Shown one piece after another: positions 1-64,000 of a DNA stretch of 64,000 nt. Origin of the DNA: Clostridia bacterium. Its GTDB lineage: Bacteria; Bacillota; Clostridia; TANB77; CAG-508. Under the pieces are notes generated by a model. The model was not told the DNA's origin and did not search any database. It saw only the letters and a list, made by a program, of their open reading frames with translations. How positions within the stretch are numbered: position 1 is the stretch's first letter; the number at the start of each line of letters is the position of its first letter. The stretch lies in contig JAFWMA010000016.1 in NCBI GenBank assembly GCA_017510825.1, forward strand, positions 1-64,000. Direction: 5' to 3'. Made by a program: the position numbers and the translations under genes.

Positions 1-141
1 AAAAATGCAGTATTTTCAAAGAAAAAACTACATTTTTTTATCCTATATCGGTCAAATACGGATACATATATTTTAACTTATTTTTTAAAAAAAGAAAAGA
101 CTATTGACAAAATATTTTTATATGCTTTGTCAACAATCTGA

Positions 142-174
142 AAAGATATGTATAAAAAATACATATCTTTTTTT
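142..174 (+). terminator. Intrinsic terminator of an upstream gene
   Basis: Twelve-base arms AAAGATATGTAT (142-153) and ATACATATCTTT (159-170) enclose a short A loop and run into a T tract. It must end a transcript that began before the window. The rest of the first 250 bases is A+T-rich; no clear coding signal or confident promoter is visible there apart from TATAAT-like stretches near 208. Confidence 0.7.
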
Positions 175-253
175 ATGTTATTTATATTTTTTCTTGCTTT
201 TTAAATACATATAATGTAAAATACATATAGTATAAAACGAGAGGATAAAAAGA

Positions 254-1870
254 ATGAATCAGATTAATAAATACATAAATAAAGGAGCCGAATTTGTTGA
301 AAACAATCATAAAATGATATTTATGCTTATACTAATATTGGCTGTTTTATTAAATTTGTATAAACTAGGTGAAATTCCTAATGAAATACATGTTGATGAA
401 GCAGGAATGACTTATGATGCTTATAGTATTGCTAATTACGGAGTAGATAGATTCGAAAAACATAATCCCGTATATTTTATAAACTTTGGTGGAGGGCAAA
501 ATGCTTTATATACTTATTTAACAGCCTTTCTTATAAAAATTTTTGGCCATTATAATTCAATTATAATAAGAATTCCAGCATTGATAATTAGCATTATAGA
601 AGTAATTGTTGCATATTTGTTGGTTAAAGAATTTAAAAGTAAAAAACAAGCTTTGTTATTTATGTTTCTTGTAACAATTGCTCCTTGGCATATTATGAAA
701 TCTAGGTGGGGACTGGAATCTTTTCTTTTTTCTCCGTTTTTTTTGTTTTCTATTTATGGGTTAGTTAAGGCAACAAAAGCACATAGATTTCGTTCTTTGA
801 AATTTGGAATTGCAGGATTGCTATTTGGAATAACTTTGTATACATATGCGATTTCTTATATAGTAGTTCCGCTGTTTTTGATATTAACATCTATTTATTT
901 GATATATTTAAAAAAAATACACATAAAAGATGTTATTGTATTTGGCATTCCTTTACTTATTACAGCAATTCCATTAATTCTTGTTCAATGTGTACAAAAA
1001 GGTTGGATCCCAGAAATAGATTCATTTATTACTATACCTAAGCTTTTGGTATATAGAACATCGGAAATTAAGTTAGATATAAATAACATATTTACTATTC
1101 AATTTGGATTGTTTTGTGATTATTTGGGATATAATTCGATAAAAGGATATGGCGTTTTATATTATTTTGGAACATTTGCTATGATAATTGGTGTTATTAT
1201 TACAATTGTTAACGGAATAAAAGAAATAGTTTTGTGTATAAAGAAAAAGGATAAGAAGAAATATTGGAAATACAGAAAAGAAAAGAGTATTAACGTCGAT
1301 TTATTAATGAGTATAGCTTTTTTCTCTAATTTAATAATTGGATTTTTAATGCGTATTAATTTAAATGTTTTGAATGGTATTTTAATTTCAGCTACATTTT
1401 TTGAATTAGTAACATTAAGAGAACTATATAAAAAACAAAAACTAGTGGTTGGTATACTAATTATTGTTTATATTGTTTCATTTATTATGTTTGTAAAAAC
1501 TTATTTTACTGATTTTCAAAATCATTATTATAGTTTTCATGATAATGGTGCAATAAATCTAATTAGATATTTAAATGTTAGATTTGCTGATAAAGAAATA
1601 TTTATGGACGGGCAACATAATACATATATATATAGTTTATATGTAAATCCTATTAGTCCTCATGAATTTAATGAATATAAAGAAACAAATGATTCTGAGG
1701 TTGTTGGTTATAAAAATTTTCATTCTTATTGGAATGACGTTTTAAAAGAAGGTTCGGTTTATATAACCCTGGATGAAGGTAAAGCTAAATATATAATGGA
1801 AAATTCTGATTACTTAGTTGAGATTTATGATGGCTACTATATAATGTATGATGGGAAGGAATTAAAATAA
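254..1870 (+). CDS. GT39/PMT-like polytopic membrane glycosyltransferase
   Basis: This 538-residue membrane protein begins with a short cytosolic segment and a first membrane helix (about 21-36). The sequence HVDEAG follows; D48-E49 fits the acidic pair in the first outside loop of GT-C enzymes (PMT/ArnT family), which transfer a sugar from a polyprenyl-phosphate carrier. About ten further hydrophobic segments follow, then a soluble C-terminal tail (about 440-538). The start has GAGAGGA upstream. The stop is two bases before the FAD-enzyme start, so the two are co-transcribed and probably act on the same glycan. The acceptor cannot be told. The family call is by topology and the DE motif; the exact subfamily is uncertain. 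Confidence 0.7.
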   Translation: MNQINKYINKGAEFVENNHKMIFMLILILAVLLNLYKLGEIPNEIHVDEAGMTYDAYSIANYGVDRFEKHNPVYFINFGGGQNALYTYLTAFLIKIFGHYNSIIIRIPALIISIIEVIVAYLLVKEFKSKKQALLFMFLVTIAPWHIMKSRWGLESFLFSPFFLFSIYGLVKATKAHRFRSLKFGIAGLLFGITLYTYAISYIVVPLFLILTSIYLIYLKKIHIKDVIVFGIPLLITAIPLILVQCVQKGWIPEIDSFITIPKLLVYRTSEIKLDINNIFTIQFGLFCDYLGYNSIKGYGVLYYFGTFAMIIGVIITIVNGIKEIVLCIKKKDKKKYWKYRKEKSINVDLLMSIAFFSNLIIGFLMRINLNVLNGILISATFFELVTLRELYKKQKLVVGILIIVYIVSFIMFVKTYFTDFQNHYYSFHDNGAINLIRYLNVRFADKEIFMDGQHNTYIYSLYVNPISPHEFNEYKETNDSEVVGYKNFHSYWNDVLKEGSVYITLDEGKAKYIMENSDYLVEIYDGYYIMYDGKELK

Positions 1871-1872
1871 AA

Positions 1873-3168
1873 ATGAAAGTTGCAATTATTGGCGCAGGAT
1901 ATACAGGTTTATCAATTGGTAAAGAACTAATTAAAAAAAAATATGATGTGACTATTTTTGAAAAAAGCAAGAATGTTGGAGGGATGTGTGATACAGTCCT
2001 AATATGTGGTACACATTTAGAAAAATATTACAGACATATATTCAAAAGCGATGTTGATGCAGTTGATTTAATAAAAGAGTTAGGATTGGAAGAAGATTTA
2101 ATTTGGCCTGGGACTAAAATGGGATATTTGTCAAATAATAAAATCTATGAATTTGGAACTCCTATATCTTTATTGAAATTTAAACCTATTTCATTTTTAG
2201 ATAAAATTAGATTTGGTTTAAATGTAATTCGTATTAAATTAATAAATGATTATAAAAAGATTGAGAAATATACTGCAGAAGAATGGCTTAAACCACGCAT
2301 AGGAGAAAGAGCTTATTCAAAAATATGGGAACCATTGCTTATTTCTAAGTTTGGAGAGCAAAAATCGGAAGTCAGTATGGCGTGGCTTTGGGGAAAAATC
2401 AAGTTAAGAAGTACATCTAGTACAAAAGAAGGAGAACAACTTGGATATATTAAAGGAAGTTATCAAGTTTTAACTGATGCTTTTTACAATTATTTAATTG
2501 ATAAAGGCGTAAGATTCGAACTAAATACAGAAGTTAAAAAAGTTGAAAAAAAAGATGATGAATTTATTGTTGATTTAAATAATAAAAAGAGTGAAAAATT
2601 TGATTATGTTGTTTCTACTTTAGATTATGAAACGTCTGTTAAAGTTTTAGGCGATTTATTATGTGATGCTGAAAAGAAGAGAATGAGTTCGGTCAAATAT
2701 ACTTCAGCTAGAACTATGTTAATTGTAGCAAATAAAAGTTTTAGTAGATTTTATTGGACTAATATAGGTGACAATGATATTCCTTTTGGGGGAATAATTG
2801 AACATACTAATATGATAAAAAAAGATAATTATCAAGGTAAAACAATTATATATATTTCTAATTATATGACAGAGAAAAATCCATTATATGATGTTACTAA
2901 GGAAGATATGTTAAAAGAATATATGAAACATTTAAGTAAAATAAATCCGGAATTTACCAATGATAATATTATTGAATATCATGTATATGATCAAAACTAT
3001 GCTCAACCTATAATAACATGTAATTATTCAAAAATAATACAAAAAACAAAATTGAAAACTAAAAATTTATACTTATGTACGATGCCACAAATATATCCAG
3101 AAGATAGAGGTATGAATTATGCAATAAAAATGGGAAAAAAAGTTGCAAATGAAATTATAAAGTCATAA
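1873..3168 (+). CDS. FAD-dependent oxidoreductase (amine oxidase/UGM-like flavoprotein)
   Basis: The N terminus is a Rossmann FAD site: GAGYTG at residues 7-12 after a hydrophobic strand, and E30 at the end of the second strand to bind the ribose. NVGGM follows, as in the protoporphyrinogen oxidase/UDP-galactopyranose mutase/NAD(P)-binding flavoprotein superfamily. The C-terminal motif PEDRGMNYAIKMG resembles the second FAD-contact segment of these proteins. Length (431) fits the group. It starts two bases after the membrane glycosyltransferase stop, which suggests a role in making or modifying a lipid-linked sugar; this is inference from position. The substrate is unknown. Confidence 0.7.
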   Translation: MKVAIIGAGYTGLSIGKELIKKKYDVTIFEKSKNVGGMCDTVLICGTHLEKYYRHIFKSDVDAVDLIKELGLEEDLIWPGTKMGYLSNNKIYEFGTPISLLKFKPISFLDKIRFGLNVIRIKLINDYKKIEKYTAEEWLKPRIGERAYSKIWEPLLISKFGEQKSEVSMAWLWGKIKLRSTSSTKEGEQLGYIKGSYQVLTDAFYNYLIDKGVRFELNTEVKKVEKKDDEFIVDLNNKKSEKFDYVVSTLDYETSVKVLGDLLCDAEKKRMSSVKYTSARTMLIVANKSFSRFYWTNIGDNDIPFGGIIEHTNMIKKDNYQGKTIIYISNYMTEKNPLYDVTKEDMLKEYMKHLSKINPEFTNDNIIEYHVYDQNYAQPIITCNYSKIIQKTKLKTKNLYLCTMPQIYPEDRGMNYAIKMGKKVANEIIKS

Positions 3169-3212
3169 TACCTGTATAGGTTTAAGTATAATATTATTTT
3201 ATAGGAGATTTT

Positions 3213-4781
3213 ATGGAAAGAATATATGATGCTACAGGGAAAGAAAAAATAGAAACTTTAGCAATATCCAATGGTGAAAGAGCTTATTATAAATTGATGA
3301 ATCCAATCAGTTTGCAGGATTTTGCATTAGTGGGAATAACTAATCAGTTTCCTTATGAAAATAGGATTATGCCTGAAACAACATATTGGACATTAAATGG
3401 AGTAGCAAATTCAAAGATGAATGATGAATTTGAAAATCTTGATATAGTAATTATTGAACCATTATTAAATCAAATTGGAAATAATGGTTTAGTGCAACTT
3501 AGAGAATGGGGAACTTTTTTTGAACAAGAAATTAAATTGTCAGGAGATTCAACTATACTAATGCCATTTGAAAAATATAAAATGATAAAAGATAATCCGG
3601 AATTCTTGAAACGAATAGAAGGATTGAATTTAGCTTTGTACGTTGGCGATAAAGAGCAAGCTGCTAAAATGGTGCTAACTAACAATGACTTTATATGGTT
3701 TAATATGGGGAAATATGGATTTGACATAGAAGAAAAAGACTATGATTTAGAAGAATTAGCTAAAAAATTTAGAGAATCTGAAAGATTGATAATAGAGATG
3801 CTGTCTGTGTTTAATTCAAATATAAAATATAGAAGTGAAGAACAATCAGATGTTGAAGAGAAAAGTGAAAATGATTCAAATGATGATAACTCGGTAATCA
3901 TTTCTGGTGTTACAACTCAAAAAGAAGGAGATATTGAGCTGGATGAAAAAAGTTATGCATCAATTAATATTGGAAAAAAGAGAAAAAATCAAGAAGATGC
4001 AGTTTTACTGGTTAAAGATGAAATGCAACCTGATTTTAGAATGTTAGCAGTAGCAGATGGTATGGGAGGAGAAGAGTATGGAGAAATTGCTAGTGATTTG
4101 GTAGTTTCTAAATTGAGGGAATGGTTTAGAAATTTAAGTAGTGAACAAAGAAACTCATACTATAATAGTGTTTCATCATTACAAACTTCGTTGGAGAAAG
4201 AAATATCTAAGTTATCTTTAGAAGTATTCAATAGTGTTAATGGTTTAGGAGGAACTACATTAGTTTGTGCAGTTGTAGGAAAAAATGATACTTTAGTAGT
4301 TAATGTAGGAGATTCTAGAGCTTATATAGGTAAAAATGGTGAATTAAAACAAGTTACTATCGAAGATTCTGTTGTTCAAGAAGATTGGAAAAAAGGTGAT
4401 TTTACCGATGAAAATGGAGAGACAATAAGTAAGGATTATTTGAGATTTCACAGAGAATCGAATATTATAACACAGTGCTTAGGAGAGAGAAAAATTAAGA
4501 ATATCCATTCAGCATTAATTAATAATAGTGATTATGATATGTTACTATTGTTTAGTGATGGAGTTACTGATTGTTTATCAGATGAAAGAATAGCAGTAAT
4601 TTGTAGAAATTCTGATAAGAAAGAAATTTCCAAAAGGCTAGTTAGGCATGCATCTATACATGATTCAGTTGCTCCGCAAGAATTGTATGACATACTACCA
4701 AATATTAATGGATTCATATTTGGTGGCAAAGATAATTCTACAGCTGCAGTTTATTTGAACGAAAAGGATGAAGAAAGATAA
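3213..4781 (+). CDS. PP2C-family Ser/Thr protein phosphatase with unknown N-terminal domain
   Basis: Residues about 245-520 form a PP2C/PPM phosphatase: NQEDA with D262, ADGMGG with D282, GGTTLVCAVV, VGDSRAYI, FSDGVTD with D449 and GKDNST with D507. These are the usual metal-binding aspartates, so the enzyme should be active. The first 230 residues are not a family I recognise; they are not membrane-spanning, and an acidic Ser/Asp-rich linker (about 210-240) joins them to the phosphatase. Typical bacterial PP2C proteins (PrpC/Stp) are about 250 residues, so this one is double length. No partner Hanks kinase lies in the window. The RBS is AGGAG. Confidence 0.85.
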   Translation: MERIYDATGKEKIETLAISNGERAYYKLMNPISLQDFALVGITNQFPYENRIMPETTYWTLNGVANSKMNDEFENLDIVIIEPLLNQIGNNGLVQLREWGTFFEQEIKLSGDSTILMPFEKYKMIKDNPEFLKRIEGLNLALYVGDKEQAAKMVLTNNDFIWFNMGKYGFDIEEKDYDLEELAKKFRESERLIIEMLSVFNSNIKYRSEEQSDVEEKSENDSNDDNSVIISGVTTQKEGDIELDEKSYASINIGKKRKNQEDAVLLVKDEMQPDFRMLAVADGMGGEEYGEIASDLVVSKLREWFRNLSSEQRNSYYNSVSSLQTSLEKEISKLSLEVFNSVNGLGGTTLVCAVVGKNDTLVVNVGDSRAYIGKNGELKQVTIEDSVVQEDWKKGDFTDENGETISKDYLRFHRESNIITQCLGERKIKNIHSALINNSDYDMLLLFSDGVTDCLSDERIAVICRNSDKKEISKRLVRHASIHDSVAPQELYDILPNINGFIFGGKDNSTAAVYLNEKDEER

Positions 4782-4789
4782 TTAATATA

Positions 4790-4818
4790 TTGTTTGATTT
4801 AAAAAATTATGATATAAT
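4790..4818 (+). promoter_or_regulatory. Probable sigma-A promoter of ftsY
   Basis: TTGTTT (4790-4795), a 17-base spacer and TATAAT (4813-4818) lie just after the phosphatase stop and about 75 bases before the ftsY start. Confidence 0.5.
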
Positions 4819-4893
4819 TGTTGTGAAAAAATTGTTTGAATAACAGTTTATTTACTTTTTCAAAATTATAGTGATTAGGAAGGATAAATTAGA

Positions 4894-5775
4894 ATGGGAT
4901 TTTTTGATAAATTGAAAAAAGGACTTGAAAAGTCCAAAATATCATTTGGATTTAAGAAAGTAGATGAAGAGTTATTAGAAGATTTAGAAGAAGATTTAAT
5001 AATGGCGGATGTTGGTGTAGAAGCAGCAGAAGAGATTATTAGTAATTTAAGGGAAACTATAAAAAGAGATAAGATAGTTGAATCTGAGGATGTAAAAATT
5101 GAATTAAAAAATGAATTAATGAATATATTTTATGGAATGGATGCAAGACTTGAAATAAGTAATACTCCTGCTGTTATTTTGATGGTAGGAGTTAATGGCG
5201 CTGGTAAAACTACATCAATTGGAAAAATTGCTAGCAAACTTAGAAGTGAAGGAAAAAAGGTTTTAATTGCAGCAGGTGATACTTTTAGAGCAGCAGCAGT
5301 TGAACAACTCGAAGAGTGGGCATCTAGATCAGGATGTGATATTGTTAAAGGAAAAGAACAAGCAGATCCTTCTTCTGTTATTTTTGATGCTTGCACAAAG
5401 GCAAAAAAAGAAAATTATGATGTCCTTATTTGTGATACTGCAGGTAGATTACAGAACAAATCATATTTGATGGATGAATTACAAAAAATGAAGAGGGTGA
5501 TTGATAGAGAATTACCTGAATCATCAAAAGAAATGATTCTTGTTTTAGATGGTTCTACAGGACAAAATGCAATTTCACAAGTTGAGTCTTTCAAAGAATA
5601 TACAGGGATAACAGGATTAATCGTAACAAAACTTGATGGAACTGCAAAAGGTGGAGTTGTAATAAGGCTTGTTAAAGAATATCAAATACCAATAAAATTT
5701 ATTGGGGTTGGAGAACGAATTGATGATATGGAGATGTTTGATTCACAAGATTTTATTAATGCAATAATATCATAG
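4894..5775 (+). CDS. ftsY: Signal recognition particle receptor FtsY
   Basis: This 293-residue SRP GTPase docks ribosome-nascent chain complexes at the membrane. The NG domain is complete: an N-terminal helical bundle (about 1-85), the P loop GVNGAGKTT, DTFRAAA, DTAGR, TKLDGTAKGG and GVGERIDDM. The long acidic A domain of proteobacterial FtsY is absent, as is normal for Firmicutes. Among the SRP GTPases, the size and lack of an M domain mark it as FtsY, not Ffh. It has its own promoter and is followed 40 bases later by the UPF0182 gene. Confidence 0.96.
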   Translation: MGFFDKLKKGLEKSKISFGFKKVDEELLEDLEEDLIMADVGVEAAEEIISNLRETIKRDKIVESEDVKIELKNELMNIFYGMDARLEISNTPAVILMVGVNGAGKTTSIGKIASKLRSEGKKVLIAAGDTFRAAAVEQLEEWASRSGCDIVKGKEQADPSSVIFDACTKAKKENYDVLICDTAGRLQNKSYLMDELQKMKRVIDRELPESSKEMILVLDGSTGQNAISQVESFKEYTGITGLIVTKLDGTAKGGVVIRLVKEYQIPIKFIGVGERIDDMEMFDSQDFINAIIS

Positions 5776-5815
5776 TTTTTATATGATGTATCTTAGAAAG
5801 GAAATATAAATAATA

Positions 5816-8722
5816 ATGAAGGAAGATAATAATAAAGTATCTGAAAAAAGTAAGAAGAATAATAATGTTAAAAATAGTAAAATAACTGCAAAAAAGAAGA
5901 CCAAAAAGGAAATTGAGCATGAGATAAAAACAAAAAAATCTCAAAAAAACAGAAGAATCATAGTTAGTATTATCGTAGTTATTACGTTTATTATTTCTTA
6001 TGTAATAGTAAGAGGTAATTATTTAGAAATGCAAGAAATTGGTGAAAAATATTTATCTGTTTTTTGGCAGAATTCTTTGTATACAGTATTAGTTTTTCTT
6101 ATTAATTTTGTATTTATTTTTCTATCATTTTATTTAACAAATAGAAAAATAAGTAAATCATTACAGGTGTTTTTTGATGATGAAAAAAAATTAATGCCTA
6201 AATTTCCTAATAAATCAATCTCTTTTGTTATTGCTTTACTTGGAAGTGCTGTAATAACAAGTATATTGATGAATTATTTACTATTGGGATTTAGTGGTTC
6301 ACAATTTGGAATTCATGATCCAATTTTTAATGTAGATGTTGGATTCTTAGTATTCCAAAAACCATTAATTCAAATATTAATTATCTATTTCTTAGTTGTA
6401 GTAGTTGCAACTATTGCTTATGCACTTTTATATTCTATAATTGCGTTAAATGTAAGTTTTGATGGGGTTTCTAGAGAGTCCATAACTAAGGTTAAATTAG
6501 TTGAAAAACTAGGATTTAGAGTTAAAATAATTGCATTATTGGTTGGAATATTTATAATGATTTTTATGGTTTCTAATATTGGAAACGAAAAGTTTATGGG
6601 TATTGAATTAAATGACGGAACATCTTATTCGTTATATGGTGCTGGAAAATCTGATGCAGTAGTAAAAATAGGAGGATATTCGTTATTAGCAATACTTGCA
6701 ATGGTTTCAATCTTAAATGCCTATAAAAATATTAAAAAAGGTAATGTTAGAGGTGTAGTTGGAGATGCTCTTGTTGTTCCAATTTATTTAATAATACTTG
6801 CAGTAATATTAGCAGGATATCAAATGATTTTTATTGGCAATGAAACATTGGCATCTAATAGTAGCTATATTGAAAATAACATATATTTTACTAAGCAAGC
6901 TTTTGGAATAAATGCTCAGAACGAGGCTGTTATGTATAGTGGGACAATAACTGAGGATGAAATTAATGATAATATAAATTTATTAAATAATATAGATATT
7001 GCTACAAAACAAAACGTAATTCAAAATTTTCAAACTTCAACTTCAACGAAAGGATATTACTCTTATAGGAATACCCAAATAAGTCAATATAATGTTGACG
7101 GGAAAGAAACATTAGTGTATATTACTCCTAGAGAGATATCTAATAATAATACTACTTATTATAGCAAAACATACCAGTATACACATGGTTATGGTTCTGT
7201 AGTAACGCTTGCTGGTGCAACAGATGAAAATGGATATTTAGAAAATTTGCAGAGTGATTTAGGTGATTTAACTGGTGCTCCTATTAAGATTACTCAACCT
7301 AGAGTTTATTATGGACTTGAAACAAATAGTAATGCAGTTGTTAATAGTAAACAAGATGAAGTTGATTATATAAATGAAAAAACTAATCAAGAAGTTTATA
7401 AAAATTACGAAGGGAAAGCTGGTCTTAAATTAGGATTTTTAGACAGATTTATTCTTGGAATAAAAGAAGGAGATATTCAATTAGCATTTTCAGGTTCTTT
7501 AACTGAGGATAGTAGAATTCTTACAAAGAGAAATGTTATTGATAGAGCTAAAACTGTTTTACCATATATTCAATATGATGAATCACCATATATGGTGATT
7601 GATGATTCTGGTAATCAGTTTTGGGTAATAGATGGATATACAACTTCAAATAATTATCCATTTGCTCAAAAGATCAATTTAACTGATTTAGAAGAAATAA
7701 ACTATATTAGGAATTCAATTAAAGTAATTGTTAATGCTTACGATGGCTCGATGAAATTTTATATTACAGATAGAAATGATCCTATAGCTATGGCTTATAA
7801 CAATATATATCCAGATTTATTTGAAAAGCCTGAATCTATAGTACCAGAGGATATTAGTAAACACTTTGTATATCCAGCAACCCTTTATAATATTCAGTCA
7901 AAAATGATTGAAGAGTATCATGATATAAAACCAGAAGTATTTTATAGAGGAAATGATATTTGGGAAATTGCTCAAATTGGTGCAAACAAAACAGATAAAA
8001 TAAGTCCTTATTATACAATGGTTAAAGACTCAAATAATATGGAAACACTTGGATTGGTAATTCCATATACTCCTTATGGAAAGCAAAACTTATCTGCATA
8101 TCTTGTAGGGACAGTTGAAGATGGCAGACCAATGTTAAAGATAAAGACTTTTTCTTCAGAAGATAATGTGTTAGGACCAATACAAATTCAAACTCAAATA
8201 GATCAAGATGAAAGTATAGCAACTGAGATAGCAAATTTGAATACTACGGGAACAAAGACTACAAAGAAATTAATCGCAGTACCTGTTAATGATACAATCA
8301 TTTATGTAGAAACAATATATCAGCAATTAGTTAATGAAACACAACAAAAACCAACTCTAAAAAAGGTAGTAGTTGCATCTGGTAACAAAATTGCTATTGG
8401 AAACAACTTGCGTGATGCATTAGATAATTTATTATCTCAATATGCTGTAGATATTGATGTAATAAATACAGAAGATATGAAAGACCTTGTTAAAGCTGTG
8501 GTAAAAGCAAAAGATAATTTGAAAAATTCTAGTCAAAGTGGAGATTGGAAGTTGTTTGGTGAGGATATGCAATCTCTTACAGGTTTAATAGATCAACTTC
8601 AAAGAATAGTTGAAGAACAAGAAAAAAGAGAAAAAGAGAGTAAAGAATTAAATGAAAGCAATGAGTTAGGAGAAAAAGCAATAGTTGTACTAAATAACAC
8701 TTTGGAAAATGAAATAGAATAA
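5816..8722 (+). CDS. UPF0182 family large membrane protein
   Basis: The 968-residue protein has a lysine-rich cytosolic start (1-45) and about seven membrane helices in the first 350 residues (about 47-65, 80-100, 135-155, 185-210, 235-255, 285-300 and 320-340). A long extracytoplasmic region with motifs typical of UPF0182/COG1615 follows (YYGLETN, RNVIDRAKTVLPYI, YPDLFEKPE). The C terminus has an acidic coiled coil (about 910-950). The biochemical role of this conserved family is unknown. The start has AAAGGA upstream. It is probably co-transcribed with ftsY and is followed by a hairpin (8737-8772) with AATAATCTATAATA-type arms but no T tract. Confidence 0.85.
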   Translation: MKEDNNKVSEKSKKNNNVKNSKITAKKKTKKEIEHEIKTKKSQKNRRIIVSIIVVITFIISYVIVRGNYLEMQEIGEKYLSVFWQNSLYTVLVFLINFVFIFLSFYLTNRKISKSLQVFFDDEKKLMPKFPNKSISFVIALLGSAVITSILMNYLLLGFSGSQFGIHDPIFNVDVGFLVFQKPLIQILIIYFLVVVVATIAYALLYSIIALNVSFDGVSRESITKVKLVEKLGFRVKIIALLVGIFIMIFMVSNIGNEKFMGIELNDGTSYSLYGAGKSDAVVKIGGYSLLAILAMVSILNAYKNIKKGNVRGVVGDALVVPIYLIILAVILAGYQMIFIGNETLASNSSYIENNIYFTKQAFGINAQNEAVMYSGTITEDEINDNINLLNNIDIATKQNVIQNFQTSTSTKGYYSYRNTQISQYNVDGKETLVYITPREISNNNTTYYSKTYQYTHGYGSVVTLAGATDENGYLENLQSDLGDLTGAPIKITQPRVYYGLETNSNAVVNSKQDEVDYINEKTNQEVYKNYEGKAGLKLGFLDRFILGIKEGDIQLAFSGSLTEDSRILTKRNVIDRAKTVLPYIQYDESPYMVIDDSGNQFWVIDGYTTSNNYPFAQKINLTDLEEINYIRNSIKVIVNAYDGSMKFYITDRNDPIAMAYNNIYPDLFEKPESIVPEDISKHFVYPATLYNIQSKMIEEYHDIKPEVFYRGNDIWEIAQIGANKTDKISPYYTMVKDSNNMETLGLVIPYTPYGKQNLSAYLVGTVEDGRPMLKIKTFSSEDNVLGPIQIQTQIDQDESIATEIANLNTTGTKTTKKLIAVPVNDTIIYVETIYQQLVNETQQKPTLKKVVVASGNKIAIGNNLRDALDNLLSQYAVDIDVINTEDMKDLVKAVVKAKDNLKNSSQSGDWKLFGEDMQSLTGLIDQLQRIVEEQEKREKESKELNESNELGEKAIVVLNNTLENEIE

Positions 8723-8799
8723 ACTATGTTTGATAATAATCTATAATAGGTAATTATGCTTATTATAGATTATTATATAATAAAAAGAAAGGATTTTTT

Positions 8800-9396
8800 A
8801 TGAATACTCCGAATAAATTAACAGTGCTTAGGATGATATTAGTACCTATCATGTTGGTAGCATCATTAATCAATATACCAGGAGAAATATTGAATATTCC
8901 AATTAGTTGGTGGATAATGGACTTATTATTTGTAATAGGAGCAATTACGGATAAAATAGATGGAACACTAGCTAGAAAAAGGAATCAAGTAACTAATTTT
9001 GGAAAATTTTTAGATCCAATAGCTGACAAGATTATAGTTATATCTGCATTAATAATTTTGGTTGGACAATTAAAAATACCAACATGGATTCCTGTGATTG
9101 TGATTATAAGGGAATTTGCTGTTTCAGGGTATAGATTAATTGCAGTTGAATCAAATGGTGAAGTAATTGCAGCAAATAAATGGGGAAAAATAAAAACTGT
9201 AACGCAAATGCTTGCAATAACAATTGCTTTTTTGGATAAAAATCCATTTGGAACAATTTTTATGGGAGATTTAGATACAATTCCTTTTATTATTAATTTA
9301 GTAAATACTTTATTGATGACAATTTCAGTAATTGCTACTATTTTTTCAGGATATGAATACTTAAAAGATGGGAAAGATTTATTAAAAGATATGTAG
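8800..9396 (+). CDS. pgsA: CDP-diacylglycerol-glycerol-3-phosphate 3-phosphatidyltransferase
   Basis: This enzyme makes phosphatidylglycerophosphate, the first committed step to phosphatidylglycerol and cardiolipin, in the membrane. The CDP-alcohol phosphotransferase signature is intact: DKIDGTLAR followed by GKFLDPIADK, giving the D-x2-DG-x2-AR-x8-G-x3-D-x3-D pattern with all catalytic aspartates. The 198 residues with about six hydrophobic segments are normal for PgsA. The opening NTPNKLTVLRM is also characteristic. The RBS is AAAGGA. ligA follows 57 bases downstream in the same orientation. Confidence 0.95.
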   Translation: MNTPNKLTVLRMILVPIMLVASLINIPGEILNIPISWWIMDLLFVIGAITDKIDGTLARKRNQVTNFGKFLDPIADKIIVISALIILVGQLKIPTWIPVIVIIREFAVSGYRLIAVESNGEVIAANKWGKIKTVTQMLAITIAFLDKNPFGTIFMGDLDTIPFIINLVNTLLMTISVIATIFSGYEYLKDGKDLLKDM

Positions 9397-9453
9397 TTAA
9401 TAGTAGTAGATAGAATGTACTATTATTTAAGAAAAATAATAAAGGAGCTTTAG

Positions 9454-11427
9454 ATGAAACCAGAAGATAGAGTTATAGAGTTACGTGAAAAAATTAATTA
9501 TTATTCAAAATTGTATTATGATGAGGATAATTCTCCATTGTCTGATTATGACTTTGATATGATGATGAATGAACTTAAAAAAATAGAAAAAGAACATCCA
9601 GAATTAATTACAAAAGATTCTCCTACTCAAAAAGTAGGTGGTACAGCAAGGAAAGATTTAAAAAAAGTTGAGCATGAAGTTCCTTTGCAAAGCCTTCAAG
9701 ATGTTTTTAGTTTTGAAGAATTATATGAATTTGATAAAAGAATTCAAAAGGATGGAAAGACTTCATATTGCGTGGAAACAAAAATAGATGGGTTGTCTTG
9801 TGCTTTAAAATATGAGAATGGGATATTGATTCAAGGAGCTACAAGAGGTGATGGACAAGTTGGAGAAGATGTAACTGAAAATGTTAAAACAATAAAAACA
9901 ATTCCAAAGATATTAAAAGAGCCAATAAATATTACTGTAAGAGGAGAAGTATTTATTAGCAAAGAAGATTTTGACAAACTAAATAGTGAACAAGAAGTGC
10001 TAGGAAAGCCATTATTTGCAAATGCAAGAAATGCAGCAGCAGGTTCTTTAAGACAAATAAATTCAAAAGCGACTGCTGAAAGGCCACTAGATATATATAT
10101 TTTTAATGTACAAAAATATGAAAATGAAAATATTAATTCACATTATGAAGAATTAGATTATCTTGAGAAATTAGGTTTTAATGTAGTACCGTTTAGAAAA
10201 AAATGTTTAAATATTGATCAAGCGATTGAAGCTATACAGCAAATTGGAGATGAAAGAGAAAAACTTGGATTTGGAATTGATGGAGCTGTAATAAAAGTTG
10301 ATGATTTAAAATTAAGAAAAAAGATAGGCACAACATTTAAGACTCCTAAATGGGCAATTGCATATAAATATCCACCTGAAAAAAAAGAAACAGTACTAAA
10401 AGATATTAAATGTCAAGTTGGAAGAACAGGAGTAATTACACCAGTTGCAATATTAGAACCAGTAAAAGTTGCAGGTTCAGTTATATCACAAACAACTTTA
10501 CATAATGAAGATTTTATAAATAACAAAGATTTAAAAATAGGTGATCATGTTATTATACAAAAGCAGGGAGATGTAATTCCGGAAGTAGTAAAAGTTTTAA
10601 AAGAGAAGAGAACTGGAGCAGAAAAAGATTTTCAAATGCCAATTGTATGCCCTGTTTGTGGTTCACCAGCTATAAGGGAAACTGGAGAATCTGCAATAAG
10701 ATGTACAGGGATTGAATGTCCAGCAAAAGCTATGCTAAACATAATTCATTTTGCATCTAAAGATGGAATGAACATTGAAGGATTAGGATATAAAATAGTT
10801 GAAAAATTACTTGATTTGGAATTGATTGAAAATATTGCAGATATTTATGATTTAAAATTTGAAGATGTATTGAAATTAACAAAAAACGGAAAAAAGTTTG
10901 CTCAAAATTTAATTGATTCGATAGAAGAGAGCAAAAAAAGAGATTTATCTAATTTGATATCAGCATTTGGAATTAGACATGTTGGAAAAAAACAAGCAAA
11001 ATCCTTATCAAGAAAATATAAAAATTTAGATAATTTAATGAATTCGTCAATTGAAGAACTTACTTTAAAGGACGATATAGGGGAAGTAACAGCTGACAGT
11101 ATTTATACTTTTTTTAAAGAAGAGCAAACAGTTGACTTAGTAAACAGATTAAAACAGTCGGGCGTTAATATGCTGTCATTAGAAGATGAAATAGAGGATG
11201 CTAGATTTGAAGGTATGACTTTTGTTTTAACAGGAAGCCTAGAAAAGTTCAGTAGAAATGAAGCATCAGATATTATTGAGAAATTAGGTGGAAAGACTTC
11301 TAGTTCTGTATCTAAAAAGACAAGCTATGTTATTGCAGGTGAAAATGCAGGATCTAAGCTTACAAAGGCTGAAAATTTAGGAATAAAAATCATTTCAGAA
11401 AAAGATTTTGAAGATATGATTAAGTAA
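9454..11427 (+). CDS. ligA: NAD-dependent DNA ligase LigA
   Basis: This is the replicative NAD-dependent ligase that seals nicks in lagging-strand synthesis and repair. The 657-residue protein holds the Ia domain, the adenylation domain with KIDG (K110 takes AMP), the OB fold, a four-cysteine zinc finger (CPVCG then CTGIECP at about 403-425), helix-hairpin-helix repeats and a C-terminal BRCT domain (about 585-655) with TFVLTGSLEKFSR. Nothing is missing. The RBS AAAGGAG is well placed. Confidence 0.97.
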   Translation: MKPEDRVIELREKINYYSKLYYDEDNSPLSDYDFDMMMNELKKIEKEHPELITKDSPTQKVGGTARKDLKKVEHEVPLQSLQDVFSFEELYEFDKRIQKDGKTSYCVETKIDGLSCALKYENGILIQGATRGDGQVGEDVTENVKTIKTIPKILKEPINITVRGEVFISKEDFDKLNSEQEVLGKPLFANARNAAAGSLRQINSKATAERPLDIYIFNVQKYENENINSHYEELDYLEKLGFNVVPFRKKCLNIDQAIEAIQQIGDEREKLGFGIDGAVIKVDDLKLRKKIGTTFKTPKWAIAYKYPPEKKETVLKDIKCQVGRTGVITPVAILEPVKVAGSVISQTTLHNEDFINNKDLKIGDHVIIQKQGDVIPEVVKVLKEKRTGAEKDFQMPIVCPVCGSPAIRETGESAIRCTGIECPAKAMLNIIHFASKDGMNIEGLGYKIVEKLLDLELIENIADIYDLKFEDVLKLTKNGKKFAQNLIDSIEESKKRDLSNLISAFGIRHVGKKQAKSLSRKYKNLDNLMNSSIEELTLKDDIGEVTADSIYTFFKEEQTVDLVNRLKQSGVNMLSLEDEIEDARFEGMTFVLTGSLEKFSRNEASDIIEKLGGKTSSSVSKKTSYVIAGENAGSKLTKAENLGIKIISEKDFEDMIK

Positions 11428-11479
11428 AAAAATTTTGGAAAATAAATAAGCTAAGAGTATAAGAAAGGAAAATAAAAAA

Positions 11480-11719
11480 ATGGACAATACATATAATTTT
11501 AAGCAATTCTCAGAAGATTTAGATAATGGTTATAAAATTTTATATGACTATGTAAAAAATAGATATGTAGTTTATAAAGTCAGTGAAAATTGTTATATGA
11601 GTGAATTGGTTGAACAAAAAAGTAGAAATCCAATGCCTGCTAAATCAATGGTTACATTAAAGGCTGTTAAGCAAATGTTTCCTTATATGAAAGACTTAGA
11701 ATATGTTCAGGAAGGTTAA
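11480..11719 (+). CDS. Small conserved-looking protein, unknown function
   Basis: This is a soluble 79-residue protein rich in Tyr, Lys and Val, with no signal peptide or membrane helix. I recognise no family. It has AAGAAAGGA upstream, and its stop is two bases from the start of the DUF4116 gene, so the two are translated from one message. Its place between ligA and the sigma-factor promoter gives no firm hint of function. Confidence 0.7.
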   Translation: MDNTYNFKQFSEDLDNGYKILYDYVKNRYVVYKVSENCYMSELVEQKSRNPMPAKSMVTLKAVKQMFPYMKDLEYVQEG

Positions 11720-11721
11720 AA

Positions 11722-12072
11722 ATGACTGAAGAAAAAGAATATGATATAGAAGATGTAGAAAAAAATAGTGATAATAGAAGTTTTATGATGCAAGCACTTG
11801 CTAATCATGCACCTTGGGTAATAGCATATGCTAGTAATAAGCTTCATGCTGATAAAGAGCTAATGCTTGAAGCTGTTAAGCAAGATGGTCAATTATTGTA
11901 TTATGCAAGTAAAGAGTTAAGAGATGATAAAGAAGTTGTTGGGGAAGCAATAAAAAATAAATGGCTAATCTTAAAGTATGCTAGCAAACGCCTAAGGTCA
12001 GATGAAGATATTGCAAAAATTGCTTTGGAGATAAATGAAAAATCGAAAGAGTTTTTAATTAAAACTACTTGA
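11722..12072 (+). CDS. DUF4116-type repeat protein
   Basis: This 116-residue soluble protein contains imperfect repeats of the DUF4116 kind: short helical units ending YASNKLHADKELMLEAVKQ, YASKELRDDKEVVGEAIKN and YASKRLRSDEDIAKIA. Such repeats occur in proteins of unknown function in many bacteria. It overlaps nothing but sits two bases after the preceding small gene. The consensus promoter of the next gene begins inside its last codons. Confidence 0.7.
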   Translation: MTEEKEYDIEDVEKNSDNRSFMMQALANHAPWVIAYASNKLHADKELMLEAVKQDGQLLYYASKELRDDKEVVGEAIKNKWLILKYASKRLRSDEDIAKIALEINEKSKEFLIKTT

Positions 12073-12097
12073 CATTATAGTAATTAACAAATATAAT
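12069..12097 (+). promoter_or_regulatory. Consensus sigma-A promoter of the sigma-H-like gene
   Basis: TTGACA (12069-12074), 17 bases and TATAAT (12092-12097) form a perfect consensus promoter. The -35 box overlaps the end of the DUF4116 gene. This separates the sigma-factor gene from the ligA run. Confidence 0.75.
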
Positions 12098-12130
12098 GAT
12101 TGTGAAAACTTTATAGGAGTACTTTATTTA

Positions 12131-12784
12131 ATGACAAGCAGTAATGTATACTTTTCAGCTGGAATAGATTACGAAAAAATGACAGATGAAAAATTAATTA
12201 ATTTAATAAAAAACAATGACAATAAAGCTTTAAATTGTTTGATAAATAGGTATAAAGAAACGGTTGAAATCAAGGCAACTAAGTATTATCTTAGTGGTGC
12301 GGAAAAAGATGATCTTATTCAAGAAGGCCTTATTGGTTTATATAAAGCTACAATTGGCTTTAATGAATCTAAAGAGAATTCTTTTAAAACATTTGCAAAT
12401 TTATGTATAGAAAGACAAATTATTACAGCTGTTAAAGGTTCTAGAAGACAAAAACACTTGCCTCTTAATTCATATATTTCATTAAATAATACGAATTACG
12501 AAAATGAAGACGGGGAACTTGAGAATCAATTAATAGATGTACTAAATGCTAATTCAATTGAAGATCCATTAGAAACAATAACAAAAATAGAATATTATAA
12601 AGATGTTGAAAAAAAAATAAATGAATCATTAAGTGGATTAGAAAAAAAAGTATTAAACGAATTTTTACAGGGAAATAGTTATAATGAAATTGCTGAAAGT
12701 TTAAATATACCTGTAAAGTCAATAGATAATGCAATTCAAAGGATTCGTAAAAAAACATCTAAAAATATAGAAAATTTATCATAA
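12131..12784 (+). CDS. sigH: RNA polymerase sigma factor, sigma-H/sigma-30 family
   Basis: This 217-residue sigma-70-family factor has region 2 with AEKDDLIQEGLIGLYKAT and FKTFANLCIERQIITAVK, and a region 4 helix-turn-helix near NEIAESLNIPVKSIDNAIQRIRKK. The SYISLNN stretch between them is typical of Firmicutes SigH, which directs early sporulation and transition-state genes. It lacks region 1.1, as expected. A spore-coat operon elsewhere in the window fits a sporulating host. The symbol is by family resemblance; a paralogous alternative factor cannot be excluded. Confidence 0.85.
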   Translation: MTSSNVYFSAGIDYEKMTDEKLINLIKNNDNKALNCLINRYKETVEIKATKYYLSGAEKDDLIQEGLIGLYKATIGFNESKENSFKTFANLCIERQIITAVKGSRRQKHLPLNSYISLNNTNYENEDGELENQLIDVLNANSIEDPLETITKIEYYKDVEKKINESLSGLEKKVLNEFLQGNSYNEIAESLNIPVKSIDNAIQRIRKKTSKNIENLS

Positions 12785-12808
12785 TAAGTAGATTAATTAT
12801 AAAAAATG

Positions 12809-12841
12809 ATTTTGCAATTGGGATATTCCCTTTTGCAAAAT
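12809..12841 (+). terminator. Hairpin after sigma-factor gene
   Basis: Arms ATTTTGCAA (12809-12817) and TTGCAAAAT (12833-12841) with an inner GGGA/TCCC pairing form a stable stem 25 bases after the sigma-factor stop and directly before the tRNA. There is no clear T tract, so this may be a weak terminator or a processing signal. Confidence 0.45.
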
Positions 12842-12853
12842 TTGTAGATATAC

Positions 12854-12929
12854 GCCTATATAGCTCAGTTGGTAGAGTGCAGCCTTGGTAAGGCTGAGGT
12901 CACCGGTTCAATCCCGGTTATAGGCTCCA
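12854..12929 (+). tRNA. tRNA-Thr (anticodon GGU)
   Basis: A full cloverleaf can be drawn: acceptor GCCTATA/TATAGGC, D stem GCTC/GAGT, anticodon stem CAGCC/GGCTG with loop TTGGTAA (anticodon GGT), and T arm ACCGG-TTCAATC-CCGGT. The discriminator is T12926 and CCA is encoded (12927-12929). It reads ACC and ACU codons. A mobile element lies just downstream, but no copy of the tRNA 3' end was found on the far side, so the tRNA is not shown to be its attachment site. Confidence 0.95.
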
Positions 12930-13012
12930 TAATGCGTTTTCGTCGAACCACTTGTAATTGTTTATACAAGTGAGTTTGAAGAAAACAAAAAGTGAATATC
13001 ATTCACAATATA

Positions 13013-13040
13013 TAAGTCGATTTAGTCGGCTTATTTTTTT
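13013..13040 (+). terminator. Intrinsic terminator after the tRNA
   Basis: TAAGTCG (13013-13019) pairs with CGGCTTA (13027-13033), with one G-T pair, and is followed by a run of T. Two further small stems (CACTTGTA/TACAAGTG at 12949-12972 and GTGAAT/ATTCAC near 12992-13006) lie between the tRNA and this site. Confidence 0.65.
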
Positions 13041-13114
13041 ACTTTTAATTATCTAAATTGGCCAAAAAAGTAAAAGATAGCCTCAAAATATTGAAAAAAG
13101 GAGGTTTTTGTGAT

Positions 13115-13387
13115 ATGATATCTACAATTAAAAAAGAAATAGCAATAAGTAAAGAATTACATTCTAAGATTGAATGGGCTTGCACTTTTAGTAATTGTGA
13201 ACCAAAGATAAAGAATGGTAATTTGAGAATGGTAGAAAAAACTAATCTTGCTTATGTAGAACCTCATACTGTTGTTATTAAAGATAAGTTATATTTATTC
13301 TTTAATGAACACGATTATTTTTACATAGGTAATTTAGCCAATAAATATCCACTCTCAAAATTAAGAGATTTTATCAATGGTAACTAA
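13115..13387 (+). CDS. Small hypothetical protein of the mobile element
   Basis: The start at 13115 is chosen because AAAAAGGAGG lies ten bases upstream; an earlier TTG at 13058 lacks a ribosome site. The product (90 residues) is soluble, with no recognised domain. It has a central beta-rich stretch (HTVVIKDKLYLFFN) and a C-terminal helix. Similar short genes often precede large serine recombinases in clostridial elements, but its role is not known. A terminator follows at 13451. Confidence 0.6.
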   Translation: MISTIKKEIAISKELHSKIEWACTFSNCEPKIKNGNLRMVEKTNLAYVEPHTVVIKDKLYLFFNEHDYFYIGNLANKYPLSKLRDFINGN

Positions 13388-13450
13388 TACTAGAAGTTTT
13401 CTTTATTTTTCAGCAAGTTATAGTATAAATAAATAATAAAGTTAGTTTTA

Positions 13451-13487
13451 AGTGTTAGTTAGCATACTAGCACTTTGTTTGTTTTTT
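13451..13487 (+). terminator. Terminator or attenuator before the recombinase gene
   Basis: AGTGTTAG (13451-13458) pairs with CTAGCACT (13467-13474) with one wobble, followed by a T-rich tail that ends at the recombinase ribosome site AGGAGG (13488-13493). It ends the short upstream gene and may attenuate recombinase expression. Confidence 0.6.
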
Positions 13488-13499
13488 AGGAGGTAGTAA

Positions 13500-15354
<1,855 letters not shown>

Positions 15355-15362
15355 CTTAAAAA

Positions 15363-15576
15363 TTGTTGCAACTATTACTCTAATTGAAGTCTATGTTGCA
15401 ACAAACAAATTAGCGAATACAAATTTATATTTGCGTTAGCAATATAAATTTTGTGTGAGGTAATTTGGATAAATTTTATCCCATTGGGAGAAAATTTATT
15501 GCCTCGCAGAGCCTCCGAGTTATGATGGTACGTCATAACTCATAGGGGGTTAGGACTTATGACAAAGTCAAAGTCC
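15363..15576 (+). other. Candidate oriT: cluster of hairpins upstream of the relaxase
   Basis: Five inverted repeats lie in 215 bases: TTGTTGCAAC/GTTGCAACAA (15363-15372, 15395-15404); AAATTTATAT with TGC/GCA inside (15421-15450); ATAAATTTT-TCCC/GGGA-AAAATTTAT (15469-15499); GAGTTATGA/TCATAACTC with a 7-base loop (15517-15541); and GGACTT-TGAC/GTCA-AAGTCC with one bulged A (15553-15576). MobV relaxases nick at hairpins just upstream of their own gene, so this is the natural place for the transfer origin. The nick site itself is not identified. Confidence 0.6.
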
Positions 15577-15610
15577 TGTGCTTCGAAGAAAGTTCAAGGA
15601 GGTGCGTTTA

Positions 15611-16996
15611 ATGGAACAAGAATTAGCCTATTCTTTTCACTTGGGTAGTGATAAGAATAAAAGTAAAATAGCAAAAAAGACAGCTAAAGGAAATGTATCT
15701 GGAACTACTTCCCTTTCAAATAATGCTATTCAAAATGCAAATGATTTATCAAGAGTAAATAAACACAATTTACGAGATTACGATAATCAAAGAGATTTAA
15801 TTACTACTATTTATGGAACTAATGATATTGTAGAAGATGTTAAACAAGTCTATTTAGATGAATTTGAACAAGCTAGAATTGAATATAATAGCAAGACAAG
15901 AGCTGATAGACAAGTTAAAGATTACTTTCAAAAAGTGTGTAATTCTCAAAATGATATTGCCTGTGAAATTATTATAGAACTTGGAGATATGGATTTTTGG
16001 CTAGATAAAGATGATGAATATAGATTTAAAATGACAGATGTGTATAATGAGCAAATTCAAGATTTAACTAAAATACTTCCTACATTTAAAATAGCCAATG
16101 CTACAATACACTATGATGAAACTTCTCCACATATGCATGTTATAGGCATTCCAGTAATAGATAATTGTAAAAGGGGTATGAAAAAGCAAGTAGGTAAATC
16201 TCAACTATTTACTAAAATAATACTTGCTGAAATACAAGACAAAATGAGGAATGCTTGTATTAAGTCATATAACAAATTTTATGATGTTGATAGTAGGCTT
16301 AAAACAAAGCAAAAAGGTAGAAATCAAGATATAAATGTTAAAGAAATGGGTAATTATAGAGAATTTAAAAGAAAGTTGGAACAAGAACGTAAAAAGCTTG
16401 AAAATGCTAATAAACAAACTAAAAAAATTGATAATTCAAGTAAAGATATAGTCGAACTATTAAATAGTTTAAAGCCTATGCCATTTAGTAAAAATAATAG
16501 CCAAATTTCAAACGAGAATATAGAGAATATCAAAGATTATATTAAAGATGTAATAGATGTTACCAAGACAGTTAGAAGTGTAAATGACTTAAATTTATCA
16601 ATTAAAGAGTTTGAACACGCATCTTTTGAAGTAGAAAAGGAAAATAAATCCCTTAAATATCAAATAGAACTTAAAGATGAAGAAATTAAAGGATTAAAAA
16701 AAGATTTATCTGCAAAAGAAAAGATAATTACTAAATTACGAGAAGAAAAGGAAAGTTTGAAAGCACAATTAAAGAAGTTTAAAGGCTTCTGGCATAGTTT
16801 AATGAGTCACTTTCATAAGAGAATAACTTATGATAATGACCAAAATTATAAAATTGTTAGTGATGACATATATAAAAATGGAATATTTGATGACAATGAT
16901 AATGAAATTGCGAATAATATTTATAGAAAAGTGACTATACCAACTGAAAATAAGAATAACAAACTAAAAAAGAAAAATGATTTTAATTTGAATTAA
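15611..16996 (+). CDS. mobV: MobV-family relaxase (Mob/Pre)
   Basis: The start at 15611 has AAGGAGGTG upstream; an in-frame earlier start at 15578 has none. The 461-residue protein begins with the MobV N-terminal motif (ELAYSFHLGS) and has the metal-binding histidine motif HYDETSPHMHV with H167, H174 and H176. A long basic coiled-coil region (about 240-410) follows, as in plasmid Mob/Pre proteins. It would nick oriT and pilot the strand through a helper conjugation system. The hairpin cluster just upstream is its likely target. The next gene follows after 15 bases. Confidence 0.92.
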   Translation: MEQELAYSFHLGSDKNKSKIAKKTAKGNVSGTTSLSNNAIQNANDLSRVNKHNLRDYDNQRDLITTIYGTNDIVEDVKQVYLDEFEQARIEYNSKTRADRQVKDYFQKVCNSQNDIACEIIIELGDMDFWLDKDDEYRFKMTDVYNEQIQDLTKILPTFKIANATIHYDETSPHMHVIGIPVIDNCKRGMKKQVGKSQLFTKIILAEIQDKMRNACIKSYNKFYDVDSRLKTKQKGRNQDINVKEMGNYREFKRKLEQERKKLENANKQTKKIDNSSKDIVELLNSLKPMPFSKNNSQISNENIENIKDYIKDVIDVTKTVRSVNDLNLSIKEFEHASFEVEKENKSLKYQIELKDEEIKGLKKDLSAKEKIITKLREEKESLKAQLKKFKGFWHSLMSHFHKRITYDNDQNYKIVSDDIYKNGIFDDNDNEIANNIYRKVTIPTENKNNKLKKKNDFNLN

Positions 16997-17011
16997 AGGA
17001 GATTTTGTATT

Positions 17012-17320
17012 ATGAATAATAAAAATATGATAGATGATAAAGTAAAAAATGTAATATCTATAATAAAAGATATGGATTTAAAAAATAAGTTAAGATTAGG
17101 AGTATGTATGAGTTCAAGTACTTATACTAACTTAAAATATAATAAAGCACACATATACAGCATATTTGATAAAAAATTAAAAGAAAATGACAACGAATAT
17201 TTGACAAGCTATGTAAATATGAGAAAATATCCTACTATTTTATTTGTTATGGCTAAAATAATGGAAATGAATAATAATCAGCAAAATCAAATTGCAATGT
17301 ATTTGTATAATAATATATAA
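17012..17320 (+). CDS. Small hypothetical protein of the mobile element
   Basis: A 102-residue Asn/Lys-rich soluble protein with AAAGGAG upstream, directly behind the relaxase gene and probably in its operon. No domain is recognised. Its helical pattern (DKVKNVISIIKDMDLKNKLRLG) could be a small DNA-binding or accessory fold, but there is no clear helix-turn-helix signature. The dinD promoter follows 25 bases after its stop. Confidence 0.65.
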   Translation: MNNKNMIDDKVKNVISIIKDMDLKNKLRLGVCMSSSTYTNLKYNKAHIYSIFDKKLKENDNEYLTSYVNMRKYPTILFVMAKIMEMNNNQQNQIAMYLYNNI

Positions 17321-17344
17321 ATTTAATAAATATTGGAAAACTAA

Positions 17345-17373
17345 TTGACAAGCAAGAACAAATGTTTTATAAT
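17345..17373 (+). promoter_or_regulatory. Consensus promoter with SOS (LexA) box in the spacer, driving dinD
   Basis: TTGACA (17345-17350), exactly 17 bases and TATAAT (17368-17373) form a perfect sigma-A promoter. Inside the spacer lies GAACAAATGTTT (17356-17367), which matches the Gram-positive LexA core GAAC-N4-GTTC at seven of eight defined bases. A LexA dimer bound here would block polymerase directly. Confidence 0.75.
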
Positions 17374-17412
17374 GATAACAAAATATAATATAAAGAAATG
17401 GAGCTGATATTA

Positions 17413-18237
17413 TTGAAAGAAATAGATAAAAGTAATAAATCATTTGAAGATATCAAGCATATTGATGAAAATGGTGTTGAATTTTGGTACGCAAGAGAAC
17501 TTATGACCATTTTAGAATACAATAAATGGGAGAATTTTGAAAAAGTAATTAATAAAGCTAAAGATGCGTGTGAAAACAGTGGTATTACTGTGTTTGAACA
17601 TTTTCCTGACGTCAGGAAAACGATACAAATGCCTAAAGGTGCTGAAAAAACAATTTTAGATTATAAACTTACTCGTTATGCTTGTTACTTAATAGCACAA
17701 AATGGAGATAGCAGAAAAAAAGTTATTGCACTTGCCCAAACTTATTTTGCAGTTCAAACACGAAAACAAGAAATTACTGAAAAAGAATACAGTATGCTAA
17801 CAGAAGATGAAAAAAGATTTTATCAAAGAAATCTAACCAAGAAGGGCAATTATTCACTTAATCAAACAGCTAAAAAAGCTGGAGTTAAAAATTTTGATAA
17901 ATTTCATAATGCAGGATATAAAGGTTTGTATAATGGCGAAACTGCAGATGACATTGCTAAAAGAAAAGGATTAAGATATAGAGAAGATATTTTAGATAAT
18001 ATGGGCAGTGAAGAACTTGCAGCTAATTTATTTCGTATTACACAAACTGAATCTAAATTAAAAAAAGATAATATACAAACTGAAAAAGATGCTAATAAAA
18101 CTCATTATAATGTAGGTGCTAAAGTTAGAAAAACAATAAAAGAACTAGGTGGAACTATGCCAGAAGATTTACCAACTCCTAAAAAGAGTTTAAAGCAATT
18201 AGAAAAAGAGAACAAAAATGAATTAAGAAAAAAATAA
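17413..18237 (+). CDS. dinD: DNA damage-inducible protein D (DinD)
   Basis: The protein (274 residues from this start) matches the DinD family throughout: FWYARELMTILEYNKWENFEKVINKAKDAC, then VRKTIQMPKGAEK and YKLTRYACYLIAQNGDSRK, the BRO-N/DinD-type N-terminal domain, then a helical C-terminal half. In Escherichia coli DinD is SOS-induced and inhibits RecA filaments. The TTG start at 17413 has GGAG nine bases upstream; an ATG at 17398, five codons earlier, lacks a ribosome site but cannot be excluded. The SOS-type promoter upstream supports the call independently. As cargo on a mobilizable element it could couple the element to host DNA damage. Confidence 0.88.
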   Translation: MKEIDKSNKSFEDIKHIDENGVEFWYARELMTILEYNKWENFEKVINKAKDACENSGITVFEHFPDVRKTIQMPKGAEKTILDYKLTRYACYLIAQNGDSRKKVIALAQTYFAVQTRKQEITEKEYSMLTEDEKRFYQRNLTKKGNYSLNQTAKKAGVKNFDKFHNAGYKGLYNGETADDIAKRKGLRYREDILDNMGSEELAANLFRITQTESKLKKDNIQTEKDANKTHYNVGAKVRKTIKELGGTMPEDLPTPKKSLKQLEKENKNELRKK

Positions 18238-18289
18238 GCACGATTTAATTATTAAAATCGATAAATTACAATAAAATGCCAAAAAAATA

Positions 18290-18318
18290 TTGATTTTCAA
18301 GGAAAAAAATAGTATAAT
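18290..18318 (+). promoter_or_regulatory. Promoter of the 18477 gene
   Basis: TTGATT (18290-18295), 17 bases and TATAAT (18313-18318) predict a transcript starting near 18325 with a leader of about 150 bases. Confidence 0.55.
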
Positions 18319-18324
18319 AATATT

Positions 18325-18465
18325 ATTAATTTTACAATCTAGCCCAATGGCTAGTGGTAGTGCGAATGCACTTATAGATGTACGCGTTAGAGTAAGAAAA
18401 TTTACTACTAACAAAACCAAGCAAGATGTGTTGGTCAGCACAACTTGTGCACCTAATAATTTAGG
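18325..18465 (+). other. Structured leader of the 18477 gene
   Basis: Two adjacent stems are visible: CTAGCC-CAAT-GGCTAG (18339-18354) and GTGC-GAAT-GCAC (18360-18371). The base composition is higher in G+C than the flanks and there is no good coding frame. It may be a regulatory leader or just an untranslated region; no known riboswitch is recognised. Confidence 0.35.
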
Positions 18466-18476
18466 AGGGATAATTT

Positions 18477-18869
18477 ATGACAAATGTAATTTCTCAGCAA
18501 GACCTACTTGAAAAAATTGTTTCCGCTGGTCAAGAAATTTTCGAGCATTCACTTGCTTCAACTCCAAATGAATTTTCTTATGATGATGAAAAGCATGATC
18601 GTAAGTTTCATTTGGATATTCAAGGGATTCGGTGTCGTTTCCACAGGTATGAACATCTTCATGAAGAACCCTACTATGCTATGTGGTTTGATTTGCTTTA
18701 CAATATGGCTCCTGGTTTCGATGAAGGCAGTCTAGTAATTCACAATGCCTATGGAGATGCAACTTTTTACATTGACGATGGAGATTATGGCAGAGTAGAT
18801 AACTATGATGAGGAAAAACTAAATAGCTATTTTGCTGTTATTTATAGTGCTTTGTCTAAAGTTGACTAG
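18477..18869 (+). CDS. Hypothetical acidic protein with foreign-looking codon use
   Basis: This 130-residue soluble protein is rich in Asp, Tyr and His and is not in a family I recognise. AGGAGGG lies at a good distance from the ATG. Codons such as CGT, GCT, TTC and CAC are far more common here than in its neighbours, which prefer AGA, GCA and TTT, so it likely came from another genome. It has its own promoter and terminator and sits at the right end of the mobile element, consistent with cargo. Its function cannot be told. Confidence 0.7.
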   Translation: MTNVISQQDLLEKIVSAGQEIFEHSLASTPNEFSYDDEKHDRKFHLDIQGIRCRFHRYEHLHEEPYYAMWFDLLYNMAPGFDEGSLVIHNAYGDATFYIDDGDYGRVDNYDEEKLNSYFAVIYSALSKVD

Positions 18870-18891
18870 CTTAACAAAATAGCTTATAGGA

Positions 18892-18923
18892 GAGCTTCCA
18901 CTGTAACAGGTGGGAGCTCTTTT
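18892..18923 (+). terminator. Intrinsic terminator
   Basis: GAGCTTCCAC (18892-18901) pairs with GTGGGAGCTC (18910-18919), with one G-T pair, followed by TTTT. It is 23 bases after the stop of the preceding gene. Confidence 0.85.
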
Positions 18924-19078
18924 ATATATATAATAACATATTAATACCGATTTTTTTATGATTATATTTAGGTCTCAACAATCTTTTATATAATACTATA
19001 AATGTTTTAAAAGGTATTGAATATTTATAAATTTTATGTTAAAGTAAAAACAATAAATCGAATTATATAAGAGAGGTT

Positions 19079-19179
19079 GAAACAGAATGTGTACATTTTT
19101 CGCATACCTGTTTCGAAATCGCTCCAATAAAGTTCCTGTTCGAACTCTTTTGAAATTAAATTAAAGAGTTCGATTTTTA
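19079..19179 (+). ncRNA. Candidate small structured RNA in a gene-free stretch
   Basis: The 545-base gap 18870-19413 holds one structured segment. GAAACAG (19079-19085) pairs with CTGTTTC (19108-19114), with ATGTG/CGCAT paired inside. A terminator-like stem CGAACTCTTT/AAAGAGTTCG (19141-19150, 19163-19172) and ATTTTTAG follow. The stems and terminator suggest a transcript of about 100 bases. The promoter is not clear (TATATAAG near 19065 is possible). No known RNA family is recognised, and it could instead be a remnant. Confidence 0.35.
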
Positions 19180-19413
19180 GTTTTCAAAATAATGCATTAG
19201 ACCATTTTATTGAAGTTAGTATACACTATTAATAAAAAAACAATTGTAATTTTTTAAGATTTGTGTAATAATAGAAAATGAAAAGATATTAGGAGTTTTA
19301 TTTAAATATTCCAAAAACAAAAATGAGTATTTAAAAACAATAAATGTTACTAAAGAAATATATCCTATAAAAATACAGATTATTAAAATGAACTAAAGAA
19401 AGGAAAATTTACT

Positions 19414-21303
19414 ATGAAAAATATTTTAAAAAATGCTCAAGAAAATAGTAAAGGTATCACTTTGATAGCCCTTGTTGTTACAATAATTGTTTTGCTTATA
19501 CTTTCAGGAATAGTGCTTACAATTCTGTTAAGTGATAATGGACTTATTACAAAAGCAATAGAATCCAGCTTTAGAACAGAAATGTCACAGATAAAAGAAA
19601 ACGTCAATTATGAATTAGCAAGTTGCGAAATAGACAATACCAAAATAGACTCAAAATTTGAAAAAGTAACCTTTGAAGATGCAAAAGAATTTGATGAATA
19701 TCTAAAACTAGAACTAATATACTGGGGACATTATGAAATAGATTATCAAGTCACAAAGCTATCAAGAAACTATATTAAACAATATGGAGACAATATATTA
19801 GAAAGCCATTTAACAGACATAAATGGAACTAGCTATATAAAAGATTTATTTTATGTTAACAAAACTACAGCAAATGGAAAAGAGGAATTTTACTTATACG
19901 ACAAATTTGTAAATCAAGTATATAAAGTTCCACTAACAACAATAGGCTCACACAAAGTACATAGCATAGAAGAACTAGATTATCAGAAGCAAAATGGTAA
20001 TGGAGAAAGGGATCTTACACTAGGAACCATAACTGAAGAAACATCCTCTATAATAAGACTAGGAAATATAGCATTTTACGAACCAGAACTGAGGGGATTT
20101 GCCAAAGACAAAACAAATGCAGTATACTATGAAAAAAATGATGATGGAACAATAAATTCAAATGAAGAAACAGTAAAAATTGAGGACTACATAAACAATA
20201 AAGAAACTTCAATAAACAAAAACGACAAAACATATACATTTTTTGATTATGAAAATCAAATATGGGCGAACATAAAAGTTATAAATGATGGAATAGAAAC
20301 AAACTGGACATGGATACCAAGGTATGCATATAAAATAGAAAATAGTGAAATAAATGTTATTTACGTCGACATAAACAATAAACAAGCCCTAACAGGAGAA
20401 GACTTACCACAAGGCTATATAGTTCACTCAGCATTTGAAGAAAATAATAAAAAAGGAATATGGGTTAGTAAGTATGAAATAGAGGTAGCACAAAATAGCA
20501 CTTCAGGTGATTTTCCATACTATATTCCAGATGTAACAGGATTTGATAAAAACTCAACATATGTAGAAGTAATGAACGATGATGGTTCTTTCACAGAAAC
20601 AAAATTATCAGATATTAATAACTTAGGAGAATTTGCAAAAAATAACAGATGGTTTGATTATGATAATCAGATATGGGCAAATATTAAAACAAATGCAAAC
20701 GATGCAGAATGTTGGTGGGTTTGGATACCAAGATACGCATATAGCATAACTGGTACATCAACATCAATAGTATTTGTTGATGTAAACAATAAGTCATTGT
20801 CAGGAGAAGAACTAGACGGTAGCTATATAATCCACCCAGCCTTTGAAGATGGTAAAAAAGGAATATGGGTAAGTAAATATGAGATTAGCCATCAAATAGT
20901 AGACATACCGACAACAAACAATGTAGCTTTCCCAGACTTAACAGGATTTGACCAAGATAATACATATATTGAAGAATATAAGGATGACGGAACCTTTAAT
21001 GAAAGAAAATTATCAACAATTGAAAATATACAAGAATATAGTACAAATAAAAAATGGTTTGACTATTCAAAACAGATATGGGCAAATATTAAAACAAATG
21101 CAAATGGTAAAGAATGTTGGTGGGTGTGGATACCAAAGTATGCTTATAACATAACTGGTGAAGAAACAAGAGTAATATTCTTAGATGAAAATGGGAACAC
21201 ATTAGATGGAAGTACAATTCCAGCCAATTACATACCACATCCAGCTTTTGGAGATGGCAAAAAAGGAATATGGGTAAGTAAATACGAAATTAGTGAAGAA
21301 TAA
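19414..21303 (+). CDS. Pilin-like secreted protein with three tandem C-terminal repeats
   Basis: The N terminus is a type IV prepilin signal: a basic leader, then KG|ITLIALVVTIIVLLILSGIVL with cleavage expected after G14 and a long hydrophobic helix; the usual Glu at +5 is absent. After a unique region (about 50-270) come three repeats starting at F277, F414 and F549, about 136 residues apart. Each has FDY-x2-QIWANIK, WVWIPRYAY, a VDVNN-like turn and a closing KKGIWVSKYEI. The RBS is AAAGGA. Repeats of this WIPRYAY type occur in pseudopilin-like surface proteins of gut Clostridia; their function is unknown. No pilus assembly gene is in the window. Confidence 0.8.
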   Translation: MKNILKNAQENSKGITLIALVVTIIVLLILSGIVLTILLSDNGLITKAIESSFRTEMSQIKENVNYELASCEIDNTKIDSKFEKVTFEDAKEFDEYLKLELIYWGHYEIDYQVTKLSRNYIKQYGDNILESHLTDINGTSYIKDLFYVNKTTANGKEEFYLYDKFVNQVYKVPLTTIGSHKVHSIEELDYQKQNGNGERDLTLGTITEETSSIIRLGNIAFYEPELRGFAKDKTNAVYYEKNDDGTINSNEETVKIEDYINNKETSINKNDKTYTFFDYENQIWANIKVINDGIETNWTWIPRYAYKIENSEINVIYVDINNKQALTGEDLPQGYIVHSAFEENNKKGIWVSKYEIEVAQNSTSGDFPYYIPDVTGFDKNSTYVEVMNDDGSFTETKLSDINNLGEFAKNNRWFDYDNQIWANIKTNANDAECWWVWIPRYAYSITGTSTSIVFVDVNNKSLSGEELDGSYIIHPAFEDGKKGIWVSKYEISHQIVDIPTTNNVAFPDLTGFDQDNTYIEEYKDDGTFNERKLSTIENIQEYSTNKKWFDYSKQIWANIKTNANGKECWWVWIPKYAYNITGEETRVIFLDENGNTLDGSTIPANYIPHPAFGDGKKGIWVSKYEISEE

Positions 21304-21381
21304 AACAAAAAAGGGGGCAAAAAAGCATCCTAAAAAGGATATTAATTTTATGTAGAGCTATAAATGAAAGGAATAAAAATA

Positions 21382-22101
21382 ATGAAAAAAAATATAATCA
21401 AAATAAATTTAATAGTATTATTATTTTTAATAATTATGGGAAGCAAAAGCCATGCAGCATTAACATCAAAACTAACAACACAAAAAGACGGGAAAAATGT
21501 TGTAGTTAATACAACAATAGCTAATTCTTATGTAAAATGCAAACAAATGATAAATAGTGGAGAAAGTTTACAAGGAGCAAATGTAAAACCACATTTAGCA
21601 ACTAATAAAGACTGGGGAGCTGTAAGCTATTTGTCAAATAGCATATATGGAACAAATACAGCAGGAAAAAATAATGGTGTAGAAATAACAATTAATGATG
21701 TAAAATACCGTTCAACAAATGGTAATGCTTCAGGTGTAATGAATTGGGGGTCAAATCCATATAAAACTTTATATACACAAACGGCAGGCTTAATAAATAA
21801 TTACGACCCAAACACATCAAGTTCAGCAACTTATGTATCTGAATTATATGCAAATAAAGACACAGCCTATGTAGACTATATAAATCCGACAATAGCTTAT
21901 CAAACATATGGAATGGCAATTCAGGAAACATCAAACATATTTGGAGGAATATTTTATGCTAACACTCTAAATTATAATTGCAGTTCGCTTAGAATAGGAT
22001 TATTTGCTGGTCATTTTGGTAGTAGAAATGATAATGGTGGAAGCAGAGCAGGTGGAGCTCAGTATAGTGATGTCACTTTCCGTCCTGTAGTCTGGAATTA
22101 G
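21382..22101 (+). CDS. Small secreted protein, unknown function
   Basis: The start at 21382 is preferred because GAAAGGAA lies ten bases before it; an in-frame ATG at 21364 has no ribosome site. The product begins with a signal peptide (hydrophobic core then SKSHA|AL). The mature part (about 215 residues) is rich in Asn, Ser, Gly and Tyr and ends in a Gly/Ser/Arg-rich segment closing with FRPVVWN. This tail recalls the last strand of C-type-lectin/formylglycine-enzyme-like surface domains, but the match is slight. It lies 80 bases after the pilin-like gene, probably in the same transcript. Confidence 0.7.
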   Translation: MKKNIIKINLIVLLFLIIMGSKSHAALTSKLTTQKDGKNVVVNTTIANSYVKCKQMINSGESLQGANVKPHLATNKDWGAVSYLSNSIYGTNTAGKNNGVEITINDVKYRSTNGNASGVMNWGSNPYKTLYTQTAGLINNYDPNTSSSATYVSELYANKDTAYVDYINPTIAYQTYGMAIQETSNIFGGIFYANTLNYNCSSLRIGLFAGHFGSRNDNGGSRAGGAQYSDVTFRPVVWN

Positions 22102-22249
22102 AAAGAGTAGTAGAATTGTGTTTTTGAGAAACACTTCAAAAACATAATGAATCTTAGAGCTTGTATTGATTGATGTGTACATTTTTATTTTTATAGTACT
22201 AAATAGCTCGTACCTCGCTATGGAACTAATGTTGAAGAATGTTAAAATA

Positions 22250-22278
22250 TTGAAAATATAGAAGATCTTTAGTATAAT
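22250..22278 (+). promoter_or_regulatory. Promoter of a 17-codon reading frame
   Basis: TTGAAA (22250-22255), 17 bases and TATAAT (22273-22278). The transcript would start near 22285, and a small stem CAACC-TAA-GGTTG (22288-22300) lies at its 5' end. Confidence 0.5.
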
Positions 22279-22329
22279 GTATTATGACAACCTAAGGTTG
22301 CCAAATATATTAGAAGGAGGTCTTTTTTC

Positions 22330-22383
22330 ATGACTAAGAATCAATTACTCAAGAAGTTAAAAGAGTACAAATTAGGGGGTTGA
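22330..22383 (+). CDS. Very short basic peptide gene (17 codons)
   Basis: The frame encodes MTKNQLLKKLKEYKLGG and stops at TGA (22381-22383). A strong GAAGGAGG ribosome site (22313-22320) is nine bases upstream, and a good promoter lies at 22250-22278. The stop codon lies inside the -35 box of the thrS promoter. It may be a true small peptide, or the surviving 5' end of a gene cut off when the thrS promoter region moved next to it. No longer homologue is visible. Confidence 0.45.
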   Translation: MTKNQLLKKLKEYKLGG

Positions 22384-22409
22384 CAAAAATAAAAAATAAG
22401 TTGTATAAT
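22380..22409 (+). promoter_or_regulatory. Promoter of the T-box/thrS transcript
   Basis: TTGACA (22380-22385), 18 bases and TATAAT (22404-22409). It lies just upstream of the T-box leader. Confidence 0.7.
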
Positions 22410-22429
22410 ATACATAAAGTAAAAAACTA

Positions 22430-22654
22430 ATGGAAGACAGAGTAAAATGAAGGTTGCTTATAGAGAGAATTGGTCTTAGGCTGTGAGCCAATTTAAGTAA
22501 ACACATTTGAAAACCAGCTTCTTAAAGTGCTAGTGAAGTTAAGCTAGACGTGTTAGCTACGTTACAAGCTGAAAAAATTAAGTAAAAATATGGGTGGAAC
22601 CGTGCAACCAAAGCACCCCATTGCAATGTCTATTTGCAGTGGAGTGCTTTTTAG
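22430..22654 (+). promoter_or_regulatory. T-box riboswitch (threonine) controlling thrS
   Basis: The leader has the T-box sequence GGGTGGAACCGTG (22592-22604) followed by an intrinsic terminator whose arms span AAAGCACCCCATTGC and GCAGTGGAGTGCTTTTT (about 22610-22653). Upstream lies the stem I region, with GAAG/CTTC near its base and threonine codons (ACA, ACC) in the 22500-22515 stretch where the specifier should be. Uncharged tRNA-Thr would stabilise the antiterminator and allow thrS expression. The bulge bases TGGA can pair with a tRNA ending UCCA, which is the end of the tRNA-Thr at 12854-12929. Confidence 0.92.
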
Positions 22655-22675
22655 AATTAATAGGAGGTTTAAAAA

Positions 22676-24616
22676 ATGATTAAAATTGAATTAAAAGATG
22701 GTTCAGTAAAAGAAATTGAAGAAGGAATGTCAGTTATAGATTTTGCAAAATCTATAAGTGAAGGATTAGCAAGAATGGCTACATGTGCAAGAATGAATGG
22801 AAAAGTTGTTGACTTAAGGAAAGAGCTTAATGAAGATTGTAAGTTGGAAATACTAACTTTTGAATCTGATGTTGACGGAAAAAAAGCATATTGGCATACA
22901 ACATCACACATAATGGCTCAAGCAATAAAAAGGATAAATCCAAAAGCAAAGTTAGCTATTGGGCCAGCAATAGACAATGGATTTTATTATGACTTTGATG
23001 TTGAAAAAACATTTACAGATGAAGACAAAGAAAAAATTGAAGCTGAAATAAAAAAGATAATTAAAGAAGATTTGCCAATAGAAAGATTTACTTTACCACG
23101 TGATGAAGCATTAAAACTAATGAAAGAAAATAATGAAGATTATAAAGTTGAACTAATAGAAGAATTATCTGAGGGAGAAGAAATATCTTTTTATAAACAA
23201 GGAGAATTCACTGATCTTTGTGCAGGACCTCATTTAATGAGTACAGGTAAAGTAAAATATGTAAAATTACTAAACAATTCTGGAGCATATTGGAGAGGTG
23301 ATGAGCATAATAAAATGCTACAAAGAATTTATGCAATATCATTCCCTAAGAAAAGCCAATTGGATGAACACCTACAATTATTAGAAGAAGCAAAAGAGCG
23401 TGATCACAGAAAAATAGGAAAAGATTTAAATTTATTTATGACACACAAATGGGTAGGATCTGGACTTCCAATGTATTTACCTGATGGTGCTACAATTCGT
23501 AGAATTCTTGAAAGATATATTCAAGATAAAGAGCTAGCTTTAGGATACTGGCATGTATATACTCCAAGTATGGCTAATACACAATTATACAAAATTAGCG
23601 GACACTGGGATCATTATAAAGATGATATGTTCCCAATAATGAAAATGGAAAATGAAGAGCTAGTTTTAAGACCAATGAACTGTCCTCATCACATGTTAAT
23701 ATACAAAAATAGTCTACATTCATACAAAGACCTTCCAATCAAAATTGGAGAATTGGCTCATGATTTTAGATGGGAAGATTCAGGAGCAGTTTGTGGTCTT
23801 GAGAGAGTTCGTCAAATGTGCCAAAATGATGCACACCTTTTCGTACGTCCAGATCAAATTAAAGAGGAAGTTGGAAAGGTACTAAACTTAATATTTGAAG
23901 TTTATATGAAAGACTTCGGATTCCCAGAATCAGCATTTAAATTTAGATTATCTTTAAGAGATAAGAATAACAAAGAAAAATATATTGATAATGACGAAAT
24001 GTGGGAAACAGCAGAAAGCCAATTAAGACAAATTTTAAAAGAAATGAAAATTGATTTCTATGAAGCAGAAGGGGAAGCAGCATTCTATGGTCCAAAAATA
24101 GATATACAAATTCAAACAGCTTTAGGACATGATGTTACAATACCAACATGTCAATTAGACTTTGCACTTCCTGAAAGATTTGATTTATCATATATTGGAG
24201 AAGATGGAAAAGAACATAGACCAGTTGTAATACATAGAGCGATTCTTGGCACTTCAGACAGATTTATTTCATTCTTGCTTGAAGAAACAAAGGGAAACTT
24301 GCCACTATGGCTTGCTCCTCATCAAGTTAAAATTTTGCCTATATCAGAAAAGCATCTAGAATATGCTAACAAGTTAAAAGATATGATGATAAAAAAACAA
24401 ATCCGTGTACAAGTAGATGACAGAAATGAAAAAATAGGATATAAAATACGAGAGGCACAACTAAGTAAAATTCCTTATATGTTAGTTGTTGGAGATAAAG
24501 AACAAGAGGAGGAAAAAGTTTCTGTTAGAAAAAGAGGTGAAGGCGACATTGGACAAATGAAAATCAATGAGTTCATTAATAATATTATATATGAAATTGA
24601 CAGTAAAAAAATATAA
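22676..24616 (+). CDS. thrS: Threonyl-tRNA synthetase
   Basis: The 646-residue class II synthetase joins threonine to tRNA-Thr and edits mischarged serine. Domains in order: TGS (1-60), the editing domain with HTTSHIMAQA and the TDLCAGPH motif (about 70-220), the catalytic core with MNCPHHM and RWEDSGAVCGLERVR, and the C-terminal anticodon-binding domain (from about 535). All are complete. The RBS AGGAGG is well placed. Expression is under the T-box leader directly upstream. Confidence 0.98.
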   Translation: MIKIELKDGSVKEIEEGMSVIDFAKSISEGLARMATCARMNGKVVDLRKELNEDCKLEILTFESDVDGKKAYWHTTSHIMAQAIKRINPKAKLAIGPAIDNGFYYDFDVEKTFTDEDKEKIEAEIKKIIKEDLPIERFTLPRDEALKLMKENNEDYKVELIEELSEGEEISFYKQGEFTDLCAGPHLMSTGKVKYVKLLNNSGAYWRGDEHNKMLQRIYAISFPKKSQLDEHLQLLEEAKERDHRKIGKDLNLFMTHKWVGSGLPMYLPDGATIRRILERYIQDKELALGYWHVYTPSMANTQLYKISGHWDHYKDDMFPIMKMENEELVLRPMNCPHHMLIYKNSLHSYKDLPIKIGELAHDFRWEDSGAVCGLERVRQMCQNDAHLFVRPDQIKEEVGKVLNLIFEVYMKDFGFPESAFKFRLSLRDKNNKEKYIDNDEMWETAESQLRQILKEMKIDFYEAEGEAAFYGPKIDIQIQTALGHDVTIPTCQLDFALPERFDLSYIGEDGKEHRPVVIHRAILGTSDRFISFLLEETKGNLPLWLAPHQVKILPISEKHLEYANKLKDMMIKKQIRVQVDDRNEKIGYKIREAQLSKIPYMLVVGDKEQEEEKVSVRKRGEGDIGQMKINEFINNIIYEIDSKKI

Positions 24617-24742
24617 AAATAAGTAACAAAAAGCCAAAGTTAAGCATATTATATATTAAGAATTTTGAGACATAAATAGGAAACATATCACTGTAAGAAA
24701 ATATACACTAAAATAATTATCCTATGAAAGGGGAGTACATAT

Positions 24743-24970
24743 ATGCGAAACTTTGGCTTTAACAATTTAGGTTTTAATAATGAAGATAATTTTGAAACAA
24801 ATGATAATGATGGTTTCAATATGGATGACATAAATACTACAAATAATATAAACAACAATAACAATTCAGATGTAAATTTCTTAGGAGATTTATTAAGTAG
24901 TGATAATACAGAAATCTTATTATTTATAATAGTATTTTTGTTGTTGTTTACATCATTTGGAAGGAGATAA
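24743..24970 (+). CDS. Small Asn-rich protein with C-terminal membrane segment
   Basis: The 75-residue protein starts with an Asn/Asp/Phe-rich hydrophilic region (1-50, including an N-N-I-N-N-N-N-N run) and ends with a hydrophobic helix and a basic tail (EILLFIIVFLLLFTSFGRR). This layout recalls the small YjcZ-like or coat-associated proteins of spore formers, but no family is secure. The RBS is GAAAGGGGAG. It stands alone, with a strong terminator right after its stop. Confidence 0.65.
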   Translation: MRNFGFNNLGFNNEDNFETNDNDGFNMDDINTTNNINNNNNSDVNFLGDLLSSDNTEILLFIIVFLLLFTSFGRR

Positions 24971-25010
24971 ATGAGACGGTGTTTTTCTTCGTCACCATTG
25001 TCTCATTTTA
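24969..25010 (+). terminator. Intrinsic terminator
   Basis: ATGAGAC-GGTG pairs with CACC-(ATT)-GTCTCAT, with a three-base bulge, followed by TTTTA. Confidence 0.8.
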
Positions 25011-25048
25011 CTAAATTTTAACAAAAATAAAAATAATTTCAAAATCTA

Positions 25049-25077
25049 TTGACAAATAGAAATAGTTGGGAGATAAT
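25049..25077 (+). promoter_or_regulatory. Promoter of glgP
   Basis: TTGACA (25049-25054), 17 bases and GATAAT (25072-25077), about 55 bases before the start codon. Confidence 0.65.
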
Positions 25078-25132
25078 ATAAACGAATAAATGACTAAAGC
25101 AAAAATTTTTAAGGTTACAAAGGAGGAGAAAA

Positions 25133-27706
25133 ATGCCTTATTTATTTAATAAAATAACTGTGCGTCCACAACTACCAACAAGGATTAACAAATTGTATGA
25201 CATTTCTTATAATTTGTGGTGGTCATGGAATACTGAATTTTTAAAACTGTTTAAAGAACTAGATTGTGATTTATGGGAGAGTTGTGGTAAAAATCCAATT
25301 AAGTTTTTACAATTGGTGGCGCAAGATACTTTAGAATTAGCAACAAATAATTCTGATTTTTTAAAGAGATATGATAAAATCGCAACTGATTTTGAAGATT
25401 ATATAAATGCTAAACATACATGGTTTTCTAAAAATTATCCAGATAATAGAAATGATGTAATAGCTTATTTTTCAGCTGAGTATGGTTTAGACGAAACTAT
25501 TGCAATTTATTCTGGGGGACTAGGTATTTTATCAGGAGATCATTTAAAATCTGCAAGTGATATGGGTATTCCCTTAGTTGGTGTGGGAATGCTTTATAAA
25601 CATGGGTATTTTCATCAAACTATTAATGGATATGGTGAACAACAAACTGAATATAAAGATGTTGATTTAAGTGAATTACCAGTAAAAACGGTTAAAAATG
25701 TTGATGGATCTGATTTATTAATTAATATAAAAATAGTAAAAACTAAAATTAAATTAAAAGTATGGCAATTAAATGTTGGTAGAGTAAAACTATTTTTACT
25801 AGATTCAGATATTAATGAAAATCCAGAAGAATATAGAGATATAACAACTACTTTGTATGGTGGAGACCAAGAGATGAGAATTAAGCAAGAAATTGTTCTT
25901 GGAATGGGTGGTGTTAATCTACTTAGAATGATGGGAATAAAACCAACCATTTATCATATGAATGAAGGACATTCTTCTTTCTTAGTACTTGAATTGATTA
26001 AAGATATAATGAAGGAAAAAGAAGTTTCATTTGAAGTTGCTAAAGATATTGTATCATCTAAAACGGTATTTACAACTCATACTCCAGTACCAGCGGGAAA
26101 TGATATTTTTTCTGTTGACTTAGTTGAAAAATATTTTGATAGATATTGGGAGAGATATGGTATAGATAAAGAAAGATTTTTAAGATTAGGGATGAGACCA
26201 GAAGATGATATGAACTGTGGGTTTAATATGGGAATATTAGCTTTAAAAATAGCTGGAAATAAAAATGGAGTTAGTAAACTTCATGGTGCTGTTTCAAGAG
26301 AATTATTTGGTGACATATGGTCAAATATACCATCAAATGAGTCGCCAATTGGGTATGTTACAAATGGAGTTCACACATGTACTTGGCTTGCTCCTTCTTT
26401 AAAAATATTATATAATAAGTATTTAAAACCATATTGGCAAGATAGTATTCAAGATGATGAAACTTGGGAAGATATAAAGAAAGTACCAAATGAGGAATTA
26501 TGGAAAGAACATCAATTAAGAAAAATTAAGTTATTAGAATTAGTAAAAAAATCAACTACTGAAAGGTTAAGAAGATATAATTATTCATATGACGAAATTG
26601 AGAATATGACTGAAAAACTTGATCCAAATGTTTTAACAATTGGATTTTCTCGTAGATTTGCAACATATAAGAGAGCAACACTTATTTTTAGAGATTTAGA
26701 AAGAATAACAAAAATATTTAATGAAAAAGATATGCCATTGCAAATTATTTTTGCAGGAAAAGCACACCCTATTGATCAAGAAGGAAAAGATTTAATTAAA
26801 TTTATACATGAATTATCTTTAAAACCACAGTTTAAGGGGAAAATATTTATACTTGAAAATTACAATATGGGGATGTCAAGGTATTTAGTTTCTGGTGTTG
26901 ATGTGTGGTTAAATAATCCACGTAGACCAATGGAAGCTTCTGGTACAAGTGGACAAAAAGCTGCAGTTAATGGAGTAATAAACTTTAGTGTACTAGATGG
27001 CTGGTGGGCTGAAGCCTATAACCAAAAAAATGGATGGAAAATAGGAAATAATTCTGAATATCAAAGTTATGAAGAACAGGATGATTTAGATGCACAAAGT
27101 ATGTATGAAACTCTTGAAAATAAAATTGTTCCAACATATTATAACAAAAACGAAAAAGGATATTCTGAAGAGTGGCTTAATATAATGAAAAACTGCATAA
27201 TGACAAATGCAGGAAGGTACAGTACATCTAGAATGTTAGAAGATTATTTAAATGAAATGTATATTCCACTTTGCAATTTACACAATAAGTATTATAAGAA
27301 TTTAGAAACTGTTATTAAGTTTACTGAATGGAAGAAGAAGATTAAAGAAAACTTTGATAAAGTAGAAATTTTTCAAAGTAAGGCAAATTATAATGATATT
27401 ACTGTGGATGCAGGAAATAATATTGAAGTGAAATGCAAGATTAAATTGCCTAAGGGACTTATAAATGCAGATAATATTAATGTGCAAGTATTCTATGGGA
27501 AGATAAGTTCTGATGGGGTGGTAGATGATATTCGAATTGATAATATGAATTTTATTGAAGAAGATGATGATGGATATTTTAGATATTCTGCAAAAATAGC
27601 TTTAAAATCTGGTGGAGACTATGGATATACATTTAGAGCAATTCCTAAGACAAATATGATATTAAATCCAATGAATCTTAATTTGATAAAATGGATTACT
27701 GATTAA
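25133..27706 (+). CDS. glgP: Alpha-glucan phosphorylase (short GT35 type)
   Basis: This releases glucose 1-phosphate from glycogen or maltodextrin. The N terminus (LYDISYNLWWSWN) is the DUF3417 region of the Thermotoga AgpA/archaeal-type phosphorylases. The active-site region holds MNEGHSSF, TTHTPVPAGNDIF and the pyridoxal phosphate motif EASGTSGQKAAVNG with K609. A C-terminal beta-rich extension (about 740-857) follows. The 857 residues match this subfamily. The gene is monocistronic with its own promoter and terminator; no other glycogen gene is in the window. Confidence 0.93.
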   Translation: MPYLFNKITVRPQLPTRINKLYDISYNLWWSWNTEFLKLFKELDCDLWESCGKNPIKFLQLVAQDTLELATNNSDFLKRYDKIATDFEDYINAKHTWFSKNYPDNRNDVIAYFSAEYGLDETIAIYSGGLGILSGDHLKSASDMGIPLVGVGMLYKHGYFHQTINGYGEQQTEYKDVDLSELPVKTVKNVDGSDLLINIKIVKTKIKLKVWQLNVGRVKLFLLDSDINENPEEYRDITTTLYGGDQEMRIKQEIVLGMGGVNLLRMMGIKPTIYHMNEGHSSFLVLELIKDIMKEKEVSFEVAKDIVSSKTVFTTHTPVPAGNDIFSVDLVEKYFDRYWERYGIDKERFLRLGMRPEDDMNCGFNMGILALKIAGNKNGVSKLHGAVSRELFGDIWSNIPSNESPIGYVTNGVHTCTWLAPSLKILYNKYLKPYWQDSIQDDETWEDIKKVPNEELWKEHQLRKIKLLELVKKSTTERLRRYNYSYDEIENMTEKLDPNVLTIGFSRRFATYKRATLIFRDLERITKIFNEKDMPLQIIFAGKAHPIDQEGKDLIKFIHELSLKPQFKGKIFILENYNMGMSRYLVSGVDVWLNNPRRPMEASGTSGQKAAVNGVINFSVLDGWWAEAYNQKNGWKIGNNSEYQSYEEQDDLDAQSMYETLENKIVPTYYNKNEKGYSEEWLNIMKNCIMTNAGRYSTSRMLEDYLNEMYIPLCNLHNKYYKNLETVIKFTEWKKKIKENFDKVEIFQSKANYNDITVDAGNNIEVKCKIKLPKGLINADNINVQVFYGKISSDGVVDDIRIDNMNFIEEDDDGYFRYSAKIALKSGGDYGYTFRAIPKTNMILNPMNLNLIKWITD

Positions 27707-27730
27707 ATTTTAAATGTTATATTCAAAATA

Positions 27731-27765
27731 AAAGACCTGTTGGTAAAACAACAGGTCTTTCTTTT
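27731..27765 (+). terminator. Intrinsic terminator of glgP
   Basis: AAAGACCTGTTG (27731-27742) and CAACAGGTCTTT (27749-27760) are perfect 12-base arms with a T-rich tail. Confidence 0.92.
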
Positions 27766-27845
27766 AAATAATACAATAATTTGCAAATAGAATTAATAAA
27801 AAATAACAGTATTTGTTATTCTTTTGTTGATTTTTTTGAATTGAC

Positions 27846-27873
27846 TTGCATAATTAAGTATTTATGATATAAT
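27846..27873 (+). promoter_or_regulatory. Promoter of the phosphate transporter operon
   Basis: TTGCAT (27846-27851), 16 bases and TATAAT (27868-27873); start codon 49 bases on. Confidence 0.55.
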
Positions 27874-27922
27874 TAAGAAAAAGTATAAATTTTGCTTAAA
27901 TATGAAAGGAAACTAATGAAAA

Positions 27923-28978
27923 ATGGAATTGACATTTGAAAATTATATATCGCAACTTGTAAGTAATCCATTACTTTTAATTATAACAATTTTAATATTA
28001 GGTGTAATTCTAGTAAATGGATGGACAGATGCACCAAATGCAATAGCGACATGCGTATCTACGAGGGCAATTAGACCAAAATCTGCAATTATAATGGCTG
28101 CAGTTTTTAACTTTTTCGGAGTTCTAGTAATGACAATGCTTAGCTCAACAGTTGTTCAAACTTTATATAATATTGCGAATTTTGGAGATAATCCATCAAA
28201 TGCTTTAATGGCACTTTGTGCTGGGTTGGTTGCTATAGTTTTATGGGCAGTATTTGCTTGGCTATTTGGGATACCAACAAGTGAGAGCCATGCGTTAGTT
28301 GCTGGTGTGTCAGGTGCAGCAATTGCCATACAACATGGTATAGCAGGTATTAACATGGCAGAATGGAAAAAAGTAATATATGGATTAGTTCTATCTGCTG
28401 TATTAGGATTTTTATTTGGATATGTTATTACAAAAATAATAGAAAAAATATGTAAAAAAATGGATAGAAGAAGAACACTGCCATTTTTTAAAAAATTACA
28501 AGTGTTTAGTGGAGCTGGAATGGCTTTTATGCATGGAGCTCAAGATGGACAAAAGTTTATTGGAATATTTTTATTAGGTGTTTCTTTGGCTAATGGAATA
28601 ACTAATACAGAGACTTTTCAGATACCTGTATGGCTTATGATACTTTGTTCAGCTACAATGACATTAGGAACTTCTATTGGAGGGTATAAGATAATTAAAA
28701 CTGTTGGACTAAAAATGGTAAAGCTTGAAACATATCAAGGAGCTTCAGCAGACATAGGAAGTTCACTTTGCTTATTGGTGTCTACGCTATTTGGAATACC
28801 TGTTAGTACAACTCAAGTAAAAACTACAGCCATAATGGGTGTTGGAGCATCAAGAAGTTTAAGAAGGGTAAATTGGAAAATTGTAAAGAATATGGTTGTT
28901 ACTTGGGTAATAACATTTCCAGCTTGTGGAATTTTAGGATATATTGCAACTTTAATATTTATGAAAATTTGGAGTTAA
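27923..28978 (+). CDS. pit: PiT-family inorganic phosphate transporter
   Basis: The 351-residue, roughly ten-helix protein has the two PiT signatures: NGWTDAPNAIAT near residue 32 and GAQDGQKFIG in the second half, the latter part of the repeated GANDxAN-type motif. PiT carriers take up metal-phosphate complexes with protons. The DUF47 gene 27 bases downstream is the usual partner. Its start has GAAAGGA upstream. Confidence 0.93.
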   Translation: MELTFENYISQLVSNPLLLIITILILGVILVNGWTDAPNAIATCVSTRAIRPKSAIIMAAVFNFFGVLVMTMLSSTVVQTLYNIANFGDNPSNALMALCAGLVAIVLWAVFAWLFGIPTSESHALVAGVSGAAIAIQHGIAGINMAEWKKVIYGLVLSAVLGFLFGYVITKIIEKICKKMDRRRTLPFFKKLQVFSGAGMAFMHGAQDGQKFIGIFLLGVSLANGITNTETFQIPVWLMILCSATMTLGTSIGGYKIIKTVGLKMVKLETYQGASADIGSSLCLLVSTLFGIPVSTTQVKTTAIMGVGASRSLRRVNWKIVKNMVVTWVITFPACGILGYIATLIFMKIWS

Positions 28979-29005
28979 ATAGTTTGAAAAAAGGAATTAT
29001 TAAAA

Positions 29006-29626
29006 ATGAAGAAATTGGGATTAAATTATTATGATAAATTTATAGAAAATTCAGAGATTGCACTAAAAATGTCTGAAATCTTAAAGGACTATTCAGAAAA
29101 TTTTGATTATGATATGTCTGAAGTTAAAGAAAAAAAAGTACATTCTTTAGAAAGAGATGCAGATAAAAATATTCATGCTATCTTAAAATATTTGGTTATT
29201 GATTTTCTACCTCCAATTGATAGAGAGGATATAGTTTTAATTACAAATAAACTTGATGATGTGATTGATAATATTGATGCAATAGTGATTAATATAGATA
29301 TTTTAGATGTTAAAGAAATTCGTCTTAATTTTATCAAATTTGCAAAATTAATAAATAAGATGTGTAAAAATATAAATGGAATGATGACTAAGTTAAAAAC
29401 TTCTAAAAAATATGATGAAATCCATGAATTTGTAGTAACAATTAACAAACTAGAAGGTGAAGGAGATAAGTTATATGAAACTACAATAAGAGATTTATTT
29501 GCTACTGAAACAAATCCGATTGAAGTTATTAAATGGCATAAGATTTATATGTGCGCAGAAACATTTTATGATTCATGTGAAAGTTTAGCTAATACAATTG
29601 GTGAGGTAATTATGAAAAATTTATAA
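29006..29626 (+). CDS. DUF47 (PhoU-like) protein, PiT accessory
   Basis: The 206-residue, all-helical protein belongs to the DUF47/Pit accessory family, which resembles PhoU. Acidic metal-binding patterns of that fold appear twice (VHSLERDADKNIH and INKLEGEGDKLYE). Its position directly after the PiT transporter fits a role in controlling phosphate uptake. The next promoter begins seven bases after the stop. Confidence 0.92.
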   Translation: MKKLGLNYYDKFIENSEIALKMSEILKDYSENFDYDMSEVKEKKVHSLERDADKNIHAILKYLVIDFLPPIDREDIVLITNKLDDVIDNIDAIVINIDILDVKEIRLNFIKFAKLINKMCKNINGMMTKLKTSKKYDEIHEFVVTINKLEGEGDKLYETTIRDLFATETNPIEVIKWHKIYMCAETFYDSCESLANTIGEVIMKNL

Positions 29627-29632
29627 AATTCA

Positions 29633-29661
29633 TTGATAAATAATTTGTTTTGTATTATAAT
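29633..29661 (+). promoter_or_regulatory. Promoter of the dlt-like operon
   Basis: TTGATA (29633-29638), 17 bases and TATAAT (29656-29661). The transcript would begin near 29668 and carry a leader of more than 200 bases before the ligase gene. Confidence 0.65.
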
Positions 29662-29708
29662 ACTCTCTAGCACTAAGAAAAAGTTTATTTAAAAGAGAGT
29701 TTTATGGA

Positions 29709-29876
29709 ATAAAAATTAAAAACATTAAAGATTATATTAAAGAACAAAACCAAGAGTATTATTTAACATCTCATGTTGATAAATTTTTAAATCACGAATG
29801 AAAAATTCCTGTTTTAAGACATGTACTTGTCAGAGTTAGAGAAAAAACACATGATGGAAATGATTTAGATAGATAA
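29709..29876 (+). pseudogene. Degenerate reading frame in the leader of the dlt-like operon
   Basis: One frame reads as protein-like sequence: IKNIKDYIKEQNQEYY, then LTSHVDKFLNHE, a TGA stop (29799-29801), then KIPVLRHVLVRVREKTHDG and TAA (29874-29876). No start codon or ribosome site fits the 5' end. TGA is a true stop elsewhere in this window, so this is best read as the remnant of a small gene. The family is not recognised. Confidence 0.4.
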
Positions 29877-29885
29877 TTAGAATGG

Positions 29886-31385
29886 ATGGATGTAATAATG
29901 AAAAACATACTTGAATTTCTAGAAAAATGTAATAATAAAAATAATATTGCTATAATAGAAGAAGAAAAAAAATGTACTTATGGTGAATTAATAGAAAAAA
30001 GTATGCGTGTTGGAACAAGTTTAATAAAATATAACAATATAAATACTCCTATACCTATTTTTATGGAAAAAAGTATAAATACTTTATGCACTTTTTTTGG
30101 AGTTGTGTATGCAGGTTGCTGTTATTCATTAATAAACCCTGAATTACCTAAAGATAGGTTAAAAGCAATTATTCAAGTATTAGAAAGCAAATATATAATA
30201 ACAGATGAAGAGCACTATGAAACTGCTAAAAAATATTTTGATAATGTACAAATATTGTTAATTGAAAATTTGCTGAAAGAACAAATAAATAGTGAAGAAT
30301 TAATTAAAGTTAGGGAGAAAATGATAGATACAGATCCTTTATATATTAACTTTACTTCAGGTTCTACAGGAATTCCTAAGGGAGTTGTAATTAATCATCA
30401 AACTACAATAAATTTTATAAGTGAATTTACAAAAAAATTTGAAATTAATAGTAAAGACATTATAGGAAATCAAGCTCCTTGGGATTTTGATGTATCTGTT
30501 AAAGATATATATTCATCAATTTCAACTGGAGCTACAATGGTGATAATACCTAAAAGATTATTTTCAAGACCAGCTGAGTTGTTAGACTACCTATGTAATA
30601 ATAAGATAACAACACTAATTTGGGCAGTATCTGCTCTATGTTTGATTACAACATTTCATGGATTAGATTATAAAATTCCAAAGGATATTAATAAAATAAT
30701 GTTTAGTGGTGAAGTTATGCCTATCAAACATGTTAGTCAGTGGATTGAAAAATTACCAGATGCAAAATATGTAAATCTATACGGTCCTACTGAAATAACA
30801 TGCAATTGTACATATCATATAGTTAACAAGAAGAAGGTATACGAAAAATCAATACCAATTGGAAAATCTTTTAATAATGAAAGTGTTTTCTTATTGGATG
30901 ACTCTAATAAAGAAATAAAAAATTGTAATGAAACAGGAGAAATATGTGTAAGAGGAAGTACTCTTGCATTAGGATATTATAATAACTTGGAACAAACAAA
31001 TAAAAGTTTCATTCAAAATCCACTAAATAATAAATATAATGAAATTATTTATAAAACTGGAGACTTAGGGTATTATGATGAAAATAAAGATTTGAACTTT
31101 GCAGGGAGAAAAGATTTTCAAATAAAACATTTAGGTCATAGAGTTGAGCTTGAAGAAATTGAAAGAGCAATGGAAACTTTAAAAAATGTAGAGAGAGCAT
31201 GCTGTACTTATAATCAAGATAAAGGTAAGATAATAGGATTTTATGTTGGAAGTATAGATTCTAGGGATTTAAAGTTGAATCTAAAAAACAAACTACCAAC
31301 ATATATGATTCCTAATGTTTTGAAACAAATTGATAAATTTCCATTAAATAAAAATGGTAAAATTAATAGAAAAAAGCTTTGTTAG
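29886..31385 (+). CDS. DltA-like amino acid:carrier protein ligase (AMP-forming)
   Basis: The 499-residue ANL-superfamily adenylating enzyme has NFTSGSTGIPKG (A3), NLYGPTE (A5), YKTGDLG (A7), GRKDFQIKHLGHRVELEEIE (A8) and the final catalytic Lys motif NKNGKINRK (A10). The context GNQAPWDFDVSVKDIY is closest to DltA, which loads D-alanine onto the Dlt carrier protein. However, the FCGE motif of DltA reads FSGE here (S274), and that Cys is tied to D-Ala selection in known DltA, so the amino acid may differ. The carrier protein is encoded at 32660. The start could also be the ATG at 29898; neither has a strong ribosome site. Confidence 0.85.
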   Translation: MDVIMKNILEFLEKCNNKNNIAIIEEEKKCTYGELIEKSMRVGTSLIKYNNINTPIPIFMEKSINTLCTFFGVVYAGCCYSLINPELPKDRLKAIIQVLESKYIITDEEHYETAKKYFDNVQILLIENLLKEQINSEELIKVREKMIDTDPLYINFTSGSTGIPKGVVINHQTTINFISEFTKKFEINSKDIIGNQAPWDFDVSVKDIYSSISTGATMVIIPKRLFSRPAELLDYLCNNKITTLIWAVSALCLITTFHGLDYKIPKDINKIMFSGEVMPIKHVSQWIEKLPDAKYVNLYGPTEITCNCTYHIVNKKKVYEKSIPIGKSFNNESVFLLDDSNKEIKNCNETGEICVRGSTLALGYYNNLEQTNKSFIQNPLNNKYNEIIYKTGDLGYYDENKDLNFAGRKDFQIKHLGHRVELEEIERAMETLKNVERACCTYNQDKGKIIGFYVGSIDSRDLKLNLKNKLPTYMIPNVLKQIDKFPLNKNGKINRKKLC

Positions 31386-31465
31386 ATAAAAAAATATATA
31401 ATACTTCGCAATTTTTTAAACTATATATTATCTTACAATATTTATAATTTAAAAGGAGATTTTTA

Positions 31466-32617
31466 ATGAATGAACCTATATTAAAGCAAATTATTGATAA
31501 GTATGATACACCTTCTTATGTTTATGATATTGAAATTCTAAAAAATCGCATTAGTTATATTAGGAAACATCTACCTAGTCGAGCTAAAATATGTTACGCA
31601 ATTAAGGCAAATACTTTTATTATAAAAGATATAGAGCGTGAAGTTGATAGATTTGAAGTATGCTCTCCAGGTGAATATGAAATTTGCAAAAAACAAAATG
31701 TTGATGAAAGTAAAATACTGATATCTGGAATTAATAAAAGCAAAGAAGAAATTGATCATGTTATTGAAACAAGTAATGTTCGATTTTTTTCAATTGAATC
31801 AATGAGTCAATTTGAGATTTTTAAGAATTCAAGTAAAAAAGTTGAATTGCTGCTAAGACTAACGAGTGGAAATCAATTTGGAATAAACAAAGAAGAGATA
31901 GAAGAAATTATTACAAATAGAGACAATTATTCTAACATTAAGTTAAAAGGAATTCAATATTTTTCGGGTACTCAAAAAACATCTATAAAAGTATTAAGAA
32001 AAGAATTAGAAAAGCTGGATAGTTTTTTTAAAGAGTTAAAGCAAAAATATAATTATGAGGCAGAAGAATTCGAATTTGGAACGGGATTTCCAATAAATTA
32101 TTTTCAAGGTAGAGATTTTGATGAGAATGAGTTTTTTAAAGAATTTTCTGAAATAGTTGATAATCTTGAATATGGGGGAAATATTATATTCGAAATTGGA
32201 AGAAGCATTGTAGCTAGTTGTGGAACGTATATTACAAAAGTAATAGATATAAAAACAAACAAAAATCAAAAATATGCAATAGTTGACGGAGGTATCAATC
32301 ATTTGGTATACTATGGTCAGTCAATGGCAATGAAAGTGCCATATTTAGAAATACATCCAAGTAGAGAAAATAAAGAAGATGAAAGATGGAATATTTGTGG
32401 TTCATTATGTACAATAAATGATATACTAGTAAAACAGTTACCTGAAAAAATAGAATTGAATGATATTATTGTTTTCAAAAATACTGGTGCATATTGTTCT
32501 ACTGAAGGCATTTCACTATTTTTAAGTAGGGATTTACCAAATGTTATTAAAATAGATGAGGATAAATCTATTAAACTAATAAGAGAAAAGAATAGTACTT
32601 TTCAATTTAATGGATAG
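31466..32617 (+). CDS. Fold-type III PLP-dependent decarboxylase (LysA/BtrK-like)
   Basis: The 383-residue protein is of the alanine racemase-like barrel group that includes diaminopimelate, ornithine and carrier-bound glutamate (BtrK) decarboxylases. The PLP lysine is K47 in CYAIKAN. The C-terminal domain carries CGSLC (C311, C315), IELNDIIVFKNTGAYC and a domain-closing FLSRDLPNV, the usual order in these decarboxylases. It is not a normal LysA: it is shorter and sits between a DltA-like ligase and a carrier protein. BtrK acts on an amino acid held on a carrier protein; the same is suggested here by gene order only. The RBS AAAGGAG is strong. Confidence 0.85.
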   Translation: MNEPILKQIIDKYDTPSYVYDIEILKNRISYIRKHLPSRAKICYAIKANTFIIKDIEREVDRFEVCSPGEYEICKKQNVDESKILISGINKSKEEIDHVIETSNVRFFSIESMSQFEIFKNSSKKVELLLRLTSGNQFGINKEEIEEIITNRDNYSNIKLKGIQYFSGTQKTSIKVLRKELEKLDSFFKELKQKYNYEAEEFEFGTGFPINYFQGRDFDENEFFKEFSEIVDNLEYGGNIIFEIGRSIVASCGTYITKVIDIKTNKNQKYAIVDGGINHLVYYGQSMAMKVPYLEIHPSRENKEDERWNICGSLCTINDILVKQLPEKIELNDIIVFKNTGAYCSTEGISLFLSRDLPNVIKIDEDKSIKLIREKNSTFQFNG

Positions 32618-32659
32618 AAAGTAAGTAAAATATAAATATATAAATTAAAGGAGATTATT

Positions 32660-32890
32660 ATGGACAAGTTAATTGAAATATTGGAAGATATTGAATCAGG
32701 ACTAGATTATGAAAATTGTGAGAGTTTGGTTGATGATAATTATTTAGATTCTTTAGATATAATATCACTTGTTGCAGCAATTGAAGATGCATTTAATGTT
32801 CAAATACCAGCTGTTGACGTAATTCCAGAGAATTTTAATTCTGTAGAGTCAATTTGGAAACTTATTAATAGATTGGAAGAAGAAGGATAA
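32660..32890 (+). CDS. Acyl/aminoacyl carrier protein (DltC-like)
   Basis: The 76-residue acidic four-helix protein has the phosphopantetheine site DSL with S31 in NYLDSLDIISLV. The size and charge match DltC and other stand-alone carrier proteins. It would carry the amino acid activated by the 29886 ligase, possibly present it to the decarboxylase, and hand it to the MBOAT protein encoded next. RBS AAAGGAG. Confidence 0.9.
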   Translation: MDKLIEILEDIESGLDYENCESLVDDNYLDSLDIISLVAAIEDAFNVQIPAVDVIPENFNSVESIWKLINRLEEEG

Positions 32891-32945
32891 TATATTTTTG
32901 AGTTTGCTTATGTTGAAGATGAATATAATTAGGAGATAGATTATA

Positions 32946-34535
32946 ATGACTTACTGTGATTTGATATTTTTGGGGATTTTTTTACCTGTTACAATATTAT
33001 TATATAATGTAATACCTCAAAAACATAGAGCAAAGGTGTTATTAATTGCAAGTTATGTTTTCTTTTGGTCAATAAGTGGGAAGCTAATAGTATTTTTATT
33101 AGCAACAACAGTATTAATGTATATTTTTGGTATATGTAATAAAAAGTTGATTGATAAAAGAAAAAATGAATTGAAGAATGTTGAGAAAAATAATAAGAAA
33201 ATAATAAAAGAAAGATACTTAAGAAAAACTAGATTAATTCTAGTTTTTAATGTTGTTATACTATTAGGAATGATTGTTGTATTAAAGTATTCAACTTTTA
33301 TCGGTAATAATATTAATTATTTATTTAATGTTATTGGTTATCCTGTTAATATAGGTATTGCTCACTTTGCTGTACCAATTGGCATATCATTTTATACATT
33401 ACAAGCAATTTCATATATGATGGATGTATATAAAGAAAAAATAGAACCAGATAAAAATATTGGGAGATTGGCACTATTTATTAGCTTTTTTCCTCAGATT
33501 ATGGAGGGACCAATTTGTAGGTATAATGATACTGCTATTCAGTTGTGGAAAGGTGATAAAACTTCATATAAAAGCCTAACATTTGGAATGCAACGAATTG
33601 GATTTGGCTTGATGAAAAAAATGATAATAGCTGATAGACTTGATATTTTAGTTTCAGGTATATTTAGTAATTATAATGATTATAATGGTGGAATTATTGC
33701 TATAGGTATGATTTTATATACACTACAGCTTTACATGGATTTTTCTGGAGTAATGGATATTGTTATTGGAATTGCGGAAATATTTAATGTAAAAATGCCA
33801 GAAAACTTTAAACAACCATTTTTCTCTAAATCTATTTCAGAATTCTGGACAAGGTGGCATATTACATTAGGAACATGGTTTAGAGATTACATATATTATC
33901 CTGTTTGTATGTCTAAAAAAAGTAAAAAGATGACAACCAATCTTAGAAAAAAGTTTGGAAAATATTATGGACCATTAATAGTTAGTTCTGTAGCATTGTT
34001 TTGCGTCTGGATATGCAATGGAATTTGGCATGGTTCAGCATGGAATTATATTTTCTTTGGAATGTACCATTTTACACTTATTTTGATGGGAAGATTTGTT
34101 GAACCGATTTCTAAAAAATTCTACAAAAAGATAAAGATTAGAGAAGAAAGTGTTGGATTACTATTGTTTAGAATAGTAAGAACTACAATATTAGTATTTT
34201 TTGGTGAATTGTTTTTTAGAGCTGAGGGATTATTAGCTGGATTTAAAATGTTTGCTAAGATTTTTTCAAATTTTACTTTAGATTCATTATTTAATGGTGA
34301 GATACTTAAGATTGGTTTGAATTGGCAGGACTTTGTGATAGTAGCAATATTTACAGTTATATTCTTAGTTATTAGTATTAGAAAAGAACAAGGCAATAAA
34401 GTGAGAGAAAAGATAGCTGAAAGAAATATTGTTTTTAGATGGACATGCTATTTTGCAATTATTTTTGCAGTAATTGTTTTCGGCGCATATGGAGAAGGCT
34501 ATGTGCCAGTTGATCCAATGTATGCTCAATTTTAA
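32946..34535 (+). CDS. MBOAT-family membrane acyltransferase (DltB/AlgI-like)
   Basis: The 529-residue, about eleven-helix protein has the MBOAT core: SKSISEFWTRWHITLGTWFRDYIYYP and the catalytic histidine H362 in NGIWHGSAWNY. In the Dlt system DltB moves the carrier-bound D-alanine to the outside of the membrane. It is longer than DltB (about 400), with a charged insert at 65-100 and a C-terminal extension. Neighbours on both sides (carrier protein and SGNH protein) fit the role. AGGAG lies upstream of the start. Confidence 0.9.
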   Translation: MTYCDLIFLGIFLPVTILLYNVIPQKHRAKVLLIASYVFFWSISGKLIVFLLATTVLMYIFGICNKKLIDKRKNELKNVEKNNKKIIKERYLRKTRLILVFNVVILLGMIVVLKYSTFIGNNINYLFNVIGYPVNIGIAHFAVPIGISFYTLQAISYMMDVYKEKIEPDKNIGRLALFISFFPQIMEGPICRYNDTAIQLWKGDKTSYKSLTFGMQRIGFGLMKKMIIADRLDILVSGIFSNYNDYNGGIIAIGMILYTLQLYMDFSGVMDIVIGIAEIFNVKMPENFKQPFFSKSISEFWTRWHITLGTWFRDYIYYPVCMSKKSKKMTTNLRKKFGKYYGPLIVSSVALFCVWICNGIWHGSAWNYIFFGMYHFTLILMGRFVEPISKKFYKKIKIREESVGLLLFRIVRTTILVFFGELFFRAEGLLAGFKMFAKIFSNFTLDSLFNGEILKIGLNWQDFVIVAIFTVIFLVISIRKEQGNKVREKIAERNIVFRWTCYFAIIFAVIVFGAYGEGYVPVDPMYAQF

Positions 34536-34682
34536 TTTGGTTTAATTTTGCACACAATAGTATAATTGTATATAACACTTGTTCTTGCTGGTTGCGGGCA
34601 CAAATGCAATTTGCCTAAATTGTGATCAGAAAGTAATTGCTACAAACTGAAACAAAATTACAAATAGAAAGGATTTATATAA

Positions 34683-35624
34683 TTGAAAACTAAAATAATT
34701 AAAGTAATCGGTTTTGTAATAGTATTAATAATATTACTTCTAATTACATCACATATATTTGTGCCTAAAAGCAATACTGAGGAAGCCGGAATGCATGATT
34801 ATGAAGCAAATGGAATTTTAGCAGAAAAAGAAAGAACAATAGATTTGTTGATATTAGGAGATAGTGAAGCTTTTACTTCAATCATTCCTATGCAATTGTG
34901 GAATGATTATGGCTTTACAAGTTATGTGTGCTGTTCAACTGCTCAGACTATTCCTGAATCAATGATCTTTTTAATAAAAGCACTACAAAAGCAACAACCT
35001 AAAATGATTATTTTAGAAGCAAGTAATATTTATACAGCTTCTGAAAGGGATGAACATATTGTTCAAGTCTTAAATTATATGTTTCCAGTTGTAGAATATC
35101 ATGATAGATGGAAATATTTAAAAAGTAATGATTGGTTTGGAGAAATTAATTATGATGTAGTTAATGATTTAAAAGGATATCATTTTACAAAAGATGTGAA
35201 GGAAGCTCTTCCTAATAATAAAATGGCTCCTACAGAAGAAACTCAACCAATTCCAATTGCAAATAAAATATATATAAAACTTTTAAAAAAGTATTGTGAG
35301 ATGAATGATATTAAATTTTCAATAATTAGAACACCCACAACTTTTAGCTGGGATTATAAAAGTTATAATGGAGTGAAACAATTTGCAGATGCCGAGAAAA
35401 TTGAATATTTGGATTTAAACTTAATGAATGATCAACTTAAAATTGATTGGAAACAAGATTCAAAAGACGGAGGAGATCATTTAAATCACTATGGCGCAGT
35501 AAAGAATACAAAATTTATTGGAGAATTTGTTAAAAATAAAAACCTATTAACAGATCACAGAAAAGAGGAAAAATATTCAGGCTGGAATAAGTCGTATGAA
35601 GAATATAAAAGATTAGTTAAATAG
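34683..35624 (+). CDS. DltD-like SGNH-fold membrane-anchored protein
   Basis: A TTG start is used, with GAAAGGA eleven bases upstream. The 313-residue protein has one N-terminal membrane helix (about 7-24) and an SGNH/GDSL domain outside: ILGDSEAF with S61 and, near the end, GGDHLNHYGA with D265-H266. DltD has the same plan and acts in the last transfer of D-alanine to teichoic acid. Here it may be the final transferase to the surface polymer. A 147-base gap with no coding sign separates it from the MBOAT gene. Confidence 0.83.
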   Translation: MKTKIIKVIGFVIVLIILLLITSHIFVPKSNTEEAGMHDYEANGILAEKERTIDLLILGDSEAFTSIIPMQLWNDYGFTSYVCCSTAQTIPESMIFLIKALQKQQPKMIILEASNIYTASERDEHIVQVLNYMFPVVEYHDRWKYLKSNDWFGEINYDVVNDLKGYHFTKDVKEALPNNKMAPTEETQPIPIANKIYIKLLKKYCEMNDIKFSIIRTPTTFSWDYKSYNGVKQFADAEKIEYLDLNLMNDQLKIDWKQDSKDGGDHLNHYGAVKNTKFIGEFVKNKNLLTDHRKEEKYSGWNKSYEEYKRLVK

Positions 35625-35698
35625 ACAATATAAGATATATTCTAATTAAACATAATAGAGCTTAATTGCTTAATATATTAAAGAAAAGGAAAAACAAA

Positions 35699-36370
35699 AT
35701 GAATTTCATGGATATATGGATTGGAAAAACAGAAGAAGATATTTTAAATGAGCTATCAGACAATATATATTTAATGTCAGAGCAGTTCTCAATTTGCGAT
35801 TTTTTTGACAAAAATTATCAACATAAAGATAGTTTTTTAGCAAGTATCATTATAACACCAATGCAGGTTATTACATCATATGCACCAGAGATTGAAAATA
35901 GAAGAATACAGCATCAAGATTTGGTAAATACAATATTAAAAGAATCCGGAACAGAAGATATATTTCCAAGAATTAGAATAGATTGTAATTCTTCTGACGA
36001 AATAATGTTTTGTTTATGCAAAGTTGAGACAGAAAAAGACACTGGAATTTCAAAGGAAATGTATATAGCATTTCAGGAATTAAAATATATAATTGAAACT
36101 ATTGCAGGAGATGAATTAGTTTTAGATCATAATTTTGATGACCTAAATATACAAGATTGTATGACAAATCAAGAGATTCCAATAAATTATAAAGAAAGAC
36201 TTGTTGGAATTCCTATTAATGATTATATGAAGACATTAGAAAAAGAGAAGCAAAAAAGTTTAAATGTATCAATAGTGAAAAGCACACTAGACTCAAGTGA
36301 ACATAACAGGAAAGAAAACAATAAAGAAAAAACAAAGTTAGAAATGAGATGCTCTGAATTAGAAAGATAA
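35699..36370 (+). CDS. Hypothetical protein downstream of the dlt-like operon
   Basis: The ATG at 35699 follows AAAGGAAAA; an upstream TTG at 35666 has no ribosome site. The 223-residue product has no signal peptide or membrane helix and ends in a highly charged, Lys/Glu-rich tail (about 180-223). The core (FDKNYQHKDSFLASIIITPMQVITSYAPE) is not a family I recognise. It is 74 bases after the DltD-like gene in the same direction, so it may belong to that transcript. Confidence 0.65.
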   Translation: MNFMDIWIGKTEEDILNELSDNIYLMSEQFSICDFFDKNYQHKDSFLASIIITPMQVITSYAPEIENRRIQHQDLVNTILKESGTEDIFPRIRIDCNSSDEIMFCLCKVETEKDTGISKEMYIAFQELKYIIETIAGDELVLDHNFDDLNIQDCMTNQEIPINYKERLVGIPINDYMKTLEKEKQKSLNVSIVKSTLDSSEHNRKENNKEKTKLEMRCSELER

Positions 36371-36431
36371 ATACTAAATAATAGAATTCGATTCTTGTAT
36401 TTCTAAGACATATCAATAAAAAAACTCATAC

Positions 36432-36493
36432 TTTACAAACTAAAAAAAATATGATAAAATATACTAGTAAACTAAAACGGTTTACTAGTATAT
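36432..36493 (+). promoter_or_regulatory. Promoter and palindromic TetR operator
   Basis: TTTACA (36432-36437), 17 bases and TAAAAT (36455-36460). A perfect inverted repeat, ATATACTAGTAAAC (36459-36472) and GTTTACTAGTATAT (36480-36493), begins at the -10 box and covers the start site. It is the expected autoregulatory site of the TetR gene that begins 19 bases later. Confidence 0.8.
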
Positions 36494-36512
36494 TTTTGCG
36501 AAGGAGGCGAAA

Positions 36513-37079
36513 ATGAAAGAAAAACAAATAATAGATAGTGCAAGAGAATTATTCGAAAAATATGGAATAAAAAAGACATCAATGGATGAAATTGCAAAAA
36601 ATGCTGGTGTAACAAAAAAAACAGTATATTCATACTTCTCAAGTAAAAATGAGTTAATAAACTATTTTGTAAAAGAAGAATTAAATTATATGAAATCAAT
36701 AGTTGAAGAATATGAAGCAAAAGAAGGAGACTATTTTGAAAATGTACACCAAGGATTATGCAAAATGCTAAATTATAAAAAGAAAAGCATAATTCTAAAT
36801 ATATTCATGAAAGAAGCGGATGATACAAATTTAAAAGTACTAAAGGATAATTTAAACAGAATTGATACACAAACGAAAAATTATATTAAAGAAGTTTTAG
36901 AAAAAGCGGAGAAAGCTGGGCATATTAAAGTAAAAAATATCGATATAGTAACTTTTTTAATATATAAAATGTACATAGCTTTAATGTTTGATTGGGATGA
37001 AGGAGATAAGGAACTTGATGATAAAGAAATTGCGGACAATATTTTGCAAATTTTAAGAAATGGTTTATCAAATAAATAA
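36513..37079 (+). CDS. TetR/AcrR-family transcriptional regulator
   Basis: The 188-residue protein has the TetR DNA-binding domain at the N terminus (ARELFEKYGIKKTSMDEIAKNAGVTKKTVYSYFSSKNEL, in order). A helical ligand-binding domain follows. It lies 23 bases before the YhgE/Pip gene, and a perfect palindrome covers its promoter, so it most likely represses itself and the membrane protein. The ligand is unknown. RBS AAGGAGG. Confidence 0.93.
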   Translation: MKEKQIIDSARELFEKYGIKKTSMDEIAKNAGVTKKTVYSYFSSKNELINYFVKEELNYMKSIVEEYEAKEGDYFENVHQGLCKMLNYKKKSIILNIFMKEADDTNLKVLKDNLNRIDTQTKNYIKEVLEKAEKAGHIKVKNIDIVTFLIYKMYIALMFDWDEGDKELDDKEIADNILQILRNGLSNK

Positions 37080-37102
37080 TTTAAAATGGAAGGATGTAGA
37101 AA

Positions 37103-39331
37103 ATGAAAAAATTATTACAAGAACATAAGGCTTTTAAAATTATAATTATAGCCGTAGTACTATTAATTCCAGTAATCTATAGCTTCTTTTATTTAAAGGC
37201 ATACTGGGATCCTTATGGAAATTTACAAGATGTAAGTGTAGCTATGGTAAATTTGGATAAAGGAAGTAGAGGATCAGAATTAATTAAAAATATGCAGGAA
37301 GCTGAAAATACTTTAGGATTTACAGAGGTCTCAGCAGATGAGGCAATTAAAGGATTAGGAGAAGACAAGTATTATGCTGTAATTACAATACCAGAAGATT
37401 TTACAACATCATTAGAAAGTGCTAAAGAAGAAGAAAAACAAAAAGCAGTTATCACATTTACACCAAATAAAAGAAAAAATTATTTATCATATCAAATAAT
37501 TAATAGTGGACTTAAAACAGCAGAAATGCAATTACAAAGTAAAGTTTCAGCAGAAGTTGCAGGAACCATGTCAGATAAATTAAAAGAGGTTCCAGACAGC
37601 TTGGATAAAATTGTGGATGGCGTTGATCAAATCTATGATGGTTCAGGAAGACTAACTGATGGCTTGGGAGAATTAAGTGAAGGTGTAAATACATTAGATA
37701 CAAAATATACAGAATTTGATGATGGAATAAAAAGTGCTGATGAAGGAAGTAAAAAACTAACAGATGGACTTTCACAATCAAGCGAAGGAACAAAGAAATT
37801 AGCAGAAGGTTCATCAAGTTTAGATGACGGAGTAAAACAAATTAATGAAGCATTAGAAAATGCTGACACAAGTAAAATTACTGATTTAACAAATGGAATA
37901 GAACAATTAAATGAAGGAGTTAACGGAAGCTCAGGACTAGTAAATGGACTAAATACATACATAGATGGAGTTCACACTTATGAAGACAAAATAGAAAGTG
38001 GAGCTAAACTATTAGAAAGTGGTTTAAGTCAATATATTGCAGGACAAAACACACTAAGTGATAAACAAGATCAAGTTTTACAAGGACTAGTAGGATATAT
38101 TAAAGCAAATCCAAGTTTACAAAGTGATCCAGTATTAAAACAATTAGCTGACTCATCAGAAAGTATATTATCAGCTAAACAATCATCTGGACTTGATACA
38201 TATGAGACATTATTAAAATCTGGAGCATCATCTTTAGCAAATGCTAAAGAGACAAATGAATTTAAACAATTAGAACAAGGTGAACAGCTTCTAAAAGGAG
38301 GAGCAAATAAAGTTGGAGAAGGCGTAACACAATTAAAGAATAGCAATCCTCAAATAATGTCACTTGGAAATAGTTTAGGCTTATTAAAATATAATTTAAA
38401 TAAAGTACAAGATGGAACTTCACAATTAAAGAATGGAGTAGAAACATTACAATCAGGAACAAGTCAATTAGAAAGTGGTGCAAATACACTATCAAATGGT
38501 TTAGGACAATTGAGTACCAATTCATCAATAATCAAAACATCACTTGTAAAATTAGATGACGGCGCAAAATCAGCTTTAGATGGAAGCAAGCAAATAACAG
38601 AAGGATTAGATACATTAAAATCATCAGTTGAAGAAGGAAAAGACACAGCTAGTGAACAAATAACAAAATTAGACGGAATTAAAGACTTTGTAGAAGACCC
38701 AGTTGAATTTAAAGAAGAATCATTTGGTGAAGTAGCATCTTATGGAGTTGCATTCACACCATTATTCTTATCAATAGGTCTTTGGGTTGGTGCTTTAATG
38801 CTATATGTAGTTTTATATTATGATCAAAGACATAGATTTGGAATTTTAGATCATGAAAACAAAAACAAAATATTACAAAATTGTATCTATTTAGGAATAG
38901 GAGTAATTGAAGGTTTAGCAACAGGTATTATTTTAAAAGCTCTATTAGGATTCGAAGTTGCAAACATGGGAACATACTTATTTGAATGTATATTAACAGG
39001 AATGACATTTACAATGATAATGCAATTCTTAATTAGAAACTTTGGAGATATAGGTAAATTTCTATCGCTAATAATTCTAGTACTACAATTAGCAGCATCA
39101 GGAGGAACATTCCCAGTAGAAACAATTGATCAAGGATTCCAAGGATTTACATCATGGTTACCAATGACATATTCAGTAAGAATATTTAAAGATTGTTTAG
39201 TTGAAACTAATTCAAATTTAATAGGAGGTAACACAGCAGTACTTGTTGGAATACTAATTGCATTGTTCATACTAAATCTAATAATAGAGAAAATAAAACT
39301 AAACATGCAAGAACTGGAAAGTGAGCAATAA
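37103..39331 (+). CDS. YhgE/Pip-domain membrane protein
   Basis: The N terminus (VLLIPVIYSFFYLKAYWDPYGNL) is the typical YhgE/Pip start with one membrane helix and an outside domain. Residues about 165-530 are a long helical stalk of heptad-like units (SGxxxLxDGLxxLxxG), and the last 200 residues hold about five membrane helices (ABC-2-like). Members serve as phage receptors (Lactococcus Pip) or take part in ESX-type or other export; the role here is unknown. Co-transcribed with the TetR gene, which suggests inducible export or envelope stress. Length 742 is normal. Confidence 0.9.
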   Translation: MKKLLQEHKAFKIIIIAVVLLIPVIYSFFYLKAYWDPYGNLQDVSVAMVNLDKGSRGSELIKNMQEAENTLGFTEVSADEAIKGLGEDKYYAVITIPEDFTTSLESAKEEEKQKAVITFTPNKRKNYLSYQIINSGLKTAEMQLQSKVSAEVAGTMSDKLKEVPDSLDKIVDGVDQIYDGSGRLTDGLGELSEGVNTLDTKYTEFDDGIKSADEGSKKLTDGLSQSSEGTKKLAEGSSSLDDGVKQINEALENADTSKITDLTNGIEQLNEGVNGSSGLVNGLNTYIDGVHTYEDKIESGAKLLESGLSQYIAGQNTLSDKQDQVLQGLVGYIKANPSLQSDPVLKQLADSSESILSAKQSSGLDTYETLLKSGASSLANAKETNEFKQLEQGEQLLKGGANKVGEGVTQLKNSNPQIMSLGNSLGLLKYNLNKVQDGTSQLKNGVETLQSGTSQLESGANTLSNGLGQLSTNSSIIKTSLVKLDDGAKSALDGSKQITEGLDTLKSSVEEGKDTASEQITKLDGIKDFVEDPVEFKEESFGEVASYGVAFTPLFLSIGLWVGALMLYVVLYYDQRHRFGILDHENKNKILQNCIYLGIGVIEGLATGIILKALLGFEVANMGTYLFECILTGMTFTMIMQFLIRNFGDIGKFLSLIILVLQLAASGGTFPVETIDQGFQGFTSWLPMTYSVRIFKDCLVETNSNLIGGNTAVLVGILIALFILNLIIEKIKLNMQELESEQ

Positions 39332-39350
39332 AGAGGTGTAGATTATGGTA

Positions 39351-39375
39351 GCAAGGCCGAAAGGCCTTGCTATTA
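39351..39375. terminator. Hairpin between convergent genes
   Basis: GCAAGGCC-GAAA-GGCCTTGC (39351-39370) is a perfect stem with a GNRA loop, between the Pip gene (+) and the toxin gene (-). Tails are A+T-rich on both sides, so it can serve both strands. Confidence 0.7.
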
Positions 39376-39386
39376 TTTATATATAC

Positions 39387-39704
39387 TTATAAATATTTAT
39401 TAATATTCTTAGCAAAACTATTAAAGTCCATTTTTTCATGTAAAATAGTTACTATATATATATTGTCACTAATATAGTATATGATTCTATGTTTTTTATA
39501 AATCAACTGCCTTATTTCTAATTTTTTGGAATTTTTGTATGTATAGAAAAGAAACCTTCCCATTCGTGGTGAATTTTGTAAATCATAAACCGTACCTACC
39601 AGGTTGTGCATATAAGAAGAATAGGTATTCAATGAATTAACTTTTGCGTAAGAAATAAACTCTAATATATCATTATTTGATTTGTTTGACCATTTTACTT
39701 GCAT
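39387..39704 (-). CDS. RelE/ParE-family toxin
   Basis: The 105-residue basic protein has the RelE/ParE pattern: an N-terminal VKWSNKSNNDILEFISYA helix, SPRMGRFLF, then KKLEIRQLIYKKHRIIYYISDNIYIVTILHEKMDF, with the YRIIY-like strand and closing histidine typical of the fold. Such toxins cleave ribosomal mRNA or poison gyrase. Its start overlaps the 3' end of the antitoxin gene by 32 bases, the usual arrangement for coupled translation. Confidence 0.88.
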   Translation of the reverse strand: MQVKWSNKSNNDILEFISYAKVNSLNTYSSYMHNLVGTVYDLQNSPRMGRFLFYTYKNSKKLEIRQLIYKKHRIIYYISDNIYIVTILHEKMDFNSFAKNINKYL

Positions 39705-39897
39705 TGTCTATATGTTGATTAATCTCCTCTGTAGTATAAACATGTCCATTTTCAATATCATTAATACCTTGTAGCACATTTATTCTAACATACAATTCAT
39801 CAATAATATCTGATAAATCTGCATCATCAGGAAATTTATTTATTAAATCAATTGCTAATTCTTTCATACTTTTTTTACCTCCTAGATTATTAGACAT
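39673..39897 (-). CDS. Antitoxin of the RelE/ParE pair
   Basis: The short acidic protein precedes and overlaps the toxin gene. Two starts have good ribosome sites: 39897 (GGAGGTG) and 39867 (GGAGGT). The promoter puts the message 5' end near 39909, which leaves the first site at the very tip, so the 39867 start (65 residues) may be the main one. An earlier in-frame start (39966) lies upstream of the promoter and is ruled out. The C-terminal part GHVYTTEEINQHIDNASKM is the kind that wraps RelE/ParE toxins. No clear DNA-binding motif was seen. Confidence 0.8.
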   Translation of the reverse strand: MSNNLGGKKSMKELAIDLINKFPDDADLSDIIDELYVRINVLQGINDIENGHVYTTEEINQHIDNASKMVKQIK

Positions 39898-39915
39898 ATC
39901 TACACCTCCAACGAA

Positions 39916-39944
39916 ATTATATAATAAAATAAAACATAAGTCAA
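39916..39944 (-). promoter_or_regulatory. Promoter of the toxin-antitoxin operon
   Basis: On the minus strand, TTGACT (39944-39939), 17 bases and TATAAT (39921-39916). Confidence 0.75.
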
Positions 39945-39988
39945 TACAGATACTAAAAATTGGCATAATTTAATTTATTCTTAAATAC

Positions 39989-40017
39989 TTGATTTTTATA
40001 AAAAAATATGTTATTAT
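39989..40017 (+). promoter_or_regulatory. Probable promoter of rpsO
   Basis: TTGATT (39989-39994), 17 bases and TATTAT (40012-40017). The leader of about 80 bases contains GCTTTAGGCTAAT-like sequence that may fold for S15 autoregulation, but no firm structure is drawn. Confidence 0.5.
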
Positions 40018-40105
40018 AATAATGTTCTTTTACTTAGCTTTAGGCTAATTACACCACTAAGGCTCAGTTTTAGAATTAATAATTACAGGAGGTGTACCAA
40101 TTATG

Positions 40106-40369
40106 ATGACAAAGGAAAGAAAAGCAGAAATCATTGAACAATATAGACTAGATGAAAAAGACACTGGTTCTCCAGAAGTTCAAATAGCTCTATTAACAGA
40201 AAGAATCAACGAATTAACAGAACATCTTAAAGTTCACAAAAAAGATAATCACTCAAGAAGAGGATTATTAAAAATGGTTGGACAAAGAAGAAATTTGCTA
40301 AACTATTTAGTAAAAAAAGATGTTCAAAGATACAGAGATATCATTGCAAAATTAGGATTAAGAAAATAA
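40106..40369 (+). CDS. rpsO: Small ribosomal subunit protein uS15
   Basis: This is the 87-residue S15 protein, with the hallmark [16 protein letters not shown] and [20 protein letters not shown], which binds 16S rRNA and helps bridge the subunits. Two ATG codons are adjacent (40103 and 40106); the second gives the usual MTKERK start. AGGAGGTG is upstream. It precedes pnp, the ancient rpsO-pnp order. Confidence 0.97.
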
Positions 40370-40379
40370 TTATTATGAA

Positions 40380-40400
40380 GGCGAGCTTAGCTCGTCTTTT
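40380..40400 (+). terminator. Intrinsic terminator of rpsO
   Basis: GGCGAGC-TTA-GCTCGTC (40380-40396) followed by TTTT. It separates rpsO from pnp. Confidence 0.85.
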
Positions 40401-40654
40401 AATATTATTAATGTCCGGTACTGTTATTCAAAGTTAACAAAAAATATGTAATGTTTATATAAACTAAAAAATAAAAATTAAAAAAGTAAATATAACAGCA
40501 TTAAAACATAGTCGAAATTATTGTGAAAAATAATATAAGTTTCACTCAATTTATGATAGAGAACACATGTGAAATAACTTTAATTTGATTAAAAGTAAAA
40601 GCGAAAAGTTCTTTAAAACTAGTGAGAAACTAGTCTTTTTTATGCTCAAAACAA

Positions 40655-40683
40655 TTGCAATTAATTTGCATTTATGGTAAAAT
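40655..40683 (+). promoter_or_regulatory. Probable promoter of pnp
   Basis: TTGCAA (40655-40660), 17 bases and TAAAAT (40678-40683). The 496-base gap between rpsO and pnp also has an ACTAGT-GAGAA-ACTAGT stem (about 40618-40634) followed by T residues, and a leader of about 170 bases before pnp. pnp messages are often controlled through such leaders. Nothing else is visible in the gap. Confidence 0.5.
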
Positions 40684-40864
40684 ATAATAGTAAAATTTTG
40701 TGAAATTGATTTAGAAAAGTAGCTTGTACAAAATTTTAGTGATGTGTGGAAATAAACAGTTAAAAAAATGTAATTTGTTAATTTTATAGTGTTTCACTAA
40801 AAACCACATACAATTAAAATTTTCTAGAGGTTATTTTATCTGAATCAATTTAAGAGGAGGATAT

Positions 40865-42976
40865 ATGTTTAAAACTTATGAAATGGAGTTAGCTGGAAAA
40901 AAGCTAGTAATTGAAACTGGAAAGATGGCTAAGCAAGCCAATGGAAGTGTTGTTGTAAGATATGGTGATACAACAGTAATGACAAATGTGGCTGCTTCAA
41001 AAGAAGCTCAAGATGGAATTGATTTCTTTCCACTATCAGTAAATTATGAAGAAAAACTTTATGCAGTTGGAAGAATTCCTGGAAGTTTTACTAGAAGAGA
41101 AGGTAAACCATCTGATAAATCAGTTTTGGTTTCAAGAGCTATTGATAGACCAATTAGACCTTTATTTCCACATGATTTTAGAAACGATGTTTGCGTAACA
41201 TGTACAGTTCTATCAGTAGATCAAGATTATTCACCAGAAGTTTGTGCACAAATTGGAACATCTGCAGCTTTAGCAATATCAGATATTCCATGGAATGGAC
41301 CAACAGCAGGAGTTCAAGTTGGATATGTAAATAATGAAATAATTATAAATCCAAATGAAGAGCAGAATGCTAATAGCAGATTGCACTTAACAGTTGCTGG
41401 AACTGAAGAAAAAATTACTATGATAGAAGCAGGAGCTGATGAGATTTCAAATGAGACAATGTTACAAGCAATTAAGAATGCTCATGTAGAAATTAAAAAA
41501 GTATGTGAATTTATAAAAAGTATTCAAGAAGAAATTGGAAAAGAAAAATTTGAATATAAGTCATTTTCAGTAGATTCAGAATTCTACAAAGCAGTTTGTG
41601 AAAAATATGAAAAATCAATGAGTGAGGCTGTTCAAAATACAGACAAAGAAATTAGAAATAATAATGTAGATAAAGTAGCAGAAGATATTAAAAATCTAGC
41701 AATTGAAATGTATGGAGAAGATGCCGAATCAGAAAGAGCTTTTGACATTGCTACTGCTATTCACGACTTAGAAAAAGCGTGTGTTAGAAGAATGATTCTT
41801 GAAGATCATAAAAGACCTGATGGAAGAGCTATAGATGAAGTTAGGCCTTTATATGGTGAGGTAGGATTAATTCCGAGAGTACACGGTAGTGGTTTATTCT
41901 CTAGGGGACAAACTCAAGTTTTAACTATTTGTACTTTAGGAACAAAAAAAGATGAACAAGAATTAGATGGATTAGATAAAGAAACATCAAAAAGATATAT
42001 GCATCAATATAACTTTCCAGCATACAGTGTTGGTGAAGCAAGACCATCAAGAGGACCAGGAAGAAGAGAAATAGGACATGGAGCTTTAGCTGAAAGAGCA
42101 TTAGTGACAGTTCTCCCTTCTGAAGAAGAATTTCCTTATACAATAAGATTAGTTTCAGAAGTGCTTGAATCAAATGGATCAACATCTCAAGCTAGTATTT
42201 GTGGAAGCACATTAGCGTTAATGGATGCAGGTGTTCCAATTAAGAAACCAGTTGCAGGAATGACTGCAGGTTTGGTTACAGACGAGAATGATCCTAATAA
42301 CTACATTGTACTAACAGATATTCAAGACATAGAAGACTTTTTTGGAGATATGGACTTTAAAGTAGGTGGAACAAGAGATGGAATTACAGCTATACAAGTT
42401 GATATTAAAATTGATGGATTAACATATGATTTTATAGAGCAAGCTTTTGAAAGAACAGAAGCTGGACGTAATCAAATTTTTGATGAAGTATATACTCCTG
42501 TTCTTCCAGAGCCTAGAAAAGAATTATCTCCATATGCTCCAAAGATTATAACAATGGCTATTTCAGTAGATAAAATTAAAGATGTTATTGGTACTGGAGG
42601 GAAAATGATTAATAAAATTATTGAACAAACCGGTGCTAAAATTGATATTGAGGATGATGGAAGAGTATTTATATATTGTGAAACTACAGAAAAAGCTAAT
42701 GAAACAAAAAAAATAATTGAAGATATTACAAGAGAAATAGAAGTAGGAAAAATTTATGAAGGTGTTGTAACTAGAGTAGCTTCTTTTGGTGCATTTGTTA
42801 ATTTAGGTGGAGACAAAGAGGGGCTTTTACATATTTCTAAAATTTCAAATAAGAGAGTAAATAATGTAGAAGATGTGCTATCTGTAGGAGATGAAATAAA
42901 AGTTAAAGTAACAAATATTGATCAACAAGGAAAAATAGATTTAAATATGAGAGATTTAGAAAAAATAGATGAATAA
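40865..42976 (+). CDS. pnp: Polyribonucleotide nucleotidyltransferase (PNPase)
   Basis: This 703-residue phosphorolytic 3'-5' exonuclease is central to RNA decay. Two RNase PH domains (about 10-140 and 310-450, the second with SGLFSRGQTQVL and the active-site region FGDMDFKVGGTRDG), a KH domain (IITMAISVDKIKDVIGTGGKMI) and a C-terminal S1 domain (GVVTRVASFGAFVNLGGDKEGLLHISKIS) are all present. RBS AGAGGAGG. Confidence 0.98.
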   Translation: MFKTYEMELAGKKLVIETGKMAKQANGSVVVRYGDTTVMTNVAASKEAQDGIDFFPLSVNYEEKLYAVGRIPGSFTRREGKPSDKSVLVSRAIDRPIRPLFPHDFRNDVCVTCTVLSVDQDYSPEVCAQIGTSAALAISDIPWNGPTAGVQVGYVNNEIIINPNEEQNANSRLHLTVAGTEEKITMIEAGADEISNETMLQAIKNAHVEIKKVCEFIKSIQEEIGKEKFEYKSFSVDSEFYKAVCEKYEKSMSEAVQNTDKEIRNNNVDKVAEDIKNLAIEMYGEDAESERAFDIATAIHDLEKACVRRMILEDHKRPDGRAIDEVRPLYGEVGLIPRVHGSGLFSRGQTQVLTICTLGTKKDEQELDGLDKETSKRYMHQYNFPAYSVGEARPSRGPGRREIGHGALAERALVTVLPSEEEFPYTIRLVSEVLESNGSTSQASICGSTLALMDAGVPIKKPVAGMTAGLVTDENDPNNYIVLTDIQDIEDFFGDMDFKVGGTRDGITAIQVDIKIDGLTYDFIEQAFERTEAGRNQIFDEVYTPVLPEPRKELSPYAPKIITMAISVDKIKDVIGTGGKMINKIIEQTGAKIDIEDDGRVFIYCETTEKANETKKIIEDITREIEVGKIYEGVVTRVASFGAFVNLGGDKEGLLHISKISNKRVNNVEDVLSVGDEIKVKVTNIDQQGKIDLNMRDLEKIDE

Positions 42977-42990
42977 TAGGAGAAAAAAAT

Positions 42991-44226
42991 ATGCAATTTA
43001 TATTTTTTTTACAACAAGCTATAATATGGTTAATCACAATTTTTTACCTATATCAATTAGTAATAAGCTTGTTTTCATTTGTTAAATTAAAAGAAAAACC
43101 TTTTATAGTAAATAAAAAACATAAATTTATTTTAATATTGCCAGCTCATAATGAAGAGAAGGTAATTGGTAATTTAATAAAGAGCTTAAAAAAACAAAAC
43201 TATCCTAAAGATAAGTATGATATCCAAGTTATTGCTGATAATTGTACTGATAATACTGAACAAATAGCAAGGGATTTAGGTGTTAAAGTTTTTGTTAGAA
43301 ATGAAGAAGACCCTAAAAAAAGAAATAAAGGGTGTGCGATGAATGTTTTTCTTAGTACAATTCTAAATGATCCAAATTGTGATTATGAAGCATTTTGTGT
43401 GTTTGATGCAGATAACATTGTAGATAAGAATTTCCTAAAGGAAATGAACAAGCATCTATGCCAAGGAGAAGAAGTTGTTCAAGGATATAGAGATATAAAA
43501 AATCCAACAGACAATTGGATTGCTTCTGGATATGCAATTTTTTATTGGATGATGAATAGAATTTATCATCTTGCAAGATATAATGCAGGATTGTCTCCAT
43601 TAATTAATGGCACTGGTTTTATGGTTAAACTTTCAGCAATTAAAGATACAGGTTGGGATACAAATACATTGACTGAAGATATTGAATTTTCATTAAAAAC
43701 AATTATTCAAGGGAAAAAACTAGGTTGGGCTAAAGATGCAATTTGTTATGATGAACAACCTGTTAACTTTAAAGCATCTTGGTCTCAAAGGTCTAGATGG
43801 ACGATTGGACACATACAATGTTTAAGAGAATATACAGGGCAACTATCAAAAGCTGCTAATGAAAACAAAACACTTATGAATTTTGATGGGCTTTTGTATA
43901 TTATTGGAAGTATTCCTATGTTTATTTGCTCAATAGTTTTGTTATTAATTAATGCAGTTGTATATTTATCTAAGGGTATGACAACAACAGCATTCGTAAT
44001 TAATATTTTAAGATTTGTAATTCCAACATTTTTCTTACCAATATTAGTTGCATTATTTATAATGATTATAGACAAAAAGCCTATAAAAAAAATGTGGAGT
44101 GGACTTTTAATGTATCCTGTATTTATGGCTTCTTGGCTATTAATTAATTTTAAATGTTTATTTAAACAGGACACTAAATGGGAAAAAATTGAGCATAACA
44201 GAGATGTTGAAATTAATGATATTTAG
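42991..44226 (+). CDS. Family 2 membrane glycosyltransferase
   Basis: One N-terminal helix, a GT-A domain and three C-terminal helices make up 411 residues. Motifs: LPAHNEEKVIGNLIKSL, DNCTDNT, VFDADNI (the DxD-like metal site), TEDIEFSL and QRSRWTIGH, which together are the D-D-D-QxxRW signature of processive GT2 enzymes such as poly-N-acetylglucosamine or hyaluronan-type synthases. The product is unknown. It starts 14 bases after pnp and ends 14 bases before the next gene, so it belongs to that run. Confidence 0.88.
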   Translation: MQFIFFLQQAIIWLITIFYLYQLVISLFSFVKLKEKPFIVNKKHKFILILPAHNEEKVIGNLIKSLKKQNYPKDKYDIQVIADNCTDNTEQIARDLGVKVFVRNEEDPKKRNKGCAMNVFLSTILNDPNCDYEAFCVFDADNIVDKNFLKEMNKHLCQGEEVVQGYRDIKNPTDNWIASGYAIFYWMMNRIYHLARYNAGLSPLINGTGFMVKLSAIKDTGWDTNTLTEDIEFSLKTIIQGKKLGWAKDAICYDEQPVNFKASWSQRSRWTIGHIQCLREYTGQLSKAANENKTLMNFDGLLYIIGSIPMFICSIVLLLINAVVYLSKGMTTTAFVINILRFVIPTFFLPILVALFIMIIDKKPIKKMWSGLLMYPVFMASWLLINFKCLFKQDTKWEKIEHNRDVEINDI

Positions 44227-44240
44227 AAGAGGTATAGTTA

Positions 44241-45089
44241 ATGTTAAACAATACAAAGGTTTATGCATTTGTTGGACCATCAGGAACGGGTAAAAGCTAT
44301 AGAGCCCAAATGGTTGCTAATAAATACAATATTAGATATATAATTGACGATGGAATTTTAGTTAAAGACAGTGATGTAGTTGCAGGAAGTTCCGCTAAAA
44401 AAGCAGCTACAAAAGTAGAAACTGTTAAAAAGGCTCTATTTATTCATGAACCACAGAGAAGCGATATGATTAATGCATTAAAAGAGATGGAACCAGAATC
44501 GATTCTTATTTTAGGAACATCTGATGGAATGGTTAAAAAGATTGCACAAAATCTTAATTTACCTAAAATAAAAAAGATTATTTATATAGATGAAGTTGCT
44601 AGTAAAGAAGAAATTGAAGATGCAAGGAGAATGAGAATAACCGAGGGGAAACATGTAATTCCAGTACCAACATTTGAAATAAAAAAGGATTTCTCTGGAT
44701 ATTTATTAGATCCTTTACAAATTTTTAAATCTGGACTTGATAAAACACCGTATATTTCAGAAAAGTCAATTATAAGACCAACTTTTAGTTATTTGGGAAA
44801 TTTTACGATTTCAGATGCAGTATTTAGAGAAATAATTGAGTATTTAGCAACTAAAGCAGAAGCAGTTAGCAAGATAATAAAAGTTAGGGTTAAGAAAAAT
44901 GAAGAAGGTCCTTCAATTTATATAGAAGCAGAAGTTAATTTTGGTATAAGCATTAATGCAGAATTACAAGAATTTAAACAAAAATGTATAAAAGAAATTG
45001 AAAGACAAACATCAATGAATGTAGTAACAATGAAAATAATGGCGAAAAAAGTGAAATTACCAGATTCAGTAGATTTAAGTTTATATTAA
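44241..45089 (+). CDS. P-loop ATPase fused to an Asp23/Gls24-like domain
   Basis: The N terminus has a Walker A motif, GPSGTGKS (residues about 12-19), in a small nucleotide-binding domain (to about 170). From about 185 the sequence follows the Asp23/Gls24 (alkaline shock) pattern: GNFTISDAVFREIIEYLATKAEAV, then IYIEAEVNFGISINAELQEFKQKCIKEIERQTSMNVVTMKI. Asp23 proteins lie near the membrane and affect cell-wall stress responses; the role of the fused ATPase is unknown. The gene is packed between GT2 and cmk-plsC. Confidence 0.78.
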   Translation: MLNNTKVYAFVGPSGTGKSYRAQMVANKYNIRYIIDDGILVKDSDVVAGSSAKKAATKVETVKKALFIHEPQRSDMINALKEMEPESILILGTSDGMVKKIAQNLNLPKIKKIIYIDEVASKEEIEDARRMRITEGKHVIPVPTFEIKKDFSGYLLDPLQIFKSGLDKTPYISEKSIIRPTFSYLGNFTISDAVFREIIEYLATKAEAVSKIIKVRVKKNEEGPSIYIEAEVNFGISINAELQEFKQKCIKEIERQTSMNVVTMKIMAKKVKLPDSVDLSLY

Positions 45090-45166
45090 AAATTTGCGAA
45101 ATTGTGTTCAAATTACATGATAGTAATTGTACAAACTGCAAATATAAGAAAAAAGGAGAGATAACA

Positions 45167-46462
45167 ATGTCTTTTATTGTAGCAATAGATGGACCAGCTG
45201 GTTCTGGAAAGGGAACTATAGCTTCGGCTGTAGCTAAAAAGTTTGATTTGTTTTATCTAGATACTGGCGCAATGTATAGATGTGTAACATTAAAGTTTTT
45301 GGAAGAAAAAATAGATTTAGATGATAAGGATAGTGTTAAAGCTCTTCTTAAAAGTATAAACATAGATTTTAAAAAAGAGGATGGAGAAGAAAAAGTTTTT
45401 TTGGATAAAAAAGATGTTACAAAAGAAATACGTGAGAAACATGTAACAGAAAATGTTTCTAAAATCTCCCATCTTAAAGAAGTTAGATTATCAATGGTAA
45501 ATCTTCAAAGAAAGATTTGTAGTAAATATGATTCTGTTTTAGATGGAAGAGATATAGGAACGAATGTATTTCCTGATGCTGATATTAAGATTTATTTAGA
45601 TGCTAGTATTGATGAAAGAATTAGAAGGAGAATTGCACAGAATAAAGAAAAAGGTATTGAAATGTCTGAAGATGAAATTAGAAATAGTATTATTTCAAGA
45701 GATAATAATGATAAAACTAGTGAAATAGCTCCTCTAAAACAAGCTGAAGATGCGATTTATGTTGATACAACTAATTATTCAACTAAAAAAAATATCAATA
45801 GAGTATGTTTAATTGTTAAGAAAGCTAGGAAGAAGTATGAGAGAATTCAAAGTGGATATGTAATGACAAAAGAGACTACTTTAAAAAGAATAAGAAGATC
45901 TATTATAAAACATTTTCTTTCAGCGGTATATCATATTGTTTATAGAATAAGAAAAAATGGTGTAGAAAATATTGAAGGAGATGAAGGAATTGTAATTTGT
46001 GCTAATCATTTAAATTTTATTGATGCAGCAGGTATAGTGTTGTTAAATAAAAGATATATCAGGTTTGTCGCAAAACACGACTTGTATAGATTTAGAATAA
46101 TTAATTATTTGGGTCACTTATTTAATATTATTCCCGTAAAAAGAGATTCAAGTGATGTAAAGTCTCTAAAATTGTGTTTGAAATCTTTGAAAAGTGGAGA
46201 AGCTTTGGGTATTTTTCCAGAAGGCACAAGAAAAGGAATGGAAAAAAATGTTGATGTAAAAAATGGAGCTGCTTTTTTAGCTTATAAGGCAAAAGTTAAG
46301 GTTGTTCCAGTTGGGATAAAAGGAACTTTTAAGCCTTTTACAAAAGTTGAGTTTAATTTTGGAAAACCTGTTGATGTTAAGGAATTTAAAACAAATGATC
46401 CTAATTGGTTAGATAGGGCTACAAATGAAATAATGAATCAAATTGTTGAATTATCTAAATAA
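45167..46462 (+). CDS. cmk: Cytidylate kinase fused to a PlsC-type acyltransferase
   Basis: The start at 45167 has AAAGGAGAG upstream and gives the standard MSFIVAIDGPAGSGKGT. Residues 1-220 are a full cytidylate kinase, with the P loop, YLDTGAMYR and DGRDIGTNVFPDADIKIYLDAS. Residues about 235-430 are a 1-acylglycerol-3-phosphate acyltransferase domain with NHLNFID (NH-x4-D) and FPEGTRKG. The join is in frame with no stop. The fusion links CMP phosphorylation with phosphatidate synthesis, both upstream of CDP-diacylglycerol. Separate genes are the rule in most bacteria. Confidence 0.92.
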   Translation: MSFIVAIDGPAGSGKGTIASAVAKKFDLFYLDTGAMYRCVTLKFLEEKIDLDDKDSVKALLKSINIDFKKEDGEEKVFLDKKDVTKEIREKHVTENVSKISHLKEVRLSMVNLQRKICSKYDSVLDGRDIGTNVFPDADIKIYLDASIDERIRRRIAQNKEKGIEMSEDEIRNSIISRDNNDKTSEIAPLKQAEDAIYVDTTNYSTKKNINRVCLIVKKARKKYERIQSGYVMTKETTLKRIRRSIIKHFLSAVYHIVYRIRKNGVENIEGDEGIVICANHLNFIDAAGIVLLNKRYIRFVAKHDLYRFRIINYLGHLFNIIPVKRDSSDVKSLKLCLKSLKSGEALGIFPEGTRKGMEKNVDVKNGAAFLAYKAKVKVVPVGIKGTFKPFTKVEFNFGKPVDVKEFKTNDPNWLDRATNEIMNQIVELSK

Positions 46463-46463
46463 G

Positions 46464-46590
46464 CTACTATTCACGGCTTACTTAAAATTGTAGATTAACA
46501 AAAGGTAATAATATAAAGTGTAGCAATTCTGTGTAGCGACCAACTGAAGTGCAACGAGGAGCGAATGGAGGCTTTTACATTATTATGTAA
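46464..46590 (+). repeat. Partial copy of a MITE-like dispersed repeat
   Basis: From 46464 the sequence matches the reverse complement of the right end of the 55286-55625 repeat: ATTCACGGCTTACTTAAAA, then a block containing GTAATAATATAAAGTGTAGC and GTAGCGACCAAC, then GCGAATGGAGGCTT. The middle and far end are missing. It lies directly after the cmk-plsC stop and supplies part of the gap before the next promoter. Confidence 0.8.
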
Positions 46591-46594
46591 ACAG

Positions 46595-46623
46595 TTGTAA
46601 AAATTACCAAAATCGTGTATAAT
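46595..46623 (+). promoter_or_regulatory. Promoter of the DUF1294 gene
   Basis: TTGTAA (46595-46600), 17 bases and TATAAT (46618-46623), abutting the end of the repeat copy. Confidence 0.6.
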
Positions 46624-46663
46624 AAATATTTAGAGAATAGTTGAAGGAAGGTTTTGGAAATAA

Positions 46664-46969
46664 ATGGTACACGAAACAATAAATGATGTTTTTAATATAG
46701 GCAATATTTTAATATATATATTAATAATAAATTTAATTACATTTTTGGTGATGTGGTATGATAAGCATAAAGCAAAAACTGGACAGTGGAGAATAAGTGA
46801 AAAAGCATTATTTGTATTAGCACTATTGGGAGGAGCTATTGGTGGAATTGTTGGGATGTATGTATTCCATCATAAAACGAAAAAGTGGTATTTCAAATAT
46901 GGTTTTCCTTTAATAATATTTTGTCAAATATTATTAATAATAAGTATTAAAGGATTAATTGAAATGTAG
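46664..46969 (+). CDS. DUF1294 membrane protein
   Basis: A 101-residue protein with three membrane helices. The central motif LVMWYDKHKAKTGQWRISEKALFVLALLGGAIGG with HHKTKKWYFKYGFPLI is diagnostic of the DUF1294 family, whose function is unknown. It precedes the sortase gene by 47 bases and may share its transcript. Confidence 0.88.
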   Translation: MVHETINDVFNIGNILIYILIINLITFLVMWYDKHKAKTGQWRISEKALFVLALLGGAIGGIVGMYVFHHKTKKWYFKYGFPLIIFCQILLIISIKGLIEM

Positions 46970-47016
46970 TACATATGAAAAATATAGCTATGCTGTAAAT
47001 AGAGAGGATAAATATA

Positions 47017-47712
47017 ATGAAAGAAAAAAAGTTTAATAAAGTCTTAACCGTATTGTTAATACTAGTTGCAATATCTATAGTGATTATTATTGGGTTTTAT
47101 GGTTATGATGTTATTAATAGAGTAATGATTAAATCAAATGCGGATCATATGATTGATGAGTTTAATAATCATGTAGATGAAGTTAATGTTGGACCTAATG
47201 AGCCAGATGAAGAAGAATCAAATAGTGATGATAGCGATAGCGAAAGTGAAAGTGAATCTGGTAATAAATCATCAAGAAATAGAAATTCTGATGATGAGGA
47301 TTATTATGAAATAAATTATGATGGTTATAATATAGTTGGAAAAATTAAGATTCCTAAAACTGGAATTGAGTACCCAATTTTAGATGAAGCTTCGGTAAGT
47401 TCAATGCAGCTTTCAGTTGGTATAATATATGGTCCTGGATTAAATAGAATTGGAAATACAGTTATTATGGGACATAATTATAGAAATGGCACTTTTTTTT
47501 CAGACAATGATAAACTTTCAAATGGTGATGTAATCTATATAACTAATTCTTCTGGAAGAAGAAGAAGGTATATAGTGTATAATAAGTATGTAACAGACCC
47601 ATCCGATTTTGATTATGCTGTAAGGGATACAGCTGGAAAAAGAGAGATAACTTTAAGTTCTTGTACGGATGATTCTCAAAACAGAATTATTATTTGGGCG
47701 AGAGAAGCATAA
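47017..47712 (+). CDS. Sortase (transpeptidase), class uncertain
   Basis: The 231-residue protein has an N-terminal membrane helix (about 10-30), an acidic Ser/Asp/Glu linker (about 55-95) and a sortase barrel with H153 in MGHNYR, C216 in TLSSCT and R223. All three catalytic residues are present. It would attach LPXTG-type proteins to the wall or to other proteins. The long acidic linker is unusual. A second, different sortase is encoded at 57519, and the only clear LPXTG protein in the window is at 58190. Confidence 0.9.
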   Translation: MKEKKFNKVLTVLLILVAISIVIIIGFYGYDVINRVMIKSNADHMIDEFNNHVDEVNVGPNEPDEEESNSDDSDSESESESGNKSSRNRNSDDEDYYEINYDGYNIVGKIKIPKTGIEYPILDEASVSSMQLSVGIIYGPGLNRIGNTVIMGHNYRNGTFFSDNDKLSNGDVIYITNSSGRRRRYIVYNKYVTDPSDFDYAVRDTAGKREITLSSCTDDSQNRIIIWAREA

Positions 47713-47783
47713 TTTTGAAATGGATTATTCAAAGTAGTTCTAAAGTATCTTCTGTTGAATATAATTCAGCAGGAGGTATTTTT

Positions 47784-49637
47784 ATGTGTGGAATTGTTGG
47801 ATTTACTAATTATAATGAAGTGATGAGTAATAATGAAGTAAGAAATGTAATTGAAAATATGAATAACAAAATGGCAAGAAGAGGCCCAGATGAAGAAGGA
47901 TGCTATATAAATAAAAGGATTGCAATGGCTCATAAAAGGCTAATAGTAATTGATCCTGATGGTGGAAAACAACCTATGAGTTTTAATTATCAAGGTAATA
48001 ATTATGTAATAACATATAATGGCCAGATATACAACAGTAAAGAATTAAGGACTATTCTTCTGGATAATGGTTTTAAATTTGATGGGCACAGCGATACTGA
48101 AGTTTTACTTAAAGCATTTGTTTTTTATGGATTTGATGTTGTTAAACATTTAAATGGTATATTTGCATTTGCAATTTGGAATATTAAAAAAGAAGAATTG
48201 TTTTTAGCAAGAGATCACTTTGGAGTTAAACCGCTTTATTATTCAATTAAAAATAAAGAAATTATTTTTTCTTCAGAAATAAAAGCTTTGTTCGAATTTC
48301 CAAGTATCTATCCAATTATTGATGAACAAGGTATATCAGAATTGTTTGGTATAGGGCCAGCACATACTCCAGGAGTAATACCTTTTAAGGGAATAAAAGA
48401 ATTGAAACCAGCAACTTATATAGTTTTTAATAAAAACTATATGGTAGAAGAGAAATATTGGAAGTTGGAAAGTAAAAAACACAATGATGATTTTGAAACT
48501 ACATGTCAAAAAGTGGAGCATCTTTTGAAGGATTCTATAGAGAGACAGTTGATTTCAGATGTGCCAATATGTACATTTTTGTCTGGTGGATTAGATTCAA
48601 GCATAATAACTAAGTATACTGTAGATTATTATCAAAAAAAAGAAACTTATAAATTAAATACATTTTCTGTAGATTACAAAGACAATAATAAGAATTTTCA
48701 AAAAACAGATTTTCAACCCAATACTGATGCTGATTATATAGATTTTATTAGTAATAAACTTGGAACAAATCATAGAGTAGTTACAATTGATACGCCTGAA
48801 CTAGTTAATTCTTTGAAAGATGCTGTAATAGCAAGAGATATGCCTGGAATGGCTGATGTAGATTCTTCATTATTATTATTTTGTAAAAAAGTTAAAAAAT
48901 ATGCTACAGTTGCAATTAGTGGCGAATGTGCAGATGAAATATTTGCAGGTTACCCATGGTTTTTTAGGGAAGATGCTTTAAATAGTCAAACATTTCCATG
49001 GTCATTAAATTTGGATAATAGGCAACAATTATTAAATCAATCAATTAATAAAAAAATTAAATTAAAAGACTATGTAGATATAAAGTATAACGAAAGTTTA
49101 GATGAAGTTGAGTTTTTTGGAGGCGATACAATAGAAACCATAGAAAAGAAGAGAATATCATATTTGACTATGAATTGGTTTATGCAAACTCTTCTTGATA
49201 GAACTGATAGAATGGCAATGTATAGTGGGTTAGAAGTTAGAGTTCCTTTTTGTGATTATAGAATAGCTGAATATTTATGGAATATTCCTTGGGAAATGAA
49301 AGCATATAAAGGAAGGGAAAAGGGGTTGTTGAGATATATAATGAAAGATAAATTGCCTGAGATGATAGTGCAAAGAAAAAAGAGTCCTTATCCTAAAACC
49401 TGGAATCCTAATTATTTGTCAAAGGTTAAATCTATTTTAACTGATATTATGAACGATTCACAAGCTCCGATTAAATATATATTAAATTCAGATGAAATTT
49501 GGAAATTAATAAATACTAGTGGAAAAGATTATACCAAACCATGGTTTGGGCAACTTATGACAGGTCCTCAACTTATTGCATATTTAATTCAAGTTAATAT
49601 TTGGCTAGAAATATATAAGCCTCAAATAGAAATATAA
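47784..49637 (+). CDS. asnB: Asparagine synthase (glutamine-hydrolysing)
   Basis: The start at 47784 gives MCGIVGFTNYN, placing the catalytic Cys at position 2 as the N-terminal glutaminase requires; GGAGG is upstream. An in-frame start at 47694 would bury it. The N-terminal Ntn-hydrolase domain (to about 200) is followed by the ATP pyrophosphatase domain with FLSGGLDSS and GECADEIFAGYPWFF. At 617 residues it is full length. It makes asparagine from aspartate, or may amidate cell-envelope substrates as some AsnB-like proteins do. Confidence 0.94.
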   Translation: MCGIVGFTNYNEVMSNNEVRNVIENMNNKMARRGPDEEGCYINKRIAMAHKRLIVIDPDGGKQPMSFNYQGNNYVITYNGQIYNSKELRTILLDNGFKFDGHSDTEVLLKAFVFYGFDVVKHLNGIFAFAIWNIKKEELFLARDHFGVKPLYYSIKNKEIIFSSEIKALFEFPSIYPIIDEQGISELFGIGPAHTPGVIPFKGIKELKPATYIVFNKNYMVEEKYWKLESKKHNDDFETTCQKVEHLLKDSIERQLISDVPICTFLSGGLDSSIITKYTVDYYQKKETYKLNTFSVDYKDNNKNFQKTDFQPNTDADYIDFISNKLGTNHRVVTIDTPELVNSLKDAVIARDMPGMADVDSSLLLFCKKVKKYATVAISGECADEIFAGYPWFFREDALNSQTFPWSLNLDNRQQLLNQSINKKIKLKDYVDIKYNESLDEVEFFGGDTIETIEKKRISYLTMNWFMQTLLDRTDRMAMYSGLEVRVPFCDYRIAEYLWNIPWEMKAYKGREKGLLRYIMKDKLPEMIVQRKKSPYPKTWNPNYLSKVKSILTDIMNDSQAPIKYILNSDEIWKLINTSGKDYTKPWFGQLMTGPQLIAYLIQVNIWLEIYKPQIEI

Positions 49638-49643
49638 TCTACA

Positions 49644-49684
49644 ATTGGACGGAGTCTTTGTCTAAGACAAAGACTCCGTCCAAT
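49644..49684. terminator. Perfect 41-base palindrome between convergent genes
   Basis: Two 20-base arms meet at A49664. The arms include GGACGGAGTCTTTGTC and its exact complement. It lies seven bases after the asnB stop and 32 bases before the end of the minus-strand gene at 49717, so a bidirectional terminator is likely, though no long T tract follows on either side. Confidence 0.65.
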
Positions 49685-49716
49685 CCATAAATATTTTATT
49701 GACGATGGATTTTTAC

Positions 49717-50265
49717 TTAATTTAGTATCACATATTCAAGAAGCATAACTTTTCTTATCCTAATGGATATATATGTTTTATCTTGATGCTTAGATACTTT
49801 GAAAGTTACAAAATTTCCATATACAGTGAGTCGGTTATCAGTAAGAACTACATTTTTTGATGTTATAGGTTGTAAGATAAATTCTTCTGTAAACAATAAT
49901 ACAGCCATAAGTAAATCCATACGATTGATCTGTACGAACTTATTCCAAGAACACATATTTAAAGCTTTGAATTGTTTAGACTGTTCCTTAGTCCGTAAAT
50001 CATAGCTAAGTTTATCATGTATAGGAACTAAATAAGAAATAGCTTCATATACAAATTGTGGATTTTTAAATTGAAGAGGTTTTGCCTTATGATAATCTAA
50101 CATTTCAAATCTACTATACATTCTTTTAATAGCTCTACATGCATTTGGAAAATCTTCTTCTATCTCTTCATACATTGACATCATATCAATGCCCCACCAT
50201 TCATAAATGTCTTTAATGCATTCTGCCATTGTCCATATATAGAAATCTTGACTAAGCATACCCAT
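49717..50265 (-). CDS. Hypothetical protein, unknown function
   Basis: The 182-residue soluble protein starts after AAGGAGG. It has Trp/Tyr/Met-rich helices (FYIWTMAECIKDIYEWWGIDMMSMYEE) and a C-terminal part with beta character (NVVLTDNRLTVYGNFVTFKVSKHQDKTYISIRI, in order). No domain is recognised. It is the only long minus-strand gene in this half of the window and has its own promoter region (TATAAT-like sequences near 50370-50400 on the minus strand). It may be an acquired gene. Confidence 0.65.
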   Translation of the reverse strand: MGMLSQDFYIWTMAECIKDIYEWWGIDMMSMYEEIEEDFPNACRAIKRMYSRFEMLDYHKAKPLQFKNPQFVYEAISYLVPIHDKLSYDLRTKEQSKQFKALNMCSWNKFVQINRMDLLMAVLLFTEEFILQPITSKNVVLTDNRLTVYGNFVTFKVSKHQDKTYISIRIRKVMLLEYVILN

Positions 50266-50286
50266 TGTAGATTCCTCCTTAAATAG

Positions 50287-50307
50287 TCATTGATGAATAA
50301 TTGTCAT
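50287..50307 (-). CDS. Possible six-residue leader peptide
   Basis: On the minus strand, AAGGAG is followed after about ten bases by ATG and the frame MTIIHQ-stop, upstream of the ribosome site of the 49717-50265 gene. The good spacing suggests translation, but so short a frame can occur by chance. The rest of the 340-base gap (50266-50604) holds a 15-base relic of the repeat end (50420-50434) and a promoter for the next gene. Confidence 0.25.
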   Translation of the reverse strand: MTIIHQ

Positions 50308-50537
50308 ATATGCTCACTCCTTAAGGAGATAATAAAATAAGTCTAGAATACACTAGAATGATATTATTATATCATAATATATATAATTTTTCAATTTTAC
50401 TGTTCAACAACATTTAAATAGCTGTGAATTGTAACCAATATTTGCAAAAGCTTAAAGAAGTTTATTGTTATATGTTGACATTTTTTATGCTTATATACTA
50501 TTTTCTTAAAAAAATAATATTTAACCTATTTTATCAG

Positions 50538-50566
50538 TTGACAATAATAAAAAAAAATAGTATAAT
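50538..50566 (+). promoter_or_regulatory. Consensus promoter of the S1-domain gene
   Basis: TTGACA (50538-50543), 17 bases and TATAAT (50561-50566), about 40 bases before the start codon. Confidence 0.75.
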
Positions 50567-50604
50567 TTAAAAGTTAAATTATATAAATTAAGAAGAAGGT
50601 ATTT

Positions 50605-51693
50605 ATGAGTGAAGATAATAAAAGTTTTGAAGAATTATTAAATGATTCAATTAATAATACTAGGAAGAAAGAAAAAATAGTAAAAGGAAAAGTAATATCA
50701 ATAAGTTCAAATGGAGAAATTTTTGTAGATATTGATTATAAAGCAGATGGAATAATACCTAGAACAGAATATTCTTTTAATTTGGAAGCTAAACCAGAAA
50801 ATGAATTTAAACCAGGTGATACTATAACTTGCGAAGTTTTAAGATGGAATGATGGGGAAGGCAATGTTCTTCTTTCATATAAAAGGTTAAAACAAAAACT
50901 TAACAGGGAAGAATTAGAAAAAAGAATTGAAAACAATGAAATATTTGAAGAAAAAGTTTCTGAAACTAACTCTAATGGATTGATAGTCAATTACAAAGGA
51001 ACTAGAATTTTTATTCCAAACTCATTATCTGCACATCAAACTGAAAATGTTAAATTTAAAATAATTGAATATAAACCAAAAGAAAGAAAAATTATTGGTT
51101 CTTGTAAAGCAGTTATTGATGAAGAAAAATCAAAAATTGAAAAAGAATTTTGGGATAATGCAGAAGAAGGAAAAGAATATAAAGGAACTGTTTCAAGTGT
51201 ATGTTCTTATGGAGCATTTATTGATTTAAAAGGAGCTCAAGGCCTTTTACATATATCAGAGATGACTTGGGAAAGAAATGCAAATGCAAATAATATTCTT
51301 AAACAAGGACAAGAGGTAAAAGTAAAAATAAAAACTTTGGATAAAGAAAACAAAAGAATTCAACTTTCTTATGACAAAAAAGGAGAAGATCCTTGGTCTA
51401 CAATAGATAATAATGTTGGAGATATAGTGAATGTTAAAATTAAAAAGTTAGTTCAATTTGGAGCTTTTGCTGAATTAAAACCTGCCGTTGAAGGATTGAT
51501 ACATATATCACAAATAAGTGAAGAAAAAGTTACAAAACCAGAAGATAAACTAAGGGTTGGTCAAAAGGTCAGTGCAAAAATAATTGAACTAGACAAAGAA
51601 AATAAAAAAATGGAACTATCAATAAAGGAAGCAGAGGGAAGTAACAATCAGAATGAAAATGCTAGTGATGAACCTAAAGTATGGCAGTTTTAA
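50605..51693 (+). CDS. rpsA: S1-domain RNA-binding protein (ribosomal protein S1-like)
   Basis: The 362-residue protein is made of four S1 (OB-fold) domains at about 22-90, 105-165, 190-257 and 273-342. The last two are the most canonical (GTVSSVCSYGAFIDLKGAQGLLHISEM and VKIKKLVQFGAFAELKPAVEGLIHISQIS). Clostridia carry such shorter S1 homologues that bind mRNA or act in translation. The symbol is by homology only, since Firmicutes S1 proteins differ from the six-domain proteobacterial one. The gene has its own consensus promoter. Confidence 0.88.
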   Translation: MSEDNKSFEELLNDSINNTRKKEKIVKGKVISISSNGEIFVDIDYKADGIIPRTEYSFNLEAKPENEFKPGDTITCEVLRWNDGEGNVLLSYKRLKQKLNREELEKRIENNEIFEEKVSETNSNGLIVNYKGTRIFIPNSLSAHQTENVKFKIIEYKPKERKIIGSCKAVIDEEKSKIEKEFWDNAEEGKEYKGTVSSVCSYGAFIDLKGAQGLLHISEMTWERNANANNILKQGQEVKVKIKTLDKENKRIQLSYDKKGEDPWSTIDNNVGDIVNVKIKKLVQFGAFAELKPAVEGLIHISQISEEKVTKPEDKLRVGQKVSAKIIELDKENKKMELSIKEAEGSNNQNENASDEPKVWQF

Positions 51694-51703
51694 ATAATTG
51701 TAT

Positions 51704-51722
51704 GGGCGGCTATCGGTCGCCC
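51704..51722 (+). terminator. Hairpin after the S1-domain gene
   Basis: GGGCG (51704-51708) and CGCCC (51718-51722) form a short GC stem without a T tract; a weak terminator at best. Confidence 0.35.
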
Positions 51723-51794
51723 GAATAGTTTGTTAAATGAAAGACAAAAATACATATATGCTATGAACAATAAATTTGAAAGGAAATAAAAGAG

Positions 51795-53615
51795 ATGTAT
51801 AATGATAAAATAAGGAATATTGCAATAATTGCACACGTTGACCATGGGAAAACAACCCTAGTAGATGCACTTCTTAGACAAAGTAATGTATTTAGAGATA
51901 ATGAGCAAGTTCAAGAAAGAGTTATGGATTCAAATGAACTTGAAAAAGAAAGAGGAATAACAATTCTATCTAAAAATACAGCAGTATTATATGATGGAAT
52001 AAAAATAAATATTGTTGATACACCTGGGCATGCTGATTTTGAAGGGGAAGTTGAGCGCGTACTAAAAATGGTAGACGGTGTTTTATTAGTTGTGGATGCA
52101 TTTGATGGACCAATGCCTCAAACAAGGGAAGTTCTTAAAAAATCACTTGCTCTAAATTTACAACCGATAGTTGTAATTAATAAAATTGACAGGCCAGGAG
52201 CACAACCATTACAAGCAGTTGATAAAGTGCTAGAACTCTTTATTGACTTAGGTGCAAACGAAGACCAATTAGACTTCCCTGTAATTTATGCGTCAGCTAA
52301 AAATGGAATAGCTAAAATGAATTTAGAAGAAGAAAGTGATAATGTTAAATGCATTTTTGACACTATTATTAAAGAAATTACACCACCAGAAGTGGATGTA
52401 AATGCTCCAATGCAAATGCTAGTATCAAATATAGCTTATGATGATTATTTAGGAAGACTTGCAGTAGGTAGAGTTGAAAGAGGTATAATAAAAACTGGAG
52501 ATACTGTTACAGTTTGTAAAGATGACAAAAATGTTCAAGGGAAAATTGCAAAACTTTTTACTTATGAAGGTCTAAAGAAAGTTGAAGCAGAAGAAATAGA
52601 AGCTGGAGATATAGTAGAATTATCAGGAATTGCAGATATTAATATAGGTGAAACCCTATGTGATGTAAATCATCCAGAAAAAATACCTTTTGTAAACATA
52701 GATGAGCCAACTGTATCTATGACTTTTAGTGTAAATGATGGTCCAATGGCAGGACAAGAAGGAAAATTTGTAACATCAAGACATATTCGTGATAGACTTA
52801 TGAAAGAACTTGAAAGAAATGTGTCATTAAGAGTTAAAGATACAGATAAAGCAGAAAGCTTTGAAGTATGTGGAAGAGGAGAACTACATTTATCAATATT
52901 AATTGAGACTATGAGAAGAGAAGGATTTGAACTATTAGTATCACGTCCTAAAGTTATTTTTAAAGAAATTGATGGTGTAAAGTGCGAGCCAGTTGAAACT
53001 CTAAGTGTAAATGTACCTGATGATACTGTAGGCTCAGTTATTCAAAAAATTGGAACTAGAAAAGGTGAAATGATAAACATGGAACCAGCTGAGCCAGGAC
53101 ATACAAAAATTGAATTTGAAATTCCTGCAAGAGGAATTATTGGATATAGAACAGAATTCCTAACAGACACTAGAGGTGAAGGAACAATGACTAGTGTATT
53201 TAAAGAGTATCAACCATATAAGGGCGAAATTCAAGCAAGAACTAGGGGTGTTTTAACAGCATTTGAAAAAGGGAAATCTATAACTTATGGATTGTACAAT
53301 GCACAATTAAGAGGCGAACTTTTAATAGGACCAGGTGTTGAAGTTTATGAAGGAATGATCGTTGGAATTAATTCAAGGAACGAAGATATTGCAATTAATG
53401 TTTGTAAAGAAAAACACTTGACAAATACAAGAGCATCAGGCTCAGATGAAGCATTAAGATTAGTACCTCCACTAAAAATGTCACTAGAACAAGCAATTGA
53501 ATTTATTGCAGATGATGAATTAGTTGAGATAACACCAGAAAATATCCGTTTAAGAAAGAAAATTTTAGACACCAAAACACGTGAAAGAGAAGCAAGAAGA
53601 GTAGTGAAAGAATAA
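51795..53615 (+). CDS. typA: Translational GTPase TypA/BipA
   Basis: A 606-residue EF-G-like GTPase: [15 protein letters not shown] (G1), ERGITI (G2), DTPGHADF (G3) and NKIDRPGA (G4), then domains II, III and V and the BipA C-terminal domain ([22 protein letters not shown], in order). It binds 70S ribosomes and affects assembly and stress growth. Lacking EF-G domain IV, it is clearly TypA. RBS AAAGGA. Confidence 0.97.
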
Positions 53616-53708
53616 TTATGAAAAAAGGACATGTTCCTAAAACAGTTTTTAAGAAAACTTGATTTAGAAGCATGTCTTAAATTCTAGTATAAATTGAGGA
53701 GCAAAGAA

Positions 53709-54296
53709 ATGAATAAACTTGAAAAAATAAAAAAAGACAACATTAATAGCCATATTCCAATAATCATGGATGATACCCTAGAAAAAATTTATGAAGTAAT
53801 TGGAGATAGAAAGTTAAATAAAATTTTAGAAATTGGAACTGCACAAGGATATTCTGCAATTTGCTTTTCAAAAATGATTAATGAAAATGGAATAATTGAC
53901 ACAATAGAAAGAAATGAAGAGAACATTGCTAAAGCAAAAGAAAACATTAAAACAATGCAACTTGAGAAAAAAATAAACATTATAGAAGGAGATGCAGTAG
54001 AAATTTTGCCAAATCTAAATGAAAAATATGACATGGTATTTATTGATGCCGCAAAAGGAAAATATCCATTTTTCTTAGAGCAATCATTAAGACTAACTGA
54101 TGAGGGTGCAGTAATATTTGCAGATAATATACTGTATAAAGGTTATGTGTTAAGTGATTATAACAAACATAAACAAAGAACAGCAGTTAATAATTTAAGA
54201 AAATACATAAAAGAAGTACAAGAAAACACAAATCTTAAAACAGAAATATTAGATATTGGAGATGGATTAGCAATAAGTAAAAAGATAATTAGTTAA
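53709..54296 (+). CDS. Class I SAM-dependent O-methyltransferase
   Basis: The ATG at 53709 follows GAGGA; an in-frame TTG at 53694 overlaps that site and is not used. The 195-residue protein follows the caffeoyl-CoA/TrmR-like O-methyltransferase pattern: ILEIGTAQGYSAI (motif I), IDTIERNEENI, DMVFIDAAKGKYPFFLEQ and ADNILYKGYV with the metal-binding Asp. Homologues of this size next to translation genes include TrmR, which methylates wobble uridines in tRNA; that identity is likely but not certain. Confidence 0.88.
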   Translation: MNKLEKIKKDNINSHIPIIMDDTLEKIYEVIGDRKLNKILEIGTAQGYSAICFSKMINENGIIDTIERNEENIAKAKENIKTMQLEKKINIIEGDAVEILPNLNEKYDMVFIDAAKGKYPFFLEQSLRLTDEGAVIFADNILYKGYVLSDYNKHKQRTAVNNLRKYIKEVQENTNLKTEILDIGDGLAISKKIIS

Positions 54297-54305
54297 TATA
54301 ATGGA

Positions 54306-54367
54306 AGCACCATTAGTTATATTATTTGATGTTTTTTCATATAATATAACCGAAGGTGCTTTTTATT
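54306..54367 (+). terminator. Intrinsic terminator with long stem
   Basis: AGCACC (54306-54311) pairs with GGTGCT (54355-54360), enclosing a second TTATATTAT/ATATAATATAA pairing, followed by TTTTATT. Confidence 0.75.
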
Positions 54368-54440
54368 ATTTGCAGAAATTTACAAAAAAATAGTCAATTT
54401 TAGGTGCCTTAAATATTTAATGTGGAAAGGAAAAGATACT

Positions 54441-54899
54441 ATGAGTAAATTTAAAATTTATTTTAAATCAATTTTAATACCATTATTAGTTGGAACCTTA
54501 GTTGGTATCCTTATTTCAGGTTCAATGGATTATGAAACCTTAACAAAACCATTTCTAGCACCGCCAAGCACATTATTTCCAATAGTATGGACCATACTTT
54601 ATATATTAATGGGAGTATCATATGGTATTTTAAGAGAAAACTCACAAACCACAAAGGAAATTGATTCAATATACTATGGACAATTAGTAATTAACGCTTT
54701 ATGGCCAATTGCTTTTTTCGTCCTTAAATGGAGATTATTTGCATTTATTTGGATTATACTTTTAGCAATTTTAGTTATGACAATGATAATAAAATTCTAC
54801 AATAAAAACAAAATAGCAGGACTAATTCAAATACCATATTTATTATGGACCATATTTGCAACATATCTAAATTTTAACATTTACATTTTAAACAAATAA
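54441..54899 (+). CDS. TspO/MBR-family membrane protein
   Basis: The ATG at 54441 follows GGAAAGGA; an in-frame ATG at 54420 precedes that site. The 152-residue, five-helix protein has the TspO signatures KPFLAPPSTLFPIVWTILYILMGVSYG and YYGQLVINALWPIAFF with the W-x2-I/F pattern of the tetrapyrrole/cholesterol pocket. TspO proteins bind porphyrins and respond to oxidative stress. It stands alone after a terminator. Confidence 0.93.
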   Translation: MSKFKIYFKSILIPLLVGTLVGILISGSMDYETLTKPFLAPPSTLFPIVWTILYILMGVSYGILRENSQTTKEIDSIYYGQLVINALWPIAFFVLKWRLFAFIWIILLAILVMTMIIKFYNKNKIAGLIQIPYLLWTIFATYLNFNIYILNK

Positions 54900-54909
54900 T
54901 AAAAAAGTA

Positions 54910-54938
54910 TTGTATTTTTTCTTTAATAGTGATAGAAT
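54910..54938 (+). promoter_or_regulatory. Probable promoter of the 54972 gene
   Basis: TTGTAT (54910-54915), 17 bases and TAGAAT (54933-54938). Confidence 0.5.
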
Positions 54939-54971
54939 AAAAAATATAAAAGAAAAAAGAGGTAGAAGAAC

Positions 54972-55208
54972 ATGGGACAAGATAGAACAATTAAGATTTT
55001 ATTAGTAATAGTTATTCTTTTAGGAATAGCATTAGGATTGAGAATTACGGTTTTTAAAGACGTGAAATTTGATGGAAATATGAGTAGCAACGCGGTTATG
55101 AATGCAATAGCTAATCAGACATCAGAATATGTAAATTCAACAGAAACAGAAAAAATACAATATAATGAAATGGAACAATCTATGGATGAATATTTTATGA
55201 CTGAATAA
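54972..55208 (+). CDS. Small single-pass membrane protein, unknown function
   Basis: The 78-residue protein has a short charged start, one membrane helix (about 8-24, ILLVIVILLGIALGL) and an acidic outside tail of about 50 residues. It could be a lipoprotein-like or membrane anchor protein, but it has no lipobox and no family is recognised. It has its own promoter and terminator. RBS AAAAAGAGG. Confidence 0.65.
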   Translation: MGQDRTIKILLVIVILLGIALGLRITVFKDVKFDGNMSSNAVMNAIANQTSEYVNSTETEKIQYNEMEQSMDEYFMTE

Positions 55209-55218
55209 ATAAAAATAT

Positions 55219-55248
55219 AGCGGAGTTAGGTTACGACTTGACTCCGCT
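55219..55248 (+). terminator. Hairpin terminator
   Basis: AGCGGAGT (55219-55226) pairs exactly with ACTCCGCT (55241-55248), ten bases after the stop of the 78-residue gene. Confidence 0.65.
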
Positions 55249-55285
55249 TATAATACCTTAAATAGTGAATAAGCATAAAAATGTG

Positions 55286-55625
55286 TTACAATTCACTGCT
55301 AAATCAAGTTCGCAAAAGGTAATAATATAAAGTTCCGCTATTCTTTGCTGTCGGACATCTTTTAAGGCTACAAAAATTGGGATAATGTAGGTGCTTTTCA
55401 ATATACCATTGCAAGCCAATTTTTGAGCACTTAATGTAGAAGCCTCCATTCGCTCTACTCCTCCTTCCTCGTCGTCGGCACTTCATAAATTTCTTTCAGA
55501 AATTCACGAAGCTGCCGTGCTGCAGAATGATTCTAGTCACTTCGGTTGGTCGCTACGCAGGATTGCTACACTTTATATTATTACTTTTTGATAATCTACA
55601 ATTTTAAGTTAGCTGTGAATTGTAA
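55286..55625. repeat. MITE-like dispersed repeat, 340 bases, with imperfect terminal inverted repeats
   Basis: The ends are TTACAATTCACTGCT (55286-55300) and the reverse of TTACAATTCACAGCT (55625-55611). The next 35 bases on each side are also related, including AAAAGGTAATAATATAAAGT on the left and its near-complement on the right. No gene of size lies inside. A partial copy is at 46464-46590 and a 15-base end relic at 50420-50434. AAAAATGT occurs just outside both ends (55277-55284, 55628-55635) and may be a target duplication, though such A-rich words are common here. It fills most of the 55209-55793 gap. Confidence 0.8.
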
Positions 55626-55667
55626 TTAAAAATGTAACAAAAAATAAAAAAAAATTACACAAAAAGC

Positions 55668-55750
55668 TTGACATTTAAAAATAAAAGTTATATAATCAAC
55701 CATAATTTGGTAATACTAAATTTATTTCTAATATATCTGGCCAGATATAT
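55668..55750 (+). promoter_or_regulatory. Promoter and palindromic leader site of the surface-protein cluster
   Basis: TTGACA (55668-55673), 17 bases and TATAAT (55691-55696) form a consensus promoter. In the leader, ATATATCTGG-CCAGATATAT (55731-55750) is a perfect 20-base palindrome with no spacer, which looks like a protein-binding site. The gene starts 43 bases later. Confidence 0.7.
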
Positions 55751-55793
55751 AGCCCCCTATTAAAATAATTTTATTAAAAAAGGAGATGATTGA

Positions 55794-57428
55794 TTGACAA
55801 AACAACATATAAAAACAATATGCCTGTTAGCACTCTTCTCAACATCTATAATAGGCATTTTTACATATAAAGAAATAAACAGTAAAATAGCTGTTGTTAC
55901 TAAAGACAAATCTAAGCTAAAACTAGCAACTGGGAGTGAAGTAATAGAAGTTACGAACAATGATGGCGAGGATAATTCAACAACAAATAATTTTAAATTC
56001 TCAAATAATTCTTTATTAAGTTTTAATGAAAATTTTAATCTAAATCTAATCGATAAAGCAAATCCAAATAATATTGAAAAAATTAATACAAAAATATCAG
56101 AAAATGATTTGATCATTAATTTTGATATGCCAGATGATAAAGGAACAAACTATGAATATACAATAATAAACAATAATAATGAAAAGAAATTAAATTTTTA
56201 TTCTAAAAGCAATATAAAAGGTTATAGTTATGTAATAGATAATGAAATAGAAACTGAAGCTCCTAGCGAAATTAATAAACTAAATAATGAACCAATACTA
56301 AAACAAGATATAAATTGGTCAAAAGATTATTACATACACTTAAGAACTTTTGACAATCAAGGCAACTACTCTAATAATAAGACTTTTAAAATAGATTTAC
56401 CTTCAAATGGTGTTACAATACAATATTTAGATCAATATTCGAATGATGAAATTGATAGAAAGGAAAATATTAATGGAATAATAAATCAATATTATGACGT
56501 AGCTAACTTAGAAAAAAATATTGAAGGATACCAACTTATCGAAACTGATGGTGAACTTCAGGGAACTCTAAAAAAAGAAAAAATTAATGTATTATATAAA
56601 TATGCAAGAAATGCAGAACTAAATATAAAATATATAGATATAACAACAGGTTTGGAAATTAATAAAGAAGATTTTATTGATGGTTATGAAGGAAAAGAAA
56701 TAAATATCAAAGCACCGGAAGTTGAAGGATATACCATTGAAAACAAAGAATATTCACAAAAAATGAAAGCTGGAGAAAACACAATAAAGATTTATTATAA
56801 TAAAATTCCAAAAGGAATAATTAACGTTAAATACATTGATATAGATACAAATAATGAAATATCAGAAAGTACTAATATTACAGATTATTTAGGTTCAAAA
56901 TACTGGACAGAAACAAAAAACATCGAAGGATATGAATTAAATGAATTACCAAGTAATGCATCAGGAACTATTAAAGAAGAAACAGAGGAAGTGATATATT
57001 ATTATAGAAAAAATCATAAAGAAAAATCAGAATTTGAGCAAGAGATAGATAATAATAAAAAGGAAGACAAAAAATTTAAAGAAAATATTACAGAAAATCA
57101 TAATAACAAAAAAATAAAAATAAAATATATAGATTATGATACAAAAAATATAATAAAAATCGACATGATAAAAACAAATGAAGAAAAAGTTAAATATAAG
57201 ATTAATAATATAGAAGGGTACAAAATTATGAATAAAGATGAATTTGAAGATAAAAGTTTAATAGATGAATTAATAGAAAATCTAAATGGAGATGAAAATT
57301 TTATAAGAATGAATGAAAAAAATGAAAGAACTATTATTCCAAAAAAAGATTCTAAAAAAATCATTAGTGAATATGAAATTGTTCTAAACAACGATAACTC
57401 AGATTATATCATTTATTATAAAAAATAG
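55794..57428 (+). CDS. Secreted MucBP-repeat surface protein
   Basis: TTG start with AAAGGAG eight bases upstream; the ATG at 55786 in another frame stops at once. The 544-residue protein starts with a hydrophobic signal or anchor (about 8-25) and contains several MucBP-like units (ELNIKYIDITTGLEI, INVKYIDIDTNNEI, IKIKYIDYDTKNII), each ending in a YYYRK/IYYK-type strand. MucBP domains bind mucin-type glycans or wall polymers. There is no LPXTG motif, so retention would be by an uncleaved N-terminal helix or other contacts. The next gene is a sortase. Confidence 0.82.
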   Translation: MTKQHIKTICLLALFSTSIIGIFTYKEINSKIAVVTKDKSKLKLATGSEVIEVTNNDGEDNSTTNNFKFSNNSLLSFNENFNLNLIDKANPNNIEKINTKISENDLIINFDMPDDKGTNYEYTIINNNNEKKLNFYSKSNIKGYSYVIDNEIETEAPSEINKLNNEPILKQDINWSKDYYIHLRTFDNQGNYSNNKTFKIDLPSNGVTIQYLDQYSNDEIDRKENINGIINQYYDVANLEKNIEGYQLIETDGELQGTLKKEKINVLYKYARNAELNIKYIDITTGLEINKEDFIDGYEGKEINIKAPEVEGYTIENKEYSQKMKAGENTIKIYYNKIPKGIINVKYIDIDTNNEISESTNITDYLGSKYWTETKNIEGYELNELPSNASGTIKEETEEVIYYYRKNHKEKSEFEQEIDNNKKEDKKFKENITENHNNKKIKIKYIDYDTKNIIKIDMIKTNEEKVKYKINNIEGYKIMNKDEFEDKSLIDELIENLNGDENFIRMNEKNERTIIPKKDSKKIISEYEIVLNNDNSDYIIYYKK

Positions 57429-57502
57429 CATTGCTACAAATAATTATTTATGAAGTTTTTATAAACACTCTAACAAGATCAAAAGGAAAGGAGAATCGTA
57501 TA

Positions 57503-57541
57503 ATGATATTTAATCATTATGCAAGAAGAAAAATTGAATAA
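57503..57541 (+). CDS. Possible 12-codon upstream frame overlapping the sortase start
   Basis: ATG at 57503, ideally placed after GGAAAGGAG, opens MIFNHYARRKIE and stops at 57541, inside the sortase gene. The sortase ATG (57519) has no ribosome site of its own at a proper distance. Translational coupling is possible, or sortase translation starts at a less usual codon. The frame is too short to be sure. Confidence 0.3.
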   Translation: MIFNHYARRKIE

Positions 57542-58094
57542 GAAAAAAACGATAGTTTTACTAGTATTAATTATATCAATTTTAATAATTGGATTACTAT
57601 ATTCACAACAGAAAAAAACTGGAGAACAGGCCAAGATAGAAATGATGAATAACGAAATAATTGAAATAGAAAACAAAATTACAGATAACACAAATTCGAA
57701 CGAAATGCAAAATGGAATAATTGGTATTTTAGAAATAGACAAAATTCACTTGAAAGGTTTGATTAAAGAAGGTAGCAGTAGTGATATATTGCAAAAATAC
57801 ATAGGACATATAGAAAGTAGCCCTAAATATGATGGAAATATATGTTTAGCTGCACACAATAGAGGCAATATATATTCATACTTTGCTAAACTAAATGAAT
57901 TAGCAGAAAACGATGAAATAAAATATAAGACAATATTTGGAGATAGCTGTTTTAGTATAAATAAAATAACTGAAATTGATGAACAAGACTGGAGCTTGTT
58001 AGAAGATACAGATGAAAATAAATTGACACTAATAACATGCATAAAAAACAAAAAGAATAAGAGACTGTGTGTACAAGCTACAAAAAAATCTTAG
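57519..58094 (+). CDS. Sortase (class C/D-like) of the surface-protein cluster
   Basis: The 191-residue protein has one N-terminal helix (about 11-28), a short stalk and a compact sortase domain with H113 in AAHNRG, C174 in TLITC and R182 in RLCVQ, so all catalytic residues are present. The TLxTC motif and small size recall class D (or pilin-type C) sortases. It lies between the MucBP protein and the LPXTG-bearing thioester adhesin, which is its likely substrate. An in-frame TTG at 57534 is another possible start. Confidence 0.9.
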   Translation: MQEEKLNKKKTIVLLVLIISILIIGLLYSQQKKTGEQAKIEMMNNEIIEIENKITDNTNSNEMQNGIIGILEIDKIHLKGLIKEGSSSDILQKYIGHIESSPKYDGNICLAAHNRGNIYSYFAKLNELAENDEIKYKTIFGDSCFSINKITEIDEQDWSLLEDTDENKLTLITCIKNKKNKRLCVQATKKS

Positions 58095-58189
58095 TTCAAA
58101 TTACGGCATTTCAAGAATCTCCAGTTTTGACTAGCAAAAAAGAACAATAAATATTCATATAAGCAAGGAAGGAAAGGTGATAATAAAAA

Positions 58190-59983
58190 ATGAAAAAAAC
58201 AATTAAAATAATATCAATAATTATAATGTTTGCTATACTAGTACAACACTCAGTTACATTAGCAAATGTAGTAAAAATAGGAGAAACAAAATATTTAGAA
58301 AGAGGAGATTTAGGATTTTATTCAATACAATATTGGAATGAAAACTATCAAAATTGGTATTACATTACTTATTCACAAACATATTATACTGACGACAATG
58401 GAGAAAGAAGAATTGCATATTGTAATTCACCAGACTTAAATGGAATTGGATGGATTCCAGGAGAATATGAGGGATATGATACAACAATTCAAGGAGAATT
58501 ATCTGACGAAAGATTATGGAGAGTATTTAAAAATGGATATCCATATGTTAGCCCAGAAGAACTTGGGGTTGAAACAGATGATGATGCATATATAGCAACA
58601 AAACAGGCAGCATATTTTATAATAAGAGGCAGAAGTGAAAGGGAAGTATATGAATATTTTAGACCAGGAGAAGAAGCAATTAATGGACAAGATTTAGAAG
58701 AAACTCATAGAAGAGGACAAAAAGTCATAGAAGCAATATATAAATTAGTTAACATAGGTAATAATGGCTCTGAAACGAAGCAAGGAGTATCAATAGAAAA
58801 AGTAGGAGACATCTCATTAGATGAAAAAGATAGTGATTATAGCTATCAAAAATACAAATTAGTTAGTCATAATAATGAAGAAAAAATAGAAATAACAAAT
58901 TTAATAAACGCTCCAGAAGAATCATATATTGCAAATGAAATGGGACAAGCAGAAAATATTTTTTATGGAGGAGAGTCATTTAAGTTAATGATTCCAAATA
59001 AAAATGTAAAAAATGATTATGATATAACCATTGAGTATAAATCAATTTGTAAAAACTACCCAGTTTTTTGTGCAAAAAGTTTAATCGAAAACACTCAAGA
59101 TTATTTGCTTTCAGTTGAAAAATTTGATGATGAATTTAGTCAAATCAGCCTATATCTAGATTCAAATAAAAGTAAATTTGAAATTGTTAAAATAGATGAA
59201 GAAAGCAAAAATACAATACCAGATGTAACATTTAATATAAAATACAAAAATGGAGAAGAATTAGGGTGTTTTAAAACAGATAATAAGGGAAAAATAACAT
59301 TAAAAGACTTAGCACCTGGCAAAATAATAGTAACAGAAATAGAAACACCAGAAGATTATATTTTAAATACCACACCAAGGGAATATGAACTTATATATAA
59401 TCAAACAGTTAAAGTTGAAATAGACAATAAAGAGGCTCACCCAGACATAGAAATAGATAAAGAAGGTCCTGAAACTGTTAAACAAGGAGAAGAAATAAAG
59501 TATAATTTTAAAATATCAAATAGCGGAAATGTTGGATTAGAAAATTTTACATGGTATGATTTTTTACCATATGACAAAGCTAAAATTACAAAAATAGCAA
59601 CTGGAACATTTAATCAGGATTTAAAATATAATGTTTATTATAGAACAGATAAAAGTAATGAATATATAATGATTAAAGAAAAATTAAGCACCAAATCCAA
59701 TAATTATATTGATTTAGATAATTTTAATTTAAACTCAGATGAAAGTATAATCGAAATAAAATTTGAATTTGGAGACGTGGATGTAAATTTTAAATCAGAA
59801 GAACCCCAAAATTTTTATCTAAAAGTAAAAAAGAATTTAATTGATGAAGATATAATAATTAATAAAACAAAGATAGATGGAAAATATAGAAACACAAGCT
59901 TAACAAGTGAAGATAGTGTTAATACAAAAATTAAAAATGAAAAAAAAGAAGAAACAAAAACATTACCAAGAACAGGTTTTTAA
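58190..59983 (+). CDS. Thioester-domain adhesin with terminal LPRTG
   Basis: A signal peptide (1-25, cleavage at LA|NV) is followed by a thioester-type domain with C78 in RIAYCNSP and Q139 in IATKQAAYFII, the pair that forms the internal bond in Gram-positive adhesins. Residues about 315-420 are a SpaA/Cna-B-like domain (FEIVKIDEESKNTIPDVTF). A DUF11-like domain (about 425-580, GPETVKQGEEIKYNFKISNSGN) comes next. The protein then ends TLPRTGF-stop: the sorting pentapeptide is present but the hydrophobic helix and basic tail that normally follow are absent. The sortase gene just upstream is the likely partner. RBS GGAAAGGTG. Confidence 0.85.
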   Translation: MKKTIKIISIIIMFAILVQHSVTLANVVKIGETKYLERGDLGFYSIQYWNENYQNWYYITYSQTYYTDDNGERRIAYCNSPDLNGIGWIPGEYEGYDTTIQGELSDERLWRVFKNGYPYVSPEELGVETDDDAYIATKQAAYFIIRGRSEREVYEYFRPGEEAINGQDLEETHRRGQKVIEAIYKLVNIGNNGSETKQGVSIEKVGDISLDEKDSDYSYQKYKLVSHNNEEKIEITNLINAPEESYIANEMGQAENIFYGGESFKLMIPNKNVKNDYDITIEYKSICKNYPVFCAKSLIENTQDYLLSVEKFDDEFSQISLYLDSNKSKFEIVKIDEESKNTIPDVTFNIKYKNGEELGCFKTDNKGKITLKDLAPGKIIVTEIETPEDYILNTTPREYELIYNQTVKVEIDNKEAHPDIEIDKEGPETVKQGEEIKYNFKISNSGNVGLENFTWYDFLPYDKAKITKIATGTFNQDLKYNVYYRTDKSNEYIMIKEKLSTKSNNYIDLDNFNLNSDESIIEIKFEFGDVDVNFKSEEPQNFYLKVKKNLIDEDIIINKTKIDGKYRNTSLTSEDSVNTKIKNEKKEETKTLPRTGF

Positions 59984-60058
59984 ACTAATATAAAGATTTT
60001 AAATAATTTCTTACAACAACAAAAAGAAAAGAAATTTGTAGAAAAAAGCATAAAAATA

Positions 60059-60087
60059 TTGAATATTGTCAAAAAATATGCTATAAT
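60059..60087 (+). promoter_or_regulatory. Promoter of pyk
   Basis: TTGAAT (60059-60064), 17 bases and TATAAT (60082-60087), about 38 bases before the chosen start. Confidence 0.6.
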
Positions 60088-60124
60088 AAGTTCTGGTCAA
60101 AAAAATAGATTGGGGGATATTGTA

Positions 60125-61564
60125 ATGAAACAATATAGAAAAACAAAAATAATCGGAACTATTGGTCCAGCAAGTGAAAGTGAAGAAACTTTAACAAAAT
60201 TAATGAAAGCAGGACTAAATGTTTGTAGAATTAATTTTTCACATGGTGGATACGAGGAAAATGCAGATAAGATTGAAAATATAAAAAAATGTAGAGAAAA
60301 ACTTAATCTCCCAATAGCAATGGCGTTAGATACAAAAGGACCAGAAATTAGAACTGGAAAACAAGAATCTGGAGATGAAAAAGTTACAATAAATGAAGGT
60401 CAAATATTTACATTTGTACACGATGAAATTATTGGAAATGAAACAAAAACAAGTGTGAGTTATAAGAACTTATACAAAGATGTTAAGCCTGGTTCAAGAT
60501 TATTAGTTGATGATGGTGCTATTGAATTTGAAGTAAAAGAAATTAAGAATAAAGATATAATATGTGTAGCTAAAAATACAGGAAGATTAGGATCAAGAAA
60601 GACAATGAATGTTCCTGGAGTTGAACTTGATTTACCATCTTTATCTCCTAAAGATATAGAAGATATAACAAAAGGAGTAAAAGCTGGATTTGATTACATT
60701 TTTGCTTCATTTGTTAGAAGAGCAGATGATGTTCATGCAATGAGAAAACTTTTAAATAAAGTTGGTGGAAAAGATGTTGGAATAATATCAAAAATAGAAA
60801 GCCAAGAAGGAATTGAAAATTTTGAAGATATACTTAGAGTTTCTGATGGTGTAATGGTTGCTCGTGGAGACATGGGTGTAGAATTACCAATGGAACAAGT
60901 TCCAATTGTTCAAAAGGAATTAATAAAGATTTGCATCAAAGCTGGCAAACCAGTTATTACTGCTACACAAATGCTTGAATCAATGACTACAAACCCAAGG
61001 CCTACAAGAGCGGAGGTTAGTGATGTAGCAAATGCTGTTTATGATTTAACAGGATGTATAATGTTGTCAGGTGAATGTGCAATGGGAAAATATCCAGTTG
61101 AATGTGTTGAAGATATGGACAAAATTTCATTGGCAACTGAAGAAGACTTAAATTATTGGAAAAGATTTAATGAAAGAGGATATGTTGCTGTTCCAGGAAA
61201 CCTAAAATCTAATATTGCATATAGTGCTTGTAACACAGCTGCAAACATTGATGCAACAGCAATTGTTGCATATACACATACAGGAGAAACAGTAAACTTT
61301 TTATCAGGATATAGACCAAGTTGTCCAATAATTGGAATAACAGATGAAAGAAGAACATATAATAAATTAGCATTAACCCACAATGTAATTCCTATCTTTA
61401 TTGAACCAGAAGAAAGAATTGATTCAACAATTGAAAAAGGTATTAAACAACTTCAAAGACAAAGAATTCTTAAAAAAGACGATATGATAGTAATTGCAGG
61501 TGGAAATAAGATGAAGCCACTTAATAAAGAGAGTGAAGTAATTGGTGGTATAATGAAAATTTAA
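60125..61564 (+). CDS. pyk: Pyruvate kinase
   Basis: Start at 60125 (MKQYRKTKIIGTIGPAS) after TTGGGGGA; an in-frame start at 60059 overlaps the promoter. The 479-residue enzyme makes ATP and pyruvate from phosphoenolpyruvate. Motifs: RINFSHGG, ALDTKGPEIRTG, IISKIESQEGIENF (catalytic Lys), MVARGDMGVELP and ITATQMLESMTTNPRPTRAEVSDVANAVYDLTG in order. The C-terminal allosteric domain ends normally; the extra C-terminal PEP-utiliser domain seen in Bacillus is absent. Confidence 0.97.
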   Translation: MKQYRKTKIIGTIGPASESEETLTKLMKAGLNVCRINFSHGGYEENADKIENIKKCREKLNLPIAMALDTKGPEIRTGKQESGDEKVTINEGQIFTFVHDEIIGNETKTSVSYKNLYKDVKPGSRLLVDDGAIEFEVKEIKNKDIICVAKNTGRLGSRKTMNVPGVELDLPSLSPKDIEDITKGVKAGFDYIFASFVRRADDVHAMRKLLNKVGGKDVGIISKIESQEGIENFEDILRVSDGVMVARGDMGVELPMEQVPIVQKELIKICIKAGKPVITATQMLESMTTNPRPTRAEVSDVANAVYDLTGCIMLSGECAMGKYPVECVEDMDKISLATEEDLNYWKRFNERGYVAVPGNLKSNIAYSACNTAANIDATAIVAYTHTGETVNFLSGYRPSCPIIGITDERRTYNKLALTHNVIPIFIEPEERIDSTIEKGIKQLQRQRILKKDDMIVIAGGNKMKPLNKESEVIGGIMKI

Positions 61565-61683
61565 AATTATTTACAATTCTAAAAAACAACACATTAAAAT
61601 AATTATAAGAACAATAGCGGACATTAATAAAACTGAAAAAGCAAATACTCTCTGCAAAGTCCGCGTTTAATTGTTCGTCGCGC

Positions 61684-61784
61684 TAAATTTTATGAAATAA
61701 AATTTAGTCGCATTATAATTTTATATAATAGGAAAGTAGAACTTTCCTATTATATAAAAGAGATGGCAATAGCCATCTTTTTTT
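61684..61784 (+). terminator. Array of hairpins ending in the pyk terminator
   Basis: Three stems follow each other: TAAATTTTAT-GAA-ATAAAATTTA (61684-61706); a 19-base-arm stem around AGA (61719-61759, TAATAGGAAAGT/ACTTTCCTATTA at its tip); and AGATGGC-AATA-GCCATCT (61761-61778) with a run of T, the true terminator. A looser AGCGGAC/GTCCGC pairing (about 61616-61668) precedes them. The gap 61565-61862 holds nothing else except a possible sporulation promoter. Confidence 0.8.
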
Positions 61785-61805
61785 GTGCATCAAAAGATTT
61801 TTGTA

Positions 61806-61833
61806 ACACCAAAACACCATTATTCATAAAATA
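61806..61833 (+). promoter_or_regulatory. Possible sporulation sigma (K or E type) promoter of cotJ
   Basis: AC (61806-61807), 17 bases and CATAAAATA (61825-61833) fits the sigma-K pattern AC-N16/17-CATANNNTA. No sigma-A promoter is seen here. Spore-coat genes use mother-cell sigma factors, which supports the reading, but the motif is short. Confidence 0.4.
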
Positions 61834-61862
61834 CTATATAAAAATAAAAAAGGAGGAGAATA

Positions 61863-62189
61863 ATGTATAGATGTCAAAATCCAAGTAATTCTTGCAATAT
61901 GAAAAAAACAAAAAAAATAGAAAATACCAAACCTTGTGATAATAAATATGATGATAAATGTGAGTGTGGATTTGAAAATGATCCGACAGTATTTCCAGAA
62001 AACTATATGTATGGGCAAAGTTATGTACCAATACAGTATATTAACGAAATATTTAAACCAGAAGTTGGATTGAAAATGGGTACAATTTTTCCAGAACTAG
62101 TTAGTCCTTATATGCCAGGTCAAAGTATGGAAGAAGATAAGTATTTAAGGAGAATGACTGGTAGAGAAGGACAATGTCCATTAGAATAA
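61863..62189 (+). CDS. cotJA: Spore coat-associated protein CotJA
   Basis: The 108-residue protein has a Cys/Lys-rich start and the CotJA core QSYVPIQYINEIFKPEVGLKMGTIFPELVSPY. CotJA, B and C form an inner spore-coat set in Bacillus and Clostridia. AAAGGAGGAG lies upstream. It is first in the operon. Confidence 0.93.
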   Translation: MYRCQNPSNSCNMKKTKKIENTKPCDNKYDDKCECGFENDPTVFPENYMYGQSYVPIQYINEIFKPEVGLKMGTIFPELVSPYMPGQSMEEDKYLRRMTGREGQCPLE

Positions 62190-62272
62190 TATAATAACTG
62201 AAAAGTTGATTATCAAAGAAATTTAGCCAAAATATAATAATAAGTTAAAAAGATTTTTTATGAGGAGGAAAT

Positions 62273-62560
62273 ATGTATAATAATTGCGTAATAAATGATA
62301 AAAGTGATAACACTTTATCAAAAAAAGAATTACTAACGAAAGTTCAATCATTAGCTTTTTCAATCAATGATTTAGCACTATATTTAGATACACATAAAGA
62401 TGACGAAAAAGCCTTAAGTCTTCATAAGCAGTATACAAAGCAATATAGAAATGCATATGAAGAATATCAAAGAAAATATGGACCACTTTCAATATTCTGT
62501 CCATGTAATTCATGGAGATGGATTGCAAGTCCATGGCCTTGGGAAGGAGGAATGAATTAA
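62273..62560 (+). CDS. cotJB: Spore coat protein CotJB
   Basis: The 95-residue protein carries the CotJB pattern: SKKELLTKVQSLAFSINDLALYLDTHKDDEKAL, then YRNAYEEYQRKYGPLS and the C-terminal WRWIASPWPWEGGMN. Its stop overlaps the cotJC start (TAATG), so the two are translationally coupled. RBS GAGGAGG. Confidence 0.93.
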   Translation: MYNNCVINDKSDNTLSKKELLTKVQSLAFSINDLALYLDTHKDDEKALSLHKQYTKQYRNAYEEYQRKYGPLSIFCPCNSWRWIASPWPWEGGMN

Positions 62561-63169
62561 TGTGGAATTACAGTAAAATGCTACAATATCCAATTGATAT
62601 AAAACAAAAAGACCCAAAACTAGCTCGTTGGATAATTAGTCAATATGGTGGACCAGACGGAGAACTTGGTGCATCACTTAGATATTTATCTCAAAGATTT
62701 GCAATGCCAGATCAAAGGTCTAAAGCAATTTTAAATGATATTGGAACTGAAGAACTTCGGACATCTAGAAATGGTTGGAACAATAGTGAACCAATTAACA
62801 AAAGGACTAACAGCAGAGGAAATTGAAAAAGCAGGATTACAAGCATATTATACAGATCATGGTTTAGATGTATATCCTGTAAATGCAGCTGGAGTTCCAT
62901 TTAATGCAACAGCAATAGCAGCTAAAGGAGACCCTATAGCGAATTTGCAGGAAGATTTAGCAGCAGAGCAAAAAGCACGAGCAACATATGAAAAACTAAT
63001 TAACTTATCAAGAGACAATAAAGATGTTGTTGATGTGTTAAGATTTTTAAGAGAAAGAGAAGTAGTTCATTTTCAAAGGTTTGGAGAAGCATTAAGAGAT
63101 GTGCAAGAATTATTAATGCAAAAAAGATGTTTTTCAATGAATGGAATGAAAAAGGAAGATAAATTATAA
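62560..63169 (+). pseudogene. cotJC: CotJC manganese catalase-like coat protein, one frameshift
   Basis: The gene opens MWNYSKMLQYPIDIKQKDPKLARWIISQYGGPDGELGASLRYLSQRF in order, the CotJC/manganese catalase start, and runs to DIGTEEL. After an extra C at 62758 the frame is lost and stops at 62826. In the next frame it resumes with GHLEMVGTIVNQLTKGL and continues to MQKRC...KL (63169). Removing the one base restores the family motif EEL-G/A-HLEMV with its metal-ligand Glu and His. CotJC would be a di-manganese spore-coat enzyme of about 202 residues. The rest is intact, so a sequence error or very recent mutation is likely. Confidence 0.88.
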
Positions 63170-63192
63170 ACTAAAAAATATAATTTCAAATA

Positions 63193-63222
63193 TTGACTTT
63201 TAATAAAAGAATGATGTATAAT
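63193..63222 (+). promoter_or_regulatory. Promoter of a short RNA
   Basis: TTGACT (63193-63198), 18 bases and TATAAT (63217-63222), followed within 90 bases by a terminator. Confidence 0.6.
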
Positions 63223-63228
63223 AAACAT

Positions 63229-63312
63229 AGGAAACAAGAAACACAAAGTGTGTTGCCGAGAGAATTTTTTAATAAACCATTCGCCTGGCAAAAGCAGAAT
63301 GGTTTATATTTT
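63229..63312 (+). ncRNA. Candidate antitoxin RNA of a type I toxin-antitoxin module
   Basis: A transcript from the promoter at 63193 would be about 85 bases, ending at the stem ATAAACCATTC/GAATGGTTTAT (63272-63282, 63297-63307). It has no reading frame of note. It converges on the small toxin-like gene at 63430-63311 and would overlap its 3' end. It also shares a 5' segment (CATAGGAAA...AGTGTGTTGCC) with the toxin message. Confidence 0.5.
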
Positions 63313-63430
63313 ATTGTTGCTTATGTATAATAACTACTAAAGTAATTATTAAGGCAACGTTTACGATAGTTACACTTACTAATCCGAAGAAAAGCAAGTA
63401 GACAATATATAATAATGCTGATTCTATCAT
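63311..63430 (-). CDS. 39-residue hydrophobic peptide, type I toxin-like
   Basis: ATG at 63430 follows GGAGGTGG. The product, MIESALLYIVYLLFFGLVSV then TIVNVALIITLVVIIHKQQ, is one or two membrane helices with a short basic tail, like the holin-like/TxpA-type toxins of Firmicutes. A CACAGC/GCTGTG stem lies just upstream of the ribosome site (63445-63462 region), a common way to hold back toxin translation. A possible promoter is at about 63510-63545. In-frame earlier starts lack ribosome sites. Confidence 0.6.
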   Translation of the reverse strand: MIESALLYIVYLLFFGLVSVTIVNVALIITLVVIIHKQQ

Positions 63431-63713
63431 AAGCACCACCTCCAATCTCACAGCAAAAGCTGTGGAAGTATGATGGCAACACACTCTGCTTATTCTCATT
63501 TCCTATGAATAATAATATACTATATTTGACGAAAAAATACAAGAGAAACTAACAATTATTTTATTAAAAATTTAAAGAAATTGTTGACGCAGAAATCAAA
63601 GTTATATAAAGATTTTTAATAAGTGACTGTAACAAGTTGCTTATTTTTGTTTGCAAAAAAAGTTAAAACTTAAGACATTATCATAAATTAATAGTTAAAG
63701 TTTCAATAATACA

Positions 63714-63742
63714 TTTACAATGAATGGTATATGTTGTATAAT
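63714..63742 (+). promoter_or_regulatory. Promoter of the right-end genes
   Basis: TTTACA (63714-63719), 17 bases and TATAAT (63737-63742). A second possible small transcript lies just before it: TTGACG near 63583 and an AATAAG/CTTATT stem at about 63617-63645. The 630-base stretch 63170-63797 otherwise holds only the toxin-like module. Confidence 0.55.
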
Positions 63743-63797
63743 AAAGCATATATTGATTCATTTTACAATTTCTTAATTCTACAGGAGGAAGAGTAGA

Positions 63798-63908
63798 ATG
63801 AATAGTGCAGAAAGAATACTTGCTGTCGACAAAAAAGAAGAAAATAAATCGAAAGTTGCTATTTATTGTAAGCTTTCAGAAGAAGAGAGAGACAAAGAAA
63901 TAGTATAA
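63798..63908 (+). CDS. 36-residue frame resembling a serine recombinase N terminus
   Basis: With CAGGAGGAAGAG upstream, the frame reads MNSAERILAVDKKEENKSK then VAIYCKLSEEERDKEIV and stops. VAIYC(R/K)LSEEE is the catalytic-strand start of many large serine recombinases, with the Ser nucleophile. It may be a broken recombinase gene or a small protein. Confidence 0.4.
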   Translation: MNSAERILAVDKKEENKSKVAIYCKLSEEERDKEIV

Positions 63909-63952
63909 ATCATAAAATTCTAATGACTTTTGATGAACAAAGGAGAGTATTA

Positions 63953-64000
63953 ATGGATAATAAAATTGTTAATAAGCAAATATCTATAAATCAAATTGTA
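63953..64000 (+). CDS. Start of a gene cut by the window end
   Basis: ATG at 63953 after AAAGGAGAG opens MDNKIVNKQISINQIV and runs past the last base. The fragment is too short to identify. Its position after a recombinase-like fragment hints that it is part of the same locus. Confidence 0.45.
   Translation, partial: MDNKIVNKQISINQIV

Follow-up and report, generated by a model that had tools for sequence, protein, structure and literature searches.

Aminoacylation of envelope polymers sets the surface charge of bacteria, their defence against cationic peptides and their recognition by the immune system. To our knowledge, the only carrier-protein route to this modification in Gram-positive walls uses D-alanine. 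The Dlt system (DltA, DltC, DltB, DltX and DltD) places an adenylating ligase, a stand-alone carrier protein, an MBOAT acyltransferase and an SGNH protein in one operon, with acyl-Tyr and acyl-Ser relay residues. Dlt systems carry the acyl-shuttle motif FxYxxF on DltX. In PatA-type systems this motif forms part of the MBOAT, and systems with such a fused motif have no carrier protein (PMC12148441). PatAB-type O-acyltransferases, composed of an MBOAT with a C-terminal Tyr hexapeptide and a separate SGNH protein, are thought to use acyl-CoA as the donor (PMC12148441).

A second group of described systems pairs a ligase with a PLP enzyme. The exosortase-A-associated pair (TIGR03098 and TIGR03099) belongs to the same two enzyme families as the first two genes of the locus presented here. 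In butirosin biosynthesis (BtrI, BtrJ and BtrK), BtrJ is an ATP-grasp ligase, and the route includes a protecting gamma-glutamyl step. BtrK decarboxylates its residue while it is carrier-bound, and several members of the same clade—BtrK, SbnH, FigC and MccE—use conjugated amino acids (PMC7857480). An adenylation enzyme, a stand-alone carrier and a PLP enzyme are combined in vicenistatin (VinN, VinL and VinO) and fluvirucin (FlvN) biosynthesis, where VinN and VinO decarboxylate an Asp-type residue only after it has been loaded; both pathways feed a polyketide synthase (PMC11284099).

The window, a stretch of 64,000 nucleotides from a Clostridia bacterium, contains a five-gene operon which joins these two known kinds and is not a new kind of system. 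It resembles Dlt in its ligase, carrier, MBOAT and SGNH set and in the relay residues of its proteins; unlike Dlt, it always includes a PLP decarboxylase, its ligase pocket is not of the D-alanine type, and its MBOAT itself bears the shuttle motif, a PatA-like trait, with no DltX seen. Unlike PatAB-type systems, it has a carrier protein to act as the donor. The proposed type III decarboxylation of a carrier-bound amino acid recalls butirosin, but the loading enzyme is an adenylation enzyme, the protecting gamma-glutamyl step is not encoded, and the product would pass to an envelope acyltransferase instead of an antibiotic. Likewise, the operon has an export half where VinN/VinO and FlvN have a polyketide synthase. 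We estimate a probability of roughly 60% that the operon encodes a Dlt-type transmembrane acylation system in which decarboxylation on the carrier completes the acyl group before its export. Our literature searches turned up no description of the operon; this absence is weak, since the coverage was open-access only.

A conserved five-gene unit

The five genes lie on the plus strand, in the order and at the coordinates that the preliminary description had given them (Table 1). The true start of the ligase is probably 29898, the second Met, because homologues align from there. The preliminary description had placed all five genes after one good promoter: the upstream site is the top-scoring site and the sole 11/12 match in the region, but promoter-like sites are no more numerous there than in shuffled sequence (63 observed, 63.6 in shuffles), which makes it weak evidence. 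An Rfam search of the region gave no credible RNA.

Table 1. Features of the operon, with positions in the window.
Feature	Position	Strand	Details
Candidate promoter TTGATA-17-TATAAT	29633..29661	+	5' of operon; 11/12 match
Adenylate-forming amino acid:carrier-protein ligase, DltA-like	29886..31385	+	AMP-binding 1.2e-58
Fold-type III (alanine-racemase-fold) PLP decarboxylase, BtrK/SbnH/LysA clade	31466..32617	+	Orn_Arg_deC_N + Orn_DAP_Arg_deC
PLP decarboxylase residues			K47, Schiff-base Lys; C315, catalytic Cys
Stand-alone carrier protein	32660..32890	+	PP-binding; phosphopantetheine Ser31 in LDSL
MBOAT acyltransferase	32946..34535	+	Pfam MBOAT; H305/H362; C-terminal acyl-shuttle motif MYAQF (Tyr526)
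SGNH-type, DltD-like membrane-anchored transferase	34683..35624	+	TTG start; Ser61, His266

We collected the best 80 loci from a scan of named species genomes, using the PLP decarboxylase as the query. Conserved adjacency of the five families, by which the preliminary description had proposed to check its reading, is found in these named loci. The ligase is followed by the PLP gene in 80 of 80, with a median gap of -4 bp (a 4-bp overlap is usual), and the exact order ligase, PLP enzyme, carrier, MBOAT, DltD-like protein is present in 65; the other 15 differ solely by truncation at contig ends, inserted or duplicated genes, and split or duplicate ORF hits. Some of the 80 loci carry a second MBOAT/SGNH pair. 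The arrangement is far beyond chance, and the five-gene unit is real and conserved. Because the search started from the PLP enzyme, the loci show that this enzyme is always accompanied by the rest, and not the converse. The converse, that the ligase tracks the PLP gene, follows from the ligase tree: all PLP-linked ligases, including those in changed gene orders, form one clade (99/98), and the next 18 ligases, from Clostridia, have no PLP gene and form a separate clade.

Changed orders occur as PLP-carrier-ligase-MBOAT-SGNH in two genomes (G397 and G432) and as MBOAT-SGNH-ligase-PLP-carrier in another (G403), while in G189 the ligase, PLP and carrier genes are present with no MBOAT found within the 17 kb read. 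We counted all four against the best explanation. The ORF downstream of the operon (35666-36370) gave no match in family searches even at E 10; neither this ORF nor the TetR and YhgE-like genes were retained as operon members, as none recurs next to the operon in the 80 loci.

Ligase pocket and catalytic residues

The ligase lies barely above the cut-off of the general amino-acid adenylation model TIGR01733 and far under those of the DltA models (TIGR01734, 275.4 against 559.85; PRK04813, 302 against 476), and its pocket region is nearest to DltA. Both exosortase-A-associated models also match the operon, but far under their cut-offs (198.5 against 592 and 172 against 478), and the gene context of that pair is different. 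With GrsA numbering transferred and anchored on an alignment to Bacillus DltA, the ten-residue pocket code reads D-V-K-I-L-S-L-C-N-K, in which D, V, K, S, C, N and K are invariant in 74 of 74 homologues. Lysine at position 239 is also found in a classical Glu code, a lead only. Val236 and Ser301 were considered as marks of beta-amino-acid ligases and discarded as non-diagnostic in view of other codes; the structural match to an engineered beta-amino-acid TycA was likewise dropped as proof (Z 50.1, with 49 for other A domains). The methyl group of D-alanine is read in DltA by Leu, Met and Cys (PMC11253843), which the alignment to Bacillus DltA shows replaced by Val, Lys and Ser in the operon ligase, the Lys standing in place of the methyl-reading Met. 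The pocket is therefore altered from the D-alanine type, in line with the preliminary description; its suggestion of BtrJ-like loading does not hold, the operon ligase being of the adenylating kind found in VinN/VinL/VinO (PMC11284099).

Sister operons, which have no decarboxylase, are a stronger guide to the substrate. Within a racemase clade, 15 ligases have Lys or Arg at the position of the pocket Lys, and 10 of them are directly adjoined by an Asp/Glu-family racemase in the order racemase-ligase-carrier-MBOAT-SGNH. The racemase scores 196 bits with TIGR00035 (cut-off 93) and also barely meets the cysteate racemase model; the Asp/Glu racemase family also includes enzymes for other amino acids. 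Another sister operon type has a GNAT acetyltransferase. As the Lys-bearing sister ligases stand beside acidic-residue racemases, an acidic substrate is favoured here: the comparison points to Asp, Glu or some other diacid as the likely substrate and does not tell which one. Judging from the sister operons, Dlt-type systems may also be modular with respect to the acyl group.

A profile built from 14 members of the PLP enzyme finds BtrK as its top PDB match (7.9e-56, 192.6 bits), followed by SbnH (177.5) and the best LysA (167.4). BtrK is thus the closest solved relative by sequence profile, as expected from the analogy drawn in the preliminary description. All 81 sequences retain Lys47 (the Schiff base), Arg246 and Cys315. 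The catalytic block is GSLC[T/S]xND, compared with GPLCTPED in BtrK and GQLCTPKD in SbnH, whereas LysA proteins, including most LysA copies of the same genomes, have CE[S/T/N].D; the Glu of the LysA-type Cys motif is Thr or Ser in every one of the 81 operon enzymes. TIGR01048 (LysA), the nearest curated model, scores 186.7, under its cut-off of 297.9. In the tree, read without a row in the wrong reading frame (L182), the operon enzymes form their own clade (91/89), separate from that of BtrK and from that of LysA. The predicted fold gives Z 33.8 over 372 residues with BtrK and 33.0 with LysA, and structural rank was dropped as proof of BtrK over LysA because the two are tied. A separate LysA is present in 11 of 13 other sampled genomes carrying the PLP gene, so the operon gene is not the lysine enzyme of those genomes; together with the lost Cys-Glu motif, this led us to reject LysA function as the main role.

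The export half proposed in the preliminary description, a joined MBOAT and SGNH protein, is matched by the presence of the shuttle Tyr and the catalytic residues. Ser31 is kept in 79 of 79 carrier proteins, H305, H362 (Trp-His362-Gly) and Y526 in 75 of 75 MBOAT proteins, and Ser61 and His266 in 77 of 77 SGNH proteins. At nearly every locus the MBOAT ends in P-[I/M]-Y-A-x-F, near the FxYxxF motif; the operon combines this fused shuttle motif with a carrier protein. The DltB and DltC models remain under their cut-offs (TIGR04091, 150.3 against 375; PRK05087, 24 against 68), and the SGNH protein has no Pfam or NCBIfam match even at E 10. It is called DltD-like because of its gene position and its conserved GDS and D-H-x-N blocks.

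Proposed route and competing explanations

From the observed gene set, its conservation, the catalytic residues and the altered pocket we infer a substrate, a decarboxylation on the carrier, an acceptor and an ester product. The ligase would adenylate the distal carboxyl of Asp or Glu, or with lower likelihood one end of diaminopimelate, and load this dicarboxylic amino acid on the phosphopantetheine of the carrier. The BtrK-like enzyme would then release the free alpha-carboxyl of the bound residue as CO2, leaving a beta-alanyl-, GABA- or possibly lysyl-S-carrier; as members of its clade act on conjugated amino acids, a carrier-bound substrate is a natural guess, though not proof. The MBOAT would carry the aminoacyl group across the membrane to its own C-terminal tyrosine, and the SGNH protein would transfer it via its Ser to an envelope polymer, at a hydroxyl group. 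This would leave an amine-bearing ester, functionally like D-alanine esters. Given decarboxylation on the carrier, beta-alanyl is the foremost candidate, at somewhat below even odds. GABA is a less probable product, marked down because its thioesters tend to cyclise, the butirosin route protects it and the operon has no protecting ligase. Lysyl from diaminopimelate is doubtful, since lysine could be loaded directly, and any other product is equally doubtful.

The chief evidence against activation of a beta- or gamma-carboxyl lies in the ligase itself. The equivalent of Asp235 is kept in the pocket, and the loop after YGPTE is ungapped over the part aligned with DltA, which gives no sign of the one-residue shortening known from VinN and other beta-amino-acid ligases. 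VinN has Lys/Arg in its shortened loop, whereas the operon ligase has Lys at the pocket base. These features would also fit activation of the alpha-carboxyl, in which case Asp or Glu could not undergo alpha-decarboxylation. The kept Asp235, the ungapped alpha-amino-acid geometry and the fit of Lys to a distal carboxylate would all suit meso-diaminopimelate, loaded by one alpha-carboxyl and decarboxylated at its other end on the carrier to yield surface lysyl esters, and the PLP enzyme is near LysA. The possibility of loading lysine directly, the loss of the LysA motif Glu and the failure to find dapA in the incomplete source assembly make this course improbable. It ranks just below another unlikely one, in which the PLP enzyme acts off the carrier, and its free product (lysine from diaminopimelate, beta-alanine or GABA) is subsequently loaded by the ligase. 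LysA is the nearest curated model for the enzyme, albeit under cut-off; the source assembly (1.43 Mb, 84%-complete) holds only one type III decarboxylase that we could find, and dapB is present in it. The failure to find dapA, however, counts here as well, the best match is to BtrK, a carrier-bound decarboxylase, and the pocket Lys would be expected to repel lysine, while neither GABA nor beta-alanine offers it a partner. Free lysine from diaminopimelate, which the preliminary description had given as an example of its alternative, is made less likely by this Lys, the lost Cys-Glu motif and the separate LysA copies.

The remaining explanations we consider far-fetched. The PLP enzyme could epimerise a carrier-bound acidic residue with no decarboxylation, given its alanine-racemase fold and the separate racemases that adjoin sister ligases; the decarboxylase Cys is nevertheless invariant, the decarboxylase C-terminal domain is present and the alanine racemase model matches weakly (29.1 against 168 bits). 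Slightly harder still to credit is an ordinary D-alanylation operon carrying an unrelated inserted decarboxylase: the set of ligase, carrier, MBOAT and SGNH proteins is that of dlt and the pocket region is nearest to DltA, but at each of the 80 loci (found by the PLP enzyme) the decarboxylase gene is closely linked to that of the ligase, the ligase clade tracks it, the residues reading D-alanine are replaced throughout, and the DltA, DltB and DltC models are all under cut-off.

Candidate acceptors, hosts and gene neighbourhood

The preliminary description proposed teichoic acid or a related polymer as the acceptor. Unlike in Dlt, neither an LtaS-type sulfatase (PF00884) nor a TagF-type polymerase (PF04464, Glyphos_transf) was found in the 84%-complete source genome, which leaves teichoic acid unsupported as the acceptor. 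Among 13 other genomes, PF04464 matches occur in 7 and PF00884 matches in 12, several of them not LtaS-like in length, and one genome (G280) has neither. Candidate acceptors are lipoteichoic or wall teichoic acid in some hosts; elsewhere, peptidoglycan or a different wall polysaccharide may take the group.

The operon is found in gut Clostridia and their relatives: Clostridia (including Ruminococcus bromii), Erysipelotrichia and Coriobacteriia, with Agathobaculum, Pseudoflavonifractor, Catenibacillus, Acetobacterium, Traorella and, from another phylum, Enorma among the further host genera. Within the class of the source organism, the PLP subfamily is present at 253 bits or more in 14 of 391 genomes, the source genome included, with no match between 253 and 136 bits; it is absent from the congeneric genomes sampled. 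We give an even chance to a broader reading, that of a widespread gut pathway in which a beta-alanyl, GABA or possibly lysyl group is made on the carrier and exported, as one branch of a Dlt-like set whose acidic-residue ligases pair with a decarboxylase, an Asp/Glu-family racemase or an N-acetyltransferase. If true, it would represent a second conserved chemistry, with a new surface ester in common gut bacteria such as R. bromii, which might then be a source of GABA or beta-alanine in bound form. Annotation pipelines are likely to label the operon genes dlt or lysA. Five proteins make up the system, which is hence testable in purified form.

The sole recurrent neighbour of the operon is a two-component system with an OmpR-type regulator and a VanS/WalK-like kinase. 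Of the 56 loci with enough upstream space, approximately 30 have it on that side; downstream it occurs in 3 of 49. This gene context hints at envelope-stress control of the operon.

Sister operons with a racemase or an acetyltransferase

A racemase-type Dlt-like sister operon is commoner in Clostridia than the decarboxylase operon. It encodes a secreted protein with Ig/transglutaminase domains, an Asp/Glu-family racemase, ligase, carrier, MBOAT, SGNH and a small lipoprotein-like protein, and the gene set together with the ligase pocket code (DAKCAGLGMK) suggests that an acidic amino acid, D- or L-, is loaded. In a third type, a GNAT acetyltransferase stands between ligase and carrier, followed by MBOAT and an SGNH-like protein; the ligase codes are DSKDMCIVDK and DLKILGLVDK, the second read by hand.

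Dlt-like sets and comparable loci (L, locus) and features of the window
Feature	Position
Racemase type, Clostridia	L208-L217, L221-L223, L228 (example L221:3439-9854)
GNAT type	L220:5694-10903; L083:5475-11372
Ligase lacking amino-group Asp	L082:4592-9307; L200; L226:3062-7556
MBOAT/SGNH pair adjoining FkbH-type-looking protein and carrier (by eye)	L085:2372-8259
Decayed frame, two in-frame stops, KIKNIKDYIKEQNQEYYLTSHVDKFLNHE*KIPVLRHVLVRVREKTHDGNDLDR*LEW, continuing into ligase start	window 29690-29885
MBOAT-SGNH gap	window 34536-34682
ORF, 234 aa, 3' of operon	window 35666-36370
Peptide synthetase	L186 (own genome, C15:59000-66500); L187 (related genome)

Possible other acyl groups and acceptors

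Three sets have ligase codes starting with SM, and because the amino-group Asp is absent, their acyl group may be other than an amino acid. The L085 set perhaps has a glyceryl donor. In four decarboxylase operons (L110, L152, L158, L167) the PLP gene and the carrier are separated by an extra MBOAT-SGNH pair, and this additional pair may act on a second acceptor.

Surroundings of the window operon

The MBOAT-SGNH gap measures 147 bp against the usual 12 bp, with no conserved content recognised in it. The downstream ORF has no family match and does not recur beside other operon copies. Elsewhere in this genome and in a related one lies a single-module peptide synthetase (1438-1449 aa) that by eye looks like condensation-adenylation-carrier-reductase.
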